IMG/VR virus record: IMGVR_UViG_3300002180_000017 | Location: 1-51,458 of that record | From: a virus | Length of the DNA stretch: 51,458 nucleotides | Strand: one strand, 5' to 3' | The notes under the pieces: generated by a model | What the model saw: the letters and a program-made list of their open reading frames with translations, nothing else | Database searches by the model: none | What the model was told of the DNA's origin: nothing | Made by a program: the position numbers and the translations under genes | Shown here: piece by piece, positions 1 to 51,458 of the stretch | Position numbering within the stretch: the stretch's first letter is position 1 | Layout: each line of letters starts with the position of its first letter

Positions 1-25
1 CCCCTACCCCCCCCACCCCTACCCC
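1..25 (-). other. G-rich tract with quadruplex potential
   Basis: The plus strand reads C4-TA-C8-A-C4-TA-C4, so the minus strand, which is the coding strand of the adjacent gene, carries several runs of four or more Gs with 1-2 base loops. That is a textbook G-quadruplex pattern. It begins in the stop codon of the neighbouring small gene, so it would lie in the 3' end of that transcript. Any function is inference; it sits at the window edge. Confidence 0.5.
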
Positions 26-306
26 ATCAACAACTCTACCCACTCCTTACCCCACCCCTTACGATACCAAAGCCTAAAGGTTTCCCAAGCATTACTACCC
101 TCCACCGGTTGTCGCTTCATCCATTCCCCATCTTTGCGCAGGAAGACAGGCCCAAGTATGGGCCGGAACTCCCATCGCCACTCCTTCCCCCTCTTGTCAA
201 CACCGCTATCCTTATACCGAGCATGTGAACACTCCCGGCAATAATCGCACCCGTAATTGTTGCAGTACATAGATGTGCAGGTAAATGCGCAGATATCCGA
301 TTTCAT
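19..306 (-). CDS. small cysteine-rich phage protein, unknown function
   Basis: 95 residues. The N-terminal third carries clustered cysteines (CAFTC, CNNYGCDYC, CRECSH), suggesting a zinc-binding knuckle. The C-terminal half is rich in Trp and Arg. The ATG start is preceded by TAAGGAGAG. It is the last gene of the leftward small-gene run visible here. I do not recognise a family; a small nucleic-acid-binding or regulatory protein is only a guess from the cysteine pattern. Confidence 0.6.
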   Translation of the reverse strand: MKSDICAFTCTSMYCNNYGCDYCRECSHARYKDSGVDKRGKEWRWEFRPILGPVFLRKDGEWMKRQPVEGSNAWETFRLWYRKGWGKEWVELLMG

Positions 307-347
307 TTAATAATCTCTCCTTAAATATGTGTACTTGCCTGAAATCA

Positions 348-572
348 TTAACTTTTATGCCGGAAAACTGGCAATTCTCCTGAATATTCCCCGGAATAAG
401 TAAAAAAATAAAAGATTCCGCTTTCATCCTCCTCCTCAGCCACCACCGGCCCCCCTTCCTCAGATTTAGAAAGTGGCGGATATAGCAGCACTTCAAGACA
501 ATCCGGGGAAAAATCAGGAATTTCAATTTCCTCCTCTTTTGCCAAGCCCTTAAATTCAAGCAACACCTTCAT
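348..572 (-). CDS. small acidic protein, unknown function
   Basis: 74 residues, with a hydrophobic N-terminal strand followed by acidic stretches (EEGGPVVAEEEDESG) and a C-terminal aromatic segment. AAGGAGGATAAG stands just upstream of the ATG. No recognisable domain. It lies between a cysteine-rich gene and an exported-protein gene in a leftward group that is probably co-transcribed. Confidence 0.6.
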   Translation of the reverse strand: MKVLLEFKGLAKEEEIEIPDFSPDCLEVLLYPPLSKSEEGGPVVAEEEDESGIFYFFTYSGEYSGELPVFRHKS

Positions 573-602
573 GATCTTATCCTCCTTAAGTGTACGGGTG
601 AA

Positions 603-923
603 CTATTCCCCCCAGTTCCCCGCCTTAACCGGGCGACCACAGCTATCCTGCCCTATCCCAGGGCCATAGGCATCAAGCTTAACCTTGCCAGTCCTGCTGG
701 TTTCTCCCTCCCTTGTCCGCCATTCAAACGGCCGGCCGGCAGCGTCAGAGTGCAAGCCGGAACCATAAGCATTTGTTTTATAAGGCTTAATGGTGTCATT
801 TGCCCCTTGATTGTCCCAGGTATTACCGAAAGTCTCGGAATTATTACCTTGAGAAAAAGCACAAGTAAGTGAAAACATTAAGGTTATTGCTGTTAATATG
901 GATATCTTGGCTATTTTAATCAT
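603..923 (-). CDS. small exported protein with signal peptide
   Basis: 106 residues. The N-terminus is a classic Sec signal: MIKIAK, a hydrophobic core (ISILTAITLMFSLT) and a CAFSQ-like cleavage region near residues 21-25. The mature part has two related segments, each containing a tyrosine, a YG(S/P)G motif and a GRP motif (YGSGLHSDAAGRPFEW and YGPGIGQDSCGRPVKA), a tandem degenerate repeat of about 35 residues. Short YGPG...D..GRP repeats are common in small exported proteins of Proteobacteria. The role is unknown; periplasmic action during infection is inference. A good RBS (AAAGGAGG) precedes the ATG. Confidence 0.7.
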   Translation of the reverse strand: MIKIAKISILTAITLMFSLTCAFSQGNNSETFGNTWDNQGANDTIKPYKTNAYGSGLHSDAAGRPFEWRTREGETSRTGKVKLDAYGPGIGQDSCGRPVKAGNWGE

Positions 924-937
924 TGCTTATCCTCCTT

Positions 938-1087
938 TTAAGATAAAACAAGTACCCGGATTCCTATCCCGCAACCAAGAAACAGCGCTACCCAGTTCAA
1001 CCAACGGGTAGGTTTCTGAACTATAAACGGGATTTGTATTGCTGCTACAATAAAATCAGTTGTTGCTAAAAATGCCTGATTTTCCAT
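938..1087 (-). CDS. 49-residue membrane protein
   Basis: Small ORF reading MENQAFLATTDFIVAAIQIP at its start and ending in one likely transmembrane helix (WVALFLGCGIGIRVLVLS). GGGGAGGAG lies upstream of the ATG, and the stop sits just before the RBS of the exported-protein gene, so the two are probably translated from one message. No family recognised; single-span phage microproteins are often membrane effectors, but nothing here proves that. Confidence 0.6.
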   Translation of the reverse strand: MENQAFLATTDFIVAAIQIPFIVQKPTRWLNWVALFLGCGIGIRVLVLS

Positions 1088-1641
1088 TTTTCTCCTCCCC
1101 TTTTAAAAAGTAAAAATTTAAGTAATTCCCTTTATTTTAGTGTATCCCAGGGGTGATGACAAAAGGCAGACATTGTATCCCCCAAACACACACATTTTTT
1201 AACCACCTGTTTTAATTAAACTTTCTCAAAACCTCTATCTTTTAAGCAGAACATTTTTTATTTTCCCCGGTTTTTCTTTTCTCTTGCTTTTCTTTTATGC
1301 CTGAACTTGTGCTTTTGTTTGTGTGCGTTTTGTCATCAGTTTGTGCAGTTTCTTTTTTTTTATGTTTTCTCCTTTAAAAAATCAATTTAAAAAAAGAACC
1401 AAAAAAAGCTATGTTTTTTAAATCTAATCTTACACAATTATGCTTTTTTTGTTTATCCTCTTAGTTATCCTCTTAATAATTGCAAGAATCATGCCGGGGG
1501 TTAAGCTCATGAATTTAAAGAGGAATCTCCGTTGAAAAAAAAAATAACAAATAGCATATTATGCTAAGAGGGTTAGCACCTCGTGCTAATAGCGTTAGCA
1601 TATCGTGCTATTTGATACCCAATAACAAACAGCATGCCGTG
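1088..1641. other. gene-free AT-rich control or origin-like region
   Basis: No ORF with a ribosome site is seen. The stretch is very AT-rich with long T runs. It contains a tandem repeat of TTATCCTCTTA (1453-1463 and 1465-1475), TGTATCCC twice (1141, 1175), an 11-bp inverted repeat TGATGACAAAA / TTTTGTCATCA (1154-1164 and 1328-1338), and the palindrome cluster listed separately. This mix of short repeats and AT-rich DNA suits an operator region or a replication or partition site; I cannot decide which. Confidence 0.5.
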
Positions 1642-1643
1642 CT
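1552..1643. promoter_or_regulatory. four tandem TAGCA-TGCTA palindromes
   Basis: Four related palindromes: TAGCATATTATGCTA (1552-1566), TTAGCACCTCGTGCTAA (1573-1589), TAGCATATCGTGCTA (1596-1610) and AGCATGCCGTGCT (1631-1643). The first two are perfect over seven bases per arm. The centres are 22, 22 and 34 bases apart, roughly two, two and three helical turns, so a dimeric protein would bind on one face of the DNA. They abut the 3' end of a winged-helix-like gene, an attractive but unproven candidate for the binder. Confidence 0.7.
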
Positions 1644-1956
1644 ATTTGATAAGTGGGAATATGATTAAATAATCAGTCGATTTTAATCTTTTGCCCGTGT
1701 AAGTTGTAACCTTTTTTTTAATGAAATTTTTATCAACTAAAATGTTTTTTGTATTTGTGATTGATCTTAGAGACAGCCCGGTATTTTCTTGTAACTCATG
1801 GTCTTCGCAATAGAACCACCCGCCGTTCTTGTCTCCTTTGTATTTCTGGCTGTAAAGCTCAATAAATAGTATTCTGGCAATCGGTGGCAATGTTATGAAT
1901 TCTTTGGCGTGTAATAACTCATCTATTTCTAAATTAACATATTTTTTCTTTTTCAT
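1642..1956 (-). CDS. winged-helix-like DNA-binding protein
   Basis: 104 residues. The pattern (an acidic helix with LPPIARILFIELYSQ, then CEDHELQENTGLSLRSITNTKNILVDKNFI as a helix-turn-helix, then a K/T-rich beta wing) resembles winged-helix domains of replication initiators and phage regulators, where a recognition helix follows 'ELQENTGLS'. The family assignment is by fold pattern only. The TAGCA-TGCTA palindromes lie at its 3' end and may be its targets. The ATG lies about 10 bases after a GGGGAAACC-type weak RBS. Confidence 0.55.
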   Translation of the reverse strand: MKKKKYVNLEIDELLHAKEFITLPPIARILFIELYSQKYKGDKNGGWFYCEDHELQENTGLSLRSITNTKNILVDKNFIKKKVTTYTGKRLKSTDYLIIFPLIK

Positions 1957-2060
1957 GGTTTCCCCTGTATAGAAAAAATGAAGGGGAAGGAAAACAGCAG
2001 ATACAGGCTACCATTTTAATTCCGTACCCCGTCGGGCACAACTCCCCCCCTGCTGTGTAT

Positions 2061-2174
2061 TTACTCAAGACTATCAATATAACCCAGCTTTTCCCTAAGA
2101 TAAAGCCATAAAGCTTTTCCTGCCAGTTTGCCCAGCCAGTAAAGGCCCTCGAAAAACTCTAATATTGCTCTCAT
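2061..2174 (-). CDS. 37-residue amphipathic microprotein
   Basis: Reads MRAILEFFEGLYWLGKLAGK at its start and ends in YIDSLE. The body is one continuous amphipathic, aromatic-rich helix. AAAGGAAACAGC precedes the ATG at good spacing. No family recognised. It could be a membrane-active peptide. It lies between a 32-residue membrane ORF and the winged-helix gene. Confidence 0.45.
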   Translation of the reverse strand: MRAILEFFEGLYWLGKLAGKALWLYLREKLGYIDSLE

Positions 2175-2195
2175 GCTGTTTCCTTTCTAAATATC

Positions 2196-2294
2196 CTACC
2201 ACCTATAGACAGCCAGCACCGAAATCACCACAATATGTTGTAAAAACGCCGTTAAGGGGGCAAGGTTGGACGATCTCGCTTCCTGACTTGTCAT
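2196..2294 (-). CDS. 32-residue membrane microprotein
   Basis: Starts MTSQEARSSN and continues into a hydrophobic helix (FLQHIVVISVLAVYRW). AAAGAGGTATA lies before the ATG. Its last codons overlap a stray plus-oriented copy of the CTATAGACA motif that is abundant in the 3.1-3.6 kb leader. Function unknown. Confidence 0.4.
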   Translation of the reverse strand: MTSQEARSSNLAPLTAFLQHIVVISVLAVYRW

Positions 2295-2333
2295 TATACC
2301 TCTTTACTCTTTTTAATGGCTTATTTTGGCGGT

Positions 2334-2777
2334 TTAACCGATAAAAAGCATATCATCTGAAATAGTCCGGTTATTAACCGTGCAAACCGGGCAAATTCTC
2401 AGCCCACCCCAAGACATAAATTTTTTGTCACACTGCCGGCAAAATCGGAACTTTCCTTCTTCCTGTGGGAGTTCAAATTCCCCGTCAACTTTTTCCCTCT
2501 CCCTTGCATCCCCCCGTGTGATCTTTTCTCGGTCCCTCTTATTTTTTTCCTGACAAACTGGGTGGCCACAGGTCCGGGCGTCTCTTCTCCCCAGGAGCAA
2601 TCTTTTTTTGCAGTAAGGACACAATTTTCCCTCTTTGTTCTTGTATTTCCGGTTTTTCTTTCCCCCTCCGCTGCTATGTTGAAAAAGGCACTCCGGGTTT
2701 CCGCAGGTCTTTGCATCATGTCTATTTACAAGCGGCCTTTTCCCGCAGTAAGGACACATTTCTTTTTTACTCATCAA
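2334..2777 (-). CDS. protein with three zinc-ribbon modules
   Basis: 147 residues. Two near-copies of a zinc module, CPYCGKRPLVNRHDAKTCG(N)PEC (about 8-30) and CPYCKKRLLLGRRDARTCG(H)PVC (about 53-75), are followed by a third CRQC...CPVC module near residues 112-132. Spacing is CxxC-N13-14-CxxxxC. Basic linkers (KKNRKYKNKEGK, REREK) separate the modules. This suggests nucleic-acid binding. The start overlaps the stop of the HTH gene upstream, so the two are translationally coupled. Confidence 0.7.
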   Translation of the reverse strand: MMSKKEMCPYCGKRPLVNRHDAKTCGNPECLFQHSSGGGKKNRKYKNKEGKLCPYCKKRLLLGRRDARTCGHPVCQEKNKRDREKITRGDAREREKVDGEFELPQEEGKFRFCRQCDKKFMSWGGLRICPVCTVNNRTISDDMLFIG

Positions 2778-3048
2778 CCGCCCTTCCGGATTCCCGCACC
2801 ATTTTTATTAATTTATCACAATCTTTGCCGCTCCTTCTGATTTTTTCCCTTTTGCGCTTCAGCTTGATCAATTTATCATGCCTTTTTTTTCGTATCAATT
2901 TTTGTATATCTGAACGCAATAAAAGCTTTAACGGTGGGACTTCGAACACCTCCAATTCTGTCCGTGCTATATGGTGGTAGATATTTGTGCGCCTGCAGCC
3001 CATCAAGTCCGCTGCTTCGGGAAAACTTATGTATTTTTTCAGCTTCAT
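2767..3048 (-). CDS. MerR/excisionase-type helix-turn-helix protein
   Basis: 93 residues. Residues 4-55 fit the short winged HTH used by excisionases and terminase-small-subunit-like adaptors: ISFPEAADLMGCRRTNIYHH is the HTH, followed by a wing and a Lys/Arg-rich tail (IRKKRHDKLIKLKRKREK). First gene of the leftward unit, about 54 bases from a consensus minus-strand promoter, so it is a good candidate regulator of the divergent control region beside it. Confidence 0.65.
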   Translation of the reverse strand: MKLKKYISFPEAADLMGCRRTNIYHHIARTELEVFEVPPLKLLLRSDIQKLIRKKRHDKLIKLKRKREKIRRSGKDCDKLIKMVRESGRAVDE

Positions 3049-3067
3049 CTGTACCCTCCGATTTTTC

Positions 3068-3097
3068 TTGACAATATTGAATAGCTCAAGATATAAT
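3068..3097 (+). promoter_or_regulatory. sigma-70 promoter, rightward
   Basis: TTGACA (3068-3073), an 18-base spacer and TATAAT (3092-3097): both hexamers are perfect consensus. It points into the 580-base leader ahead of the early plus-strand genes and overlaps the divergent leftward promoter, so one regulator could control both. Confidence 0.7.
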
Positions 3098-3101
3098 TAA
3101 C

Positions 3102-3129
3102 TATATAATAACCACTCCATAGTTGTCAA
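3102..3129 (-). promoter_or_regulatory. sigma-70 promoter, leftward
   Basis: On the minus strand TTGACA (3129-3124), 16 bases, then TATATA (3107-3102). It lies about 54 bases before the HTH gene starting at 3048 and back to back with the rightward promoter. Confidence 0.6.
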
Positions 3130-3142
3130 TCTTTTTTTTACC

Positions 3143-3577
3143 ACATATAGACACCACCTTAAAAGTGTTGCATTTTATGAAAAATATTATTACTTGTAAA
3201 GTCCCTGAAATAGCACATCTTCAGACTTTCAGCGAATTGAACTTCCCGAAAATTAAAAAAGTGTTGCAGGTTATATCTATCTATAGACATGCAATACCTT
3301 TTGAGCAAAACGATTGCAGGATTGCAACGAAAATAAGCGGTGATTTCCCAAAATTACCATATATAGACATGTCCTTTCAAGATGGGACAATTTTCCCCAT
3401 GAGTATGTTCAGCAAAGTCAATGATACCGGGGTTCTTCATATTTTCTTAAAAACAGGGACTATTTGCCATACCACATATAGTGTTCCTCTGATTTTTTGG
3501 GGAATTTTGTCCCACTTTTTTTGCTGTTTTTTGTACTCATTTTACTTGCAAATTTTAACCCACCTACATATAGACAT
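3143..3577 (+). repeat. five dispersed ACATATAGACAT-type motifs in the early leader
   Basis: Same-orientation copies: CACATATAGACAC (3142), CTATCTATAGACATG (3276), CCATATATAGACATG (3358), CCACATATAGTGTT (3472, divergent tail) and CTACATATAGACATA (3564). A further CACCTATAGACAG lies at 2199. AAAGTGTTGCA is also repeated (3162 and 3258). The shared core is (A/T)TATAGACA, often after ACC. They lie between the divergent promoters and the first early gene. Operator repeats and promoters of a single-subunit phage RNA polymerase (which also end in TATAG) are both possible. Confidence 0.65.
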
Positions 3578-3609
3578 ACTAAAAAAATATAATACATTAT
3601 ATGGGAAAG

Positions 3610-3667
3610 GTGCTGTGTTGGCACGACTAATGCAATTATATAGAGGTAATTGCGGGGCATGATGCCC
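3610..3667 (+). promoter_or_regulatory. stem-loops in the leader before the first early gene
   Basis: Three small hairpins in a row: GTGC/GCAC (3610-3624), GCAATTA/TAATTGC with an 8-base loop (3632-3653), and GGGCAT-g-ATGCCC (3655-3667). The last ends 9 bases before the AAGGAGG of the first gene. No T-run follows, so this is not a standard terminator. Translation control or RNA processing is inference. Confidence 0.4.
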
Positions 3668-3689
3668 GGCTTAACAAGGAGGAAAAGCA

Positions 3690-4094
3690 ATGGAAGAAGT
3701 AGGAAAAAGAGCAGCAAAAGTTATTGATGTTTTAGTAGAGGGGCTGACTTATTCAGATGACAACAGCAGCAGAAAGATTGATAATTCCTCTTCTATGGCG
3801 GTACACGTTGAAATAATCGGCACTGTCGGAAACGCCAAAGACCTCATCAGCATTGCCCATTATTATGAGCAAAATGGCGACCTGATGCGTGATCCCGACA
3901 TGGTTTTTTTACGGGCGGCTCCTTCCCGATATTATCCTGTTTCCTTTCAACAAGATGGAGGAGTCCCGACTTTTCAGGAAGCAATTTTATTCGAGGACGG
4001 AAATCTTAAGAGTTTCAGAAAAACGCTAGGCCGGCAATTGGTATCATTCGCAAATAAATGGATGGTGAACATTAAAGCGCAGCAAAATCTTTAG
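3690..4094 (+). CDS. DUF6908-like early protein
   Basis: 134 residues. The middle reads SIAHYYEQNGDLMRDPDMVF, a hallmark I associate with the DUF6908 family of phage and plasmid proteins, followed by the aromatic YYPVSFQQDGG stretch and a basic amphipathic C-terminal helix. No catalytic motif is evident and the biochemical role is unknown. AAGGAGG stands 7 bases before the ATG. First gene of the rightward early operon. Confidence 0.7.
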   Translation: MEEVGKRAAKVIDVLVEGLTYSDDNSSRKIDNSSSMAVHVEIIGTVGNAKDLISIAHYYEQNGDLMRDPDMVFLRAAPSRYYPVSFQQDGGVPTFQEAILFEDGNLKSFRKTLGRQLVSFANKWMVNIKAQQNL

Positions 4095-4119
4095 AAAAAT
4101 TTAATTAAGGAGAAATAAA

Positions 4120-4452
4120 GTGAAAAAAGCTGCAATTTTGGAACACTGGCAAGCAATTGAAGAAGGGCAGCCGATAGAAATGGAAATGGTCCCCTATAAA
4201 CACACGGGCAGCACCTATGCCGAGGACGGCATAAGATTAACCGGGACTATGGCTTTTATTGATTCAGTCCTGTCGAATCTCAAACCATTGCTGAAGGCCG
4301 AAAACGGCAGCACCAGACTACAGCTTAATTATCAGGAATCAAAGGACAGAGAAACCGGGGAGCCTACAGGCTCATATAACTGCTATATCCAGGTTCATGA
4401 AAGAGGCGGGGAAGCAAAACATTTTAACAGAATGAGAGCTAATTTACTTTAA
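4120..4452 (+). CDS. conserved-looking early protein, unknown function
   Basis: 110 residues starting at GTG with AAGGAG upstream. Reads MKKAAILEHWQAIEEGQPIE, then alternating strands (LQLNYQESKD, YNCYIQVHERG) suggesting a small alpha/beta fold. No motif recognised. It follows the DUF6908-like gene with a short gap and is followed after 14 bases by the next gene. Confidence 0.6.
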   Translation: MKKAAILEHWQAIEEGQPIEMEMVPYKHTGSTYAEDGIRLTGTMAFIDSVLSNLKPLLKAENGSTRLQLNYQESKDRETGEPTGSYNCYIQVHERGGEAKHFNRMRANLL

Positions 4453-4466
4453 GGGAGAGAAAGCCA

Positions 4467-4772
4467 ATGGAAAAAATTAATATATTTGCTCAAAAACTTT
4501 CTGGGCAAACAAAAGAAAGGATTGAAAAATTATATCCTATGTTAAGCGCATACCATGAGGCCAGAGTAAAAATAGTTCCCGGCAAAAAATATATTAAAGT
4601 AGATATAGGAGGATCAGGAAAATACATGGTTGATAAACAAGGGAACATCTATGGAATCAAAGGTTATGGAGTTATCAACAAAAAGAAACAATTCGGGGAC
4701 CTGGACACCATTGAAGAATATTTTTGGGGGGGTTATTCTCCTGTTAAAGTTTCCGATAAGGAGGGAAAATAA
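4467..4772 (+). CDS. conserved small phage/plasmid protein, unknown function
   Basis: 101 residues. The segment KYIKVDIGGSGKYMVDKQ...IYGIKGYGVINKK...FGDLDTIEEYFW matches a pattern I recognise from small proteins of phages and plasmids (YGIKxYGVI...LDT), none of which I can link to an activity. Helical N-terminus, beta-rich C-terminus. Its TAATG overlaps the next start, so the two genes are translationally coupled. Confidence 0.65.
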   Translation: MEKINIFAQKLSGQTKERIEKLYPMLSAYHEARVKIVPGKKYIKVDIGGSGKYMVDKQGNIYGIKGYGVINKKKQFGDLDTIEEYFWGGYSPVKVSDKEGK

Positions 4773-4990
4773 TGACTACTGCCGAGCAAAAAACTTTTAT
4801 TGTAGAAGTTATAGAAGATATTAAAAAAGGCTTGCTAAGAAGAGCCGAGCAATACCCTGACAACTGGGACGGGGCAGAATTGAGGTGGCTAATCCGGGAT
4901 AAGTTCAGCGAGGTTGTTTTTCCTCACCACGATAAAAATTCACCAAGAAAAAAAGAGTATAAAAATGAGGTTTTAATTAATAATTTTTAA
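4772..4990 (+). CDS. small helical protein with AEQYPDNWDGAELR motif
   Basis: 72 residues. The motif RRAEQYPDNWDGAELRWLI is typical of a small uncharacterised family seen in phages and mobile gene cassettes. Mostly helical, basic C-terminus. The start codon overlaps the upstream stop (TAATG). Function unknown. Confidence 0.65.
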   Translation: MTTAEQKTFIVEVIEDIKKGLLRRAEQYPDNWDGAELRWLIRDKFSEVVFPHHDKNSPRKKEYKNEVLINNF

Positions 4991-5002
4991 GGAGAAAAAA
5001 CA

Positions 5003-5428
5003 ATGAGAACAAGAAACGAAAAAACAGGCCGGTATCAATCAGTAAGTCTCCCAGCGCACAAAGAAGAAGGCGATTTTCCGGGCGGCGGGAAATGGACGAT
5101 TGAGCGGGTCAGGCAACAAGTGCCGGATAAAGGGGATCATGTAATCATAAGGGGAATGATTTACCTCTTAGCGGAGGGAGACAACGCACGGAGATTAGAC
5201 CACGCCATAATTTTTGGCAACCGTGCCCGGATTATAGATGAAGGTTTATATTCGAATTGGGGTTTGCCTGGGGAAAAAGAAGGGTATAGGGGAAGCACTT
5301 TTTTAGTAGAAGCCGCAACTTGGAAAAAAGGGTTTGCCCAAGCCAAAGAAAGAATCGCCGCTGAAGCAAATGTCTTGAGTACGATAATTGATGCCAGGGT
5401 AAAGGCCCTGGAAGATGCGGAACTATAA
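5003..5428 (+). CDS. early protein of unknown function
   Basis: 141 residues. Basic N-terminus (MRTRNEKTGRYQSVSLPAHK), beta-rich centre, helical C-terminus rich in Ala/Glu. GGAGAAAAAAC precedes the ATG. No known motif. It lies in the run of small early genes 3.7-7.9 kb. Confidence 0.6.
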   Translation: MRTRNEKTGRYQSVSLPAHKEEGDFPGGGKWTIERVRQQVPDKGDHVIIRGMIYLLAEGDNARRLDHAIIFGNRARIIDEGLYSNWGLPGEKEGYRGSTFLVEAATWKKGFAQAKERIAAEANVLSTIIDARVKALEDAEL

Positions 5429-5448
5429 AAAACAATCGGAGGAGAAAA

Positions 5449-5673
5449 ATGAAAACATTGAATTTTAAATCATTAGCAGGGGAAAACTATTGTTTAACTC
5501 ACCCCCTGTCAAAACCTGGGAATCATGGCAGATATAGGAATTTGCGTGTTACGGGAGTACCTTTAGATACGGACGCTGCTGAAGTCCAAACTTTGGTCAA
5601 TTCAATGGCATTCCTGGACGTTTTTGAAGTAAAATTTAGGGAACTGGCGCTATGTGGAATCCTGAGAAAATAA
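5449..5673 (+). CDS. small early protein, unknown function
   Basis: 74 residues, preceded by CGGAGGAGAA. Beta-rich with a short C-terminal helix. No family recognised. About 60 bases of gap after it contain only an RBS for the next gene. Confidence 0.5.
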   Translation: MKTLNFKSLAGENYCLTHPLSKPGNHGRYRNLRVTGVPLDTDAAEVQTLVNSMAFLDVFEVKFRELALCGILRK

Positions 5674-5736
5674 CATTGGTGATGATGGGCAGTTTTCCCA
5701 AGTGGTAATTTAAGATTTTTAAAGGAGAAAAAATTT

Positions 5737-5982
5737 ATGAGAAAATTAATTGAGGATATCGTATATAAAAACTTTAAGTATGGGCTTAGTGAGATGTCCA
5801 GGTTGGACAGGGGATCGGAATTGGATAGATACCTTGAGCCTATGAATGATATGGACTGGAAGGAGAGGAAGCAGTGGGCATCCAACTCAAGGCTGAAAGA
5901 AATTAAGAGGTTGATAGAACTACTAAGCGATAAACAGCTACTTGATTGCCTGACCGAGCAACATTGCGAACAGTTTAGATAA
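5737..5982 (+). CDS. small helical early protein, unknown function
   Basis: 81 residues, wholly helical and charged (MRKLIEDIVYKNFKYGLSEM, then LDRYLEPM, KERKQWA, LIELLSDKQLLDCL). AAAGGAGAAAAA precedes the ATG. No recognisable domain. Confidence 0.55.
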   Translation: MRKLIEDIVYKNFKYGLSEMSRLDRGSELDRYLEPMNDMDWKERKQWASNSRLKEIKRLIELLSDKQLLDCLTEQHCEQFR

Positions 5983-6000
5983 ATAAAAAGGAGTTAACCA

Positions 6001-6201
6001 GTGGGCGCGGCAAAAAGAAGAGGCACTTTTGAGGAAAGAAAGGCATTAGCGATAAAACGTGATGCAGGGAAAAAGCCTGTTGGGCGGAAGAAAAGAAGGA
6101 CGTCACCAGCCGGGAATCTTATGGCTACGGTGACAGCACTTAGCACAACAAATTTGAACGATAGGCTTTTCTATTACATAAACCCAAGGAGGAACACATG
6201 A
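6001..6201 (+). CDS. small very basic protein
   Basis: 66 residues from a GTG start with AAGGAG upstream. The N-terminal 40 residues are dominated by Lys/Arg (MGAAKRRGTFEERKALAIKR, GRKKRRTS), pointing to nucleic-acid binding; short KRRGTFEER-type proteins accompany phage and plasmid genes. The stop overlaps the next gene's ATG (ATGA). Confidence 0.6.
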   Translation: MGAAKRRGTFEERKALAIKRDAGKKPVGRKKRRTSPAGNLMATVTALSTTNLNDRLFYYINPRRNT

Positions 6202-6521
6202 AAATAGCAATTATCGGCTCAACTGCATACGCAAAAAAAATGGACGCCCACAGGGTACTACTGAAAAAGGCCGGGCACGAGGTTTTAATCCCCTTTTTTG
6301 ATGATGATGATCCGGATATCTTGGCAGTATGCATGGGAAACCGGGACAACATCAAGGCGGCAGATAGAATCGATATTTTTTGGGATCAGCGTTCAATCGG
6401 TACAATTTTAGATTTCGGCATGGCGTTTGCTCTTGAAAAGCCGATTAAGTTAATTTATGTTGAGAAGAAAACTATCTTGGAAGTCATGCAAAGATATGAG
6501 CAAGAGAAAGGAGGAGCATAA
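6198..6521 (+). CDS. nucleoside 2-deoxyribosyltransferase-like protein
   Basis: 107 residues in a short Rossmann-like pattern: MKIAIIGSTAYAKKMDAHRV, an AADRIDIFWDQRSIGTILDF segment, then GMAFALEKPIKLIYVEKK. Family members share D..(I/V)W......GT..E.G.A......I, where an acidic residue is the nucleophile; here the equivalent site reads GTILDFGMAF, with Asp in place of Glu. Activity on deoxynucleosides is therefore plausible but not certain. Coupled to genes on both sides by 4- and 1-base overlaps. Confidence 0.65.
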   Translation: MKIAIIGSTAYAKKMDAHRVLLKKAGHEVLIPFFDDDDPDILAVCMGNRDNIKAADRIDIFWDQRSIGTILDFGMAFALEKPIKLIYVEKKTILEVMQRYEQEKGGA

Positions 6522-6832
6522 TGATTTTTTTGATAATTGGTTTATCGGGGCTGGGATTGTTTCTTTTTATGCTGAAGCGGCGGAACACACGAGTATTAGA
6601 AGAATGTATCCGGGTACAAAATGTAGTGGATGCCTTAGCGAAAAAAGACATTGCCCGTGATCTTCCCTGGGAATGGCGATATGACAGCTTTGAATCCATG
6701 TCATACGACAAAATGCTTTACGAGTTCTGGAAACCTGTTAAATCTTACTTTAAGAACTCTCCTTGTTGCCAGGAATCCCCTGAAATCAATAAAAGAAAGG
6801 AGGAGCAACGAAATGACACCGCAAGCAGCTAA
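6521..6832 (+). CDS. single-span membrane protein
   Basis: 103 residues. An N-terminal helix (MIFLIIGLSGLGLFLFMLKR) is followed by a charged cytoplasmic domain with WEWRYDSF...MLYEFWKP and a polar tail. The start overlaps the stop of the nucleoside enzyme gene (TAATG), and the end overlaps the next gene. Function unknown. Confidence 0.6.
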   Translation: MIFLIIGLSGLGLFLFMLKRRNTRVLEECIRVQNVVDALAKKDIARDLPWEWRYDSFESMSYDKMLYEFWKPVKSYFKNSPCCQESPEINKRKEEQRNDTASS

Positions 6833-6995
6833 ACAAGAGGAACCCCAGTGTATTTACCACGGATTTCCCATCACGATTAAGTTTTACTTAGAAAGCGTGG
6901 AATACTGGATAGGCCCGAACTACATGGGTCGCTTCACCAAGGAGAGTGAAACCGGAAGAATTTTAATGGAATGGAGGGAAAATGAAGAAAAATAA
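6813..6995 (+). CDS. 60-residue protein, unknown function
   Basis: Starts at the ATG after GGAGGAGCAACGA rather than at the far upstream in-frame ATG that would overlap the membrane gene. Reads MTPQAAKQEEPQCIYHGFPI and contains an aromatic YLESVEYWIGPNYMG stretch. No known motif. Overlaps both neighbours, as is usual in this operon. Confidence 0.55.
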   Translation: MTPQAAKQEEPQCIYHGFPITIKFYLESVEYWIGPNYMGRFTKESETGRILMEWRENEEK

Positions 6996-7344
6996 AAACA
7001 TGCGCAACGTGCTGGACTCGCAAGAAAAATACCTGAAGTCCTCCCAGCTTTGGCCGAAAAGGATTATGTGGCTAATTATGGGAGCATTGATAGGTGCTGG
7101 GGTAATGTTATCGCTATTAATTACCCTACAAGAAGAAACAACCTTTGAGCAGGGCACGCAAGCCCTAAGAATGGCCGGCATTGAACACATAGAGGTAAGG
7201 AAAGGGTTATGGGGGCCAGCGCTCTACGACCCCCGTATGGAAGTCCAGAAAGGCCGTTGTTTTGATAGTGTGGAGGATGCGGTTCAAGCGGCACTGGCAG
7301 GGGAGCGACCGTCAAAGATGGAAGTGGTGGAAAATAAAAACTAA
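6982..7344 (+). CDS. membrane-anchored protein, unknown function
   Basis: 120 residues. A basic N-terminus, one transmembrane helix near residues 28-48 (IMWLIMGALIGAGVMLSLLI) and a 70-residue soluble part. GGAGGGAAA precedes the ATG. The start overlaps the previous gene. No family recognised. Confidence 0.6.
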   Translation: MKKNKNMRNVLDSQEKYLKSSQLWPKRIMWLIMGALIGAGVMLSLLITLQEETTFEQGTQALRMAGIEHIEVRKGLWGPALYDPRMEVQKGRCFDSVEDAVQAALAGERPSKMEVVENKN

Positions 7345-7359
7345 AAAGGAGAAATACTC

Positions 7360-7653
7360 ATGGACATTAAAAAATTTCAGTACCCAAAACCCAGCTTTTG
7401 CACAAAAACAAATCGAAAACTATTGGCCGAGGCTGAAAAGCGAGGGTTTTATAACGGAGATACAGAATATAACAAATTGTTTAATAATTTGTTTTTTAAC
7501 GGTGGGGAGTTAAAATTTAAGCCTGATTTAGATAAAAAGTTCAAGCAAGCAGCTTTGCCCTACCTAAAATCTTTTATGGCATCATTTGAACCAAAACACG
7601 AAGAAAAGGAAGCCATCTCGGCGTTGCTCCTGTCAGAGTTAGTGGTTGTATAA
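7360..7653 (+). CDS. early protein, unknown function
   Basis: 97 residues, preceded by AAAGGAGAAA. Basic and aromatic N-terminus (FQYPKPSFCTKTNRKLLAEA), central repeated NNLFFNGG loop, helical C-terminus. No motif recognised. Confidence 0.55.
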   Translation: MDIKKFQYPKPSFCTKTNRKLLAEAEKRGFYNGDTEYNKLFNNLFFNGGELKFKPDLDKKFKQAALPYLKSFMASFEPKHEEKEAISALLLSELVVV

Positions 7654-7674
7654 AAACTAAAAAGGAAGCAAAAA

Positions 7675-7896
7675 ATGAAAAGTCTTGCAGAGAAAATACT
7701 GTACCTGAATGAAGTTTGCAAAGACTCAATCGTGATTGAAAAATATGTGCTTTGGGAAGTGCATTCTTACCAGGACGGGAGTTTGTTGCGTTTAAAAAAC
7801 AAGCAGAAGCATAAAGACATAGAAACAGCCATTGATATGGCCGTTGAATTTTGCGAACAAAAACTAAAGGAGGAAAAAAATGTCATTAACACTTGA
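7675..7896 (+). CDS. small early protein upstream of the exonuclease
   Basis: 73 residues, helix-strand-strand-helix by pattern (MKSLAEKILYLNEVCKDS, YVLWEVHSYQDGSLLRL, DMAVEFCEQKLK). The 3' end overlaps the exonuclease gene by 17 bases and supplies its RBS (AAGGAGGAAAAA), so translation is coupled. No known activity. Confidence 0.6.
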   Translation: MKSLAEKILYLNEVCKDSIVIEKYVLWEVHSYQDGSLLRLKNKQKHKDIETAIDMAVEFCEQKLKEEKNVINT

Positions 7897-8809
7897 GCAA
7901 TTAAAAGAACGGCAGAAGGGTATAGGCGGCAGCGACAGCCCTGTGATTATGGGAGTCAGCCCGTTTAAAAATATTGATAAATTGTATCTGGAAAAACGGG
8001 GGTTAGTATATGAAGAAACAGAAACGCCGGTAATGAAAAGGGGGTCCGCCCTTGAACCTCTTGTTGCTGATATGTACCGGGAGGAAACGGGAAGAGAAAT
8101 AAGCGTAGAAAAGAAGCTTTTACGCCATCCTCAACTTGATTTTCTTATCGGGAATATCGACCGGAAAATTATGGACTTGGAAAAAGGGGAAGGTGTTCTT
8201 GAAATTAAATGCCCCGGCCTTCAGGTTTTCGGTAAATGCAAAAGGGAAGGATTGCCGGATTATTATCAAATTCAAAAACAACATTATCTCGCTGTTACTG
8301 GCTTGGAATGGGGGGCCTTTGCCGTTTTTAACGCTGAACAGTGGGAGTTAATCCATTTTGATGTTGAGCGAGATGACGAATTGATTGACCTCATTATCGA
8401 AAAGGACGCAAAATTTTGGGAGATGGTGAAAGCCGGAACCCCGCCGCCGGAAGAAGAACCGGCTATTGATTTGCCTGCCATTGGCGGAGATTTGGTGCAG
8501 GTAACAAGCCCGGAATGGGAGGAGGCGATAACTGATTTTGTGGAAGCCAGGGCGATTAGGCAGGAATGGGAAGAGCTTGAAAAAGTGGCAAAAGGGAAGC
8601 TTACGGGAATGATGGAAGCTGAAGGGGCTGGGGTTATAGAAGGGTTTAATTTCCGGGGATATTACAAATATCAAGCCGGACGGACAACTTTTGACAAGAA
8701 AAAACTTATCTCTGAACACCCGGAAATTGTTCTAAGCCAGTATGAAAAAAAAGGGAAGCCGTTTAAGGCATTTAGGCCATACATTTTAAAAGGAGGAAGC
8801 CATGAATAA
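7880..8809 (+). CDS. YqaJ-type viral recombinase exonuclease
   Basis: 309 residues, the usual size for YqaJ/lambda-exonuclease family enzymes, which chew the 5' strand of duplex ends for recombination. Visible signatures: GIGGSDSPVIMG near the N-terminus, RGSALEP with E59, GNIDRKI with D94, LEIK with E108 and K110 (the D-(E)xK nuclease core), then YYQIQKQHYLAVTG (the conserved Gln helix). The start overlaps the upstream gene. It overlaps the next gene by 8 bases, and that gene is a probable annealing protein, completing a Red-like pair. Confidence 0.9.
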   Translation: MSLTLEQLKERQKGIGGSDSPVIMGVSPFKNIDKLYLEKRGLVYEETETPVMKRGSALEPLVADMYREETGREISVEKKLLRHPQLDFLIGNIDRKIMDLEKGEGVLEIKCPGLQVFGKCKREGLPDYYQIQKQHYLAVTGLEWGAFAVFNAEQWELIHFDVERDDELIDLIIEKDAKFWEMVKAGTPPPEEEPAIDLPAIGGDLVQVTSPEWEEAITDFVEARAIRQEWEELEKVAKGKLTGMMEAEGAGVIEGFNFRGYYKYQAGRTTFDKKKLISEHPEIVLSQYEKKGKPFKAFRPYILKGGSHE

Positions 8810-10256
8810 TGAAGAAATGGGACAATTGGCAGTATTAAAAAAACCTGAGTTTTCTTTGGCGCAATCTGACCCGGCTGCTGTTGCTGCGGCTGAAACGGCG
8901 AAAGCCAGGATACAATCAGCTTTTTTGATGGCATTGCACAAGCCCCGGAACGCTGACCAGGCCAGAATCAATATTCTGGAAGCTTGCAAAAGACCTATTT
9001 TCGCGGAAAGGGTTGAGTTCAGCAAGCCCGTAGGTGGAAAAAAAATTAAGGGTCCATCCATCCGATTTGCTGAATTAGCAATCAGGGAATGGGGGAATGT
9101 TCTCACGGAAACCCAAGTAGTTTTTGAAGATGATTCTTCCAGGAGGGTAAAATTGTTCGTAACTGACTTGGAATCTAACACAAGCCATAGCAAGGAAATT
9201 GTTGTTGCTAAAACTATTGAGCGCAAATATCCCCCGAAAGATAGGGAAATTTTCAAAGAAAGAACCAACACGAAAGGGGAAAAGGTTTATATCGTAGAGG
9301 CCACAGATGATGAATTGCATAATAAAGAAGCTGCTCTGATTTCAAAGGCGTTGAGAAATGAAGGCTTGCGCCTGATTCCAAGCGATATCATTGACGAAGG
9401 GATTATGATTGCAAAAGAGACTTTGGGGAAAAAAGATTCGGAAGACCCGCTTGCTGCCAAAAAAATACTTTTCGATGGTTTTGCCGGGATAGGAATAAAG
9501 CCAAAGGATATTGAACAATACCTGAAGCACAAAGCAGAGACTATCAGCCCGGCAGAAATGCAGGATTTGAGGGGAATGTATAGGGCGATTAAAGATGGAG
9601 AAGCAAGCTGGAACGATTATATTAACCCGGAAGAAATTGAACAAAAAACTGAGGCTAAAAAGGAAGCACTCAAGGAAAAACTCAAAAAGGGAAAGGAGGC
9701 TAAAGCGCAACCGGCCCAAGAAGGGGAGGGGTTGCCTCTTGCCGAGGAACTAATAAAAGCAATTTCAGAAACCACGGCAGACAGACACCTCGACAACTGG
9801 TTCGGAAAACACAAGAAAGAAATTGATGCTCGCCCGGAAGCAGAAAAAGCAAAAATCATGGCAGTGTTTGGGGAGAAAAAGGAGAGCTTTAAGGCCCCCC
9901 ACAAAGAAGAACCTCCCCAAGAGACTGAAAATTCTATCAGCTGCCCCAACAGAAAGGATGCCATGATTAGCAAAACTTTCTGTGAAAAATGCAGCGGGAG
10001 AAAAGGTTGCCCGTCTTGGGAAGTAAAAGATGCCGCCAAATATAAAACAATGGCCGAAGGGATTGCACACGAATTTAATGGCGCCACAAAAAAATCTTTC
10101 AAGAATCTTCTGGGGAACAACGACAAAAATATTGAGCTACTACTGGAAACAAGTCTTCCATCCTGGCTGATTGTGGAGGATGCGATTAACGCAGCAAGAA
10201 ACCGGCTGGGGATAGAAGAGGTGAAAAAGGAAGAATTTGAAACGTCTTTAATTTAA
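8802..10256 (+). CDS. probable single-strand annealing protein with zinc-binding tail
   Basis: 484 residues. The N-terminal 260 carry NILEACKRPIFAERVEFSKP, then GPSIRFAELAIREWG, a pattern I know from phage proteins that travel with YqaJ exonucleases; they are presumed RecT-like annealing partners. A Lys/Glu-rich linker follows (about 285-310), then a Cys cluster (CPNRKDAM...CEKCSGRKGC, about 390-415) likely to bind zinc. Overlap with the exonuclease gene supports a two-component recombination system. The annealing role is inferred from context rather than from catalytic residues. Confidence 0.7.
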   Translation: MNNEEMGQLAVLKKPEFSLAQSDPAAVAAAETAKARIQSAFLMALHKPRNADQARINILEACKRPIFAERVEFSKPVGGKKIKGPSIRFAELAIREWGNVLTETQVVFEDDSSRRVKLFVTDLESNTSHSKEIVVAKTIERKYPPKDREIFKERTNTKGEKVYIVEATDDELHNKEAALISKALRNEGLRLIPSDIIDEGIMIAKETLGKKDSEDPLAAKKILFDGFAGIGIKPKDIEQYLKHKAETISPAEMQDLRGMYRAIKDGEASWNDYINPEEIEQKTEAKKEALKEKLKKGKEAKAQPAQEGEGLPLAEELIKAISETTADRHLDNWFGKHKKEIDARPEAEKAKIMAVFGEKKESFKAPHKEEPPQETENSISCPNRKDAMISKTFCEKCSGRKGCPSWEVKDAAKYKTMAEGIAHEFNGATKKSFKNLLGNNDKNIELLLETSLPSWLIVEDAINAARNRLGIEEVKKEEFETSLI

Positions 10257-10268
10257 AAGGAGGTAAGC

Positions 10269-11594
10269 ATGGAAATTATTGAATTGCAGGTAGAAAATGT
10301 AAAAAGAATAAACGCCCTTACTATCAAGCCCACCGAGGCGGTAGTAGAAATTACCGGTAAAAATGAACAAGGGAAAAGTTCAACACTCGATAGCATTCTT
10401 TTTGCCCTGGGCGGTAAGGGGAAAATCGGGGATATGCCTCTCAGGAAAGGAAAAGATAAAGGGGAAGTCTTGATAGTTCTGGGGGATAACGGTATCCCAA
10501 AATACCGGGTATCCCGAACATTTACAAAGGCGGGCAAAAGTACCTTAAAGGTTGAAAGTGCCGATGGAGCAACTTTTAAATCTCCACAGTCCTTGATTGA
10601 CTCATTCAAAGAGGACGTAGCTTTCAACCCTGAAGATTTTGCCAATGCGGATGAAACCACCCAAAGGAGAATGCTTTTCAGCGTTTCCGAAGTCAATCTT
10701 GATACGGAAAAATTAAAAAGTTTGTCCGGGGTTACTGCTACCGGGGATGATCCCCTTGCCATAATCCAGAACACCTACAGGGTAGTTTATAACAACAGAA
10801 CTCTTGCCGGCCATAGCCTGAAAAATGCGAAAAGTCTTGTTGAATCATCCCCGGAAGTAAAAAAAATTGCCCCCGTTAGTTCTGCGGAACTTTTGAAGGA
10901 AAGGAAAGAGATTGAGGAAAGAATTTGGGAGGTAGCCGAGCAAAAAGAACACCTTGTTGACTTAAGGAACTCTGAAGCAGAGGGAAAAGAAGAGGCAACT
11001 GCTTTAAGGCAAAAGATTGAAGCATTGGAAAAAGAATTAGGGGAAAATGAAGCGAACCAAGTTCCTTTGGCTGAAAAGGTTAAAGCCCAAGAGAAAAAAA
11101 TAGCAGCTTACCCCAAATATTCGCTCGCCGAAATAGACGAAAAAATCAATAACGCCGATGCCGTCAACCAGCAAGCCAGAGATTATGAAACCCGGCAGGC
11201 AAAGGTTGCTGAGTTGGCAAAACAGCAAAAGGCATGGGATGCCTATACTGAAAAACTCATGGGTATCAAAGACTATGAGCAAGAAGTTATTGCTTCCGCA
11301 AAATTCCCTATTCCAAAGCTGGGATTTGATGAAAGCGGAGTTACACTGGAGGGCATCCCTCTGAATCAAAGAGGGGAATCAAAAAAGATTCTGTTGGGAA
11401 TGACTATTTTGTCAGCCCTTAATCCTAAATTAAGAATAATCTTAATCCGGGCCGGGAATGATTTTGACTCGGAAACGAAAACTAAAATATTCGCATGGGC
11501 AAGACAAAACAATTTTCAGGTCTGGATTGAGCGGGTAGCAGATAAAAAAGAAGGAGTTTGTTTTTATATTGAAGATGGGGCGGTGTCCTCGTAA
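10269..11594 (+). CDS. SMC/RecF-like ATPase
   Basis: 441 residues. The N-terminus has the ABC-type opening IELQVENVKRINALTIKP and Walker A GKNEQGKSS (30-38). The middle (about 200-330) is a long coiled coil. The C-terminus ends in a Walker-B-like strand (LRIILIRAGNDFDSET) after a signature-like QRGESKKILLGMTIL. The coiled coil is much shorter than in SMC or SbcC, so it is closer to the small AAA_23/RecF-like proteins of phages. Likely acts on DNA ends with the exonuclease and annealing pair just upstream. Confidence 0.8.
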   Translation: MEIIELQVENVKRINALTIKPTEAVVEITGKNEQGKSSTLDSILFALGGKGKIGDMPLRKGKDKGEVLIVLGDNGIPKYRVSRTFTKAGKSTLKVESADGATFKSPQSLIDSFKEDVAFNPEDFANADETTQRRMLFSVSEVNLDTEKLKSLSGVTATGDDPLAIIQNTYRVVYNNRTLAGHSLKNAKSLVESSPEVKKIAPVSSAELLKERKEIEERIWEVAEQKEHLVDLRNSEAEGKEEATALRQKIEALEKELGENEANQVPLAEKVKAQEKKIAAYPKYSLAEIDEKINNADAVNQQARDYETRQAKVAELAKQQKAWDAYTEKLMGIKDYEQEVIASAKFPIPKLGFDESGVTLEGIPLNQRGESKKILLGMTILSALNPKLRIILIRAGNDFDSETKTKIFAWARQNNFQVWIERVADKKEGVCFYIEDGAVSS

Positions 11595-11613
11595 ATAGAA
11601 AGGAGTTAATCGG

Positions 11614-11751
11614 ATGTTACACGAAAACATACCCTTTCCTGAATGCTCTAATATTTGCAATGTGGTAAAGTATTTTGGAGTCTGTGAATGCGAATCAATT
11701 TGTCCTGCCAAGTTCGACGAAAATGGCGACCCTATTGACAAAATTGATTAA
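11614..11751 (+). CDS. 45-residue cysteine-rich microprotein
   Basis: Starts MLHENIPFPECSNICNVVKY and continues to a CECESIC cluster; five cysteines in 20 residues suggest a metal site. AAAGGAGTTAATCGG precedes the ATG. Co-directional with the ATPase gene after a 19-base gap, and just ahead of a terminator-like hairpin. Confidence 0.5.
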   Translation: MLHENIPFPECSNICNVVKYFGVCECESICPAKFDENGDPIDKID

Positions 11752-11777
11752 ACTTTTTTAAGAATTGACCCCGCCTG

Positions 11778-11803
11778 CCGGCTGGCGGTAATAGCCGGTT
11801 TTT
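11778..11803 (+). terminator. rho-independent terminator candidate
   Basis: CCGGC, an 11-base loop and GCCGG, followed at once by TTTTT. It lies in a 138-base gene-free gap after the recombination genes and would mark the end of that transcription unit. The stem is short, so read-through to the nucleotide-metabolism genes is likely. Confidence 0.45.
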
Positions 11804-11889
11804 CTCCCTCCTGTTTTGCGGGTTTCCAGGAGCTAAGAACCAAATCCGCGAAAACTTTTTTAGTAATCTTATATAAAAGGAGCTTTAAA

Positions 11890-12087
11890 ATGGGTGAAAA
11901 GAAAAGACCAGAAAATTGCACTGAAGAACATCTCAAATATTTGGATGACCTCAGAGATAGTGGCATTACCAATATGCTTGGGGCAAGACCATATTTATTG
12001 AAGGCATTCCCCGAATTATCCAAGAAAGATGCTTTAGATATTTTAAATTATTGGATGGATTCTTTCTCCGAAAGACATCCAGCATAA
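11890..12087 (+). CDS. small protein, unknown function
   Basis: 65 residues. Helical with a central LDDLRDSGITNMLGARPYLL motif and a C-terminal KKDALDILNYWMDSF helix, a pattern I have seen in small phage proteins of unknown function. AAAAGGAGC precedes the ATG. Confidence 0.6.
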   Translation: MGEKKRPENCTEEHLKYLDDLRDSGITNMLGARPYLLKAFPELSKKDALDILNYWMDSFSERHPA

Positions 12088-12140
12088 CCAAACTAATTTT
12101 TTAAAACTTAGAAAACAAATTGAGAAAGGGGTATAATACT

Positions 12141-12356
12141 ATGACTGTTGCAGAACAAAGAGAAGCTATTTACATTGCAGAAAGAGAAATCGAGACAGCA
12201 CTGGACAAATTGAGAAAAACTGCACGGATAAATGCAGACGAGATTAAAATCCAGGCACTCCTTGATGATAACATGGATGAAATACCAGTGATTAAAGTTA
12301 ATGTCATTCTTTCCAAAATAACGCCTTCTGCCTTAACCCCCGGCAAGAAAGGATAA
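12141..12356 (+). CDS. small helical protein, unknown function
   Basis: 71 residues from the ATG after AAAGGGGTATAATACT; an earlier TTG in frame has a poorer ribosome site. Predicted two long helices (MTVAEQREAIYIAEREIETA, KLRKTARINADEIKIQALL). No motif recognised. Confidence 0.5.
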   Translation: MTVAEQREAIYIAEREIETALDKLRKTARINADEIKIQALLDDNMDEIPVIKVNVILSKITPSALTPGKKG

Positions 12357-12360
12357 CCAA

Positions 12361-12561
12361 ATGGAATGGCTAAGTATTGAAAAAGATGGACCCCCGAAAA
12401 CAAACCGGAGAGTATTAACATATTCTGAATGCTATGCTGGCAAACCAGAATTGGCTTTTAGGATTATTGATGGGCAATTTGTTCGTATTTGCCCAGAGGT
12501 TACACTTTATTTTTATTTACAGGAACCGGGGAGGCTACAACAAGAAAGGAAACCAAAATGA
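12361..12561 (+). CDS. DUF551-like small protein
   Basis: 66 residues. Opens MEWLSIEKDGPPKTNRRVLT, the tryptophan and 'P..RRVL' pattern of DUF551-type proteins found in phages, and continues with a strand-rich part (GQFVRICPEVTLYFYLQEPG). No activity is known. The stop overlaps the next ATG (ATGA). Confidence 0.55.
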   Translation: MEWLSIEKDGPPKTNRRVLTYSECYAGKPELAFRIIDGQFVRICPEVTLYFYLQEPGRLQQERKPK

Positions 12562-12782
12562 TAATAGAACTTTGCCGAACAGGAATAGAAATCTTGCCTG
12601 AAAATGAGCAGGATGTATGTTATATCAATGATACTTTAGGACTCACAAAACCAGGGGATTCACTGGAAATTATTAGGTATCACAACAATTTTATGGGGAT
12701 AAAGCAGGAGGAAGAAAAACCGGGCCTTAAAAAATGCAGTGAAAGTTACGGGCTATGTTTGGGCGTTAGGATAGATAACTAA
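12558..12782 (+). CDS. small beta-rich protein, unknown function
   Basis: 74 residues. The start is the ATG overlapping the previous stop, with AAAGGAAACCAAA before it; the longer frame upstream only overlaps its neighbour. Reads MIIELCRTGIEILPENEQDV and continues through predicted strands. No family recognised. Confidence 0.5.
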   Translation: MIIELCRTGIEILPENEQDVCYINDTLGLTKPGDSLEIIRYHNNFMGIKQEEEKPGLKKCSESYGLCLGVRIDN

Positions 12783-12811
12783 GCAAGGCAACAAGAAAGG
12801 ATAATTGCGAA

Positions 12812-12964
12812 ATGAATGAAAAAATGTCGCTATCAGAAGATTTACAATATTGGCGCATCGAAAGACCGGATGAATGGATAATGGATAGATTTATTCGTAA
12901 GGCAAAAAAACTTGAGTTACTGGTTAAGCAACAACAGAGAATAATAGAAAGGAAATCAAAATGA
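12812..12964 (+). CDS. 50-residue helical microprotein
   Basis: Reads MNEKMSLSEDLQYWRIERPD and ends in a basic coiled helix (KKLELLVKQQQRIIERKSK). The stop codon TGA overlaps the ATG of the dCTP deaminase gene (ATGA), a strong sign of translational coupling. It may be an accessory of that enzyme, but no homology is recognised. Confidence 0.5.
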   Translation: MNEKMSLSEDLQYWRIERPDEWIMDRFIRKAKKLELLVKQQQRIIERKSK

Positions 12965-13524
12965 TCTCCGATAAAGAAATTTTAAAAGTTTTAAAAGATG
13001 GCCGAATAATCATTGAACCTTTTCAACAAATAAACCTTGGTACCAATAGTTACGATGTGACTTTAGGGTCAAACACTTATGTGCCCAATAATTCAGTGCG
13101 TATAGTAGATTTATGGAGTAAGGAAGATTGCACTGATTTTTGGACGTATAAAAAATCAGAATCAGTTGTTACAGTATTTCCCGGAGAAACTATTTTAGGA
13201 CATACTCAGGAAATTGTGGGTTGTTTGAGAGATTATACAACTCAAATGTTTGCCCGTTCTTCTATTGCCAGATGTGGTGTATCCGTTTGCAAATGTGCTG
13301 GACTCGGTGATGTTGGATTCGTTAATCATTGGACAATGGAAATAACAAATCATTTATCTGTTCCAGTATCTTTAAGAGTAGGGATGAGGATAGCACAAAT
13401 TACTTTTGAATTTGTTGGACCAACAAAAAATATTTATATGGGTAAATACAAATCGGATTGCCAAAATTGGGAACCAAGTGATATGCTTCCTAAATTGTGG
13501 TTAGATAGAGAACTTTCTTTATAA
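12961..13524 (+). CDS. dcd: dCTP deaminase family enzyme
   Basis: 187 residues, matching the usual length of dCTP deaminases, which turn dCTP into dUTP for thymidylate synthesis. Seen: LGTNSYDVTLG (26-36), the P-loop-like RSSIARCG (99-106), AGLGDVGFVNHWTMEITN with the candidate catalytic Glu127, and VGMRIAQITFE. The second Cys in 'CKCAG' is unusual. Phages use it to raise thymidine supply or shape nucleotide pools. The start overlaps a 50-residue gene. Confidence 0.85.
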   Translation: MISDKEILKVLKDGRIIIEPFQQINLGTNSYDVTLGSNTYVPNNSVRIVDLWSKEDCTDFWTYKKSESVVTVFPGETILGHTQEIVGCLRDYTTQMFARSSIARCGVSVCKCAGLGDVGFVNHWTMEITNHLSVPVSLRVGMRIAQITFEFVGPTKNIYMGKYKSDCQNWEPSDMLPKLWLDRELSL

Positions 13525-13537
13525 AAGGAAACTAAAA

Positions 13538-13663
13538 ATGACAACCTACAGAAAAATAGCTAAAGCATGGGAAAACTTTGAGTTGAACAGGTATCTTGAC
13601 AGGATAGACAGGGAAGAAGCAGAGGAGGAAATGGAGGACTATGAAGACGAATATGAGGATTAA
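13538..13663 (+). CDS. 41-residue acidic microprotein
   Basis: Reads MTTYRKIAKAWENFELNRYL and ends in a strongly acidic tail (REEAEEEMEDYEDEYED). AAAGGAAAC precedes the ATG. The extreme acidity suggests a DNA-mimic or binding partner, but nothing proves it. The tail overlaps the next gene. Confidence 0.5.
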   Translation: MTTYRKIAKAWENFELNRYLDRIDREEAEEEMEDYEDEYED

Positions 13664-13868
13664 ATCCGGTATGTTTCTGAAAAAACTCCGTGATATTTTT
13701 ATGGAGCCGATATCAGAAGGTGAATTGTGGACCCGGCATGGAGTAGCCACAAAGACGATATTCCTGGAAGAGGAAAAGAGGCGGGCATTTCTGGCAAGGG
13801 AGAGGGGGGCGGTCTCGGAATATGAAACTTACCGGGAGTGGAAAAAGAGTTTGGTAAAAACATTATAA
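13641..13868 (+). CDS. small basic helical protein
   Basis: 75 residues, ribosome site GGAGG inside the previous gene. Reads MKTNMRIKSGMFLKKLRDIF and continues with EGELWTRHGVATKTIFLEEE and a basic C-terminus. No family recognised. Confidence 0.5.
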   Translation: MKTNMRIKSGMFLKKLRDIFMEPISEGELWTRHGVATKTIFLEEEKRRAFLARERGAVSEYETYREWKKSLVKTL

Positions 13869-13880
13869 AGAAAGGAACCC

Positions 13881-14063
13881 ATGACGCAGAACGAATTATA
13901 TGAGTATATAAAAAATAAAAAGTATCTTTGCCATCTCTGCCAAAATTTGAGAAAAGAGGTAATTTTATACGGACTGGAAGCGATTAAAAATTACAAGGGT
14001 ATGGCTTGCAAGGGCATAGAGGATATGCAAATTAAGTTTTCAGAGGTGACGGATAATCCTTGA
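13881..14063 (+). CDS. 60-residue cysteine-containing protein
   Basis: AAAGGAACCC before the ATG. Contains CHLCQNLRKE, with further Cys in MACKGIED. A zinc site is possible. No family recognised. Confidence 0.5.
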   Translation: MTQNELYEYIKNKKYLCHLCQNLRKEVILYGLEAIKNYKGMACKGIEDMQIKFSEVTDNP

Positions 14064-14090
14064 ATTTATTTTAATAAAGGAGATTAAGCT

Positions 14091-14273
14091 ATAAAACTTG
14101 AAGAAGCAGAAAAAGTGTTAGGTTCTATAATACAAGATAATGGTAATCTGGATTCCCTGGAATGGCATTTTAGCTGGGCATTCGGGGATGAGGAAGCAAA
14201 TCTTGATGGTCCTTTTACAGCAGAAGTGTTAGAAGCAATCGCCTGTTGGATGAAAAGTAAAACAGGGAGTTAA
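14091..14273 (+). CDS. 60-residue protein with apparent AUA start
   Basis: A clean coding frame reading (I/M)KLEEAEKVLGSIIQDNGN, then LEWHFSWAFGDEEANLDGPF, to a stop. AAAGGAG lies 8 bases before an ATA codon; no ATG, GTG or TTG lies near the ribosome site in this frame. Either AUA initiates or an ATG has mutated. The helix-rich, acidic sequence shows it was a real gene. A hairpin follows the stop. Confidence 0.5.
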   Translation: MKLEEAEKVLGSIIQDNGNLDSLEWHFSWAFGDEEANLDGPFTAEVLEAIACWMKSKTGS

Positions 14274-14302
14274 TGCCCCGCTTGGAAGAGTGGGGGCGTT
14301 AA
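14270..14302 (+). repeat. hairpin between small genes
   Basis: TTAATGCCCC and GGGGCGTTAA form a ten-pair stem (one T-G wobble) around a 13-base loop. It starts in the stop codon of the AUA-start gene and is followed by TATTAGGAGG, the next ribosome site. No T-run follows. The layout echoes the attC-like gaps further right but the stem is too symmetrical and short to call one. Confidence 0.45.
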
Positions 14303-14324
14303 TATTATCTATTAGGAGGTAATT

Positions 14325-14579
14325 ATGAAAGAAAATACGGGTGAGATTTTACAAAGATTATACGATTCAGAAATACACTTAAGAATTGGTTGGATGTGGG
14401 ACGGTGGTCTCGAATATTCAGTGGGGTCAACAAGTAACGATATTTGGGATTCAAATTTTAATAAAGCTGAGATTGTTTACACCGGCAAAGCAAATTTGGC
14501 AGACGGAATCGAAGAAATGGCGAATGCTATTGCTGCCGAATATCCTAAGTCGGCGTTTGCTGAGTGGTGGAACGAATAA
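14325..14579 (+). CDS. conserved small protein of phages and cassettes
   Basis: 84 residues. LQRLYDSEIHLRIGWMWDGG and the acidic NLADGIEEMANAIAAEYPKS helix, ending FAEWW, form a pattern I know from small uncharacterised proteins of mobile elements. TAGGAGG precedes the ATG. Function unknown. Confidence 0.65.
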   Translation: MKENTGEILQRLYDSEIHLRIGWMWDGGLEYSVGSTSNDIWDSNFNKAEIVYTGKANLADGIEEMANAIAAEYPKSAFAEWWNE

Positions 14580-14606
14580 TAGAACCTAGGAGAAAGGAGA
14601 TTAAAC

Positions 14607-14807
14607 ATGGCGGACAAAGAAATAATTGAAACTTTAGTGCTGATAATGGAAAAAATGGAAGAGGGTGTAAAGAATTTTGACAGGCGTCCCTTCGACAGGG
14701 ATGCCGTTGCTGAAGGTTTAGGGGGCCTTGGAGCAGCTATATCCGCATTGGCTCTTATCATAATCTCAAGGATAGAGAAAGGAGACCCAAATGCAAAATT
14801 GGCTTGA
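14607..14807 (+). CDS. small protein with C-terminal hydrophobic helix
   Basis: 66 residues. Soluble acidic N-terminus, then GLGGLGAAISALALIIIS, one possible transmembrane helix near residues 40-57. AAAGGAG precedes the ATG. The end overlaps the next gene by 17 bases and carries its RBS. Confidence 0.5.
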   Translation: MADKEIIETLVLIMEKMEEGVKNFDRRPFDRDAVAEGLGGLGAAISALALIIISRIEKGDPNAKLA

Positions 14808-15057
14808 AAAACACCATAAAGCTGGTGATAAATTATTTCGTATCCCCCTCCATTTACGTGAATTAGCACAAGCTTTTTCAATAGTCGGGAATGATGTTGT
14901 CGGAGAAAAGCTTCATGAAATTGCTGATATAATTGAAAAAAGCAGGGAAGAAATGAACCAAGCGGTAGGACAGTCAATTAATGAGGCGATTGAAAATTCA
15001 CAGAAAACTACTGCTGTGATGTTTGAATCTGTATTGAAGAAGGAGCTAAACCAATGA
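14791..15057 (+). CDS. helical coiled-coil protein
   Basis: 88 residues, almost wholly helical with heptad-like stretches (LHEIADIIEKSREEMNQAVG, INEAIENSQKTTAVMFESVL). The ATG follows GAAAGGAGACCCAA. The stop overlaps the next start (ATGA). No family recognised. Confidence 0.5.
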   Translation: MQNWLEKHHKAGDKLFRIPLHLRELAQAFSIVGNDVVGEKLHEIADIIEKSREEMNQAVGQSINEAIENSQKTTAVMFESVLKKELNQ

Positions 15058-15362
15058 ATCTAATCCCAAGAATTACCTTGTTTTGCCTCAGTCTTTTTAT
15101 AGCTTCCTGGTTTATTCTGGGGTGCGCTACTATCCCCCCCAGAGTTTATGAACTGGATGACATTAATCTTACTGTTGTTGTTTCCGATAGCCCCGGATAT
15201 CTCAAGAAATGCTGCGGAAGCGCGCCGGGTTGCCGGGTCCAGGGTTGCTGGGATTCCCGGAATAGAGTTCTATACACGAAGCCCGATTTTGAAACTTTCC
15301 TCCATGAGCTACGACATGCGGGGGGAGAACATCATTATGGGAAATTGAATTTTAATGATTAA
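15054..15362 (+). CDS. exported HELRH metalloprotease-like lipoprotein
   Basis: 102 residues. A signal peptide with a lipobox (SWFILGC, lipidated Cys24) is followed by a short periplasmic domain with a Cys cluster (KKCCGSAPGCRVQGC) and the zinc-peptidase motif LHELRHAGGEHH (HExxH at 84-88, with two further His downstream as possible third ligands). The domain is only about 75 residues, far shorter than standard peptidases, so it is a minimal zincin or a degenerate one. Location in the periplasm or an outer membrane is inferred from the lipobox. Confidence 0.7.
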   Translation: MNLIPRITLFCLSLFIASWFILGCATIPPRVYELDDINLTVVVSDSPGYLKKCCGSAPGCRVQGCWDSRNRVLYTKPDFETFLHELRHAGGEHHYGKLNFND

Positions 15363-15380
15363 AAATTAAGGAGATTTAAA

Positions 15381-15569
15381 ATGGCGTTAGAAAATGTTGA
15401 AGTTCCACTTTATATTTTGCCAGTGTCAGACGAAAAACGTAGATTAATCGTCAATGAACTTGCGGGACGAATCCAGCTAACCATTGAAAGAGAGGGCAAG
15501 GAAGAAATAACCATCGCATTTTTTTTTGATAATCTTGAGTTGGCGTGGAATGCGGTAAAGCGTTCTTAA
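15381..15569 (+). CDS. small protein, unknown function
   Basis: 62 residues. AAGGAGATTTAAA precedes the ATG. Beta-rich core (VEVPLYILPVSDEKRRLIVN, EITIAFFFDNLELAWNAVK). Last gene before the promoter of the replication unit. Confidence 0.5.
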   Translation: MALENVEVPLYILPVSDEKRRLIVNELAGRIQLTIEREGKEEITIAFFFDNLELAWNAVKRS

Positions 15570-15597
15570 TTTTGTTGATTAAAAAGTAAAAAAATGC

Positions 15598-15642
15598 TTG
15601 ACATTCTGTAATTAACTGTTATAATTATGTTTATTTACAGAA
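15598..15642 (+). promoter_or_regulatory. promoter of the replication unit with flanking operator
   Basis: TTGACA (15598-15603), 16 bases, TATAAT (15620-15625): a strong sigma-70 promoter. An 8-bp inverted repeat TTCTGTAA / TTACAGAA (15604-15611, 15635-15642) brackets the -10 box and is a natural operator. The first gene it drives, an HTH protein, could be an autoregulator. Confidence 0.65.
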
Positions 15643-15652
15643 AGGAAATCCA

Positions 15653-15823
15653 ATGGAAACGAAAGAGTTAATCTCGCACTACCAGGCCGCTAAAATATTA
15701 GAAGTCAGCCCTCCTACAGTTTACCGCTTAACTGATAGGCGAATCCTCAAGCTTTACCCTGTGGGAAAGGGGAATTTTTTGGATAAAAAAGAAGTTGAAG
15801 CGTATAAAAATGCAAAAAGCTAA
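15653..15823 (+). CDS. 56-residue MerR/excisionase-type HTH protein
   Basis: Reads METKELISHYQAAKILEVSP, then PTVYRLTDRRILKLYPVGKG and a short helix. This is the single-domain HTH_17 arrangement (HTH, wing, tyrosine-rich helix). AAAGGAAATCC precedes the ATG. It is the first gene after a strong promoter bearing an inverted repeat, and overlaps the start of the replication initiator gene, so autoregulation of replication genes is likely but unproven. Confidence 0.75.
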   Translation: METKELISHYQAAKILEVSPPTVYRLTDRRILKLYPVGKGNFLDKKEVEAYKNAKS

Positions 15824-16646
15824 TCCAATCCCCTGGTTTTCTAAAATAACAACGGATGAGTATAATGAAGCATTCCAGTTTTTACAACAGGCAGATGGCC
15901 TGTATTGGAAAGTTCTTATGGCTGCACAAGCAAGAGCAAGCAGGAAAAATAATAAATTAACCGGATTAGATGAATGTGAGTTTTATCTTTCCCAAACGGA
16001 AACGAGGTCTTTTGGGTTGGAAGATTCTCAACACGGGAAACTGTATCGGGTGATAAAACACTTGGTAAAATTAAATTTCTTGTCAAAAGTAGGTAACAAA
16101 ACAGGTAGCAAAAATGCTGCCGTATATCGTTTGAATAAAGGCTTTATGGGGCTTTTAGATTTTCAAATAGGTAGCGAAACAGATATCAAACAGGTAGCAG
16201 GCAGGTATCAAACAGGTAGCAGGCAGGTAGAAAATAAGAATGTATTAGAGTGCAAAAGAGTGAATAAGAATGATCAGACAAAAGAAAAAAAAGAAATTAA
16301 AAAAGAAAAAGAAATTTTAATTTTACCAGATTTTTTAGATGAAAAACTTTGGAATGATTTTATAAATTTTCGTATCAGTATAAAAGCTAAGATGACTCAT
16401 AAAGCCAAAGAACTTGCCATTAAAAAATTAACCGGTTTTCATGAGCAAGGTGAAAACATCTCCGGCATAATAGAGCAAAGCATAATGAACGGGTATAAGG
16501 GACTTTTCTTAGTAAATAAAGGAAATAACAATGGACGAAATTCAAGCAGCGCAGGATCGACTAGAGAAGAAGCGGGGAAAGCTCAAAGTGATGACGAACC
16601 CTACCCCGCACCTGAAGTCTTCCCAGCCGATGAAGGTTATTCTTGA
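15810..16646 (+). CDS. phage replication initiator, O-like
   Basis: About 278 residues from the first ATG (a TTG 15 bases earlier is also possible). The N-terminal 110 residues form a winged-helix pattern (MAAQARASRKNNKLTGLDEC...YRVIKHLVKLNFLSKV). The centre is coded by a repeated DNA stretch and is Gln/Ser/Gly-rich. A Lys-rich linker and a C-terminal helical domain (LWNDFINFRISIKAKMTHKA, KLTGFHEQG) follow, as in initiators of the lambda O/DnaD type. It overlaps the helicase loader gene by 116 bases. Confidence 0.75.
   Translation: MQKANPIPWFSKITTDEYNEAFQFLQQADGLYWKVLMAAQARASRKNNKLTGLDECEFYLSQTETRSFGLEDSQHGKLYRVIKHLVKLNFLSKVGNKTGSKNAAVYRLNKGFMGLLDFQIGSETDIKQVAGRYQTGSRQVENKNVLECKRVNKNDQTKEKKEIKKEKEILILPDFLDEKLWNDFINFRISIKAKMTHKAKELAIKKLTGFHEQGENISGIIEQSIMNGYKGLFLVNKGNNNGRNSSSAGSTREEAGKAQSDDEPYPAPEVFPADEGYS
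16184..16227 (+). repeat. tandem iterons in the initiator gene, likely phage origin
   Basis: Two exact 22-bp copies starting TATCAAACAGGTAGCAGGCA lie head to tail. Degenerate copies of the (A/G)CAGGTAGCA core occur just upstream (near 16100 and 16165) and downstream at the end of the second copy. A strongly purine-rich, AT-rich run follows (about 16228-16330). Iterons inside the initiator gene followed by an AT-rich tract is the layout of the lambda origin. Confidence 0.6.
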
Positions 16647-17454
16647 TCCTATTATGGGTGAAACTTGTCACCACCATGTCCCTATCGCGATAGAATGTGG
16701 CAAGTGTAAGAGGGAGGAAGCGATTCTTAAATTACCAGAGGATCACCCGGTTTGTATCCACGGGGAACCTGAAGGACTTTGCGCTACCTGCGATGCACTG
16801 GCAAAACAGGCAGAGATGGAGGAAAGGGATAGAGGGGAAATTGAAAGACAAACAAAATTAGAACTTGCCCGGATAGCGGGGCTTAAAGAAAATCCGGAAA
16901 CAAAATTAAGAGAATGCGGAATCCCTAAAAAATACCTCTTTTCTTCTTTTGAAAACTTCGCCGGCAATAATAAATTAATCGAAGGGTGCAAGGAATACCA
17001 GTCTGAAGGGTTAGTTTTAACCGGCAAAACAGGTGGAGGCAAAACGCACCTGGCAGTGGCAATTTTAAGGGACATGGTTAGAAATGACAAAATTACCGAA
17101 GCCGGATTCATAACGATCCCGGATTTGCTGATGAAAATCAGAGCATCTTTTAAGGATGATGCACAGGAAACAGAAGAAGAAATTGTTGACTTTTACTCTA
17201 AGGTTCCTTTCCTGATCTTAGACGACCTGGGGAGTGAAAAAACTACAGATTTTGCTATTACTACCCTGTATATCATTATTGATCGCCGTGACAGGGAACT
17301 ACTCTCAACTATCATTACCACGAATTTAAGTTTGCTGGACATTGAAAAAAAACTGGACGCTCGGATCGCCTCAAGATTGGCGGGGATGAAAAATATCAAA
17401 GTTGATATGGCGGATTACCGGAAAATTAAGAAAGCAGTTGGAGCAAAAGGGTAA
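16531..17454 (+). CDS. DnaC-like helicase loader ATPase
   Basis: 307 residues. The N-terminus carries a Cys/His zinc-like region (CHHHVPIAIECGKCKREE and CIHGEPEGLCATC), then a classic AAA+ core: Walker A GKTGGGKT (165-172), Walker B FLILDDLG (227-234), sensor TTN (263-265) and an Arg-rich end. This is the pattern of DnaC/IstB-family loaders that place the replicative helicase at an origin. It sits after the O-like initiator with a large overlap, completing a replication module. Confidence 0.85.
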   Translation: MDEIQAAQDRLEKKRGKLKVMTNPTPHLKSSQPMKVILDPIMGETCHHHVPIAIECGKCKREEAILKLPEDHPVCIHGEPEGLCATCDALAKQAEMEERDRGEIERQTKLELARIAGLKENPETKLRECGIPKKYLFSSFENFAGNNKLIEGCKEYQSEGLVLTGKTGGGKTHLAVAILRDMVRNDKITEAGFITIPDLLMKIRASFKDDAQETEEEIVDFYSKVPFLILDDLGSEKTTDFAITTLYIIIDRRDRELLSTIITTNLSLLDIEKKLDARIASRLAGMKNIKVDMADYRKIKKAVGAKG

Positions 17455-17485
17455 GAGAATCTAAGGAAGAGGGAGTAGAAACAAA

Positions 17486-18136
17486 TTGAGCATAAAAGAT
17501 ACATATCGTGTACAGAGTATAAAAAAGGAAGAATGCAAAGAATGGTTCTTGCATAAACATTATGCCCATCGTATGGCAAATATTATTTATGCTTTTGGTT
17601 TGTATTGTAGTAACGTCCTTTGTGGGGTGTGCTCTTTTGGCCCGGCTCCAAATATAAACACAAACAATATCGTTGGTGACGTGAAGGTTTATGAACTGAA
17701 TAGGCTTGTAATAAACCAGGATACGCCCAAGAACACATTGTCATTTTTTGTTTCAAAAGCATTGATTTCGCTTCCTACACCAACCTGTATAATTTCATAC
17801 GCAGACACGGGAAGAGGGCATCACGGGTACATTTATCAAGCAACGAATTGGATATATACTGGAGAAAGTTCCCCAGGGGGTGCCACCGAATTTGAAAAAG
17901 ATGGAATAATTTATCACGCACGAAATCTTTATGGTGAAAATTATGATAAAAATAAATTTATGTTTACGCCAATTCCAAGAAGCCCAAAACACAGATATTT
18001 TTACTTTTTAGGTAGCAAAAAACAGAAAAAAGAAATGTTGTCTAAGCTACCTTTCGCCGTGTTGCCATATCCGAAAGGCGATAATAAACGATATGACGCA
18101 AGTTATGAGGTTAGGACTCAACTATCTTTGTTGTAG
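17486..18136 (+). CDS. Mom-like DNA modification protein
   Basis: 216 residues from a TTG start (AGAGGGAG upstream). The pattern WFLHKHYAHRMANIIYAFGL...LCGVCSFGPAPN...YELNRLVINQDTPKNTLSFFVSKAL...ISYADTGRGHHGYIYQATNW matches the phage Mu Mom family, GNAT-like proteins that modify adenine to resist host restriction. The last dozen residues are encoded by one arm of a perfect hairpin, so the C-terminus may be cut or extended. It is the first gene after the replication block and the first of the accessory region. Confidence 0.8.
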   Translation: MSIKDTYRVQSIKKEECKEWFLHKHYAHRMANIIYAFGLYCSNVLCGVCSFGPAPNINTNNIVGDVKVYELNRLVINQDTPKNTLSFFVSKALISLPTPTCIISYADTGRGHHGYIYQATNWIYTGESSPGGATEFEKDGIIYHARNLYGENYDKNKFMFTPIPRSPKHRYFYFLGSKKQKKEMLSKLPFAVLPYPKGDNKRYDASYEVRTQLSLL

Positions 18137-18151
18137 TCCTAACCTCATAAC
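18102..18151 (+). repeat. perfect 17-bp inverted repeat at the Mom gene end
   Basis: GTTATGAGGTTAGGACT (18102-18118) and AGTCCTAACCTCATAAC (18135-18151) are exactly complementary around a 16-base loop. The outer ends read GTTATG and CATAAC, the same ends that flank the two noncoding cassettes further right, so it may be a short empty cassette between two core sites. It is not a terminator: no T-run follows. The next site, GGTTATCAGGAGTC, starts a small ORF. Confidence 0.65.
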
Positions 18152-18174
18152 AAAAGGTTATCAGGAGTCCCTTT

Positions 18175-18264
18175 ATGACTGAAAACGAGTTTGACAGATG
18201 CTTCGAAAAATTATGCAAACGTTGGGGTAAGAAATTCAATGAAGGCCAAGCGGAAATTTACTAA
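18175..18264 (+). CDS. 29-residue ORF, possible gene remnant
   Basis: Reads MTENEFDRCFEKLCKRWGKK and ends QAEIY. TCAGGAGTCC precedes the ATG. The stop overlaps the ATG of a 16-residue frame (18264-18314) with no clear function. Both may be short cassette remnants; no family recognised. Confidence 0.4.
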   Translation: MTENEFDRCFEKLCKRWGKKFNEGQAEIY

Positions 18265-18318
18265 TGGCAGAAACAGCAAAAGTAATCCTACTTAAAGGGA
18301 ATCAAGGGGCTTAGGCTA

Positions 18319-18377
18319 CCATAACAAATCGTCAAAGCGGACGGGGGAAGATTCCACCGCTTAACTTAATATTATAA
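18319..18377 (+). repeat. attC-like site 1
   Basis: R''-like CCATAAC (18319-18325), L'' arm AAGCGG, inner hairpin GGAA/TTCC, L' arm CCGCTT followed by AACTTAA, R'-like TATTATA (about 18370). The layout TAACAA..AAGCGGAC..CCGCTTAAC is very close to class-1-type attC sites. Total about 59 bases. It separates a 16-codon frame from a 51-residue ORF. Confidence 0.65.
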
Positions 18378-18381
18378 AAAT

Positions 18382-18537
18382 ATGATAGAAAAATTATACA
18401 TAAAACAAAGGCTGGTTTTAGACGATTTGGTTTTAGATATTGGCGATATTGTCGATGGAATAAAAGTTAGACCAGACACATATAAGGTTTTTGTAAGAAA
18501 TGGTTGGTGGGCAGTCCCATCAAATTATTTTTTATAA
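18382..18537 (+). CDS. 51-residue cassette ORF
   Basis: Reads MIEKLYIKQRLVLDDLVLDI and ends GWWAVPSNYFL, a short beta-rich protein resembling fragments of phage regulatory or RNA-modifying proteins; I do not recognise it. Its TAA stop lies in the sequence TTATAACAAGC, which looks like the R'' end of another attC that is otherwise missing. No strong RBS precedes the ATG, only the R'-like end of site 1. Confidence 0.45.
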   Translation: MIEKLYIKQRLVLDDLVLDIGDIVDGIKVRPDTYKVFVRNGWWAVPSNYFL

Positions 18538-18556
18538 CAAGCTCAGGAGGTAAAAA

Positions 18557-18787
18557 ATGCACTACAAAGAAACACAATACGGATTTGAATGGGGAGACGC
18601 AAAAGTTACCCGGATAGCCTCAGATGAAAAAAATAAGTGGGTAATGTTGGGTATTAAATCATCAAAATATTCAAAACATGGTCTCCAGATTTACGTGACG
18701 AAAACTGGGAAAATAAGAATCCACTCAAATGGGGTAGAGTGGTTTCCTTGTGAGAAGAAGCGGACGGGGAAGGGCTCTGTTGGGTAG
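18557..18787 (+). CDS. conserved small protein of phages
   Basis: 76 residues. YGFEWGDAKVTRIASDEKNK, then LGIKSSKYSKHGLQIYVTKTGKIRI: a pattern I recognise from short uncharacterised phage proteins (GFEWG...SDEK...LQIYVTKTGK). TCAGGAGGT precedes the ATG. The last codons run into an AAGCGGACGGGG stretch that repeats attC site 1, so the C-terminus probably overlaps an attC arm. Confidence 0.6.
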   Translation: MHYKETQYGFEWGDAKVTRIASDEKNKWVMLGIKSSKYSKHGLQIYVTKTGKIRIHSNGVEWFPCEKKRTGKGSVG

Positions 18788-18795
18788 TTTAAACA

Positions 18796-18897
18796 TTATG
18801 CCACTTTGCGCGGGGTGTCGTGAAAAGTCGGTCACAAGCGGGTCGCACCCGATCATGAGGGGGATGACGTCCTTCCGCCCCGTCCAAAGTGGCATAA
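18796..18897 (+). ncRNA. noncoding folded cassette A
   Basis: No ORF. Bounded by a perfect 13-bp inverted repeat, TTATGCCACTTTG (18796-18808) and CAAAGTGGCATAA (18885-18897), continued inwards by CGGGG/CCCCG. An internal hairpin CGGGT-CGC-ACCCG (18839-18851) lies in the centre. The outer ends match attC core ends, so it occupies the place of a gene cassette between two sites. A structured RNA or a folding-only element is possible; I do not recognise the RNA. Confidence 0.5.
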
Positions 18898-18932
18898 CAA
18901 GCAAGCTCGTTTTGATGATTAACCACTATAAG
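18892..18932 (+). repeat. short attC-like site
   Basis: R''-like GCATAAC (18892-18898) to R'-like ACTATAA near 18925-18931, with TGATTAACC before it. This right half resembles the TGATTTAACCATTA found at three later sites. Only about 40 bases, with poor arm pairing, so it may be a worn site. Confidence 0.4.
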
Positions 18933-18940
18933 GAGGAATT

Positions 18941-19192
18941 ATGAAAATTATCGAAATTACAAGAACGGTTTCAGGTCTTAACTATGACAATATATCTGCA
19001 AAAGCCACCCTGGAGGATGGGGATGATTTTACCCAAAAGGCCATTGAGCTTGAAATTATGTTACAAAAAGCCCTACAAGAAATTAGCAATAGACAAATTG
19101 CCGCAAGCCAGGCGGCAAGGGAAAAGGATAACACGGTATCGTTGCTCCAAGATGCGTTAGATTATGCCAAACAAAACGACATACCTTTTTAA
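18941..19192 (+). CDS. small cassette protein, coiled coil
   Basis: 83 residues. A short beta hairpin (MKIIEITRTVSGLNYDNISA) leads to a long helix (KAIELEIMLQKALQEISNRQ, QAAREKDNTVSLLQDALDYA). Such 'ITRTVS..Y.N...A' small helical proteins are common in phages. AAGGAGGAATT precedes the ATG. The gap after it holds TATTAACAATTAAGG, a possible attC remnant. Confidence 0.6.
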   Translation: MKIIEITRTVSGLNYDNISAKATLEDGDDFTQKAIELEIMLQKALQEISNRQIAASQAAREKDNTVSLLQDALDYAKQNDIPF

Positions 19193-19238
19193 AAATATCT
19201 CCCAAGTATTAACAATTAAGGATTATAAAGGAGAAATT

Positions 19239-19556
19239 ATGGATATCAACGAACGAGTAAAATGTGCAGAAAAATTTCCTTGGGGTAAACCTTTGGAGTG
19301 GTTTGAAATTGGTCCATATACCATTTTGAAATTTAATCCTCGTATAGTTGAAAATGGGTGCGCATCCACCAAAAGTCATATTAGTAAAGAGGTATCCTAT
19401 CACGGATGGATAGACGGCAAGGATTCCAATGAATCATGGCCTACACCCGAAACTTGTATTGCGGGTTTAATTGGCCGGAAATGGGCGGGGGATAATAACG
19501 GGGGTGTCGGGTATTATTTTTGCAGAATGGTTGAAGCACCTCCTTATAACAAATAG
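19239..19556 (+). CDS. small cassette protein, unknown function
   Basis: 105 residues from the ATG after AAAGGAGAAATT, not the earlier in-frame ATG that lies in the previous gene. Reads MDINERVKCAEKFPWGKPLE, with a WPTPETCIAGLIGRKWAGD segment. No recognised family. Its stop lies inside the R'' end of the next attC-like site (CTTATAACAAATAG). Confidence 0.55.
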   Translation: MDINERVKCAEKFPWGKPLEWFEIGPYTILKFNPRIVENGCASTKSHISKEVSYHGWIDGKDSNESWPTPETCIAGLIGRKWAGDNNGGVGYYFCRMVEAPPYNK

Positions 19557-19658
19557 TGTATAGCACTGACAACAAATGGCCTATCCTGTGGCCTACAGGG
19601 GGTCAAATTTGGTATCAAAAGAAAGAAGGGTAGGGTTACACCTATTAATAACTTTAGG
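19542..19658 (+). repeat. attC-like site 2 (long form)
   Basis: R''-like CTTATAAC (about 19543-19550), left arm AATAGTGTA (19552-19560), right arm TACACCTATT (19637-19646, one bulge), R'-like CTTTAGG (19652-19658). The inner part folds further (CCTGT/ACAGG, GGCC/GGCC). About 115 bases, similar in length to the long Vibrio-type sites. Confidence 0.55.
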
Positions 19659-19668
19659 AGGCTAAAAA

Positions 19669-19869
19669 ATGACTTGTTGCGAAAGGGCGATAACCACATA
19701 TATTATTAAAGAGTCTTTATTGATTCGAGGTATGGATAAGAATGTAAATTCTATTGTAGAACAAATGATCGATGGTGCTGGCATCAGCATGAATAACCCG
19801 GAAGATATGGCTATTATTAAAGAGATAGGGGCAGAAGCAATGAAGTTAATGGAAGATTTAAATAGATAA
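19669..19869 (+). CDS. small cassette protein, unknown function
   Basis: 66 residues, helical and acidic, starting MTCCERAITTYIIKESLLIR. AGGAGGCTAAAAA precedes the ATG. No family recognised. Its TAA stop is inside the R''-like AGATAAC of the next attC-like site. Confidence 0.5.
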   Translation: MTCCERAITTYIIKESLLIRGMDKNVNSIVEQMIDGAGISMNNPEDMAIIKEIGAEAMKLMEDLNR

Positions 19870-19977
19870 CCAACGGTTGGCTTGACCGGGGAACCCCAAG
19901 GCGAATTTCGCAGTGTGGGGGTACGAAAAGAGCTTGATCGTGTGAGTTGTTTTGGCAAGTTAGCTTAAATCATTAGG
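19863..19977 (+). repeat. attC-like site 3 (long form)
   Basis: R''-like AGATAAC, left arm GGCTTGACC, right arm GGCAAGTTAGCTTAAATC, R' CATTAGG (19971-19977). TTAGCTTAAATCATTAGG mirrors the usual GGCTTAACT..GTTAGG end of attC sites. About 115 bases. The R' runs straight into AGGAGG, the next RBS. Confidence 0.55.
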
Positions 19978-19988
19978 AGGTTTAAAAA

Positions 19989-20249
19989 ATGGAACAGGCG
20001 GTGCAAAGAATAAGAAAGTTGGTCAGAACTCATAAGGGAAGAAAGCCGACAGTAGAGAAAAACACTTTTGACCAGGGGGTTGATGCTGGGCTAATACTGG
20101 CACGGCAGGCTCTTTTAACTGCAAAATTCGCCTCCAAACAAGGCGTTGAAGCTGACGGGTCTCAAGCATGGGAATATTGTAAAAACTTTATTTCAAGTAT
20201 TTTGTCATATTTTCGTAAGGTGTGCGGGCGAAAGTTGCCTACAGCTTAA
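19989..20249 (+). CDS. small cassette protein running into its own attC
   Basis: 86 residues. The first ~48 form a basic helical protein (MEQAVQRIRKLVRTHKGRKP, TVEKNTFDQGVDAGLILARQ). From residue ~49 the frame is the attC-like site itself (ASKQGVEADGSQAWEY), and the stop is in its L' arm. The C-terminal third is thus probably not functional protein. TTAGGAGGT precedes the ATG. Confidence 0.55.
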   Translation: MEQAVQRIRKLVRTHKGRKPTVEKNTFDQGVDAGLILARQALLTAKFASKQGVEADGSQAWEYCKNFISSILSYFRKVCGRKLPTA

Positions 20250-20263
20250 CTAAGACGTTATGA
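20133..20263 (+). repeat. attC-like site 4 (long form)
   Basis: R''-like TCCAAAC followed by AAGGCGTTGAAGCTGAC; right side CAGCTTAACTAAGAC and R' GTTATGA (20257-20263). AAGCTG (20149-20154) and CAGCTT (20242-20247) pair exactly. About 131 bases. The ends are close to textbook attC, with the canonical GTTA in R' retained. Confidence 0.7.
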
Positions 20264-20291
20264 ATAATCAAACGGGAGGAGGGTTGTTGAG

Positions 20292-20705
20292 ATGACAAAA
20301 AAGAAAGTCTGGCGGTACTACTGCGAATATTGCAAGAAGGCAAATTGCTCCGGTGGGTCAATAGCAAAGCATGAAAAACATTGCACTATGAACCCAAATA
20401 GAAAATGCCGAATGTGTGCAATGTTTGATAATCCAACTACCTCAATAGATAAAATGCTGGCTATTTTGCCAGACCCAAATGCTTCTTACGAAAGACCAAG
20501 TGAGAATGAATGGATGAGCTTCGATGGCCTAGGTGCAGCAGTTGAAAAAGTAATGCCTAAGCTACGGGAAATAACTGGTGGGTGCCCTGCTTGTATTTTG
20601 GCAGCTTTACGGCAAAAAGGTATTCCTGTTAGAGCTATTTATTCGTTTAACTTCAAGCAAGAAGTGAACGATTGGTGGAGTTCATTTAATCAAGACCAGA
20701 TGTAG
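20292..20705 (+). CDS. zinc-finger-like cassette protein
   Basis: 137 residues. The N-terminus YYCEYCKKANCSGGSIAKHEKHC has a C2H2-like ligand set (Cys at about 10, 13; His 27; Cys/His 30-31). A second pair, CRMCAMFD, and a third, CPAC, follow. I know this layout from uncharacterised phage proteins. Nucleic-acid or protein binding is likely. GGAGGAGGGTTG lies before the ATG. Confidence 0.65.
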   Translation: MTKKKVWRYYCEYCKKANCSGGSIAKHEKHCTMNPNRKCRMCAMFDNPTTSIDKMLAILPDPNASYERPSENEWMSFDGLGAAVEKVMPKLREITGGCPACILAALRQKGIPVRAIYSFNFKQEVNDWWSSFNQDQM

Positions 20706-20707
20706 AG

Positions 20708-20754
20708 AGATCATGCCGCTTTTCAATATGGCTAATCAGCATCAAGCGTTATCG
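20708..20754 (+). repeat. attC-like right half (site 5)
   Basis: ATGGCTAATCAGCATCAAGC followed by GTTATCG (20748-20754) gives a good R' end with GCGTTATC, but the left half is unclear; GTTTAAC at 20645-20651 fits the R'' consensus but its arm does not pair convincingly. It may be a worn site. This is the last one before an ordinary operon block. Confidence 0.4.
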
Positions 20755-20785
20755 CTACATTATCTACCCAAAAAAGGAGAAAACC

Positions 20786-21118
20786 ATGAGAACTTTTAAA
20801 CACTTTCCAAAAGACGAAATATGCCTTCTGTGTGGCACAAATGAGGATAAAGAATGTATTTTGATCCCCATTGACAGGACAAGTGATGGTAGTATTTGCG
20901 AAGCTATCCCGGTTCATGCCGAATGCGCAAGAAAAGGTGATTTGCGTTATAATAGTGGCGCAAATATTTTTTATAAGGTGGGCGTACCATGCAAGGAAAG
21001 GGTGGCAGAAATAGCTGAATTAAACAGGAAGAACCAAAAGAATAAAGCCCGGATACACAAAATTAATTCTGAATTGGGGAAGAAAAGCAGTGTTAATAAA
21101 AAAAGGAGGGTATCATGA
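20786..21118 (+). CDS. zinc-site protein, unknown function
   Basis: 110 residues. ICLLCGTNEDKECILIPIDR and a later HAECARKG...VPCKERV give a possible Cys4/Cys3His site. Basic C-terminal helix (NRKNQKNKARIHKINSELGK). AAAGGAGAAAACC precedes the ATG. First gene of a tight group that lacks attC-like gaps; the stop overlaps the next start. Confidence 0.55.
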   Translation: MRTFKHFPKDEICLLCGTNEDKECILIPIDRTSDGSICEAIPVHAECARKGDLRYNSGANIFYKVGVPCKERVAEIAELNRKNQKNKARIHKINSELGKKSSVNKKRRVS

Positions 21119-21591
21119 AAACAACATTAGGTGAAGCAAGAGGCGGGGAAAAGTTAAAAGAAATACTGTTGGAGAGCGAAAATGCCAAGGAATATTCCAT
21201 AGATTTAATCAGCAAAATAAGTCCTGTCCCCACAGACATTATCCAGAAATATTTTACCAATGAAATGCGCAGATATGGCAGGACACCGTTTTGTACCCGC
21301 CTGTGGAAACTGTGCTACATGATATCCAAGTCCCCCGGATTGCCGATAACGGAGATTACCAGGACTTTCGCCGACAGTATTGGCATTTCGGAACATACAA
21401 TAAAAAAATTCCGGTTGCGCTGGGGAATCAAGAATCACTCAAGGAAGAAAAAAGTAGAAGTAGAGCCGAAAGAAATAGTAGAGCCGGATGTAAAAGCTCC
21501 TCCTGAAGAGCAAGAAGAACCTGTTTCCTTTTACGCCGCTGTTGCTGACGCACTGGTTATCTTTGCTGAATATTTTAGAGGTAAGAAATAG
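21115..21591 (+). CDS. putative HTH protein
   Basis: 158 residues. The centre has two helical stretches with a helix-turn-helix look (ITEITRTFADSIGISEHTIK, KFRLRWGIKNHSRKKKVEVE). A Pro/Glu-rich linker leads to an aromatic C-terminal helix (FYAAVADALVIFAEYFRG). Overlaps the previous gene by four bases (ATGA). A DNA-binding role is inferred only from the helix pattern. Confidence 0.5.
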   Translation: MKTTLGEARGGEKLKEILLESENAKEYSIDLISKISPVPTDIIQKYFTNEMRRYGRTPFCTRLWKLCYMISKSPGLPITEITRTFADSIGISEHTIKKFRLRWGIKNHSRKKKVEVEPKEIVEPDVKAPPEEQEEPVSFYAAVADALVIFAEYFRGKK

Positions 21592-21603
21592 GAGGGAACT
21601 ACC

Positions 21604-22194
21604 ATGGACGAAAAAACAAAAAGCAATAGTCTTAATTTGTTGGCTGATTTTTGTGGTGGGAGGTTTGACAGACCATTCAGCGAGGGTAAATACACTTACG
21701 CCACTGATGGCATAGTGATTGTTCGGTTGCCGGCCATAGGGATTGCCGAACCACTTGACAGCTTTACCGGCGTATCAAACCAATTGTTTGAACAAAAAGG
21801 AAAGCTTGTGTCTCTTCCTAAATTGCCTAAAGAGACAAAAAACACTTGTGGTATTTGTGGAGGGCGGGGGAAGGTTACAAAATGCCCAGATTGCGATGGT
21901 AACGGAAAGATTTATTATAGTACAAACAATCATGAATACGAATGGGACTGCAAAGAATGTGATTCTATGGGGTATCTCCCCGGTGAAGTAAAAATTTGTT
22001 CTGAATGTAACGGAACAGGGAAGGTAATCGACAACTTTCACAAAATTATCACTATTAACGGCCACAAACTGCAATTAGGCTATTTAAGAAAATTGTCAAA
22101 ATTGCCTGGGATTAAAATAGCTGCTCACCCTGTTGAATATCGGCACTATTTTAAATTTGATGGTGGAGATGGCATTTTAATGGGGATGAGATAA
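21604..22194 (+). CDS. DnaJ-type zinc-finger protein
   Basis: 196 residues. Four CxxC pairs in the middle (CGICGGRGKV, CPDCDGNGK, CKECDSMGYL, CSECNGTGKV) match the cysteine-rich domain of DnaJ, with its CxxCxGxG signature in three of four. There is no J-domain; instead an N-terminal domain (LADFCGGRFDRPFSEGKYTY) resembles beta-clamp-like phage proteins. Many phages encode such J-less zinc proteins of unknown role. GGAGGGAACTACC precedes the ATG. Confidence 0.7.
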   Translation: MDEKTKSNSLNLLADFCGGRFDRPFSEGKYTYATDGIVIVRLPAIGIAEPLDSFTGVSNQLFEQKGKLVSLPKLPKETKNTCGICGGRGKVTKCPDCDGNGKIYYSTNNHEYEWDCKECDSMGYLPGEVKICSECNGTGKVIDNFHKIITINGHKLQLGYLRKLSKLPGIKIAAHPVEYRHYFKFDGGDGILMGMR

Positions 22195-22204
22195 GGAGGA
22201 ACCA

Positions 22205-22423
22205 ATGGCGAAACAATTAAATCACAGTCTAAATACCACTTGGGTTGATACGGTTGAAGTTGGAAAAAGGAATGATGACCTCGTTTTTATCCGGTTTTTA
22301 ACAAATTTACCGGAAGGGGTATTTGAACAAATGAGGATAATAACGGGGGAAGAGAGGTTAAGGGACTTTGTGGACAAATTTTGTGATGTTTTGGATTATT
22401 ACCCTAGGGAGAAAGAAAAATAA
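22205..22423 (+). CDS. small protein, unknown function
   Basis: 72 residues: MAKQLNHSLNTTWVDTVEVG, then a strand-helix pattern resembling small phage proteins of the 'VEV..RNDDLVFIRFLTNLPE' type. AAGGAGGAACC precedes the ATG. No activity known. Confidence 0.55.
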   Translation: MAKQLNHSLNTTWVDTVEVGKRNDDLVFIRFLTNLPEGVFEQMRIITGEERLRDFVDKFCDVLDYYPREKEK

Positions 22424-22435
22424 AGGAGGGGTCTG

Positions 22436-23074
22436 TTGGAAAAAATTATAAAAATCAAGCAAGGCCGGAAGAATAAGTATCAATACCAAAGCATCATTTA
22501 TGACTCCAAAGAGGAAATCTGGTTTTTGTGGTATCTGGAAGAGCTACGGGAAGCAGGATTTACCGGAGCAATATTTTATCACCCTCCACCACGGGTTTTA
22601 AGCTCTCCTGTTTCTTATTCCTGGAATAAGCAACTCAAAACAAAAAAGAAGTTAATGCAGTCTCAGTTATTGCCGGGATGTTCATACACCCCTGATTTTT
22701 GGTGGACATGGGAAGACAAAGCTGAAGGTATTTTTTTTGAAAACATTGAGAGCAGGAACAAACTTCAGCCATTCTTCTGGTCTCAGTATGATTGTTCTCA
22801 CGTGGACATAAAAGGGACCCATTCAATTTATAAAGATTCACGAGAATTTGAAGCTAAGCGAAAATGGGTGTGGTATATATACAACATATATGTTCAAAAA
22901 GTAATCCCAGAGAATTTGTTTAAAACTACTTTCACCCCGGAAAGATTTTTAGTCTGTGATGCCTTGCTTACTCGGAAAAGGGTAATTAAATTTGAGGTTA
23001 GGGAGTTGGGGGAATTTTTGGATGGAGTAAAAGAACGTTACTCGAAAGGAGGAAATAATGGCAATACACTATGA
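22436..23074 (+). CDS. DUF1064-like nuclease-fold protein
   Basis: 212 residues from TTG with AAAGGAGGGG upstream. YDSKEEIWFLWYLEELREAG, then CSYTPDFWW...IDIKG-like VDIKGTH fits the DUF1064 / phage endonuclease pattern in which SxxE, PDF and DxKG form a PD-(D/E)xK-type active site. The visible acids are E27 or E28, D84 in TPDF, and D124-K126. Substrate unknown; Holliday-junction-like DNA is a typical suggestion. Confidence 0.6.
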   Translation: MEKIIKIKQGRKNKYQYQSIIYDSKEEIWFLWYLEELREAGFTGAIFYHPPPRVLSSPVSYSWNKQLKTKKKLMQSQLLPGCSYTPDFWWTWEDKAEGIFFENIESRNKLQPFFWSQYDCSHVDIKGTHSIYKDSREFEAKRKWVWYIYNIYVQKVIPENLFKTTFTPERFLVCDALLTRKRVIKFEVRELGEFLDGVKERYSKGGNNGNTL

Positions 23075-23276
23075 TCTTATCAAAGTAGGCGATAAAGTTC
23101 AGCAAGTTGGTTTTTTACCAGCTATGTCTTGTCTGGAAAAAGATAAAGTTTATACTGTGATAGAAACAGATGGCCACCAGACACTACCAGATCTTTTACT
23201 GGAGGGCATAAAAGATATAATGTCATGCACGAACTTTAAACGACTATACCCAGTTACTTCATTCTTGGAGGAATAA
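23058..23276 (+). CDS. small beta-rich protein, unknown function
   Basis: 72 residues, AAAGGAGGAAATA inside the end of the preceding gene. Reads MAIHYDLIKVGDKVQQVGFL with a SH3-like run of strands (KDKVYTVIETDGHQTLPDLL). No family recognised. Confidence 0.55.
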   Translation: MAIHYDLIKVGDKVQQVGFLPAMSCLEKDKVYTVIETDGHQTLPDLLLEGIKDIMSCTNFKRLYPVTSFLEE

Positions 23277-23278
23277 TT

Positions 23279-23488
23279 ATGGCACATCCAATAAATGATT
23301 TATTGAACCGTAAATGGGGAGTTAAAGCGATACCATGTTCCAAGGAATGTGAATATTTTAAGTTTCCGCATCTCGAGAGGGCCTGTGTGCTTTCAGATGT
23401 ATTCTCAGTATTACAAGGAGAACCTTGTGGCGAATTTAAGCCCAAAAAAGGACAACCAAAAAATGTACCGGATGAAAATAGCGGGTAA
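23279..23488 (+). CDS. small cysteine-containing protein
   Basis: 69 residues. CSKECEYFKFPHLERACVLS, then VLQGEPCGEFKPKKGQ: four Cys that could bind a metal, a layout shared by many small phage proteins. TTGGAGGAATAATT precedes the ATG. Confidence 0.55.
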   Translation: MAHPINDLLNRKWGVKAIPCSKECEYFKFPHLERACVLSDVFSVLQGEPCGEFKPKKGQPKNVPDENSG

Positions 23489-23526
23489 TTTTGGCAATAC
23501 ACATACAGCACAGAGGAGGTCCAATT

Positions 23527-23835
23527 ATGAGTAAGTTTAAAATATCAGTAATTGATTTTATCCCCGAAACCGGAAGGCATCCTATTGGTGAGGTCGATTC
23601 AAACGGTGAAGCCATCACGGTTGGTGATATCGTTACCCTGAATGGTGAAAAACATATGGTCGCTTATCGGTACGGTGACTTTGTACTCAAACAGCCGATG
23701 ACCATGCACACCCTTGGTATTTCAGATTGGTCTAAAACAACGAAACTAAACGAAATATGGTCAACGCCAGACAATATAGCATGTGGCGATATATCGGAAG
23801 CTTTTTATAATAGGGTTAAGCATTTGTGTGTATAA
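23527..23835 (+). CDS. small beta-rich protein, unknown function
   Basis: 102 residues from the ATG after CAGAGGAGGTCC. YopX-like feel (GDIVTLNGEKHMVAYRYGDF, FVLKQPMT) but too weak to assign. Last gene of the attC-free block; its stop TAA lies within the R'' end of the next attC-like site (GTATAACC). Confidence 0.55.
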   Translation: MSKFKISVIDFIPETGRHPIGEVDSNGEAITVGDIVTLNGEKHMVAYRYGDFVLKQPMTMHTLGISDWSKTTKLNEIWSTPDNIACGDISEAFYNRVKHLCV

Positions 23836-23885
23836 CCAGTAATTCCAGCCTTCCCAAACCACGGGCGGCTGATTTAACCATTAGG
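23830..23885 (+). repeat. attC-like site 6
   Basis: R''-like GTATAAC, left arm AAT-tc-CAGCC, right arm GGCTG-ATT, then TTAACC and R' CATTAGG (23879-23885). The left arm has a two-base bulge opposite nothing on the right, as the extrahelical bases of attC. About 56 bases. R' runs directly into AGGAGG. Confidence 0.7.
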
Positions 23886-23896
23886 AGGAAAATATA

Positions 23897-24207
23897 ATGA
23901 AGACTCCGAGACAACAACTGGATAAATTAGCACGATATTTGATCAATAATCATGGTGATATTGTCTGTGTTGACGATTTATCAAACGAAGAGGCCGTAGA
24001 TGAAGCGATCCGAGTAATGGAAGCTTTAACTGCCTTAAATATGAAATGGATCAGCGTAAAAGACGAATTGCCTGACAAATCAGATGATGTTTTACTGTGG
24101 AATGGAGCAGAAAGAGAAATATATCTCTGCTAACGAAAGAACACTTTGAAGCACATTATAAAGACATTACCCATTGGATGATATTACCAGAACCGCCGTC
24201 CTTATAA
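23897..24207 (+). pseudogene. DUF551 protein gene with a frameshift
   Basis: The first frame gives 78 residues ending WNGAEREIYLC then a stop; it includes the DUF551 opening WISVKDELPDKSDDVLLW. The next frame continues with TKEHFEAHYKDITHWMILPE and PPSL, the typical DUF551 end (THWM.LPEPP), and stops exactly in the R'' end of the next attC-like site. A one-base shift near 24118-24133 separates the halves. The intact product would be about 100 residues. Either the gene is dead, the frame is corrected, or the base is a sequencing error. Confidence 0.7.
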
Positions 24208-24257
24208 CCAAAAAACTTACCCGGCTAAAAAAAGAGCGGGTGATTTTGCAGTTTATG
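24201..24257 (+). repeat. attC-like site 7
   Basis: R''-like CTTATAAC (24201-24208), left arm AAACTTACCCG, right arm CGGGTGATTTT, R'-like GTTTATG (24251-24257). ACCCG (24219-24223) and CGGGT pair exactly. It contains the stop codon of the frameshifted DUF551 gene. About 57 bases. Confidence 0.65.
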
Positions 24258-24272
24258 CCATAGGAGGAAATT

Positions 24273-24671
24273 ATGAGGCATCAAGATAAAATCAACTGGA
24301 TGATTCAGTGGGCGCACAAAAATAAGTTGCGTCTTGAGCTTGAAGGTGAGTGTGGGTTTGGACGTGAATGTGTCGGAGTTGTCGCAGATACGGTTGGATA
24401 CCCGGATTATGAGTGGTCGGACGACAAAACATGGGAACGCCTCGATGAGAATGGAGAGGTTTGGACACCAGAAGACGCTTACCACAAACACCCCTGCGTT
24501 GCGGTTCTTGGCCGTGGGGTTGATGTGGAGGGGCAGCTTTACGATTGGCTCAAGTGGTTCGAAGCTAATAACTTCGTGGTCGAAACCGGGCAAACCAAAA
24601 AGAAGAACCTTAATTCAATACATATTATGCTTGGAAAACACAGATATGCCAGAATGGTTAAACAGGCATAA
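24273..24671 (+). CDS. small cassette protein, unknown function
   Basis: 132 residues. MRHQDKINWMIQWAHKNKLR, then ELEGECGFGRECVGVVADTV and a Tyr/Trp/Asp-rich YEWSDDKTWERLDENG. I have seen this 'GRECVG' pattern in uncharacterised phage proteins. ATAGGAGG precedes the ATG. Its stop TAA is the TAA of the GCATAAC core of the next attC-like site, as in true cassettes. Confidence 0.6.
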   Translation: MRHQDKINWMIQWAHKNKLRLELEGECGFGRECVGVVADTVGYPDYEWSDDKTWERLDENGEVWTPEDAYHKHPCVAVLGRGVDVEGQLYDWLKWFEANNFVVETGQTKKKNLNSIHIMLGKHRYARMVKQA

Positions 24672-24722
24672 CAAATCATTCCATCCGACCGAAAAGCACG
24701 GCGGCTGATTTAACCATTATGC
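24666..24722 (+). repeat. attC-like site 8 (best example)
   Basis: R'' GCATAAC (24666-24672), arm AAATCA (24673-24678), bulges, CCG-a-CCG (24685-24691), loop, CGGCGG (24699-24704), CT, TGATTT (24706-24711), AACC, R' ATTATGC (24716-24722). All arms pair: GCATAA with TTATGC, AAATCA with TGATTT, CCGaCCG with CGGCGG. Extra left-side bases TT and A are the bulges that attC sites use. 57 bases. Confidence 0.75.
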
Positions 24723-24869
24723 GCCAGAAAGAGAAAGATGCTTGCCAGCAACCCCACTGTGCAGGGGAGACCATGACCTTTACCGAACCGGATGGCGCCG
24801 GTAGATGATGAATATCGCAAAGTAAAGGTGGGCGTTTGAAGCCCTTAAAATCGGGTGCAGTGGCGCATA
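24718..24869 (+). ncRNA. noncoding folded cassette B
   Basis: No ORF with a ribosome site. Inverted repeat TATGCGCCA (24718-24726) and TGGCGCATA (24861-24869) closes it. Inside: CCCC...GGGG (AACCCCACTGTGCAGGGGAG), ACCTTTAC pairing with GTAAAGGT across about 50 bases, CCGG...CCGG, and GGGC...GCCC. The nested stems strongly suggest a folded RNA. The outer ends equal those of cassette A and the Mom-end repeat. I do not recognise a known riboswitch or RNA family. Confidence 0.55.
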
Positions 24870-24895
24870 GCTAACAAATAATAGCTTTTTATTAA
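24864..24895 (+). repeat. weak attC-like end
   Basis: GCATAGCTAAC is R''-like; AAATAAT and TTTTTATTAAAG on the right may pair and end in ATTAAAG. Too short and AT-rich to be sure. It separates folded cassette B from the membrane-protein ORF. Confidence 0.3.
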
Positions 24896-24910
24896 AGAAA
24901 GGAGCCTACC

Positions 24911-25141
24911 ATGTTAAACTACATCAAAAAAGTTTTCCTGTTATTTTTATTAATTATGTTTTCTGCCGGGGATTGGATAAAAGAACTTTTTATGCCTCGG
25001 GAAGACAAGAAAAGTCAGAGTGCTTTTTCTCCGGGGATGGTGGTTAAAATAGGGGTAGGCATTTTATTGGGGGCGCTTATGTATGGGGTGAGTTGCCTCT
25101 CTTACTTGTTTTGGAAAATGATATTTTTAATAGGAGGGTAA
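24911..25141 (+). CDS. two-span membrane protein
   Basis: 76 residues. Helix 1 is VFLLFLLIMFSAGDWI (about 8-23), a charged loop (MPREDKKSQSAFSPG), then helix 2 with VVKIGVGILLGALMYGVSCLS (about 44-70). AAAGGAGCC precedes the ATG. The end touches the Fic gene ribosome site, so the two may be co-expressed. No family recognised. Confidence 0.6.
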   Translation: MLNYIKKVFLLFLLIMFSAGDWIKELFMPREDKKSQSAFSPGMVVKIGVGILLGALMYGVSCLSYLFWKMIFLIGG

Positions 25142-25142
25142 A

Positions 25143-25625
25143 ATGGATTTAGAGTATGCCCGGCACATTTCAAGAAGCGGGATGGAAACAGCGGCTTTTG
25201 TAGCAGAAAGCAACAAAATTGAGGGAATTTTAAGGGATCCTACCATGGAAGAAATCAAAGAACATGATCGTTTTATCAGCCTTCGAGTTATTAAATTGGG
25301 AGACTTAAAGAAATTTGTAAAAATTTGCCAACCCGGCGCTGTCCTTCGAGACAAGTTTGGGATGAATGTGCGTGTCGGTAATTACACTCCCCCAGCAGGG
25401 AATCCCAACATGGGCAAACTTGTATCAAAGTTGCTCAGTACCGCAGGGCTTAAAACTCCCTTTGAATTGCATAATGAGTACGAAACACTGCATCCCTTCA
25501 CGGACGGAAACGGGAGAAGCGGCAGGGCTTTGTGGGCATGGAGGATGATGAGAACCGAAGGCAATTATAGCCTTGGGTTTCTGCATTCGTTTTATTATCA
25601 AGCTTTGGAGGCATGGAGGAAATAG
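25143..25625 (+). CDS. Fic-domain protein with N-terminal inhibitory-like motif
   Basis: 160 residues. HPFTDGNGRSGR (117-128) is the canonical Fic loop, whose His is catalytic and whose Asp and Gly-Asn-Gly-Arg bind Mg-ATP, used to add AMP to a target protein. An SNKIEG motif at 23-28 fits the (S/T)xxxE(G/N) inhibitory helix of class II Fic proteins, where the Glu blocks ATP. A complete, self-controlled AMP-transferase is likely; the target is unknown. AGGAGGGTAA precedes the ATG. Confidence 0.8.
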   Translation: MDLEYARHISRSGMETAAFVAESNKIEGILRDPTMEEIKEHDRFISLRVIKLGDLKKFVKICQPGAVLRDKFGMNVRVGNYTPPAGNPNMGKLVSKLLSTAGLKTPFELHNEYETLHPFTDGNGRSGRALWAWRMMRTEGNYSLGFLHSFYYQALEAWRK

Positions 25626-25673
25626 GTTAAAGCCGTGCCGGTAGTTAAAAACTTTATCTGGGAGAAGAATAAA

Positions 25674-25952
25674 ATGGATGCTCAGGACAGAATAGCACAA
25701 GTAAAAGGGTTGGCAAAAAGTGACAAGGAAGCAATTACCATGTTGCTGTCTTCCTGCGCTGATATGGGAAGCGCAAATGGGGTATTGTTAAGCGTCTCCA
25801 AGTTTGATGAAGCCGCAGAACTTATCCTTGGTTATTTTTCACAAAGCCACATAATACCCAATATAGGCGACGGTGCCAAAGAGCCTTTGGATTGTAAAGG
25901 GATAGAGATAGGTGGAAACACAATTGCCGGGAAGATTGTACCCCGTACCTGA
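25674..25952 (+). CDS. small protein, unknown function
   Basis: 92 residues from the ATG after GGGAGAAGAATAAA; an earlier in-frame GTG lies in AGCCGTGCC, which may belong to a worn attC site. Helical, MDAQDRIAQVKGLAKSDKEA to start, with a C-terminal beta part. The frame runs into the next attC-like site, which codes its last residues. Confidence 0.5.
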   Translation: MDAQDRIAQVKGLAKSDKEAITMLLSSCADMGSANGVLLSVSKFDEAAELILGYFSQSHIIPNIGDGAKEPLDCKGIEIGGNTIAGKIVPRT

Positions 25953-25965
25953 TTTAACCATTAAT
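25913..25965 (+). repeat. attC-like site 9
   Basis: Possible R'' TGGAAAC, arms GCCGGG and CCCCGT, then CTGATTTAACCATTAAT (25949-25965), which is nearly the same right half as at 23.87 and 24.71 kb. The gene upstream stops inside it. The left side is less clear than the right. Confidence 0.5.
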
Positions 25966-25987
25966 TTTTTACAAAAAGGAGAACTCC

Positions 25988-27175
25988 ATGAACATCGCTC
26001 GAAAATATACTGTTTACCGACAAAATATTATAGATTACCACCTTACCGATGAGGGTCAGCTACATTACCGGGACCGGGTAGACGTCACCCCCGGCCATGC
26101 AAGATTAGCGGACGCTACAGCATGGACGGCAATGCTGCTTTCCTCTGAGGTTATGAGATATGCAAGACAGCCGGGTCAAGAAGGCTTGAAAATAATAAAT
26201 AAACTGTTTTCCTACTTTGAGCTATATCCCAAAATTTTCGGAATGCCGCTGTTAGGGCGTTGTATCCATGTAAGACAAAATGGGGAGTGGCCGGCAGGGG
26301 CAAGAAAAGACCGGAAATATTTTGAGGGTAAGGGGGAATATGCAAAATATGTGATAGCGGCAGATGTAAGCCCGGACCAATATAGCTATTTTATGCAGGC
26401 AATGGCGCTGGTTTATTGCTATATTCCTTCTTTAAGAAGCCGGGTAGTTCATCTGGTTATCCCGATGCTGGAAAAAATTGAGCGAGACGGGTTTAATATT
26501 TTTGATTTTGACGGGGAGCAGACAAAACACGGGGATTTGCGCACGTGGTTCGGTCCTGTGCCTATTACCTTCTATGCGTACTTAAAGTATGCTTTTTATT
26601 ATTTCGGCAACATCATAGCACCCGGTAAATTTGAGCATACCCTTAAAAAATGGCGCTGGCATGGCTACAATTATCTGCTCGCGCGCCCCCGGTTAGGCGG
26701 CAGAATGTCAAAGGAGAGCAACGTGATTTATCTGATTACAAATATGTTCACCCTTTGGCTGTGCGCTTACAAAACAAATGATGTGAAGCTGTTAACACAA
26801 ATAGAGAAAGGAGCACGTTTTGCATGGAGCAGAATTGGACGCCGTGGGAATGCCCCGGTTAATTTTATTCTTGGCCACATTGGTCTTACTGGTGATACTC
26901 AACAGGAAGCATTTAAGCAAGGAGTTCAAACACTGGTGGACTTCCCGGAAAATAAAAGATGGTACGAAAATGTGATAGACGAGAAGGAAAGGAGGGAGGT
27001 AGTACCGATAGGCAAGCGGAAAAAGAATACCGTGTACTGGAAGGGGGATCACTATCTTGAGGAAATCCGGGCGGACAATAAGCTGTGCAGAAAAGAAAAG
27101 GAATATACCGGAGTTGACTTTCTGTATGCAGTGGAGTTGGAGAAGGCGTTGGGGGAAGGAAGATATAAAATCTAA
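25988..27175 (+). CDS. large cassette protein, possible six-hairpin enzyme
   Basis: 395 residues, much longer than its neighbours. ADATAWTAMLLSSEVMRYAR, then YVIAADVSPDQYSYFMQAMA, and FFIPITFYAYLKYAFYY-like helices, recall the alpha/alpha toroid of glycoside-processing enzymes and glucuronyl epimerase-like proteins, where 'DxSxDQ(Y/F)' helix pairs recur. No active site can be named with confidence. It could act on surface sugars. AAAGGAGAACTCC precedes the ATG. It is not an obvious attC cargo but lies between sites. Confidence 0.5.
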   Translation: MNIARKYTVYRQNIIDYHLTDEGQLHYRDRVDVTPGHARLADATAWTAMLLSSEVMRYARQPGQEGLKIINKLFSYFELYPKIFGMPLLGRCIHVRQNGEWPAGARKDRKYFEGKGEYAKYVIAADVSPDQYSYFMQAMALVYCYIPSLRSRVVHLVIPMLEKIERDGFNIFDFDGEQTKHGDLRTWFGPVPITFYAYLKYAFYYFGNIIAPGKFEHTLKKWRWHGYNYLLARPRLGGRMSKESNVIYLITNMFTLWLCAYKTNDVKLLTQIEKGARFAWSRIGRRGNAPVNFILGHIGLTGDTQQEAFKQGVQTLVDFPENKRWYENVIDEKERREVVPIGKRKKNTVYWKGDHYLEEIRADNKLCRKEKEYTGVDFLYAVELEKALGEGRYKI

Positions 27176-27194
27176 TATACTTGGAGACCCAAGA

Positions 27195-27485
27195 ATGAAC
27201 AAAAATCCCTACGGTGACATTTTGCTTGAATTATAATCCGGGTTATAGGAGCATGACTGTAGAATTGAGGAAGGAATTGCCGAGCCATATGGGTTCACCA
27301 ACCAGCATTTCCATGCCTGTCTAAAAATTTTCATGGATGCTTTTCTCTGGAAAATATTGGAAAATATGAAAGACGAAAAAGACAATGGGAAAAAAGCGGA
27401 CGTAGTTCAAAAAGCGGGGGAAGCATTGAGAAAAATTATCCTTGAATTTACGGGGATTGATCCTCATGAGCTTCATAAAAGTTAA
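27195..27485 (+). pseudogene. small conserved gene interrupted by two in-frame stops
   Basis: In one frame: MNKNPYGDILLEL, TAA, SGL, TAG, then EHDCRIEEGIAEPYGFTNQH and onwards to a stop (about 95 codons). The part after the stops is clearly coding, and the N-terminal piece fits as its start (small phage proteins with PYGD.L.EL..SG..EHD..). The TTGGAGACC ribosome site lies before the ATG. Two nonsense codons (one UAA, one UAG) in nine bases suggest decay, not recoding. Confidence 0.65.
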
Positions 27486-27514
27486 ATTAATTATAGTTTT
27501 TAAAGGAGACTCAA

Positions 27515-27709
27515 ATGGAAGAACAAGGCCTTTTCCATGCAAGTATTAATATACCAAAAGCATCAAAATGGAAATGTTATATGTTCGGCAATACCCCAGA
27601 AACAAATAATGGTATTTGCTATTTTCCTGTTGAGGGGCAAGTGCCAAATATTTTTGTTAGATTTATGATGAAAATATGTTTTGCTTGTACGTGGGTTAAA
27701 ACTGAATAA
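27515..27709 (+). CDS. small protein, unknown function
   Basis: 64 residues. MEEQGLFHASINIPKASKWK, then a beta-rich segment with GVICYFPVEG-like ICYFPVEGQVPNIFVRF. AAAGGAGACTC precedes the ATG. The last codons run towards the right half of an attC-like site. Confidence 0.5.
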   Translation: MEEQGLFHASINIPKASKWKCYMFGNTPETNNGICYFPVEGQVPNIFVRFMMKICFACTWVKTE

Positions 27710-27738
27710 TAAAAAACTATCTGGCTTAACCGTTATCT
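27694..27738 (+). repeat. attC-like right half (site 10)
   Basis: CTGGCTTAACC followed by GTTATCT (27732-27738) is a convincing right end, close to the GGCTTAACT..GTTA of ordinary attC. A possible R'' GTTAAAAC (27694) lies in the preceding gene. The arms do not pair clearly, so the site may be worn. Confidence 0.45.
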
Positions 27739-27754
27739 TCCAAGGAGTACCCAA

Positions 27755-28228
27755 ATGATGTTTTTAGATAGGTTTGATTCAGTCTCAGAGTTGCGAGGCA
27801 AAAATAGGACTTACGAAAACATAAAGAAGGCTGTTCTGAAAGCAGGCAGATTCTCGGTTTTCGATGTTAAGACAAAAGAGGACAAAATATTATTCACACG
27901 CCTTTGTAATGATCCTGATCTTGAAATTTACAAAAAGGAATACCCATGGACGTATGTGAGAAGCCGAAACAATATCCCCATTTCAAGTAAGCTGTATTTA
28001 GAAGGAAAAGCGATTAAGTGGTGTGCCGATAACGATAGGACTTCAAGCCCGTTCAATGTTATCTCTGCGTTGTGCGCTATGGGGTGGATAAAGGAGGAGG
28101 TTCGCCAATATCAATTATTAGTTGGTAAATGGAAAGCACAAGCTGATAAAACGGCTGACGAACGGGAACAAATGTGGTTATACGCTTGTGCGTCAGATTT
28201 GGAATCATTAATTAGACAGTCCCACTAA
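27755..28228 (+). CDS. cassette protein, unknown function
   Basis: 157 residues, with charged and helical parts; KIEVFDVK-like VFDVKTKEDKILFTRLCNDP and a WTYVRSRNNIPISSKLYLEG segment. A central CADNDRTSSPFNVISALCAMGWIKEEV stretch looks like a winged helix. AAGGAGTACCC precedes the ATG. It stops in the R'' end of the next attC-like site (CACTAAC). Confidence 0.5.
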   Translation: MMFLDRFDSVSELRGKNRTYENIKKAVLKAGRFSVFDVKTKEDKILFTRLCNDPDLEIYKKEYPWTYVRSRNNIPISSKLYLEGKAIKWCADNDRTSSPFNVISALCAMGWIKEEVRQYQLLVGKWKAQADKTADEREQMWLYACASDLESLIRQSH

Positions 28229-28284
28229 CAATCGCATCCACACAGATGCCATACTACCGGCGCGGGTGATGCAAAATTTTATGC
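28223..28284 (+). repeat. attC-like site 11
   Basis: R'' CACTAAC (28223-28229) then AATC, arm GCATC (28234-28238), bulge, loop, arm GATGC (28268-28272), AAAA, R'-like TTTATGC (28278-28284). GCATC and GATGC pair exactly. The TAA of R'' is the stop codon of the preceding gene. About 62 bases. Confidence 0.65.
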
Positions 28285-28308
28285 CCTTTGGGCAAAAGGA
28301 GAATAAAT

Positions 28309-28539
28309 ATGTCAAGCACATTAAATCCAAGCGAAGCTGTTTATGGTTTTGCAGCATGGTTAACGACCCGGAGTGAAAAAACGGTAATGTCTGCCTCGAA
28401 TGATGCAGCACCAATTGCTGACCTTGTAAAGCAATTTTGTGAAACAAACTCTTTGCCGGAGATATCGGAACATTGGCCAGATAATTTAATACATCCAACT
28501 GGTGAAGTGGCAGTGCCGGAAATTGTGCATAACCAATAA
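28309..28539 (+). CDS. small cassette protein, unknown function
   Basis: 76 residues: MSSTLNPSEAVYGFAAWLTT, helical with an acidic C-terminus. AAAGGAGAATAAAT precedes the ATG. No family recognised. The last residues (VHNQ) are coded inside the R'' end of the next attC-like site. Confidence 0.55.
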   Translation: MSSTLNPSEAVYGFAAWLTTRSEKTVMSASNDAAPIADLVKQFCETNSLPEISEHWPDNLIHPTGEVAVPEIVHNQ

Positions 28540-28587
28540 ATGCACTGGACGGCAAACAGCCGCCGCCCGTGATTAAAGACGATAACG
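28526..28587 (+). repeat. attC-like site 12
   Basis: R''-like TGCATAAC, AATAAAT, arms CACtGGaCGGC and GCCGcCCGTG that pair with single-base bulges, then ATTAAAGAC and a mutated R' (GATAACGC rather than GTTA). About 62 bases. The altered R' would probably weaken recombination. Confidence 0.55.
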
Positions 28588-28602
28588 CTTGGAGGTAAAA
28601 CA

Positions 28603-28818
28603 ATGTGCGGAATGCCAACGGAAGATGAAATATTAAAACTCCAAAAAGAAGGGCATACTTTTCATTGTGCTATGCGAATTTTAACAGGCGACGGTGAATG
28701 TGAGTGCGGCAAAAAAGACTTCATCCCAAGTGGCATTTCCCGTGCAATGTATAAGGGACGCTGCCCCGTTTGCTTAAAAAGCGAAGGGCATACTCCGTGG
28801 TGTAGAAACGCAGGGTAA
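28603..28818 (+). CDS. small zinc-ribbon cassette protein
   Basis: 71 residues. GECECGKKDFIPSGISRAMY followed by CPVCLKSEGHTPWC gives CxCG and CPxC pairs for a zinc ribbon. CTTGGAGGTAAAAC precedes the ATG. Last gene before the small minus-strand RNA element. Confidence 0.6.
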   Translation: MCGMPTEDEILKLQKEGHTFHCAMRILTGDGECECGKKDFIPSGISRAMYKGRCPVCLKSEGHTPWCRNAG

Positions 28819-28821
28819 CAT

Positions 28822-28882
28822 AAAAAAAGGGCCTTTCGGCCCCCGATGGCAAGTCACCATCCACCTCCATGATTATGGATTA
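28822..28882 (-). ncRNA. candidate three-hairpin small RNA
   Basis: Minus strand, 5' to 3': TCCAT-aatc-ATGGA (28879-28866), GATGG-tgacttg-CCATC (28861-28845), GGGCC-gaaa-GGCCC (28842-28829) and seven Ts (28828-28822), a rho-independent end. A consensus promoter ends just upstream, placing +1 near 28881-28882, directly before the first stem. So the whole 60-base unit is promoter, three stems, terminator and nothing else. It is convergent to the cassette genes and could act as an antisense, sponge or regulatory RNA. Confidence 0.65.
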
Positions 28883-28887
28883 AAAAC

Positions 28888-28916
28888 AGTGTACTAAATT
28901 TGCTTATTGTTGTCAA
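28888..28916 (-). promoter_or_regulatory. promoter of the small RNA
   Basis: Minus strand TTGACA (28916-28911), a 17-base spacer and TACACT (28893-28888), close to sigma-70 consensus. It lies in the 133-base gap before the HigA-type gene and points back to the array. Confidence 0.65.
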
Positions 28917-28951
28917 TACTTAATTAGCTTGTTCCAAAGGGAGGTTTTGCA

Positions 28952-29260
28952 ATGATACAACATAAACCATTTATTCTTATAGGTCCGGGAGATACTATTC
29001 AGGAAGAAATCACTGCAAGAGGATGGAGCCAGCAATACTTCGCAGAAGTTATTAATATGTCCTCGAAGTCAGTAAATTTATTGATTAACAACAAGCAACC
29101 GATTACCCTTGAAATGGCATCACGGTTAAGCAAAGTCTTTGGGCAGTCCGTTCAATTTTGGCTGAATCAAGATGCAATTTATCGAGAACATTTAGATTGG
29201 CAATTTATCCCAAAGTGTAGAAAAAGGAGAGGAGAAAAAATGAAGGAGGAAAGGAGGTGA
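28952..29260 (+). CDS. orphan HigA-type antitoxin
   Basis: 102 residues. PGDTIQEEITARGWSQQYFA, then EVINMSSKSVNLLINNKQPI and TLEMASRLSKVFGQSVQFWL: the XRE helix-turn-helix of HigA antitoxins, which bind a RelE-like HigB toxin and their own promoter. No toxin gene is adjacent on either side. An antitoxin alone could neutralise a host toxin or act as a regulator. GGGAGGTTTTGC precedes the ATG; the basic tail reads into the next RBS. Confidence 0.75.
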   Translation: MIQHKPFILIGPGDTIQEEITARGWSQQYFAEVINMSSKSVNLLINNKQPITLEMASRLSKVFGQSVQFWLNQDAIYREHLDWQFIPKCRKRRGEKMKEERR

Positions 29261-29264
29261 TATT

Positions 29265-29504
29265 GTGGAATTTGGTAGAGCAATAGAGCATAAGATTATC
29301 ATTGAACCAACAAGTAACAAGGGTTTTTATGTTCGTGTAGGGTGTGGAAGATTTTCTTTTAGTAACAACGAAGATCTTTTGCAAGGGTTAAGAGATTATC
29401 TTGTTAATCCTGAGAAGTTGGAAAAGGAATATAACAGATTACAATCTCAACTAGAAGAAGTAGCCCGTGAACCAGTAGAAGATCCACCTATTACAGTAAC
29501 ATAA
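29265..29504 (+). CDS. small protein, unknown function
   Basis: 79 residues from GTG with AAGGAGGTGATATT upstream. Beta-rich N-terminus (GFYVRVGCGRFSFSNNEDLL) and a helical C-terminus with a coiled look. No family recognised. Last rightward gene before the convergent hairpin. Confidence 0.55.
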   Translation: MEFGRAIEHKIIIEPTSNKGFYVRVGCGRFSFSNNEDLLQGLRDYLVNPEKLEKEYNRLQSQLEEVAREPVEDPPITVT

Positions 29505-29511
29505 AGCAAAG

Positions 29512-29548
29512 GGCTTGCTACCTACAGAGCATACGTAGGTAGCAAGCC
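29512..29548. terminator. bidirectional terminator-like hairpin
   Basis: GGCTTGCTACCTAC and GTAGGTAGCAAGCC pair perfectly (14 bp) around a 9-base loop, exactly between the last plus-strand and last minus-strand genes. A strict T-run is lacking on both sides, so it is probably a factor-assisted or weak terminator that insulates the convergent transcription units. Confidence 0.6.
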
Positions 29549-29557
29549 ACAGAACTA

Positions 29558-29761
29558 TTAATTATCGTCATCCGGGATATTAAACGTAGCCCGAATCATA
29601 TCGCAGATAGGCAGAACACTTTTGTCGTCTATCTTGTTTTCACTGTTTATCACTGCATCCTCAGCGAAGTCTAACAGCTTATCGGCAAATGACCTTAATA
29701 GTTCCGGGGTTAACAGCCCCATTAACATTTCAATCAAATATACTAATAACTTGGTTTTCAT
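29558..29761 (-). CDS. small phage protein next to lysis genes
   Basis: 67 residues from the ATG after GGGAGGTG (a GTG four codons earlier is also possible). Helical, with a hydrophobic N-terminus (LLVYLIEMLMGLLTPELL) that could be a membrane-associated helix and an acidic C-terminus. No family recognised. Most distal gene of the minus-strand late unit. Confidence 0.5.
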   Translation of the reverse strand: MKTKLLVYLIEMLMGLLTPELLRSFADKLLDFAEDAVINSENKIDDKSVLPICDMIRATFNIPDDDN

Positions 29762-29781
29762 GTAATTCAACACCTCCCTTC

Positions 29782-30030
29782 TTATTCAGATTCTTCCATT
29801 CTTAATTCCTGATATGTTTTTTTCCCAAAATATTTACGGGGATTCCCGCAGGCATGGCAAGAGCAACGCACCTTTGTCTTTCGATAGCCTCCCAGTATCC
29901 AGTTAATGTGGTTTTCTCCCGAAAAATGTTCTCTTTCTTCTCCAGAAAGCGTATCAGGGTAATGCCCATGATATTTCTTGAAAGTTTTCCTTGCTATTCT
30001 GTTAGCAACTTGCAAACGATTATAGTTCAT
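29782..30030 (-). CDS. small CxCxxCGNPRK-type protein
   Basis: 82 residues. VRCSCHACGNPRKYFGKKTY is a signature of short uncharacterised phage proteins in Gram-negative hosts (C.C..CGNPR..G...). Basic N-terminus. A metal site from C, C, C and H is possible. The start overlaps the end of the holin gene by 11 bases. Function unknown. Confidence 0.6.
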   Translation of the reverse strand: MNYNRLQVANRIARKTFKKYHGHYPDTLSGEEREHFSGENHINWILGGYRKTKVRCSCHACGNPRKYFGKKTYQELRMEESE

Positions 30031-30496
30031 TTTTACTATTCTCAATATATTTTTTCTGAGTCAGGCTGTTCACAACTTTTTCAGTTACCATCTGGACAGT
30101 TCTTGCGCCAAAATAGAAGGCGATTATCGTGAGAACTGCCGTTTCATGAAACTTTGTCAATGTGATATATTCAAAAGCACTCGCCAGGTAAACAACAAGC
30201 CCTCCTAAAGCATATAATGGCCGGGGCAATATTCGTAGTATTTCCGCCCATGCTGGAGGTTTGATATTGATAGCTTCCTGAATTGCTAATTGTCTTGCCG
30301 AATCCCTGTCCCCGTAAACTTTTTCAAGCACGTCCGACAAAACTTTATCATTATATTTTAACGCCCTGATAACTTCAATCCTGATTCTTGATTCAATAGT
30401 TTTTTGTTCTTTCTCGGATATTTTGTCGGGCCAAAACTTATCAAGAACTTTCGAGACAATATCAGTTACAGGTGCGACTAAGGTTTTCCACCACAT
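30020..30496 (-). CDS. holin of the three-transmembrane type
   Basis: 158 residues from the ATG after AGAGGAATAATAAC (longer reading frames are less well placed). WWKTLVAPVTDIVSKVLDKF opens an amphipathic N-terminal part, then IRRPLYALGGL-like ILRILPRPLYALGGLVVYLA, and TAVLTIIAFYFGARTVQMVT, giving two or three helices as in Holin_3TMs proteins, which let endolysins through the inner membrane. Lies with small membrane and M15-like genes in a lysis-type group. Confidence 0.65.
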   Translation of the reverse strand: MWWKTLVAPVTDIVSKVLDKFWPDKISEKEQKTIESRIRIEVIRALKYNDKVLSDVLEKVYGDRDSARQLAIQEAINIKPPAWAEILRILPRPLYALGGLVVYLASAFEYITLTKFHETAVLTIIAFYFGARTVQMVTEKVVNSLTQKKYIENSKNEL

Positions 30497-30501
30497 TGTT
30501 A

Positions 30502-30681
30502 TTATTCCTCTGTTTTGTGCTTTTCCAACAACAGCAATACCCGCCACGAAGGATACTCAGCAAGAATATCCAGCAAATGTTTCTGGACCTCCTTAATTTG
30601 AGCAATAGGCAAATTTATTACCCCCCCCTCTTTTTCTGCAACTTTGACGGCAAGCGATGTTTCGTTTATTGTAGTTTTCAT
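30502..30681 (-). CDS. 59-residue protein in the lysis group
   Basis: Reads MKTTINETSLAVKVAEKEGG, then INLPIAQIKEVQKHLLDILA and a Trp/Leu-rich end (YPSWRVLLLLEKHKTEE). GGGGAGGACT precedes the ATG. Its stop touches the holin RBS. No family recognised; could be an anti-holin or antisigma-like small protein, unproven. Confidence 0.5.
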   Translation of the reverse strand: MKTTINETSLAVKVAEKEGGVINLPIAQIKEVQKHLLDILAEYPSWRVLLLLEKHKTEE

Positions 30682-30690
30682 AGTCCTCCC

Positions 30691-31002
30691 CTACTTATGT
30701 TTTGCCGCCAGCTTCAATACCAAAGTGTAAATATCATCTACTTTTTTTCGTAAATATTCATATTCTTTTTTGTTCTCTTTCCCCCGCTCACAGCTATGAT
30801 AAATGATTTCGCTGTCTCTTTCCATACTTTGTGCTTCCACCCGTTCTAATTCTGCGCTACTCGCCTTTGTTGCAATGACAGTATTTATTTTGTCTAATTT
30901 CCCCCCCATAATAGTTCCTACCCCAAGGCTGGCAACTGCCAGAAAAGCCAGAAAAGCAATTACAACTTTTGCTTGTGTTAATGTTATATTTTCTCCGGCC
31001 AT
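30691..31002 (-). CDS. single-span membrane coiled-coil protein (spanin- or holin-like)
   Basis: 103 residues. One N-terminal helix (AKVVIAFLAFLAVASLGVGT) then a long charged coiled coil (AELERVEAQSMERDSEIIYH, EYEYLRKKVDDIYTLVLKLA). That is the design of class III holins and of inner-membrane spanins. No paired outer lipoprotein is seen nearby. The start overlaps the M15-like gene by 19 bases. Confidence 0.55.
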   Translation of the reverse strand: MAGENITLTQAKVVIAFLAFLAVASLGVGTIMGGKLDKINTVIATKASSAELERVEAQSMERDSEIIYHSCERGKENKKEYEYLRKKVDDIYTLVLKLAAKHK

Positions 31003-31460
31003 CGTCTTTTTTCCCCTCCCAAGTCAATGTAAAAAAATGTAGCATACCTATGAAATCCACCCGGCCAATCTTTTCCCAACATATCATCCACCTCATCTAA
31101 TAATTGTCTTGTACTTATTATCCCCAACTTGGAGATAGGAGTTATCTCAAGTGCGGTTGCCACAGGCTTGGAAGGCCAGATAAGATGACAAGAATTGTAG
31201 GGAATTTTATCTTCAGCGACTCCCATCTTTTTGTAAATATCGACATGGTGCTTTACACATCTTGCCCCGGAGTTTACTTTTAACATAATCTCATCCTGTT
31301 CCCGGCAACGGCTGTTCAGAGCGGCTCTGATTGCCTCTGCTACCCACAGGATAGATATATCAATCCTTACCTCTTCATCGTCCCTGCAACGCCTACAGGG
31401 ACATCTAATCGTATCATATTTGCCGGTATAGTTAAAGTGGGGAGTTAGTTGCATATTCAT
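30984..31460 (-). CDS. M15_3-like peptidase with altered zinc ligands
   Basis: 158 residues. The fold pattern of phage L-alanyl-D-glutamate or DD-peptidase endolysins is clear: LTPHFNYTGKYDTIRCPC, then SGARC..HH, SCHL, ALEI and FYIDLG..RRWP. In active members these read S.H(D/E), A.D(I) and (F/V)(V/I)H(V/I)D. Here the Asp is Glu (ALEI) and the last His is Tyr (FYID). So the zinc site is probably reduced or lost, and the product may be a structural or wall-binding lysis protein. It overlaps neighbours at both ends. Confidence 0.6.
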   Translation of the reverse strand: MNMQLTPHFNYTGKYDTIRCPCRRCRDDEEVRIDISILWVAEAIRAALNSRCREQDEIMLKVNSGARCVKHHVDIYKKMGVAEDKIPYNSCHLIWPSKPVATALEITPISKLGIISTRQLLDEVDDMLGKDWPGGFHRYATFFYIDLGGEKRRWPEKI

Positions 31461-31798
31461 TTCTGCCCGTTTTTCTTTTCTGTCATCACCGGCTTTTTTC
31501 CATGCTCATATTTCACCGATACCTCTTTGTTCAATTTCTCTTCGTCCCCGCTATAGCCCTTTCGGGTAATGGTGTCCAATACCCCATCTTTCGTGTAAGT
31601 ATATTCCTCTACCCTGCTGGAAATCACTTTGCCATCAATGTCTACTATTTTTTCTTTCCATTTCTTATACCCTCTGCCTTGTGCGTCCTGCTCTGTTTCA
31701 ACAACCGATTGCGGCAGATGTTCTCCGGCTTCAATAGCCTCCACTAAGTCAGGACGGTCAAGAACAATATCACTTAATGTTGCATCTTTTAAGTCCAT
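31457..31798 (-). CDS. small phage protein, unknown function
   Basis: 113 residues: MDLKDATLSDIVLDRPDLVE at the start, then a beta-rich repeat-like EKIVDIDGKVISSRVEEYTY and TRKGYSGDEEKLN. Between the lysis and tail-fibre-like genes. No family recognised. Confidence 0.5.
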   Translation of the reverse strand: MDLKDATLSDIVLDRPDLVEAIEAGEHLPQSVVETEQDAQGRGYKKWKEKIVDIDGKVISSRVEEYTYTKDGVLDTITRKGYSGDEEKLNKEVSVKYEHGKKPVMTEKKNGQK

Positions 31799-31807
31799 GT
31801 TATCTCC

Positions 31808-32647
31808 TTATAGGTCTCTGACGAGACGGCAGTTATATTTGTTGAGTTTTCGAGGTGTTGTACTAAAATAGAACTGGCTAAAAAGCAATCTTGCCGCATA
31901 AGTAGGATTTTTGTCTGTGACCGACGACATCCAGGTATAACCCGTCGGGGTAGAAGGAAACACCGTAGTGTCGACATGTGGGTCTTTTTCGGATATGTCT
32001 ACAATAGAAAATAATTGGAACAAATTCGGCACATACCAATCACTATGCCCCCCAAGACTATTAGCATTCGCCTGATCTGCAAAATTCCAAATCAAGTCAT
32101 CTGTTGTTGCCAAGTCAATACTTACGCTGGCTTCATTTACAACCGCTTCCGATACCGTGATAACGGAAGAGGTGATTCCTGCTACTGTAAACGGCCCTGG
32201 ATTATTCCCAGATGTGGTGGGGAATATTCGTCCCCCGCATAACGCAGCTGTGCTAAACGGCGTCCCTGCATCAGCAGTGATTGTTTTCCCTGCGGCGTCA
32301 AAAGTGCAGGTTTCTCCGGTGATGGCGTACTGTTCCCAGAATAGTACGCCATCACCGGCAGGCCCAATATCGCTTTGAGGAACCGCTGACCATTCCAGAT
32401 TATTAACGTGGTCTTTAGTGCAATTATTAGACAATGCACAAGTTTTACTATTGATAGTAATATTAGTAGTTCCCGCATATTGCCCGGCAATCATTAGTTC
32501 GAAATCTCTGGCTAATCCTTTTTGTAATGCACCATCATCTCCGGCATGGTAGCTGGTTGTTTGGCCGGTTGTTAAAAGGCCACCTGCAGTTCCCCCCGAC
32601 ACCGATGGCCCTGGTGGGTACATCGCAGGATACATAGTAGGATTCAT
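31808..32647 (-). CDS. tail-fibre-like protein with a C-type-lectin-like Lcl domain
   Basis: 279 residues. The C-terminus (LGGHSDWYVPNLFQLFSIVD, TPTGYTWMSSVTDKN, YNCRLVRDL) is a DUF1566/Lcl_C domain, a C-type-lectin-like fold typical of receptor-binding and adhesion proteins. The N-terminus MNPTMYPAMYPPGPS is shared in form with the next gene (MNPQMYP), perhaps a common attachment. Likely part of the host-recognition apparatus. A perfect inverted repeat lies inside the gene. Confidence 0.7.
   Translation of the reverse strand: MNPTMYPAMYPPGPSVSGGTAGGLLTTGQTTSYHAGDDGALQKGLARDFELMIAGQYAGTTNITINSKTCALSNNCTKDHVNNLEWSAVPQSDIGPAGDGVLFWEQYAITGETCTFDAAGKTITADAGTPFSTAALCGGRIFPTTSGNNPGPFTVAGITSSVITVSEAVVNEASVSIDLATTDDLIWNFADQANANSLGGHSDWYVPNLFQLFSIVDISEKDPHVDTTVFPSTPTGYTWMSSVTDKNPTYAARLLFSQFYFSTTPRKLNKYNCRLVRDL
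32316..32358. repeat. perfect 16-bp inverted repeat inside the Lcl gene
   Basis: CCGGTGATGGCGTACT (32316-32331) and AGTACGCCATCACCGG (32343-32358), loop of 11 bases. It lies within a coding frame (GPAGDGVLFWEQYAITGE), so both arms encode protein. Perfect 16-bp arms in coding DNA are unlikely by chance and may mark a past insertion, an RNA regulator or a recombination site. Confidence 0.65.
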
Positions 32648-32717
32648 ACTCCCCCCTCCTAAAGTCTAAATACATTATCTTTTGCTATTGCTTTCATTTA
32701 ATTCCAAGCTCCCATGT

Positions 32718-33446
32718 TTAGTTCTTATACCCCATAGCTCCTTGATAAATGCTTATTATATTATTTGCGTCTGCACTTGCCCATTGTGCTGTGATTGTTA
32801 CATCCATATTCAAAGTTGTATTAATGGTTGTGACAGCAATAATCTCCTCTGTGGTCCCATCTATGTCCAAGTCAACATGAATTGCTCTTGAACCTGTTGC
32901 TCCTATAGTTCTTTGTGTCGCATCTGCATCTATCTGCCAGAATGAACCAACGCCTATCGCTTTTGTTGTAGGGTTTAAGGTGACTATTGTATTGCCACCT
33001 ACTTTAATTCTTAAAGTGACTTCATCTGCAGCGGTTGCTCCACCATTTTGGATAACTCCATCGCAATGAAATTTAAATATATTGCCAGCTTTCAAGCTAT
33101 CGGCAGCCATCGCACCAGTCCATAGAGTAGTTTCATCAGTAGTATTTTCGCAAGTTACGGTTTCCAGCAACACATCGGAAGTTCTGTCTATGACCCTTTG
33201 ATGAGCTACATTGGTAATGTAAAATCTTCCGTCCGCAAATTCAAGACTCCCTGTTTCAGGAGTTGTTAATTTTGTACTGGCCTCGAACTTGATTTGTGGA
33301 ATTAAAGCTGTCCCTGCCGCTAAATTAAGCAGTGCTGTTGTAGAATATACCCAACGCTTCAACTCAGCGTCCCAAAATGCTATTTGCCCTTGCGCAGAAC
33401 CCTCAGCACCAGGCATACAGGATATCGGATACATTTGTGGGTTCAT
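32718..33446 (-). CDS. virion surface protein with MNPQMYP opening
   Basis: 242 residues. N-terminal MNPQMYPISCMPGAEGSAQG resembles the preceding gene's MNPTMYPAMYPPG. The body (TVTCENTTDETTLWTGAMAA, INTTLNMDVTITAQWASADA) is beta-rich and low in Cys, like phage fibre or head-decoration proteins. Beside the fibre-like gene and a small virion protein. No receptor motif identified. Confidence 0.6.
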   Translation of the reverse strand: MNPQMYPISCMPGAEGSAQGQIAFWDAELKRWVYSTTALLNLAAGTALIPQIKFEASTKLTTPETGSLEFADGRFYITNVAHQRVIDRTSDVLLETVTCENTTDETTLWTGAMAADSLKAGNIFKFHCDGVIQNGGATAADEVTLRIKVGGNTIVTLNPTTKAIGVGSFWQIDADATQRTIGATGSRAIHVDLDIDGTTEEIIAVTTINTTLNMDVTITAQWASADANNIISIYQGAMGYKN

Positions 33447-33460
33447 AGGTTGCCCTTTTC

Positions 33461-33886
33461 CTAAAGTCTGAATAGTTTAAAATAAACCGTAACCGCCCCA
33501 CTATCTACGGCAAACTTCGCCCCTATTTTTACGCTTCCTTCCCCGACAAACAATCCCTGGATTAATTTGCATTCGTAAACAACCGCTCCGGTTGAATCCC
33601 CAATGGCGAAAGAGGAAAGTTCGGTATCTCTTGAATCCGTCCCGTTAATCTTGATTTCATTATATACCGTTACCGTTAATGTTTCCGCTGTTGCCTCAAT
33701 TGGCTTTTCGATAGCCAGCAAATAATAATCGTGGGGATGGCATGGTTCCGCTATGCTGATAGAAGCAGTTTTCTTCTCGGTTGTCAAATCATCCCCTGCG
33801 TCAAAAGCAATGCTTGATTCGGCGATTTTCCCTGAATCTATTTCAGCCCGGTCATATACATATATTGCCTTTTCTCCTGCTTTCAT
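33461..33886 (-). CDS. small virion protein
   Basis: 141 residues, beta-rich, starting MKAGEKAIYVYDRAEIDSGK and continuing with many short strands (SIAFDAGDDLTTEKKTASIS). Typical of phage tail or decoration proteins, but no motif is diagnostic. AAAGGAGATGG precedes the ATG. Lies between the big internal protein and the fibre-like genes. Confidence 0.5.
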   Translation of the reverse strand: MKAGEKAIYVYDRAEIDSGKIAESSIAFDAGDDLTTEKKTASISIAEPCHPHDYYLLAIEKPIEATAETLTVTVYNEIKINGTDSRDTELSSFAIGDSTGAVVYECKLIQGLFVGEGSVKIGAKFAVDSGAVTVYFKLFRL

Positions 33887-33903
33887 TTAACCATCTCCTT
33901 TTC

Positions 33904-36900
33904 TTAATAAATTTCTTTTCTTGTCCGCTTTTTTTTATAGAAAAACAAATGTTCAATTCCTTCGTCCATAGCTTTCTGCATATCTTTGTGAGCTAAATAC
34001 CCCGGCACAAAAAGAAGAAGAGAAGACCACGCCTCTTTCCTGTATTTTTTTATATTTCTTTTGTCCCCAACGCCTACAGCTTGCAAAAACTTGGCAAGAA
34101 CGATGAGCTTGGAAGGAATAACCCCGATCCCGGTAGGAATAACACCGAGCAAAACAGTTTTTAAATAATCGTAATCAAAGTTTTTCGCTACAAAAGCCAA
34201 TATCGCCCATTGGATAGCGGTTCTCGCAGCCTTATCTCCCTTTCTTTCTTTTACTGTTCTATGCATGTGGTCAAAATACCACATACACCAAGAGCTATAC
34301 TGCCCCATTAATTTTCCTGTAGGCGATTTAAAAAAAACAGGCAAGTCTATTCCGTATCCCCACTGTGTATTTGTGATAGCTTTCTCCCCCGCCCTTATTA
34401 AATCTTTATCGGAAGCATTCGGATTTCTTTTTTTGGCAACCATATACCCGGTAGCAAAAGCAGTTTTAACATTATCTACGTCAGCCGCTCGGTAAAATAC
34501 CATCATCGCGTCCCTGGCCTTGTCCCCGATATCGGTTATCCCTGAAATTTTTTCTTCCCAAACCTGATATTGTTTTTTCCTAATTTGCACTAAATCAGAC
34601 AACTCCATCGCTATTTTGACTTCCTGGTTCATCCGTCCAGCAGTTCTACCTTTGAGATAGGGGATTAGCTTATATTCATTAATAATAAGCCATTGCTGAA
34701 GTGCGTTTCTTATCCCAAGTTTAGGTCTCAGCCCCATAAAAGAAGAATAGTTCGCGCTTTGTAATTCATGAACAAAGGTACGATAAAGCCTTGGATTCTG
34801 GGAAACACTAATCCCTGCCTTTTTGAATATTTTTTGAGTTGTTTTTTCATTGGCAACTTCAATACCCCTCATTAGCCTCGAAATTGCAACATCTCCAACC
34901 TTCTCGTCTTTTGTCGGGTGTTTTTTAATAACTGTGTTAATCCAGCTTTGGGCGAAAGTCTTTTTTTGTTCATTAAACGAATCCAGAAGCGGCTGTATTT
35001 TTTCAATAGCTTCTTCCCCGTATTTATGCCTGAACCCAACAGTTATGTAACTTTGCAACAACCGTAAAGAATCCTTTTCTGTCTTGGAAAGCTGCCCTGT
35101 TCTTGCGTGTTCAGCCCAAAAATCAAACTTTACCGCCCCCTGCGGAGAAAAAACCCAGTTGACAAGTTGAGTTTTATTCTTGAAAGATGGCCTTCGAGGG
35201 TTATATTTCTCAATATAAGCTTCTATCTCAAAAACTTCCCAAAGATTATCATATATTTTTGACACGGCATTACTGGCACGTTTTTCTTCATTGCTTAACT
35301 TTTCCCCAGGCAATCTTCCTTCCCTGAACTCCGTTATTCTTCTTCTGCTGGCTTTCCCCAAACCTTTAAATATTTTTTTAGATTCTTCATATAAGGGATG
35401 GGAAGATTCCTGAACCTTTAAAGCCATGTGCCTGAAAGGGGCTATAAATTTTTCTCCGAAAATCCTTTTAACCGGCGTAAAATAGGGAAAAATAACATCT
35501 TCTCCTGGCCGTATTTCATTAGTTATTTTAATAAACTCAACAATATCCTTAACCTCTGACTCTTTTAAGTAATCCCCTTTCTGGTACTGTAAGGCATAAT
35601 CTATTAAATCAAGATCATCAACATCATAAATTCTAATAGCTCTTTCCAGTTTTTCTTTTGTCTTTTTTGAAATAGCAGCACTTTTATCAATTTCTTTAAA
35701 ACTTTCAACGCCATGCAGTACTACTTTCTCTCTATCCATAATAAGAAGTTTTAATATGTCTGCTTCTTCCCTGTCTAATTCTTCTACCGTAGTCGCTTCT
35801 CTTGTGCTTGATCTAACAATATCGTCAATATCTGCCTTGGTTAAATTTTTCGATTCTGCGAGTTTATGAATTTCCTTAATATCTTTTCCGGTGATAGCCT
35901 CTCCTGCTTCTTCCCAATCTTTTATGGCCTTTCTTGTCTCTTTCCGTTCCTTTCTTTTGCTTATACCCTCGATAACTTCTTCGTAAACTGTCTGGACTTC
36001 CCGGCCTTTCTTTTTTAAGGCATCAATAACCGCACGGGCTTCTTTTATATCCATGCCGGCCATGCTTTTTATCTTGCCCAAAGCTTCAATTTTAGCGGCG
36101 TCAAGGTCTTCCTTAACAGGGGCAAGACGATGGGCGAGTGCCTTTAAGTGGTTGAGTTCTTTTTTCTCTTTTTTTGATAATGGTTTCTGTGGTTTTGCCC
36201 CCGGCTCTTTTTCAACAGCATATTTTACCCCAACCTTTTTCCCAGCTTTCTTAATCTTCCCCGTCTCAACAGCCCTTTTCCCTTTTGCCAACCACCCCAT
36301 CAATTCAGAGTCAGTAACTTTGAAATTGAATCCCATCTTACGCAACCAGACTTTGATAGAGCGAAGTACACGCCTCATCAATGGCGTGTTATCGTTTATC
36401 TTAGCCATACGCCCTAATTTTTCTTTTACGGCATCCCTGCGCCCTTTTGCGGTGTTTAAATCGAATTTGTAATCTTTGGCTACTTTATAGAGATTCGTGG
36501 CTGGAACATCTTTCCCGGAGTCAAATATCGCTTTATCTTTTGCTATAAATGATTTCCATATCTGGTCGTAAAACTTTTTGCCTACTATTTTTTCAAGACC
36601 GGCATGGTTAAAGGTTTCATGTGCCAAAGTCTGGAGAGCGTCATCAACGCTTTTAAGATTCTTGCTAAGAAGAAAAACTGTATTTTCTTTTGAGTCATAG
36701 AAACCTTTGACAATTTTGCCTTCTTTCGCTTGCTGGCTAACTCTGTCTTGGTGTTGCAAAGGAAGCTCACTGATATCTTGCGCAACTTTGACGTGGGGCG
36801 TCACCCCTGCAACTTTTTTCCATCTGCTGATAATAGGATTAATGGCTTTGTTTATATCCGCAATCGGGGTTCCGGTAGCAGGTTTCTTTTTAGGCGAAAC

Positions 36901-39900
36901 TACTGGCCTTGTCTCCAATGCAAATTGCGGCTCTGCTTTTTCTTCTTTTACCTCATACCCTTGATCAACCGCTTTTTTAATAGAAGTCTGGAAAGTGGTA
37001 TATTTCCCTTTGAGTTTGAGAATATCCTTGGCGGCGTCAACTTTCAGAACCTTGAATTGCTTGCCTTTATAGGTTATCGTATCGCCTTTTTTGTAGGGGC
37101 GGGGAGGTTTTGTTGCGGCAGGCTTAGCAACTTCGGCAGGTTTTTCTTTGGCAACTTTTTTCTCTTTTTTTACTCCCGGCAATTCAGGTGCTTTCGGTTC
37201 TTTCTTTTTAAAAAGTTCGGTTTCTTCAATTGGTTTAGCCTTTCCATCAACTTTTATTCCGCCTTCAGGAAGTTTGGGCCGTCCTAAATCTACATCTAAA
37301 ACTTGCTGAACTGGTTTTTCTTTTTTTTTCTTTTCTTTCTGGGCAACTAATTCAAGCCCAGCTTTTTCTGCTTTTAATTCTTCCTTCATTTCATCAAAAA
37401 AATCATTCAGTTCTTTTATGTTTTCCGAGGGGATATTTTCCTCTGCCGCCATTTCGCTGACAACTTCTTTTTTAAGCTCGGCTTCAGCAATTTCTTTATC
37501 TCGTCTATATTCTTCCGATTCTGTCCATTCTTTTCCATAAGCATCCTCCAACACTTTCCCGGATTTATATTGTCTTAAATTCTCATCTAATAAATTCCAC
37601 AAATCAGTTATCGTACTATTTTCTTGAAGATATCCTTCCTCTTCAAGCCTTGAACGCAAGTCATCCGGTTTCCTTCCTGACTTCCTATTTACGAGACCAG
37701 GATAACCACCCTCTTTAATGGAAAATTTTGTTTGTTCCCCCCTCGCATAATCGGGATGAATGCCACCTTCTCTCTTAACAAAAAGAAGAATTTCGGAACC
37801 AGCTTTTTCAGGAGGAGGTTCTTTTCTCGCTACTGTTGGTTTTTCAACAGCCTCCCCCTGCTTCTCTACTTCTTTCCACTCTATGGCTTCCCGGTAAAAT
37901 TGCCCTCTTGTCGCTTCGTCAGACAACGCCTGCAAATCATCAGTAGACTTGTCTTTCTTCCCCCTCATCTCGGTGAAGCGTTCATTGCTTTCCTTTTTAA
38001 GCCGTGCCAATTCCCCCATCTGTTCAGGAGTGGCTTTCTTGCCGAACTCAAGAGCTTCGTTGGTTGACTTAAGTTCGGGAATGGCAGGGCGTTTTTCTTT
38101 GGCTTCAGCAACCTTCTTCTCTGCCGCAGGCAGTTCTTTTGTCTTCCCAACTATCTTCTTAAATTCCGGGAATTGCTTAACTAAATCTGGCCTGCTCTCA
38201 GCAATTCCTTTAACCATATTCGGCAAAGAACTGAGGGTGTGAGTATCAAGTTTTAAATCAGCAACATCAGTGCTGGGACCACGGACGATAATAGAACGAA
38301 CATGCTCCGAAAATAATGGATTTTCCATTAAATCGGCTACAACAGAAGCAGGAAGATGATGCCGCCCACCATTAACATCCTTTATTCCCAACATTCTATC
38401 GCCATATTTTTTAACCATTCCACGTAAATCATGTTCACCAGTAATATAAGAATCATAACCATGCTCAGGTTTTTTGTCCCACGGTACGATTCCCACCCCT
38501 GTCTCTTGCTTGGGAAGAATTTCTTTTGTTTCTGGTGCAATTATTTCTGACAATTTCTTGCCAGTTGGCTTGAAAAGAAGAAGTTCCTGGTCCGCTTTTG
38601 AAAGTTGGTCAAATAAAGAAAAAATTTGAGACACTGATTCTTTAGGATTTTTCTCGAAGTTTTCCGCATATCCAGGACTATCTTTTTTAAGCAACTCAAT
38701 ATTTCTTTTTACAACATCATTAAGCTGAGATTTTTCTTTGCTATTCGATAAGGTGTACATCAAATGCCCTATTTCATGCAAATAAGTCTTGTCTATTTCA
38801 GAAGCATTAGGGTTAAGCCTTATCTTGCCTGTTTTGGTTACGGCTCCATCTTGGGACAATTCAAAAGTATGCGGTTTGTCAATTACAATCTCTTCGATGC
38901 CTACGTTTTTGGATAATTTTTCCGCAACCGGATTTTCAGATAAAGCAACTAATGTCTTTGTCGCCTGCGGTGAGGTAGGGAAGTTAAAGGTAGTTTTAAT
39001 TTTCGTCGTAGGCTCTTCTACCTTCTTTTCTACTTTAGGGGCTAATTTGGGAAGTTTGGGGGCTTCCTGTGGAAGTTTTTCTTCTGCCGCTATCCTGGCT
39101 TTTATCGCAGGAGTTTCCGCTGCTATTTTTTGTCGTATTTTCTTTTCATGTTCGAGTTTAGCTTTCTCAAGCCTTGCTTCTCTTTCAAGTTTCCTTTCTT
39201 TCGCAATTTCTTCTTCTGTTTTTTCTACAGGCTTAATGTATTCTTCACTAATTTTCTCTGGCAAAAATTCTGTTGGCTTTTTTACTTTTCTGCCAGAAAT
39301 ATCTTTCTTGGCTTTTATCCTTGGGGTTTCTTCTCTTATTTTTCGCCGTATTTTTTCCTCATGTTCCCGGTTTGCTCTTTCTAACCTTTCTTCTTTTTCT
39401 ATCCTTCTTTCTTCAATTTTTCTTTCAGCAGTAGCTTTTTTTTCAGAGACCTCTTTGGCCCCTGCCACGCCCTTTAAGGTTTCCCCAAGTTTTATCCTTG
39501 CGGCTTTTAGCAAATCTTGCTGACGCTTGAGTATTTCTTGTCTTGCTTTGTCTTTCTGCGCTCTTGCTTCTTTTAATTTTTTGGCAATAAGAATTTCTGC
39601 TTTTCTTATTTGCTTTCTCTTTGATTGTACTCTCGATGTGTTGGCTTGCCCCATGCCAGCACCTAATAAAGCAAGAGGTAAGACAACAGTCCCTTCGTAA
39701 GCACCTTCCTTTAAAGCTTCAGGCAACTCGCTTAAAAAAGTATCAAGATTTGTAAGCATTTTTTTATCAGGATTCAAAGCAAAAAGATTTGTAAAAGCTT
39801 CTGGAATCGCTTGCGCTGTTTCTGTTAACCATTCCGTTCCGCCTGCTTCCACCATTCTTCTAATCTTTTGAATCAAATTTTTTTGTGGTTTCCATGCTTT

Positions 39901-40788
39901 CATTATTTTGGAAACCCCTAACCCCTCCAAGCTACTTTGGGTTAACGCATTTACTAAAGAATAAATAAAAGCACGTTCCGGTTTTGCCCCTTCTTCCCTT
40001 AGAGACAAATATTGCGACCCCATAATTTGGGAACCAATAAAACTTATCCCAAGAGCAGGGTTAAGAATGCTTGACCCAATCAATGCCCCAAATTGTGGAA
40101 TTTGGCCAAAAACATCTTCAAGCCACCCAGAACTTGTTTTGTATTTTTCAGGAATTTGCAGTGCCTTAGATTGTATTGTTTTTCCCAACAGTGGCTTAAT
40201 ATCATATTGCTGGCCTATTGCTCCCGGACGTGGCTCAAGAGGTTGTATCGCAGTCTCATCATATTGCTGGCCTATTGCCGCTGTTTCAGGAGGCATTACC
40301 CCTCTCTCTTCATACAGTGTACCCCTTGTGCGCTTTTCCCTTAAAGATTCTTGAGCTTCGATACCTCCCAAAATAGAACCCAAAGCTCCGGTGGCTATTC
40401 TTTTTGTTTCTGCTCCTATTCTCCCAGCAACTCTGCCTAAAGTTAAATCAGGAGTTTTCGGCTCAAGCTCTGATAAATCAATTCCAGTTTCCTCGTATAT
40501 CCCCGGCCTTATCTCCTCAAACCCATAGACGACACCATCTTCCTCATATGTCTCAGGAGTTTTCGGGTTAAGCATTGAATACTGCGCCTGCACAAAATTA
40601 TTTTTTACTTTCGCCTGTTTTTCAGCAGGGAATGCCTTAAACGCATCATCAGAATAATATTCGTCAAAATGGCCATGAAGAGCTTTTTCTTTCTGGTCGG
40701 GAGGAAGAACCCGAAATTCTTCATCTTGTTCCCATTCTTGGAGAATATTGTCTTCTTCTTCCCCTATGTTCTGTTGTGGTATTGGCAT
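33904..40788 (-). CDS. giant internal virion / polyvalent protein
   Basis: 2294 residues, the length of podovirus ejection or polyvalent proteins. N-terminal 1-380: hydrophobic segments (FGALIGSSILNPALGISFIG near 235; VVLPLALLGAGMG near 365). 385-600: a Lys/Glu coiled coil. HEIGHLMYTLS at 671 is a full zinc-peptidase HExxH. LAHETFNHAGLEK near 1390 is a second zincin-like site (HExxxH). The C-terminus (2150-2290) again has membrane-like helices (LLGVIPTGIGVIPSKLIVLA). Likely ejected to build the channel, degrade host barriers or act in the cell. It lies with internal and tail genes. Confidence 0.7.
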   Translation of the reverse strand: MPIPQQNIGEEEDNILQEWEQDEEFRVLPPDQKEKALHGHFDEYYSDDAFKAFPAEKQAKVKNNFVQAQYSMLNPKTPETYEEDGVVYGFEEIRPGIYEETGIDLSELEPKTPDLTLGRVAGRIGAETKRIATGALGSILGGIEAQESLREKRTRGTLYEERGVMPPETAAIGQQYDETAIQPLEPRPGAIGQQYDIKPLLGKTIQSKALQIPEKYKTSSGWLEDVFGQIPQFGALIGSSILNPALGISFIGSQIMGSQYLSLREEGAKPERAFIYSLVNALTQSSLEGLGVSKIMKAWKPQKNLIQKIRRMVEAGGTEWLTETAQAIPEAFTNLFALNPDKKMLTNLDTFLSELPEALKEGAYEGTVVLPLALLGAGMGQANTSRVQSKRKQIRKAEILIAKKLKEARAQKDKARQEILKRQQDLLKAARIKLGETLKGVAGAKEVSEKKATAERKIEERRIEKEERLERANREHEEKIRRKIREETPRIKAKKDISGRKVKKPTEFLPEKISEEYIKPVEKTEEEIAKERKLEREARLEKAKLEHEKKIRQKIAAETPAIKARIAAEEKLPQEAPKLPKLAPKVEKKVEEPTTKIKTTFNFPTSPQATKTLVALSENPVAEKLSKNVGIEEIVIDKPHTFELSQDGAVTKTGKIRLNPNASEIDKTYLHEIGHLMYTLSNSKEKSQLNDVVKRNIELLKKDSPGYAENFEKNPKESVSQIFSLFDQLSKADQELLLFKPTGKKLSEIIAPETKEILPKQETGVGIVPWDKKPEHGYDSYITGEHDLRGMVKKYGDRMLGIKDVNGGRHHLPASVVADLMENPLFSEHVRSIIVRGPSTDVADLKLDTHTLSSLPNMVKGIAESRPDLVKQFPEFKKIVGKTKELPAAEKKVAEAKEKRPAIPELKSTNEALEFGKKATPEQMGELARLKKESNERFTEMRGKKDKSTDDLQALSDEATRGQFYREAIEWKEVEKQGEAVEKPTVARKEPPPEKAGSEILLFVKREGGIHPDYARGEQTKFSIKEGGYPGLVNRKSGRKPDDLRSRLEEEGYLQENSTITDLWNLLDENLRQYKSGKVLEDAYGKEWTESEEYRRDKEIAEAELKKEVVSEMAAEENIPSENIKELNDFFDEMKEELKAEKAGLELVAQKEKKKKEKPVQQVLDVDLGRPKLPEGGIKVDGKAKPIEETELFKKKEPKAPELPGVKKEKKVAKEKPAEVAKPAATKPPRPYKKGDTITYKGKQFKVLKVDAAKDILKLKGKYTTFQTSIKKAVDQGYEVKEEKAEPQFALETRPVVSPKKKPATGTPIADINKAINPIISRWKKVAGVTPHVKVAQDISELPLQHQDRVSQQAKEGKIVKGFYDSKENTVFLLSKNLKSVDDALQTLAHETFNHAGLEKIVGKKFYDQIWKSFIAKDKAIFDSGKDVPATNLYKVAKDYKFDLNTAKGRRDAVKEKLGRMAKINDNTPLMRRVLRSIKVWLRKMGFNFKVTDSELMGWLAKGKRAVETGKIKKAGKKVGVKYAVEKEPGAKPQKPLSKKEKKELNHLKALAHRLAPVKEDLDAAKIEALGKIKSMAGMDIKEARAVIDALKKKGREVQTVYEEVIEGISKRKERKETRKAIKDWEEAGEAITGKDIKEIHKLAESKNLTKADIDDIVRSSTREATTVEELDREEADILKLLIMDREKVVLHGVESFKEIDKSAAISKKTKEKLERAIRIYDVDDLDLIDYALQYQKGDYLKESEVKDIVEFIKITNEIRPGEDVIFPYFTPVKRIFGEKFIAPFRHMALKVQESSHPLYEESKKIFKGLGKASRRRITEFREGRLPGEKLSNEEKRASNAVSKIYDNLWEVFEIEAYIEKYNPRRPSFKNKTQLVNWVFSPQGAVKFDFWAEHARTGQLSKTEKDSLRLLQSYITVGFRHKYGEEAIEKIQPLLDSFNEQKKTFAQSWINTVIKKHPTKDEKVGDVAISRLMRGIEVANEKTTQKIFKKAGISVSQNPRLYRTFVHELQSANYSSFMGLRPKLGIRNALQQWLIINEYKLIPYLKGRTAGRMNQEVKIAMELSDLVQIRKKQYQVWEEKISGITDIGDKARDAMMVFYRAADVDNVKTAFATGYMVAKKRNPNASDKDLIRAGEKAITNTQWGYGIDLPVFFKSPTGKLMGQYSSWCMWYFDHMHRTVKERKGDKAARTAIQWAILAFVAKNFDYDYLKTVLLGVIPTGIGVIPSKLIVLAKFLQAVGVGDKRNIKKYRKEAWSSLLLFVPGYLAHKDMQKAMDEGIEHLFFYKKKRTRKEIY

Positions 40789-40799
40789 GTTTGCCCTCT

Positions 40800-42059
40800 T
40801 TAATCGAGATACTTACGATAAGATTTTTTCTTTATTTTTTCGCCTTCACCCTCTGTTTCCAATGGTTCTACACCGACAAAATCATACGTAGCGAAAATAT
40901 CATATAACTGCTCTTTGCCAGTTAATTCTTTCAATTTGGCTTTCAGCCCGTATGGTCTTAATTTTGAGTTTAAATTTTCAACCTCTTCTTCGTCTAAGCC
41001 TTCACCAATGCCAAAATCACGGATAATTGCTTCAACATTTTTATCCATTTGATGTTGCTGATATGGCGTAAACTTTTCTTTCGGGGGCTTGATTTCTTTC
41101 ACAGGCTTGGTTATTTTCAGCGGCGGGGTTCCTTTCGGCAAGGCTTCCCCGAAAAGATTATGCCTCGCATGTAGTCTGCCGGCCGCAAGAGAAACCCCAA
41201 AAGTTTTCGCTAAACCTTGAGCAGTTTTTAAAAGAGTCAGTTTGTCTATTTTTTTATCACCATAGTCTTTGCCATATAGCGTGTTTATCAACTTTACCGG
41301 GTCTTTTATGTTATACTTTATCGCAAAAGTAAACAATTCGGCTCTTTGTTTCTTGTCTTTAGGGTCTGCCCCGGTAGCAAGAATCCCCTGGATGGTTGAC
41401 AACATTTTCTTTTTATCTTTTTGTTTTTGGACATACTCATATAAAGCAAGTTCTTCTTTGTTTAGCGACATCGGATTTTGTGATTGTACCGCTTCCGCAA
41501 GTCTAGCAAGCCCTTCCTTGTCTTCTCTCGCAGTTTCTTCTCTTTTAATCCGTGCTTTTGTTGTTTCTCTCGCCTCAGTGATATCACCTTCAGCTTGTAT
41601 TTTTCTCTGTGCTTTTTCTCCCTGGGTAGGATATGTGAAAGGCTCAAATCTTGGCTGCCGGGGAATTTCTTCAAAGCCCCCTTGCGAAGTAGGCAAGACA
41701 ATATTAGGAACTGCCGAGGCTTGGGGAGAAGTAAAGGTTCCGGTTCTGCCTAACATTCTCCCAAACTCCGGGAAATTATCCACTCTTCCCCCGACTGCCT
41801 GCAAATGCTTTTCCTGATAAGCGGCTTTCTCCATGTCCCGTTCGTATTGTTGCTCTTCCATTTCCTGAACTTTTTTTTGAAGCTCTTTTTCCCTCATAGT
41901 TTTGAACAATTCATCTATTTTGCTACGACGGGCAGCTTCTTTTTTAAACCCGCCTCCGAGAGCATACCCTATTGTTGCCCAAGGGCTTCTCCCTGGGTCA
42001 GGTCTTTGAGACTGCTGTTGCAATAATTGTGCTATTTGCTGTTCTTCTATTGATGGCAT
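40800..42059 (-). CDS. internal virion protein, coiled-coil-rich
   Basis: 419 residues. Opens MPSIEEQQIAQLLQQQSQRP, then a Gly-rich hydrophobic segment (ATIGYALGGGFKKEAARRSK) and a long charged coil, then a basic proline-rich tail. This is the pattern of short internal or neck proteins of podoviruses. GGAGGCTTAAA precedes the ATG. Function is assigned from neighbours. Confidence 0.55.
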   Translation of the reverse strand: MPSIEEQQIAQLLQQQSQRPDPGRSPWATIGYALGGGFKKEAARRSKIDELFKTMREKELQKKVQEMEEQQYERDMEKAAYQEKHLQAVGGRVDNFPEFGRMLGRTGTFTSPQASAVPNIVLPTSQGGFEEIPRQPRFEPFTYPTQGEKAQRKIQAEGDITEARETTKARIKREETAREDKEGLARLAEAVQSQNPMSLNKEELALYEYVQKQKDKKKMLSTIQGILATGADPKDKKQRAELFTFAIKYNIKDPVKLINTLYGKDYGDKKIDKLTLLKTAQGLAKTFGVSLAAGRLHARHNLFGEALPKGTPPLKITKPVKEIKPPKEKFTPYQQHQMDKNVEAIIRDFGIGEGLDEEEVENLNSKLRPYGLKAKLKELTGKEQLYDIFATYDFVGVEPLETEGEGEKIKKKSYRKYLD

Positions 42060-42094
42060 TTTAAGCCTCCATTTTTGTCTATTTATTGCTTTCC

Positions 42095-42553
42095 CTACAA
42101 AGTAGACGCCCAGCCTGCTCCCATTTGCCCCGCCGCTTGTGGCAACCCACTCATCATGGAATACCCAAGCCCGGCGCCGGAAGAATTCCCACCTCCACCA
42201 AACATGCCTGTCATCCCTGATATAGCCAAGCGCCGTCTTTCTTCTTCCATAGCCTTCGCTTTTAAATAGGCGTTTGCTATATTTGAAAGATACGACCTGT
42301 CGAGTTTTGACTGCTCATATCCTGCTAACCCAGAGCCGTGGGATAAACCCCTTAATGCTAAATTTTGTTCCATCCCTCTCTGCCTCCCGGCTCTTTGAGT
42401 TTGCATCCCTGACAAAAGGTCGCCCAACAAAGAATTATAATATTGAGGGCTGAAAATTTTGGCATAATAAGGGTCTATAATGCCTTTATATTCATCCGGG
42501 GTTTTTTCGTAGGGAGTATAGGTTTTTGACTTGCTTGAAGAAAAGATACTCAT
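42095..42553 (-). CDS. internal virion protein with Gly/Met-rich tail
   Basis: 152 residues from the ATG after GGAGGAATAAC. MSIFSSSKSKTYTPYEKTPD, helical centre (RGMEQNLALRGLSHGSGLAG), then a Gly/Met/Ala-rich C-terminus (GMTGMFGGGGNSSGAGLGYS). Short proteins of this kind accompany the big ejection protein in podoviruses. No enzymatic motif. Confidence 0.55.
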   Translation of the reverse strand: MSIFSSSKSKTYTPYEKTPDEYKGIIDPYYAKIFSPQYYNSLLGDLLSGMQTQRAGRQRGMEQNLALRGLSHGSGLAGYEQSKLDRSYLSNIANAYLKAKAMEEERRRLAISGMTGMFGGGGNSSGAGLGYSMMSGLPQAAGQMGAGWASTL

Positions 42554-42554
42554 G

Positions 42555-42773
42555 TTATTCCTCCTGTTCTGCTTTTTTGGATTTTTCAACAGCCTTGATT
42601 TCGGCGTGTACTTTTTTCAACTCTTCTTGCGTATTGTCAAAAGCTACCTGCAAAAGCTGGGCCTGAAATTTTATTCTTCCTATTCGCTCTGAGTAAAGTT
42701 CTACTTTTAGTTTTAGTGTCTCGATACTATCGCTCACTTTTGCCACCTGTTTCTCTAAAATAATGTTTTTCAT
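42555..42773 (-). CDS. coiled-coil protein, unknown function
   Basis: 72 residues from the internal ATG (an upstream TTG start is also possible): MKNIILEKQVAKVSDSIETL and a heptad-rich run (QLLQVAFDNTQEELKKVHAE). Ends 1 base before the next start. Possible scaffold or neck component; no family recognised. Confidence 0.45.
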   Translation of the reverse strand: MKNIILEKQVAKVSDSIETLKLKVELYSERIGRIKFQAQLLQVAFDNTQEELKKVHAEIKAVEKSKKAEQEE

Positions 42774-42784
42774 AACTCCACCAT

Positions 42785-43903
42785 CTAAACAAGACAAAGA
42801 AATCTATAATTTGTCCCACTTAAATTGATAACTGCGGTATGAGTAGCTACCGGCGTTTCGGCGGTTGGAGTTATGTCTATTCTAAGCCCGTCCATTTGAA
42901 CAGTTCCATTTATATTTGCCCCGGTATCTTTTATATAATATGTTCCGGTAGCCCCGTCTAAATTGATAGGTTTTCCGGAAAGCACTCTGATAGCAGTGGT
43001 AGCACTGGCATCAAGCTCAGTCAAGTTTAACCCATGTTCAAATTTACCTTTGATATTAAGCCCATATCTACAAAGCTGTGCCCCGGTTGACTGGATAATC
43101 CCACCGTCAAAATAATGCCCGGCATCAGCGGCAACTACGGTTTCCTTTCTCACCACAAAATTGAAAAGGTTCCCGCCTTTTTTAACAGTTGTCCCTGCGA
43201 TAACATCAATAGTCGATTCCATAAAAGAGTAATAACCACAGGTATCTGACAGCCCTGTTCTTCCTACCAGCAATGCCCCACCGAAAATCTGCCCTTCGTT
43301 ATAGTCGTCCCCTCCGCTATCGGCATCGCCTAACTCCATATTCCCAATAAAAGAGTGTGCTGAACCATCCCCTGTTTTATACACAGCATCGTAATGAGAA
43401 TATTGATAAGTTTGCCCTACCCCGAGGCCAACCCCGTCAGTAAAGTGGGATTCTGTCCTATGGCAAGCCTGACTTTTTGACTCATTGTAGGTTATTTTAC
43501 TGTTATGGAGCCAGTTTGCTGTTTCGGAGGAAACCGTAATGTCTTGTCTGGCAAAGCCGGTATCCCCGTCGATTACATATTTTTCACTCCCCAACATCCC
43601 GGAATAAAGCTTTAAACTCGCCCCACCTCTCAGATAAACATCTCTATTGCTGGCAGGAGCAACGTAGGTTGTTTCATTTTCCCACAAAGAACTGACATTC
43701 GGGGTGCTGACAGTAACAGTATCGCCGGAAGTATCAACATCAATCCCGTCGCCACCTGTGAAAGAAACCGGGCCGGTTAAATCATTTAAGGACTTAACCA
43801 AATCTTCTGCGTTTTCAATTTTCTTTAAATGCTGGTAAACATCTTCAAAAAGTCTATTTACGCCGGTGATATCTAAATTTGTGAGTTTAAAAGGTCGTAA
43901 CAT
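42785..43903 (-). CDS. tail or fibre-type beta-rich protein
   Basis: 372 residues. A short helical opening (MLRPFKLTNLDITGVNRLFE), then a long beta-rich body with repeated strands (TGGDGIDVDTSGDTVTVSTP) and a C-terminal VAILNLSGTNYRFLCLV-like end, ATHTAVINLSGTNYRFLCLV, a motif that recurs at the ends of phage fibre or plug proteins. Lies beside the neck/propeller-like protein gene. Confidence 0.55.
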   Translation of the reverse strand: MLRPFKLTNLDITGVNRLFEDVYQHLKKIENAEDLVKSLNDLTGPVSFTGGDGIDVDTSGDTVTVSTPNVSSLWENETTYVAPASNRDVYLRGGASLKLYSGMLGSEKYVIDGDTGFARQDITVSSETANWLHNSKITYNESKSQACHRTESHFTDGVGLGVGQTYQYSHYDAVYKTGDGSAHSFIGNMELGDADSGGDDYNEGQIFGGALLVGRTGLSDTCGYYSFMESTIDVIAGTTVKKGGNLFNFVVRKETVVAADAGHYFDGGIIQSTGAQLCRYGLNIKGKFEHGLNLTELDASATTAIRVLSGKPINLDGATGTYYIKDTGANINGTVQMDGLRIDITPTAETPVATHTAVINLSGTNYRFLCLV

Positions 43904-43912
43904 TTTGTAACC

Positions 43913-46006
43913 TTACTGTAAAATACAGGGAAGAAATAAAAAAGTCAGTGGCGGCTCAATTTTCCCTGTACAAGTTATTTCCAGGTCAAAAGTTTTACAT
44001 TTTAATGTGGCAGGAAAACTAAATTCCTGCCTTGTTATTGAAGAAGTTTCGGCGGTTCCTGTATAGCTTGCGGTATCCGAGCCATCTAGGTAAATACTAA
44101 AAGATAAAGTCCCGTTTATGTTTATCCACATTTTACGCAAATAAGAATACAAATTGGCATATTCAAATTTTATTTGATTTTTCCTCCAGGTAAATTGTTC
44201 CTCGGCTCCGCTTCCAATTGTATATATTCCCGTGATATCACCTGAATAAAGAACCAGATTTTCTTTGTCATAAAAAAAACAATTAGGGTTGTAGTCATGT
44301 CTGACAAAAGATATTTTTTCTGGGAAAGAAAGCAAGTCAGCGACTATTACCTTGCTGTTATTCGATACAAAATATTTATTATCTGAAACTTCGGCGTGGG
44401 CGTCAGTGTCGGCTGACGTAAAATAATCACCTATTTTCCCTGAAAGCAAAGCCGGGACATCGTTACCGGTTGTTATATAAACTCCATCATGCCCTCTTAG
44501 AACAAGATATCCTCTAAAAAAACGTACAGATTCAGGGCTGTAGCATGTCCCGTCCCAAGCCATATCATTTTTATCAAAATTATCAACGGTATCCCCAATA
44601 ATTTTGTAATTTCCTTTTTTGGTGAAAACAACTAAATTTTCATTAATATTTTTGATCCCGGTAATATCGTCTGAAAAACCTATTGTATAATCAAGAGGCC
44701 ATGCTTCTTTATAAATTCCCGGCCTTGAAATATATAAAGTTTTCGGGTTATCCGTATCCCCTGCCATCCAAAAACGTCCATCGCATTCTTCAAGCCATTT
44801 CCCGACATTCGCTTGCGGGGAAGTGTGGTCTGATGTTGAGCAAACAGTGGTTAAATCAGTGTCTTTAGTTTTGTCAGTGTACGTAGTGGTGGTGTTATCT
44901 TCTATAGTATCCACCAGCATTATGCTTGAAAGAGTTCCGCCTGTTCTCCATATTTTCCTTCCTTCTACTTGTGAATCAGAGCTTAGAGGAATACCTGTAA
45001 TAGATATCTGGGAATCTGATACCCATGTTGTCGCAGCGGCATCAGAGGCGGCTGAAAGAGCAGAATCTTGTCCATACTCGCTATAATAAGAAACGTAATA
45101 AACATATCTTCCGGAGAGCGGCCCACCCCCTGCTACTATGCCGTCAATTCTGGCAACTGCCGGGTATGATGTCCCTGAAGGGAGTTTAAGCCCAACACAG
45201 ATTATGGCCGTATCACTCGCCGGGTTTGCCAGGTCAACAACGACATACGTCCATGTATTGGCCCGAATCGTGGGGAGGCTTATTGTTTCCAATGGAGAAG
45301 CGCAGGCGGTAGTGTCATCCAGTAAAAGTTGAATTTCCCCAGCGGCAGCTCCGGTATTTACTTTTATCCAAAATCCAACGTCAGTGCTTGAAGAAAGATC
45401 GACAGCCGTAAAATCAGAACTATGAGCGACAACGGCAGTAGCCCCAAGCCCACCGGGAACAGTTATTTTGACTGAGCCTGCTCCTTCCCTGAAATCAGAT
45501 TCATCGTAAGATGACGTTACCCCCAAACCTGCCGGTACTGCCGGGATTGTCCACGCAGCTGTACAATAATCAAGCCCATTCTTAGTTTTTTCAGCAACCG
45601 CAAGTCCTGTGTTAACCGGCGTTTCTATGCCAACCTGAGTTATATCCGTCCCATTATATTTATAGAAATACGTCCCATTAAGAAAATATAAAAAATCACC
45701 ATACTCAATGGCCTGAAATTCTCCACCAAACCCGGATTTTAACGTAGAGGACACTCCTTCTCCCGAAACGGTGTAAAGGTTGCTGTTGTCAGTCGCAAGC
45801 AAATTGTCGCCATATTTAAGGATAGTCTGAATATTGGCTTTCGTTAAATATAGTTCATTCTCCAGTCTGCTTTCTATTGCTCCCGCTTCGTCAAGAAGGG
45901 CATCATCAACAACAAAAGCTTCATCCGGCTTTATCAGCTTGGACGTTGTTTTTAAGTTTAAGCCACCTTGAAAAGATTCTATTTCGTGATATTTATGTCT
46001 TGGCAT
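43913..46006 (-). CDS. large neck/tail beta-propeller-like protein
   Basis: 697 residues. FQGGLNLKTTSKLIKPDEAF and DDALLDEAGAIESRLENELY are typical of phage neck or stabiliser proteins, which open 'FxGGxN...AxxxxN' with an immediate 'GxLxxRxG' element. A long run of repeating strand-rich segments follows (GRYVYYVSYYSEYGQDSALS), resembling propeller blades. Likely a hub between head and tail. No catalytic motif. Confidence 0.6.
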   Translation of the reverse strand: MPRHKYHEIESFQGGLNLKTTSKLIKPDEAFVVDDALLDEAGAIESRLENELYLTKANIQTILKYGDNLLATDNSNLYTVSGEGVSSTLKSGFGGEFQAIEYGDFLYFLNGTYFYKYNGTDITQVGIETPVNTGLAVAEKTKNGLDYCTAAWTIPAVPAGLGVTSSYDESDFREGAGSVKITVPGGLGATAVVAHSSDFTAVDLSSSTDVGFWIKVNTGAAAGEIQLLLDDTTACASPLETISLPTIRANTWTYVVVDLANPASDTAIICVGLKLPSGTSYPAVARIDGIVAGGGPLSGRYVYYVSYYSEYGQDSALSAASDAAATTWVSDSQISITGIPLSSDSQVEGRKIWRTGGTLSSIMLVDTIEDNTTTTYTDKTKDTDLTTVCSTSDHTSPQANVGKWLEECDGRFWMAGDTDNPKTLYISRPGIYKEAWPLDYTIGFSDDITGIKNINENLVVFTKKGNYKIIGDTVDNFDKNDMAWDGTCYSPESVRFFRGYLVLRGHDGVYITTGNDVPALLSGKIGDYFTSADTDAHAEVSDNKYFVSNNSKVIVADLLSFPEKISFVRHDYNPNCFFYDKENLVLYSGDITGIYTIGSGAEEQFTWRKNQIKFEYANLYSYLRKMWININGTLSFSIYLDGSDTASYTGTAETSSITRQEFSFPATLKCKTFDLEITCTGKIEPPLTFLFLPCILQ

Positions 46007-46029
46007 TATTCACCGTTTTCTTAAAATAT

Positions 46030-47475
46030 TTATACCGCCAAATTTGCCATAGCTTTCCAAGTACCAGGCGTTCCTGCTGTTACACACACCCAGCCGGGAG
46101 GTCCACCTGCTGACGGTGTCCTGTTCCAACGAATATCCCCTCGTTTACGTGCTCCTGTTGTTGGAGCGGCAGTCCCATTTGTAACACTCGCAAAACTCTC
46201 ATCCGTCCTTTGCAGCACGCCAGCAGCGTCATACCATTTAGTAGTGAAGCCGGTGCTATACCAATATCCCCCGTGAATTTGTGCTATTCTACCCATAGAT
46301 TTGTATGAATCGGTCCCACCTGATTCCGCATAAGTTCTATAATCAATAAAGGTATTCCCAGCTACGTTTGTTATATGGGAATCCCAGCCATACAGATAGG
46401 GTGTATCAATAACAAACCCACGGGAACTGGCTGCACTGTTAAAATCTATCAAGTTGCTTCCTGCACCGTGTGAGGTATTGTAGCTGCCACCAAAGATATG
46501 AAGTCCATGCACAGCCATCCCTGATGTAGCCAATTTAACATGATTCGTGATATCACCATAACTATACCCACCAAAAAAACTAAGCCCGGTTAAGTTAGAT
46601 GAATTTATCAAAACATTTGTTGGTTGTGCCTCAAAATAAGTTCCGTGAAAAGAAATATCTTTTATCTCGATCCCACTGGCATCCCCGATTTTTACCCCGT
46701 TTGTGATATTATATTCGATATCACCACCGTGGAAGGAAATACCAGAGGTAGTTGACCCAGCCTCTATATAGCAACCAGTATCGCAATGTTGCAAGCTACA
46801 GCCAACAAAAGTTATTCCATTTGCCGCTGAGCCTAAAAGCCAACCCACGCTATTCGCAGTATCAGAACCATGCGCCCTGCAATGATCAAAATAGTTAAGC
46901 CAGTTATTCGCTGTGTTATTCCACAGGTTTGCAAAAGCCCCCCTAACACGCACATTCCTATAGTTTGTGGGATGTGAGGTAATGTATATGCCATTAGTAT
47001 AAGTTCCATCGCACACTATATCAAGGTCCGAAACTTCGCCATTTCCTATATCACAGGCCAAAGCTGAGGTTGCAGAGCCTTGAAAATTTAAGGTTGCGAA
47101 AGAGCCGGATATTTTTCTGACAGTCGAGGGGGCAGATAAAGCATTTGTATTGTATGTTCCATAAGGGATAAGAATATTCTCTTTCCCGGAATCGAAAGCT
47201 GCCTGAATACAGGTGGTGTTGTTTGCCGCTGTTTCAGAGGTTGACGCTCCGTAAGCTCTAATATCTGCCCACGGCCCCTTAGAATAAATATCCCCAGGAC
47301 GTATTATCCTTGTATATTCATTTGTCCAAGGTAAGGCATCCCCAGCAACTTTACTGATGGATTGGTTCCCGCCGGTTGATGTTGTTCTGCTGAATGTTTC
47401 TTGAGCAGTGTCATCCGCCTGAAAATCAAAATCTTCCTGTCCTATTTTCTCAACTGTTACTTGTTTTCTCGCCAT
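46030..47475 (-). CDS. tailspike-type beta-helix protein
   Basis: 481 residues. MARKQVTVEKIGQEDFDFQA is a short anchor shared with the 370-residue gene to its right. Residues about 70-380 form a right-handed parallel beta-helix pattern (TCIQAAFDSGKENILIPYGT, GISFHGGDIEYNITNGVKIG), the pectate-lyase-3 fold of tailspikes that bind or cut surface polysaccharide. C-terminal segment (GDIRWNRTPSAGGPPGWVCV) is a common tail-fibre end. Enzyme activity is not proven. Confidence 0.7.
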   Translation of the reverse strand: MARKQVTVEKIGQEDFDFQADDTAQETFSRTTSTGGNQSISKVAGDALPWTNEYTRIIRPGDIYSKGPWADIRAYGASTSETAANNTTCIQAAFDSGKENILIPYGTYNTNALSAPSTVRKISGSFATLNFQGSATSALACDIGNGEVSDLDIVCDGTYTNGIYITSHPTNYRNVRVRGAFANLWNNTANNWLNYFDHCRAHGSDTANSVGWLLGSAANGITFVGCSLQHCDTGCYIEAGSTTSGISFHGGDIEYNITNGVKIGDASGIEIKDISFHGTYFEAQPTNVLINSSNLTGLSFFGGYSYGDITNHVKLATSGMAVHGLHIFGGSYNTSHGAGSNLIDFNSAASSRGFVIDTPYLYGWDSHITNVAGNTFIDYRTYAESGGTDSYKSMGRIAQIHGGYWYSTGFTTKWYDAAGVLQRTDESFASVTNGTAAPTTGARKRGDIRWNRTPSAGGPPGWVCVTAGTPGTWKAMANLAV

Positions 47476-47668
47476 TTTCGGCTTTCTTTTCTTTTTTTAT
47501 AGATTGGCTGAATAAATTCAATTCTCCCTGTACCGCATGAATAATCCCTCCCACTAACCATTTTGTCGGTTGTTGGCTAGGCTTATCAATTAACAAAGAA
47601 ATATCATTCCCAAAGTTTGCAAGGAGAGTAACGATATTTTTGCTAAGTTTTTCAATTTGCTCTGTCAT
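47450..47668 (-). CDS. small protein between the tailspike genes
   Basis: 72 residues: MTEQIEKLSKNIVTLLANFG and a charged helical rest. Overlaps the tailspike start by 26 bases. Could chaperone or anchor spike assembly, but this is only position-based. Confidence 0.5.
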   Translation of the reverse strand: MTEQIEKLSKNIVTLLANFGNDISLLIDKPSQQPTKWLVGGIIHAVQGELNLFSQSIKKEKKAENGEKTSNS

Positions 47669-47676
47669 AATTTTCC

Positions 47677-48789
47677 TTATGTGCTAACAAATCCATTCGT
47701 GTCAATATAGCCTTCCACCACTCCGTTTAAATAAAAATCAATTCTGTCATCCGCAGAATTATAAACTATTTTTGTTGAATTAGGGGAAGAATCACCATCT
47801 AAATCAATGCTCATATCCGCCGCGACACGTAACCCCGGAACCCCTGCTGTAAAAGTAGCACCGGATATATCTATTCCACAAACTGAAAAATCACATTTGG
47901 GAGCAAAAACATACCCGCCGCTTGCAGCACTGTCAGCCGATTCTACATTCATTAAATTTTGCCATTTACCTCTCAAGAGAAGCCCATCTTTTGCCCTGAA
48001 ATCATTATAATTCGCAGCAGGCGAATCTTTCATCACGCACATTATTAATCCATAATGATTCCAGGTTCCGGCAGAATTGTGGACTAAAACTCTATGATGC
48101 CCGACAGAAGAACCCCCGCCACCTGTTGCCGTACTTTCAACATTTATCTGCCCTTCCGCAAAAGCATACATCATACCCGGAGTATTCCCGGAGACTGAAG
48201 CACCGTAAGTTATCACGTCCATGTCGGTGTGCTGGTCTGCCGTGCCATCGCCTCCATCGTAGTCCATGACAGTAAAAGTACGAATTGTCGCGTTATCGTA
48301 AGCCGGGCCTGAAGCGTGAAGGTCGTGCAAAAAACCGATCGCCCTGTTGTCTTGCCTATGAGCCATGTTTGAATGAATTTTAGCGTAATAAGCGGCAGTA
48401 AAGGTAGGGGTGCCAGCTTCATAACTATGGCTTACGGTAAGGTCAACAACATTCGCAGGTTCTACGTAAATTTCTGGATGTTGGTAAAGCCTGTAACCAG
48501 TGGAAGACGGGTCCCCGGATTGTGTTTTTTCTATTTTGCTCCAGGTATTTGTTGCCTGTGAAATACTGTATTTGCTTGGTTTTATCTCGACATCACACCC
48601 ACCGTCTACCAAGTCTTCTATTTGTTTCGCGATAGAACGAAACTGAATATGAGTGGCGTCTATTTGCTTTATTGTCTGAGAACCACCAGTAGAAGTGGTT
48701 CGGCTAAAAGTAGCCTCAACAACCCCGGAAGTTTTAAGGTTTAAATCTTCGTACCCTATCTTTTCAACTGTTACTTGTTTGTCTGCCAT
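47677..48789 (-). CDS. tail-fibre protein sharing the spike anchor
   Basis: 370 residues. MADKQVTVEKIGYEDLNLKT and TFSRTTSTGGSQTIKQ match the first 40 residues of the tailspike gene to its left, followed by a different body (beta-rich, AYAEGQINVESTATGGGG-type repeats). Two fibres with one anchor suggest alternative or stacked receptor-binding proteins. ATG after CCATGG-like context; AATTAAACC precedes. Confidence 0.65.
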   Translation of the reverse strand: MADKQVTVEKIGYEDLNLKTSGVVEATFSRTTSTGGSQTIKQIDATHIQFRSIAKQIEDLVDGGCDVEIKPSKYSISQATNTWSKIEKTQSGDPSSTGYRLYQHPEIYVEPANVVDLTVSHSYEAGTPTFTAAYYAKIHSNMAHRQDNRAIGFLHDLHASGPAYDNATIRTFTVMDYDGGDGTADQHTDMDVITYGASVSGNTPGMMYAFAEGQINVESTATGGGGSSVGHHRVLVHNSAGTWNHYGLIMCVMKDSPAANYNDFRAKDGLLLRGKWQNLMNVESADSAASGGYVFAPKCDFSVCGIDISGATFTAGVPGLRVAADMSIDLDGDSSPNSTKIVYNSADDRIDFYLNGVVEGYIDTNGFVST

Positions 48790-48796
48790 GGTTTAA

Positions 48797-49450
48797 TTAT
48801 CCCAGTCTACTTTGTCTGCCTCTTTTACGCTTTAAGCTTGGCTTTTTAAACTTGGTCGCTTTAGAATAAAATTCGCCAAGATACCCTTTTGCTTCAACTA
48901 TCTTACTGCTATCCATCTCTTTCATCATTAACTTATACATGCAAAATAATACTATGCAATCATGCAGAGAACTGTCCAGCGTAGAAATATCGGTGGAGAT
49001 AGAAAGAGCTTCCGGGATTTGCACATAATCAACCTGGATTGTGGTATCTGTCTGAAAAGGTTTATCCATATAAAGCTTTTTATTCACATCGTAAAGAAAA
49101 AAATAATCCGGGATTCCCCATGAATCGCTCTCCCATCCTTCGTTATTGTCATCCAAAAAGTCCCATGTTTCCCAATCAAGTACTCTTTCGCTACCTGATT
49201 CCTCATAAAAAACTCTTTTTACTCTCAAGGTGTCGTCAGGAAGCTCAATGTATGTTTGATTTTTGTATATATTTCTGGTTACTAATGTCCAAACACATTC
49301 AGTTAAAAGGTTAAGCCTGAACTGAGCTTCGTTGGCAAGAGTGGTAATCTCGGCATCGTCAAAAAAACCTGTCCCGTCAGATATTTCGTCAAGATTAGCG
49401 TAAACATCCGTCTGAATTTCAGCCAAAGTTAGGGTAGAGTTATTCGCCAC
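48797..49450 (-). CDS. head-tail adaptor-like protein A
   Basis: 217 residues from GTG. Helical N-terminus (MANNSTLTLAEIQTDVYANL), a beta-rich middle containing DDNNEGWESDSWGIPDYFFL and LYMDKPFQTD, and a basic C-terminus (KKPSLKRKRGRQSRLG). The pattern resembles tail-tubular/adaptor proteins that close the portal. It is paralogous to the next gene but one. A fused-like pair would form a ring with portal and tail. Confidence 0.6.
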   Translation of the reverse strand: MANNSTLTLAEIQTDVYANLDEISDGTGFFDDAEITTLANEAQFRLNLLTECVWTLVTRNIYKNQTYIELPDDTLRVKRVFYEESGSERVLDWETWDFLDDNNEGWESDSWGIPDYFFLYDVNKKLYMDKPFQTDTTIQVDYVQIPEALSISTDISTLDSSLHDCIVLFCMYKLMMKEMDSSKIVEAKGYLGEFYSKATKFKKPSLKRKRGRQSRLG

Positions 49451-49606
49451 TTATTTTTTCCTTTTGTTTTTTTCCCTGTGCCACTGCTTGGTGCCTTTTT
49501 TCTTTTTATTAATGGAGGAATAAAAAACCTCTTCTCCTTCTTCTTTCCCGTATTTCTCTTTCATCTGAGTTAAAATTCTTTTCCCCATACTTGTCAGTGG
49601 TGACAC
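49451..49606 (-). CDS. 51-residue basic virion-locus protein
   Basis: Starts at GTG after AAGGAAGGAAG. MSPLTSMGKRILTQMKEKYG, then KEEGEEVFYSSINKKKKGTK: a well-known short phage motif (PLT..G..I...M...YG..KGE.VFY.S.NK). It is common near capsid or neck genes of many phages; the role is unknown. It is wedged between the two adaptor genes. Confidence 0.65.
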   Translation of the reverse strand: MSPLTSMGKRILTQMKEKYGKEEGEEVFYSSINKKKKGTKQWHREKNKRKK

Positions 49607-49620
49607 AATTTCTTCCTTCC

Positions 49621-50595
49621 TTAACTTTGCAGTCTTGTTCTGTGCCCTCTTACCATGCCTTTTCCTATTGCCATCAAGTCCGTTAATTGCAACTCATATT
49701 CTTCTAAATGAACTCCGGCAATTTTCAAGTTCTGGCCTTCACCCTTTAAAGATAACGCTTTCCACAGTACGTATGAATAGATAATATATTTAAAAATTTC
49801 GTGCATTTCCGGCGAATCACCGTTCTTTATTAACTCATCAGGTTCTTTTTTGTACCAAACTGAAATATTGCCCACAGGAGTTGCCATTCTAACAATTTCC
49901 CCTGTCTCGGAACCAAAATCGTAACAATCTCCACCCTCGTTGTCGTCTTGTATCCTAACAATTCTTCCTACTTCAGAACTGAATGTATAAGTGTTGCTGG
50001 GGTCATCAATTCTTACTACTTTGCCGGTATCCAAAAAATGAGCATACACTTCCCCGGCATCTTCGACAGGAGGATTGACGTAAATATGGCGTGTATCTTT
50101 TTGGAGCCAAGACAAAGGAGTCCCAGCACTGTCGCTTTCCCATTTTTCGTTTTCTTCGTCCATCAAAACTAAAGTTTTAAATTCAAGATGATTGTCTTCA
50201 TCATAAACCACTCTTTTTCTTGGAATTTCAAATACATTCGTTGGAAGAGTAAACTTTGTGTTGCTGTCATTATTTCCTTCAAACCATTGGATAAACCCCC
50301 CATCTTCCCATGTCAAAGTATATCCATTTAAGTCATACTCTCCCCCGGAAGTTAAAGGAATAAACATCACTTCTTCGTCAGCTACCGTGCTATCAGCACT
50401 CATTGTCATACTCGATAATCCACTTGGATTAAAAATAACCCGGTCCCACAAACAACCTGTTCTTCTCGCAATATCAAGGCATCCATCGTTGATATATTTA
50501 TTCAAAGTTTCAGCAGGCCAAAAAACAGGTGCATCTGGTATTTCTCTCAACCGTTTTTGGCATTCTTCCCTTATTTCCTGGAGGGTATCGTTCAT
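49621..50595 (-). CDS. head-tail adaptor-like protein B with internal repeats
   Basis: 324 residues from the ATG right after the previous stop (GAAGGGATAAC before it). Starts MNDTLQEIREECQKRLREIP. The ENEKWESDSAGTP and IYVNPP segments match the adaptor A gene. An inserted stretch has three near-repeats of GK/RIVR(I/M) (TGKVVRID, GRIVRIQDD, GEIVRMATP), making the protein longer than A. Adaptor duplication suggests a two-ring neck. Confidence 0.6.
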   Translation of the reverse strand: MNDTLQEIREECQKRLREIPDAPVFWPAETLNKYINDGCLDIARRTGCLWDRVIFNPSGLSSMTMSADSTVADEEVMFIPLTSGGEYDLNGYTLTWEDGGFIQWFEGNNDSNTKFTLPTNVFEIPRKRVVYDEDNHLEFKTLVLMDEENEKWESDSAGTPLSWLQKDTRHIYVNPPVEDAGEVYAHFLDTGKVVRIDDPSNTYTFSSEVGRIVRIQDDNEGGDCYDFGSETGEIVRMATPVGNISVWYKKEPDELIKNGDSPEMHEIFKYIIYSYVLWKALSLKGEGQNLKIAGVHLEEYELQLTDLMAIGKGMVRGHRTRLQS

Positions 50596-50597
50596 TG

Positions 50598-51080
50598 TTA
50601 TCCCTTCATAATCCTTCCGCCCTTCCAAGAAGTGCCATCACAAATAGTAAACCCAATTTCATTCCTGTCTATTAAGAGAATAGTTGTTCCACCATCATCT
50701 TTGACTGTCAAAACCTCATCAGCATCAGCGGCATTAACCAAAAAAAACATCAAACGGTCTGAGCTTGCTTCTGCCGGAAGGTTTATTTGTCTGCCTGCGC
50801 CACCCGGATCTAAAAATTGGACAAGCGAATCGGTAACTACAAGTGTTTTTGTAGCCGCTAGGGTTTCTGTATTTGGGGCAGTAACAAACCTGGAGAGGAA
50901 CAGTAGCTCGGTTGTCGTAAAAGAGGCTTCTACCGTTGCTGATGTTTCGTTGTAGATATCTATGCTTCCGGCATTTTCTCTGATAGACAAATTTTTAGCA
51001 CTGGCTTCTGTCCCATGCAGTGTTACCTTTGGTATGCTTCCGGTTAAATACAGTTCTGCATCTTTAAAATAACCACCCAT
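50598..51080 (-). CDS. fibre or virion beta-rich protein
   Basis: 160 residues. Beta-rich with an ending (ILLIDRNEIGFTICDGTSWK) that is often seen at the ends of phage fibre proteins. N-terminus MGGYFKDAELYLTGSIPKVT. Overlap of stop with the next gene is one base. Likely minor structural protein. Confidence 0.5.
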   Translation of the reverse strand: MGGYFKDAELYLTGSIPKVTLHGTEASAKNLSIRENAGSIDIYNETSATVEASFTTTELLFLSRFVTAPNTETLAATKTLVVTDSLVQFLDPGGAGRQINLPAEASSDRLMFFLVNAADADEVLTVKDDGGTTILLIDRNEIGFTICDGTSWKGGRIMKG

Positions 51081-51101
51081 CTTATTTTCCCTTTTTAAAT
51101 T

Positions 51102-51296
51102 TTAAGCCCTGTCCCCGCCTCTTTTCCCCGCTTGTGGAGGATCATAACAAGGAGGGTCTATGCAAAACCATTTACCACCTACTTTTTTCATATTTTCCGT
51201 CCAATTAATTTGCCCACACCGCCAGCACGTCCTGCGTTTGCGATAATTAGGAATTTTTATGCTGTCTAATTTTTCGTTTATATAGTCGAAACTCAT
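51102..51296 (-). CDS. small zinc-ribbon protein
   Basis: 64 residues. RRTCWRCGQINWTENMKKVG followed by FCIDPPCYDP gives a CxxC ... CxxxxC pair as in zinc ribbons. GTTTAAAAACCC precedes the ATG; weak ribosome site. Function unknown. Confidence 0.5.
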   Translation of the reverse strand: MSFDYINEKLDSIKIPNYRKRRTCWRCGQINWTENMKKVGGKWFCIDPPCYDPPQAGKRGGDRA

Positions 51297-51314
51297 GGGT
51301 TTTTAAACCTAATA

Positions 51315-51458
51315 TTAAATAGTTCGTAATATCTGGTGTGGCATTTTCATCTTTGGGTGGCAAATCAATCTTGCTCCAACCTCTTTAGCTTTAATGCTGA
51401 AACAAAGGTCTTGTCCCATTGCAAACTCTGTCGCAACATAAAATTGTCCCAATCTGTT
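51315..51458 (-). CDS. partial gene, possible glycosyltransferase C-terminus
   Basis: 47 residues run off the window edge: NRLGQFYVATEFAMGQDLCF, then SIKAKEVGARLICHPK. The (M/G)G.D..F...A...G ...C(D/H)P pattern recalls the C-terminal part of family-2 glycosyltransferases. The gene's start lies outside the window. Assignment is tentative. Confidence 0.45.
   Translation of the reverse strand, partial: NRLGQFYVATEFAMGQDLCFSIKAKEVGARLICHPKMKMPHQILRTI

Follow-up and report, generated by a model that had tools for sequence, protein, structure and literature searches.

The window analysed here (51,458 nucleotides, IMGVR_UViG_3300002180_000017, positions 1 to 51,458, to which all coordinates refer) carries in one intergenic gap 95 bases in which a promoter is closely followed by a strong terminator, opposite in direction to the early genes on both sides. 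The question raised by this locus is whether such a unit makes a small RNA and, if so, on which transcript it could act. A preliminary description had proposed a self-contained RNA of three hairpins at the end of a gene array, serving to control the cassette transcripts, to silence read-through, or as partner of a neighbouring orphan antitoxin.

The reading preferred here, which we hold tentatively, is that of a lineage-specific promoter for the host RNA polymerase with an intrinsic terminator, together making one untranslated cis-antisense RNA of about 61 nt. Transcription of the unit, its start site and every functional step are what we infer from the sequence.

Features of the promoter-terminator unit

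The anatomy of the minus strand from 28916 to 28822 was given correctly in the preliminary description: TTGACA-17-TACACT, two small stems, GGGCC-GAAA-GGCCC and seven Ts are read directly (Table 1). The -35 hexamer (TTGACA, 28916-28911) is perfect, the spacer has 17 nt, and the -10 hexamer (TACACT, 28893-28888) retains its key positions. From the position of the promoter the transcription start is predicted at about 28882-28880 on the minus strand, and the GC-rich stem with its T-run of seven lies some 46-60 nt downstream of the promoter; this is the strongest clean minus-strand terminator of the early region. Minus-strand open reading frames of 20-49 aa in the unit all cross the promoter or the terminator and none is credible as a small protein; a coding minus strand was rejected because the 49-aa and 28-aa frames cross the terminator into the antisense of P0001.

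Table 1. Features of the unit and its surroundings, in window positions
Feature	Position	Strand	Basis or remark
Whole unit	28916-28822	-	95 bases; promoter closely followed by strong terminator, opposite the early genes
Sigma-70-type promoter TTGACA-17-TACACT (10/12)	28888..28916	-	sequence reading
Predicted RNA of ~61 nt, UAAUCCAUAAUCAUGGAGGUGGAUGGUGACUUGCCAUCGGGGGCCGAAAGGCCCUUUUUUU	28822..28882	-	predicted from promoter position and terminator
Stem-loop 1, UCCAU/AUGGA, 5 bp	28866..28879	-	28879-28875 pairs with 28870-28866
Stem-loop 2, GAUGGU/GCCAUC, 5 bp and one G-U	28845..28861	-	28861-28856 pairs with 28850-28845
Intrinsic terminator GGGCC-GAAA-GGCCC + T7	28822..28842	-	hairpin 28842-28829, T7 28828-28822
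P0001, 71-aa Cys-rich, charged phage protein	28603..28818	+	stop codon 3 bases from unit end
P0002, HigA-family antitoxin-like Xre regulator, HTH part only	28952..29260	+	TIGR02607, PF01381
P0003	29265..29504	+	next gene after P0002
15-bp hairpin	29512..29548	-	weak or broken U-tract on minus strand only; between converging early and late genes

Promoters of the TTGACA/TATAAT type occur elsewhere in the virus, with TTGACA-18-TATAAT at 3068 (+), TTGACA-16-TATAAT at 15598 (+) and TTGACA-18-TATAGT at 3129 (-), and the sister phage described below keeps a face-to-face promoter pair at the matching switch region and a promoter like that at 15598 at the matching place. With such consensus promoters in both phages, the promoter type of the unit is one in use. 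At 3068-3129, where the early plus-strand genes begin, two near-consensus promoters overlap face to face; their equivalent in the sister phage lies at 25385 (+) and 25439 (-).

The predicted fold of the RNA contains exactly three hairpins (-24.2 kcal/mol, z -2.91; none of 200 shuffles was as stable), with most of the energy coming from the terminator. The two 5' stems, folded alone as the 40 nt before the terminator, are no better than shuffles (z -0.93; 38 of 200 equal). A scan for promoters of at least 10/12 with a GC-rich stem and T-run no more than 150 nt downstream delivered one pair in the 51-kb window, against a mean of 0.03 per window in 30 dinucleotide shuffles of the window. On one strand of 70 bp with matched dinucleotide composition, a promoter of at least 10/12 arises with P = 0.009, or with P = 0.0024 if a perfect TTGACA is required. 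Being post hoc, these chance figures for promoter and terminator are moderate and not strong evidence. The promoter-terminator pair exceeds chance and the 5' stems do not. What stands of the proposed three-hairpin RNA is thus a putative one-RNA unit opposite the early genes, but its fold is special at the terminator only.

Genomic position and neighbouring genes

The early genes occupy the plus strand between about 3.1 and 29.5 kb; the late genes are on the minus strand and run leftward from 51 kb to about 30.9 kb. The unit sits between P0001 and P0002 in a non-coding gap of 133 bp (28819-28951), which is long for a densely packed gene series. It had been placed at the end of the array, in opposite direction; the direction is as described, but the position is not the very end, since P0002 and P0003 follow. 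The hairpin at 29512-29548 is the probable terminator of the minus-strand late genes, and the terminator of the unit would be a second minus-strand stop downstream of it.

P0001 gave no family match in Pfam, PHROGs, NCBIfam or PADLOC; relatives at 71% and 61% were found in two other phage contigs (L005 and L023). L023 holds an apparent second partial copy of the family at about 4773-4964. P0002 matches NCBIfam TIGR02607 with 49.8 bits, above the cut-off of 47.7, and its first 81 residues share 43% identity with longer proteins of two gut phages; it resembles the N-terminal HTH part of 351-aa regulators in the human-gut phages PV036430 and PV036448. The ribosome site of P0002, GGAGGU, lies at about 28939-28944 (+). 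A HigB-like toxin (PF05015) was not found in either record of the virus, so the designation of P0002 as an orphan antitoxin stands as far as tested. The suggested partnership of the RNA with this antitoxin is positional only. The RNA would cover neither the ribosome site nor the start of P0002.

Linkers resembling integron attC sites occur between small early genes at 18322-18370, 23833-23880, 24205-24260, 24666-24722, 28226-28282 and 28531-28590; examples are GCATAACAAATCATTCCATCCGACCGAAAAGCACGGCGGCTGATTTAACCATTATGC in the window and TAACAAAAAAAATGCAGCGGACGCAAAGGGACTGCGCCGCTGATTTTGGCGTTA at about 1494-1430 (-) in the sister phage. Strict attC scans performed no better than on shuffles, and looser ones were only marginally above. 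No such linker was seen within 28819-28951, the last two of those listed being the nearest upstream candidates, and the unit hairpin was rejected as an attC site by inspection, as it is without the R''/R' boxes of the other linkers. Tyrosine recombinase or integrase domains were not detected in the records examined; integrase-less attC clusters are known in virulent phages (PMC9892861). The early-gene array is at most a putative integron array. The gene at 17486-18136, adjoining the replication genes, encodes a Mom-like DNA modification protein (phrog_1384, E 2e-53).

Conservation and relatives

At the gathering score Rfam gave no matches in the window, with the best sub-threshold matches at chance level. 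BLASTN searches of phages and plasmids with the unit as query returned chance-level pieces only, and exact and relaxed patterns of the core found the same virus only in viral and bacterial genome collections. The RNA core is present among viral contigs only in IMGVR_UViG_3300002180_000018, 100% identical over 13.9 kb around the unit; because of this identity, and because it extends the genome leftward, this record is the same virus and supplies no independent evidence.

The genome to which the window belongs measures about 66 kb; leftward of base 1, IMGVR_UViG_3300002180_000018 adds 16.3 kb, where the terminase and other large minus-strand open reading frames are located. Bases 1473-1616 of that record match the right end of the window (51315-51458) at 93%, which suggests that the map is circular or permuted, one segment of it being variable.

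Relatives were sought through P0001, P0002, a 395-aa gene and the terminase. A sister phage, IMGVR_UViG_3300027852_000003 (67.5 kb), was reached via the terminase (91% identical); in its late genes it largely keeps the order of the window, and DNA identities there are mostly 70-86%. Matches to the unit, to P0002 and to P0003 are all absent from it, and its junction of early and late genes holds no comparable promoter-terminator unit and no such terminator. No such unit was found beside the P0001 homologues of L005 and L023 either. As far as the searched collections show, the unit appears to be specific to this virus. A lack of conserved stems in related phages had been named by the preliminary description as part of what would refute the unit; the one close relative found, the sister phage, is without the unit but also without the neighbouring genes, and its testimony against the unit counts only half.

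Small early genes of the window between 13.8 and 27.5 kb are reordered in the sister phage, as if cassettes had been shuffled: 24040-24271 corresponds to 15878-15645, 24719-24870 to 6714-6567 and 27190-27473 to 16343-16060, and 25182-25618 matches an inverted copy at 29483-29919.

Comparison with known RNA classes

In phage P22 the sar RNA sits between two cistrons of an operon, with its own promoter and terminator, and the OOP RNA of phage lambda overlaps the cII coding sequence. These cis-antisense RNAs regulate neighbouring phage genes, sar (68/69 nt) as a short antisense RNA acting on the gene next to it and OOP (77 nt) as a short RNA that is transcribed leftward from a promoter of its own and is antisense to one of the early transcripts (PMC12197685). 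At the level of sequence, the unit shares with this class a promoter of its own and an intrinsic terminator opposite a phage mRNA; complementarity to a target coding sequence or ribosome site is absent, as the unit lies wholly in an untranslated gap. Its putative RNA resembles sar as a short antisense RNA next to a gene, a likeness of design only, no sequence relation having been tested or being claimed. Unlike sar, which pairs with the ant mRNA and blocks its translation start, it would come no closer than about 56 nt to the P0002 ribosome site. It may likewise be compared with OOP, which is also a short RNA with a promoter of its own and opposes an early transcript, but OOP acts on the cII mRNA and triggers cleavage by RNase III, whereas the RNA of the unit would overlap untranslated sequence only.

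Two RNAs or promoters of integrons offer a further comparison. Cassette F1 of Vibrio fischeri carries an antisense promoter at the far end of an integron array that can silence upstream cassettes (PMC11014356). The promoter of the unit faces its gene array from the far end in the same way, but transcription from F1 can run back into the upstream cassette, and here the terminator would stop it after about 60 nt, confined to the gap. The small RNA sRNA-Xcc1 of a Xanthomonas integron cassette is oriented against its array (PMC12444791), as the RNA of the unit would be; unlike the unit, a singleton in what is at most a putative integron array, sRNA-Xcc1 is trans-acting and its cassette occurs with symE in 13 species. 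Two toxin-antitoxin classes were rejected: type I, because no small hydrophobic toxin frame lies opposite and only P0001 (Cys-rich, charged) and P0002 (HTH) are nearby, and type III (ToxI-like), because the unit has no repeats and no gene follows the terminator on the same strand. Overall the unit resembles ordinary phage antisense RNAs, which makes the RNA plausible but unremarkable.

Proposed mechanism and alternative explanations

In the preferred reading, the RNA from 28882 to 28822 (-) would be a perfect complement of the untranslated P0001-P0002 gap in early plus-strand mRNA that reads through it, with a computed energy of -124 kcal/mol for the 61-nt duplex. Firing of the polymerase and collision, or the short RNA duplex in the gap, could then interfere with the read-through mRNA or lead to its cleavage just upstream of the HigA-like P0002, by which P0002 and P0003 would be insulated from the long early operon. 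The RNA would end before the coding sequence of P0001 and begin some 56 nt away from the ribosome site of P0002, so that the start of neither gene could be masked, and its effect would most likely be local at most. Silencing of read-through, as proposed earlier, is conceivable in this sense, but not as antisense to the cassette genes, since the terminator would stop the RNA after about 60 nt and before the gene at 28603-28818. Control of the whole array is unsupported. Pairing of the RNA with 65 ribosome-site regions of the phage, a check along the lines proposed in the preliminary description, is no better than chance (best site -23.0; shuffled RNAs average -23.6, and 108 of 200 equal the real one). 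The rarity of the promoter and terminator combination, its place exactly within the non-coding gap of a dense gene series and the lack of a credible small protein argue for this cis-antisense reading; 5' stems equal to shuffles, the absence of the unit from the sister phage and from the relatives of P0001, and an RNA that misses the P0002 ribosome site, unlike sar on ant, argue against it.

The main rival is that the hairpin with seven Ts is a second intrinsic terminator, halting leftward late transcription that gets past the imperfect terminator at 29512-29548 before it becomes antisense to the early genes, with a promoter-like sequence in the AT-rich gap that is fortuitous or weak. The late genes do run leftward to about 30.9 kb, and the hairpin at 29548-29512 has a broken U-tract (CTTTGCTTTA), which makes this a serious rival; the next good minus-strand terminator is that of the unit, and it is the only part of the unit with a clearly special fold. 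A second stop would, however, be expected beside the first and not at a distance of about 670 bp with two early genes in between, the junction of the sister phage has no such terminator, and a promoter of at least 10/12 in the 70 bp upstream has a chance of only 0.9%. We regard this explanation as somewhat unlikely. Clearly less probable is an assembly by chance of neighbouring promoter-like and terminator-like sequences in non-coding DNA with no selected function. A whole-window probability of about 1 in 30 for a unit chosen post hoc, the 5' stems and the lack of the unit in any relative would fit it, but the high quality of the terminator and the length of the gap for such a gene series would not.

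Two further explanations give the RNA other roles. That it acts in trans on host mRNAs in an Hfq-dependent style is improbable: its end in seven Ts is in line with the T-run of at least seven typical of Hfq-binding sRNAs (PMC5558911), and besides a GGAGGUGG motif it would carry GGUG in an unpaired segment, but there is no excess of targets among the phage's own ribosome sites, and the motif, being Shine-Dalgarno-like, would pair with 16S rRNA tails and not mask ribosome sites. Alternatively, the same motif could cover ACCUCC (28864-28869, +) in the leader and so free the GGAGGU site of P0002. The minimum-free-energy fold of the leader pairs ACCUCC with this site at a probability of 0.34-0.80, varying with the stretch folded, and masking the leader raises the openness of the site in the longest stretch from 0.16 to 0.62; in two shorter ones it reaches only about 0.21 (from 0.08 and from 0.15), 15 of 200 shuffled leaders (7.5%) close the site as well, and the fold of the whole leader is ordinary (z -0.86). 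Such a switch, in which a Shine-Dalgarno-like cis-antisense RNA would bind an anti-Shine-Dalgarno segment and act positively on the orphan antitoxin P0002 where a reshuffling array of early genes ends, is very improbable.

Biological significance

The unit is a candidate addition to the known class of phage antisense RNAs, and general views would be unchanged even if it is transcribed. In that case it would add to the phage antisense RNAs restricted to one lineage, at a point where the long early array gives way to an orphan antitoxin gene. As the unit, P0002 and P0003 are all missing from the sister phage, it would show units of this kind to come and go with accessory genes.
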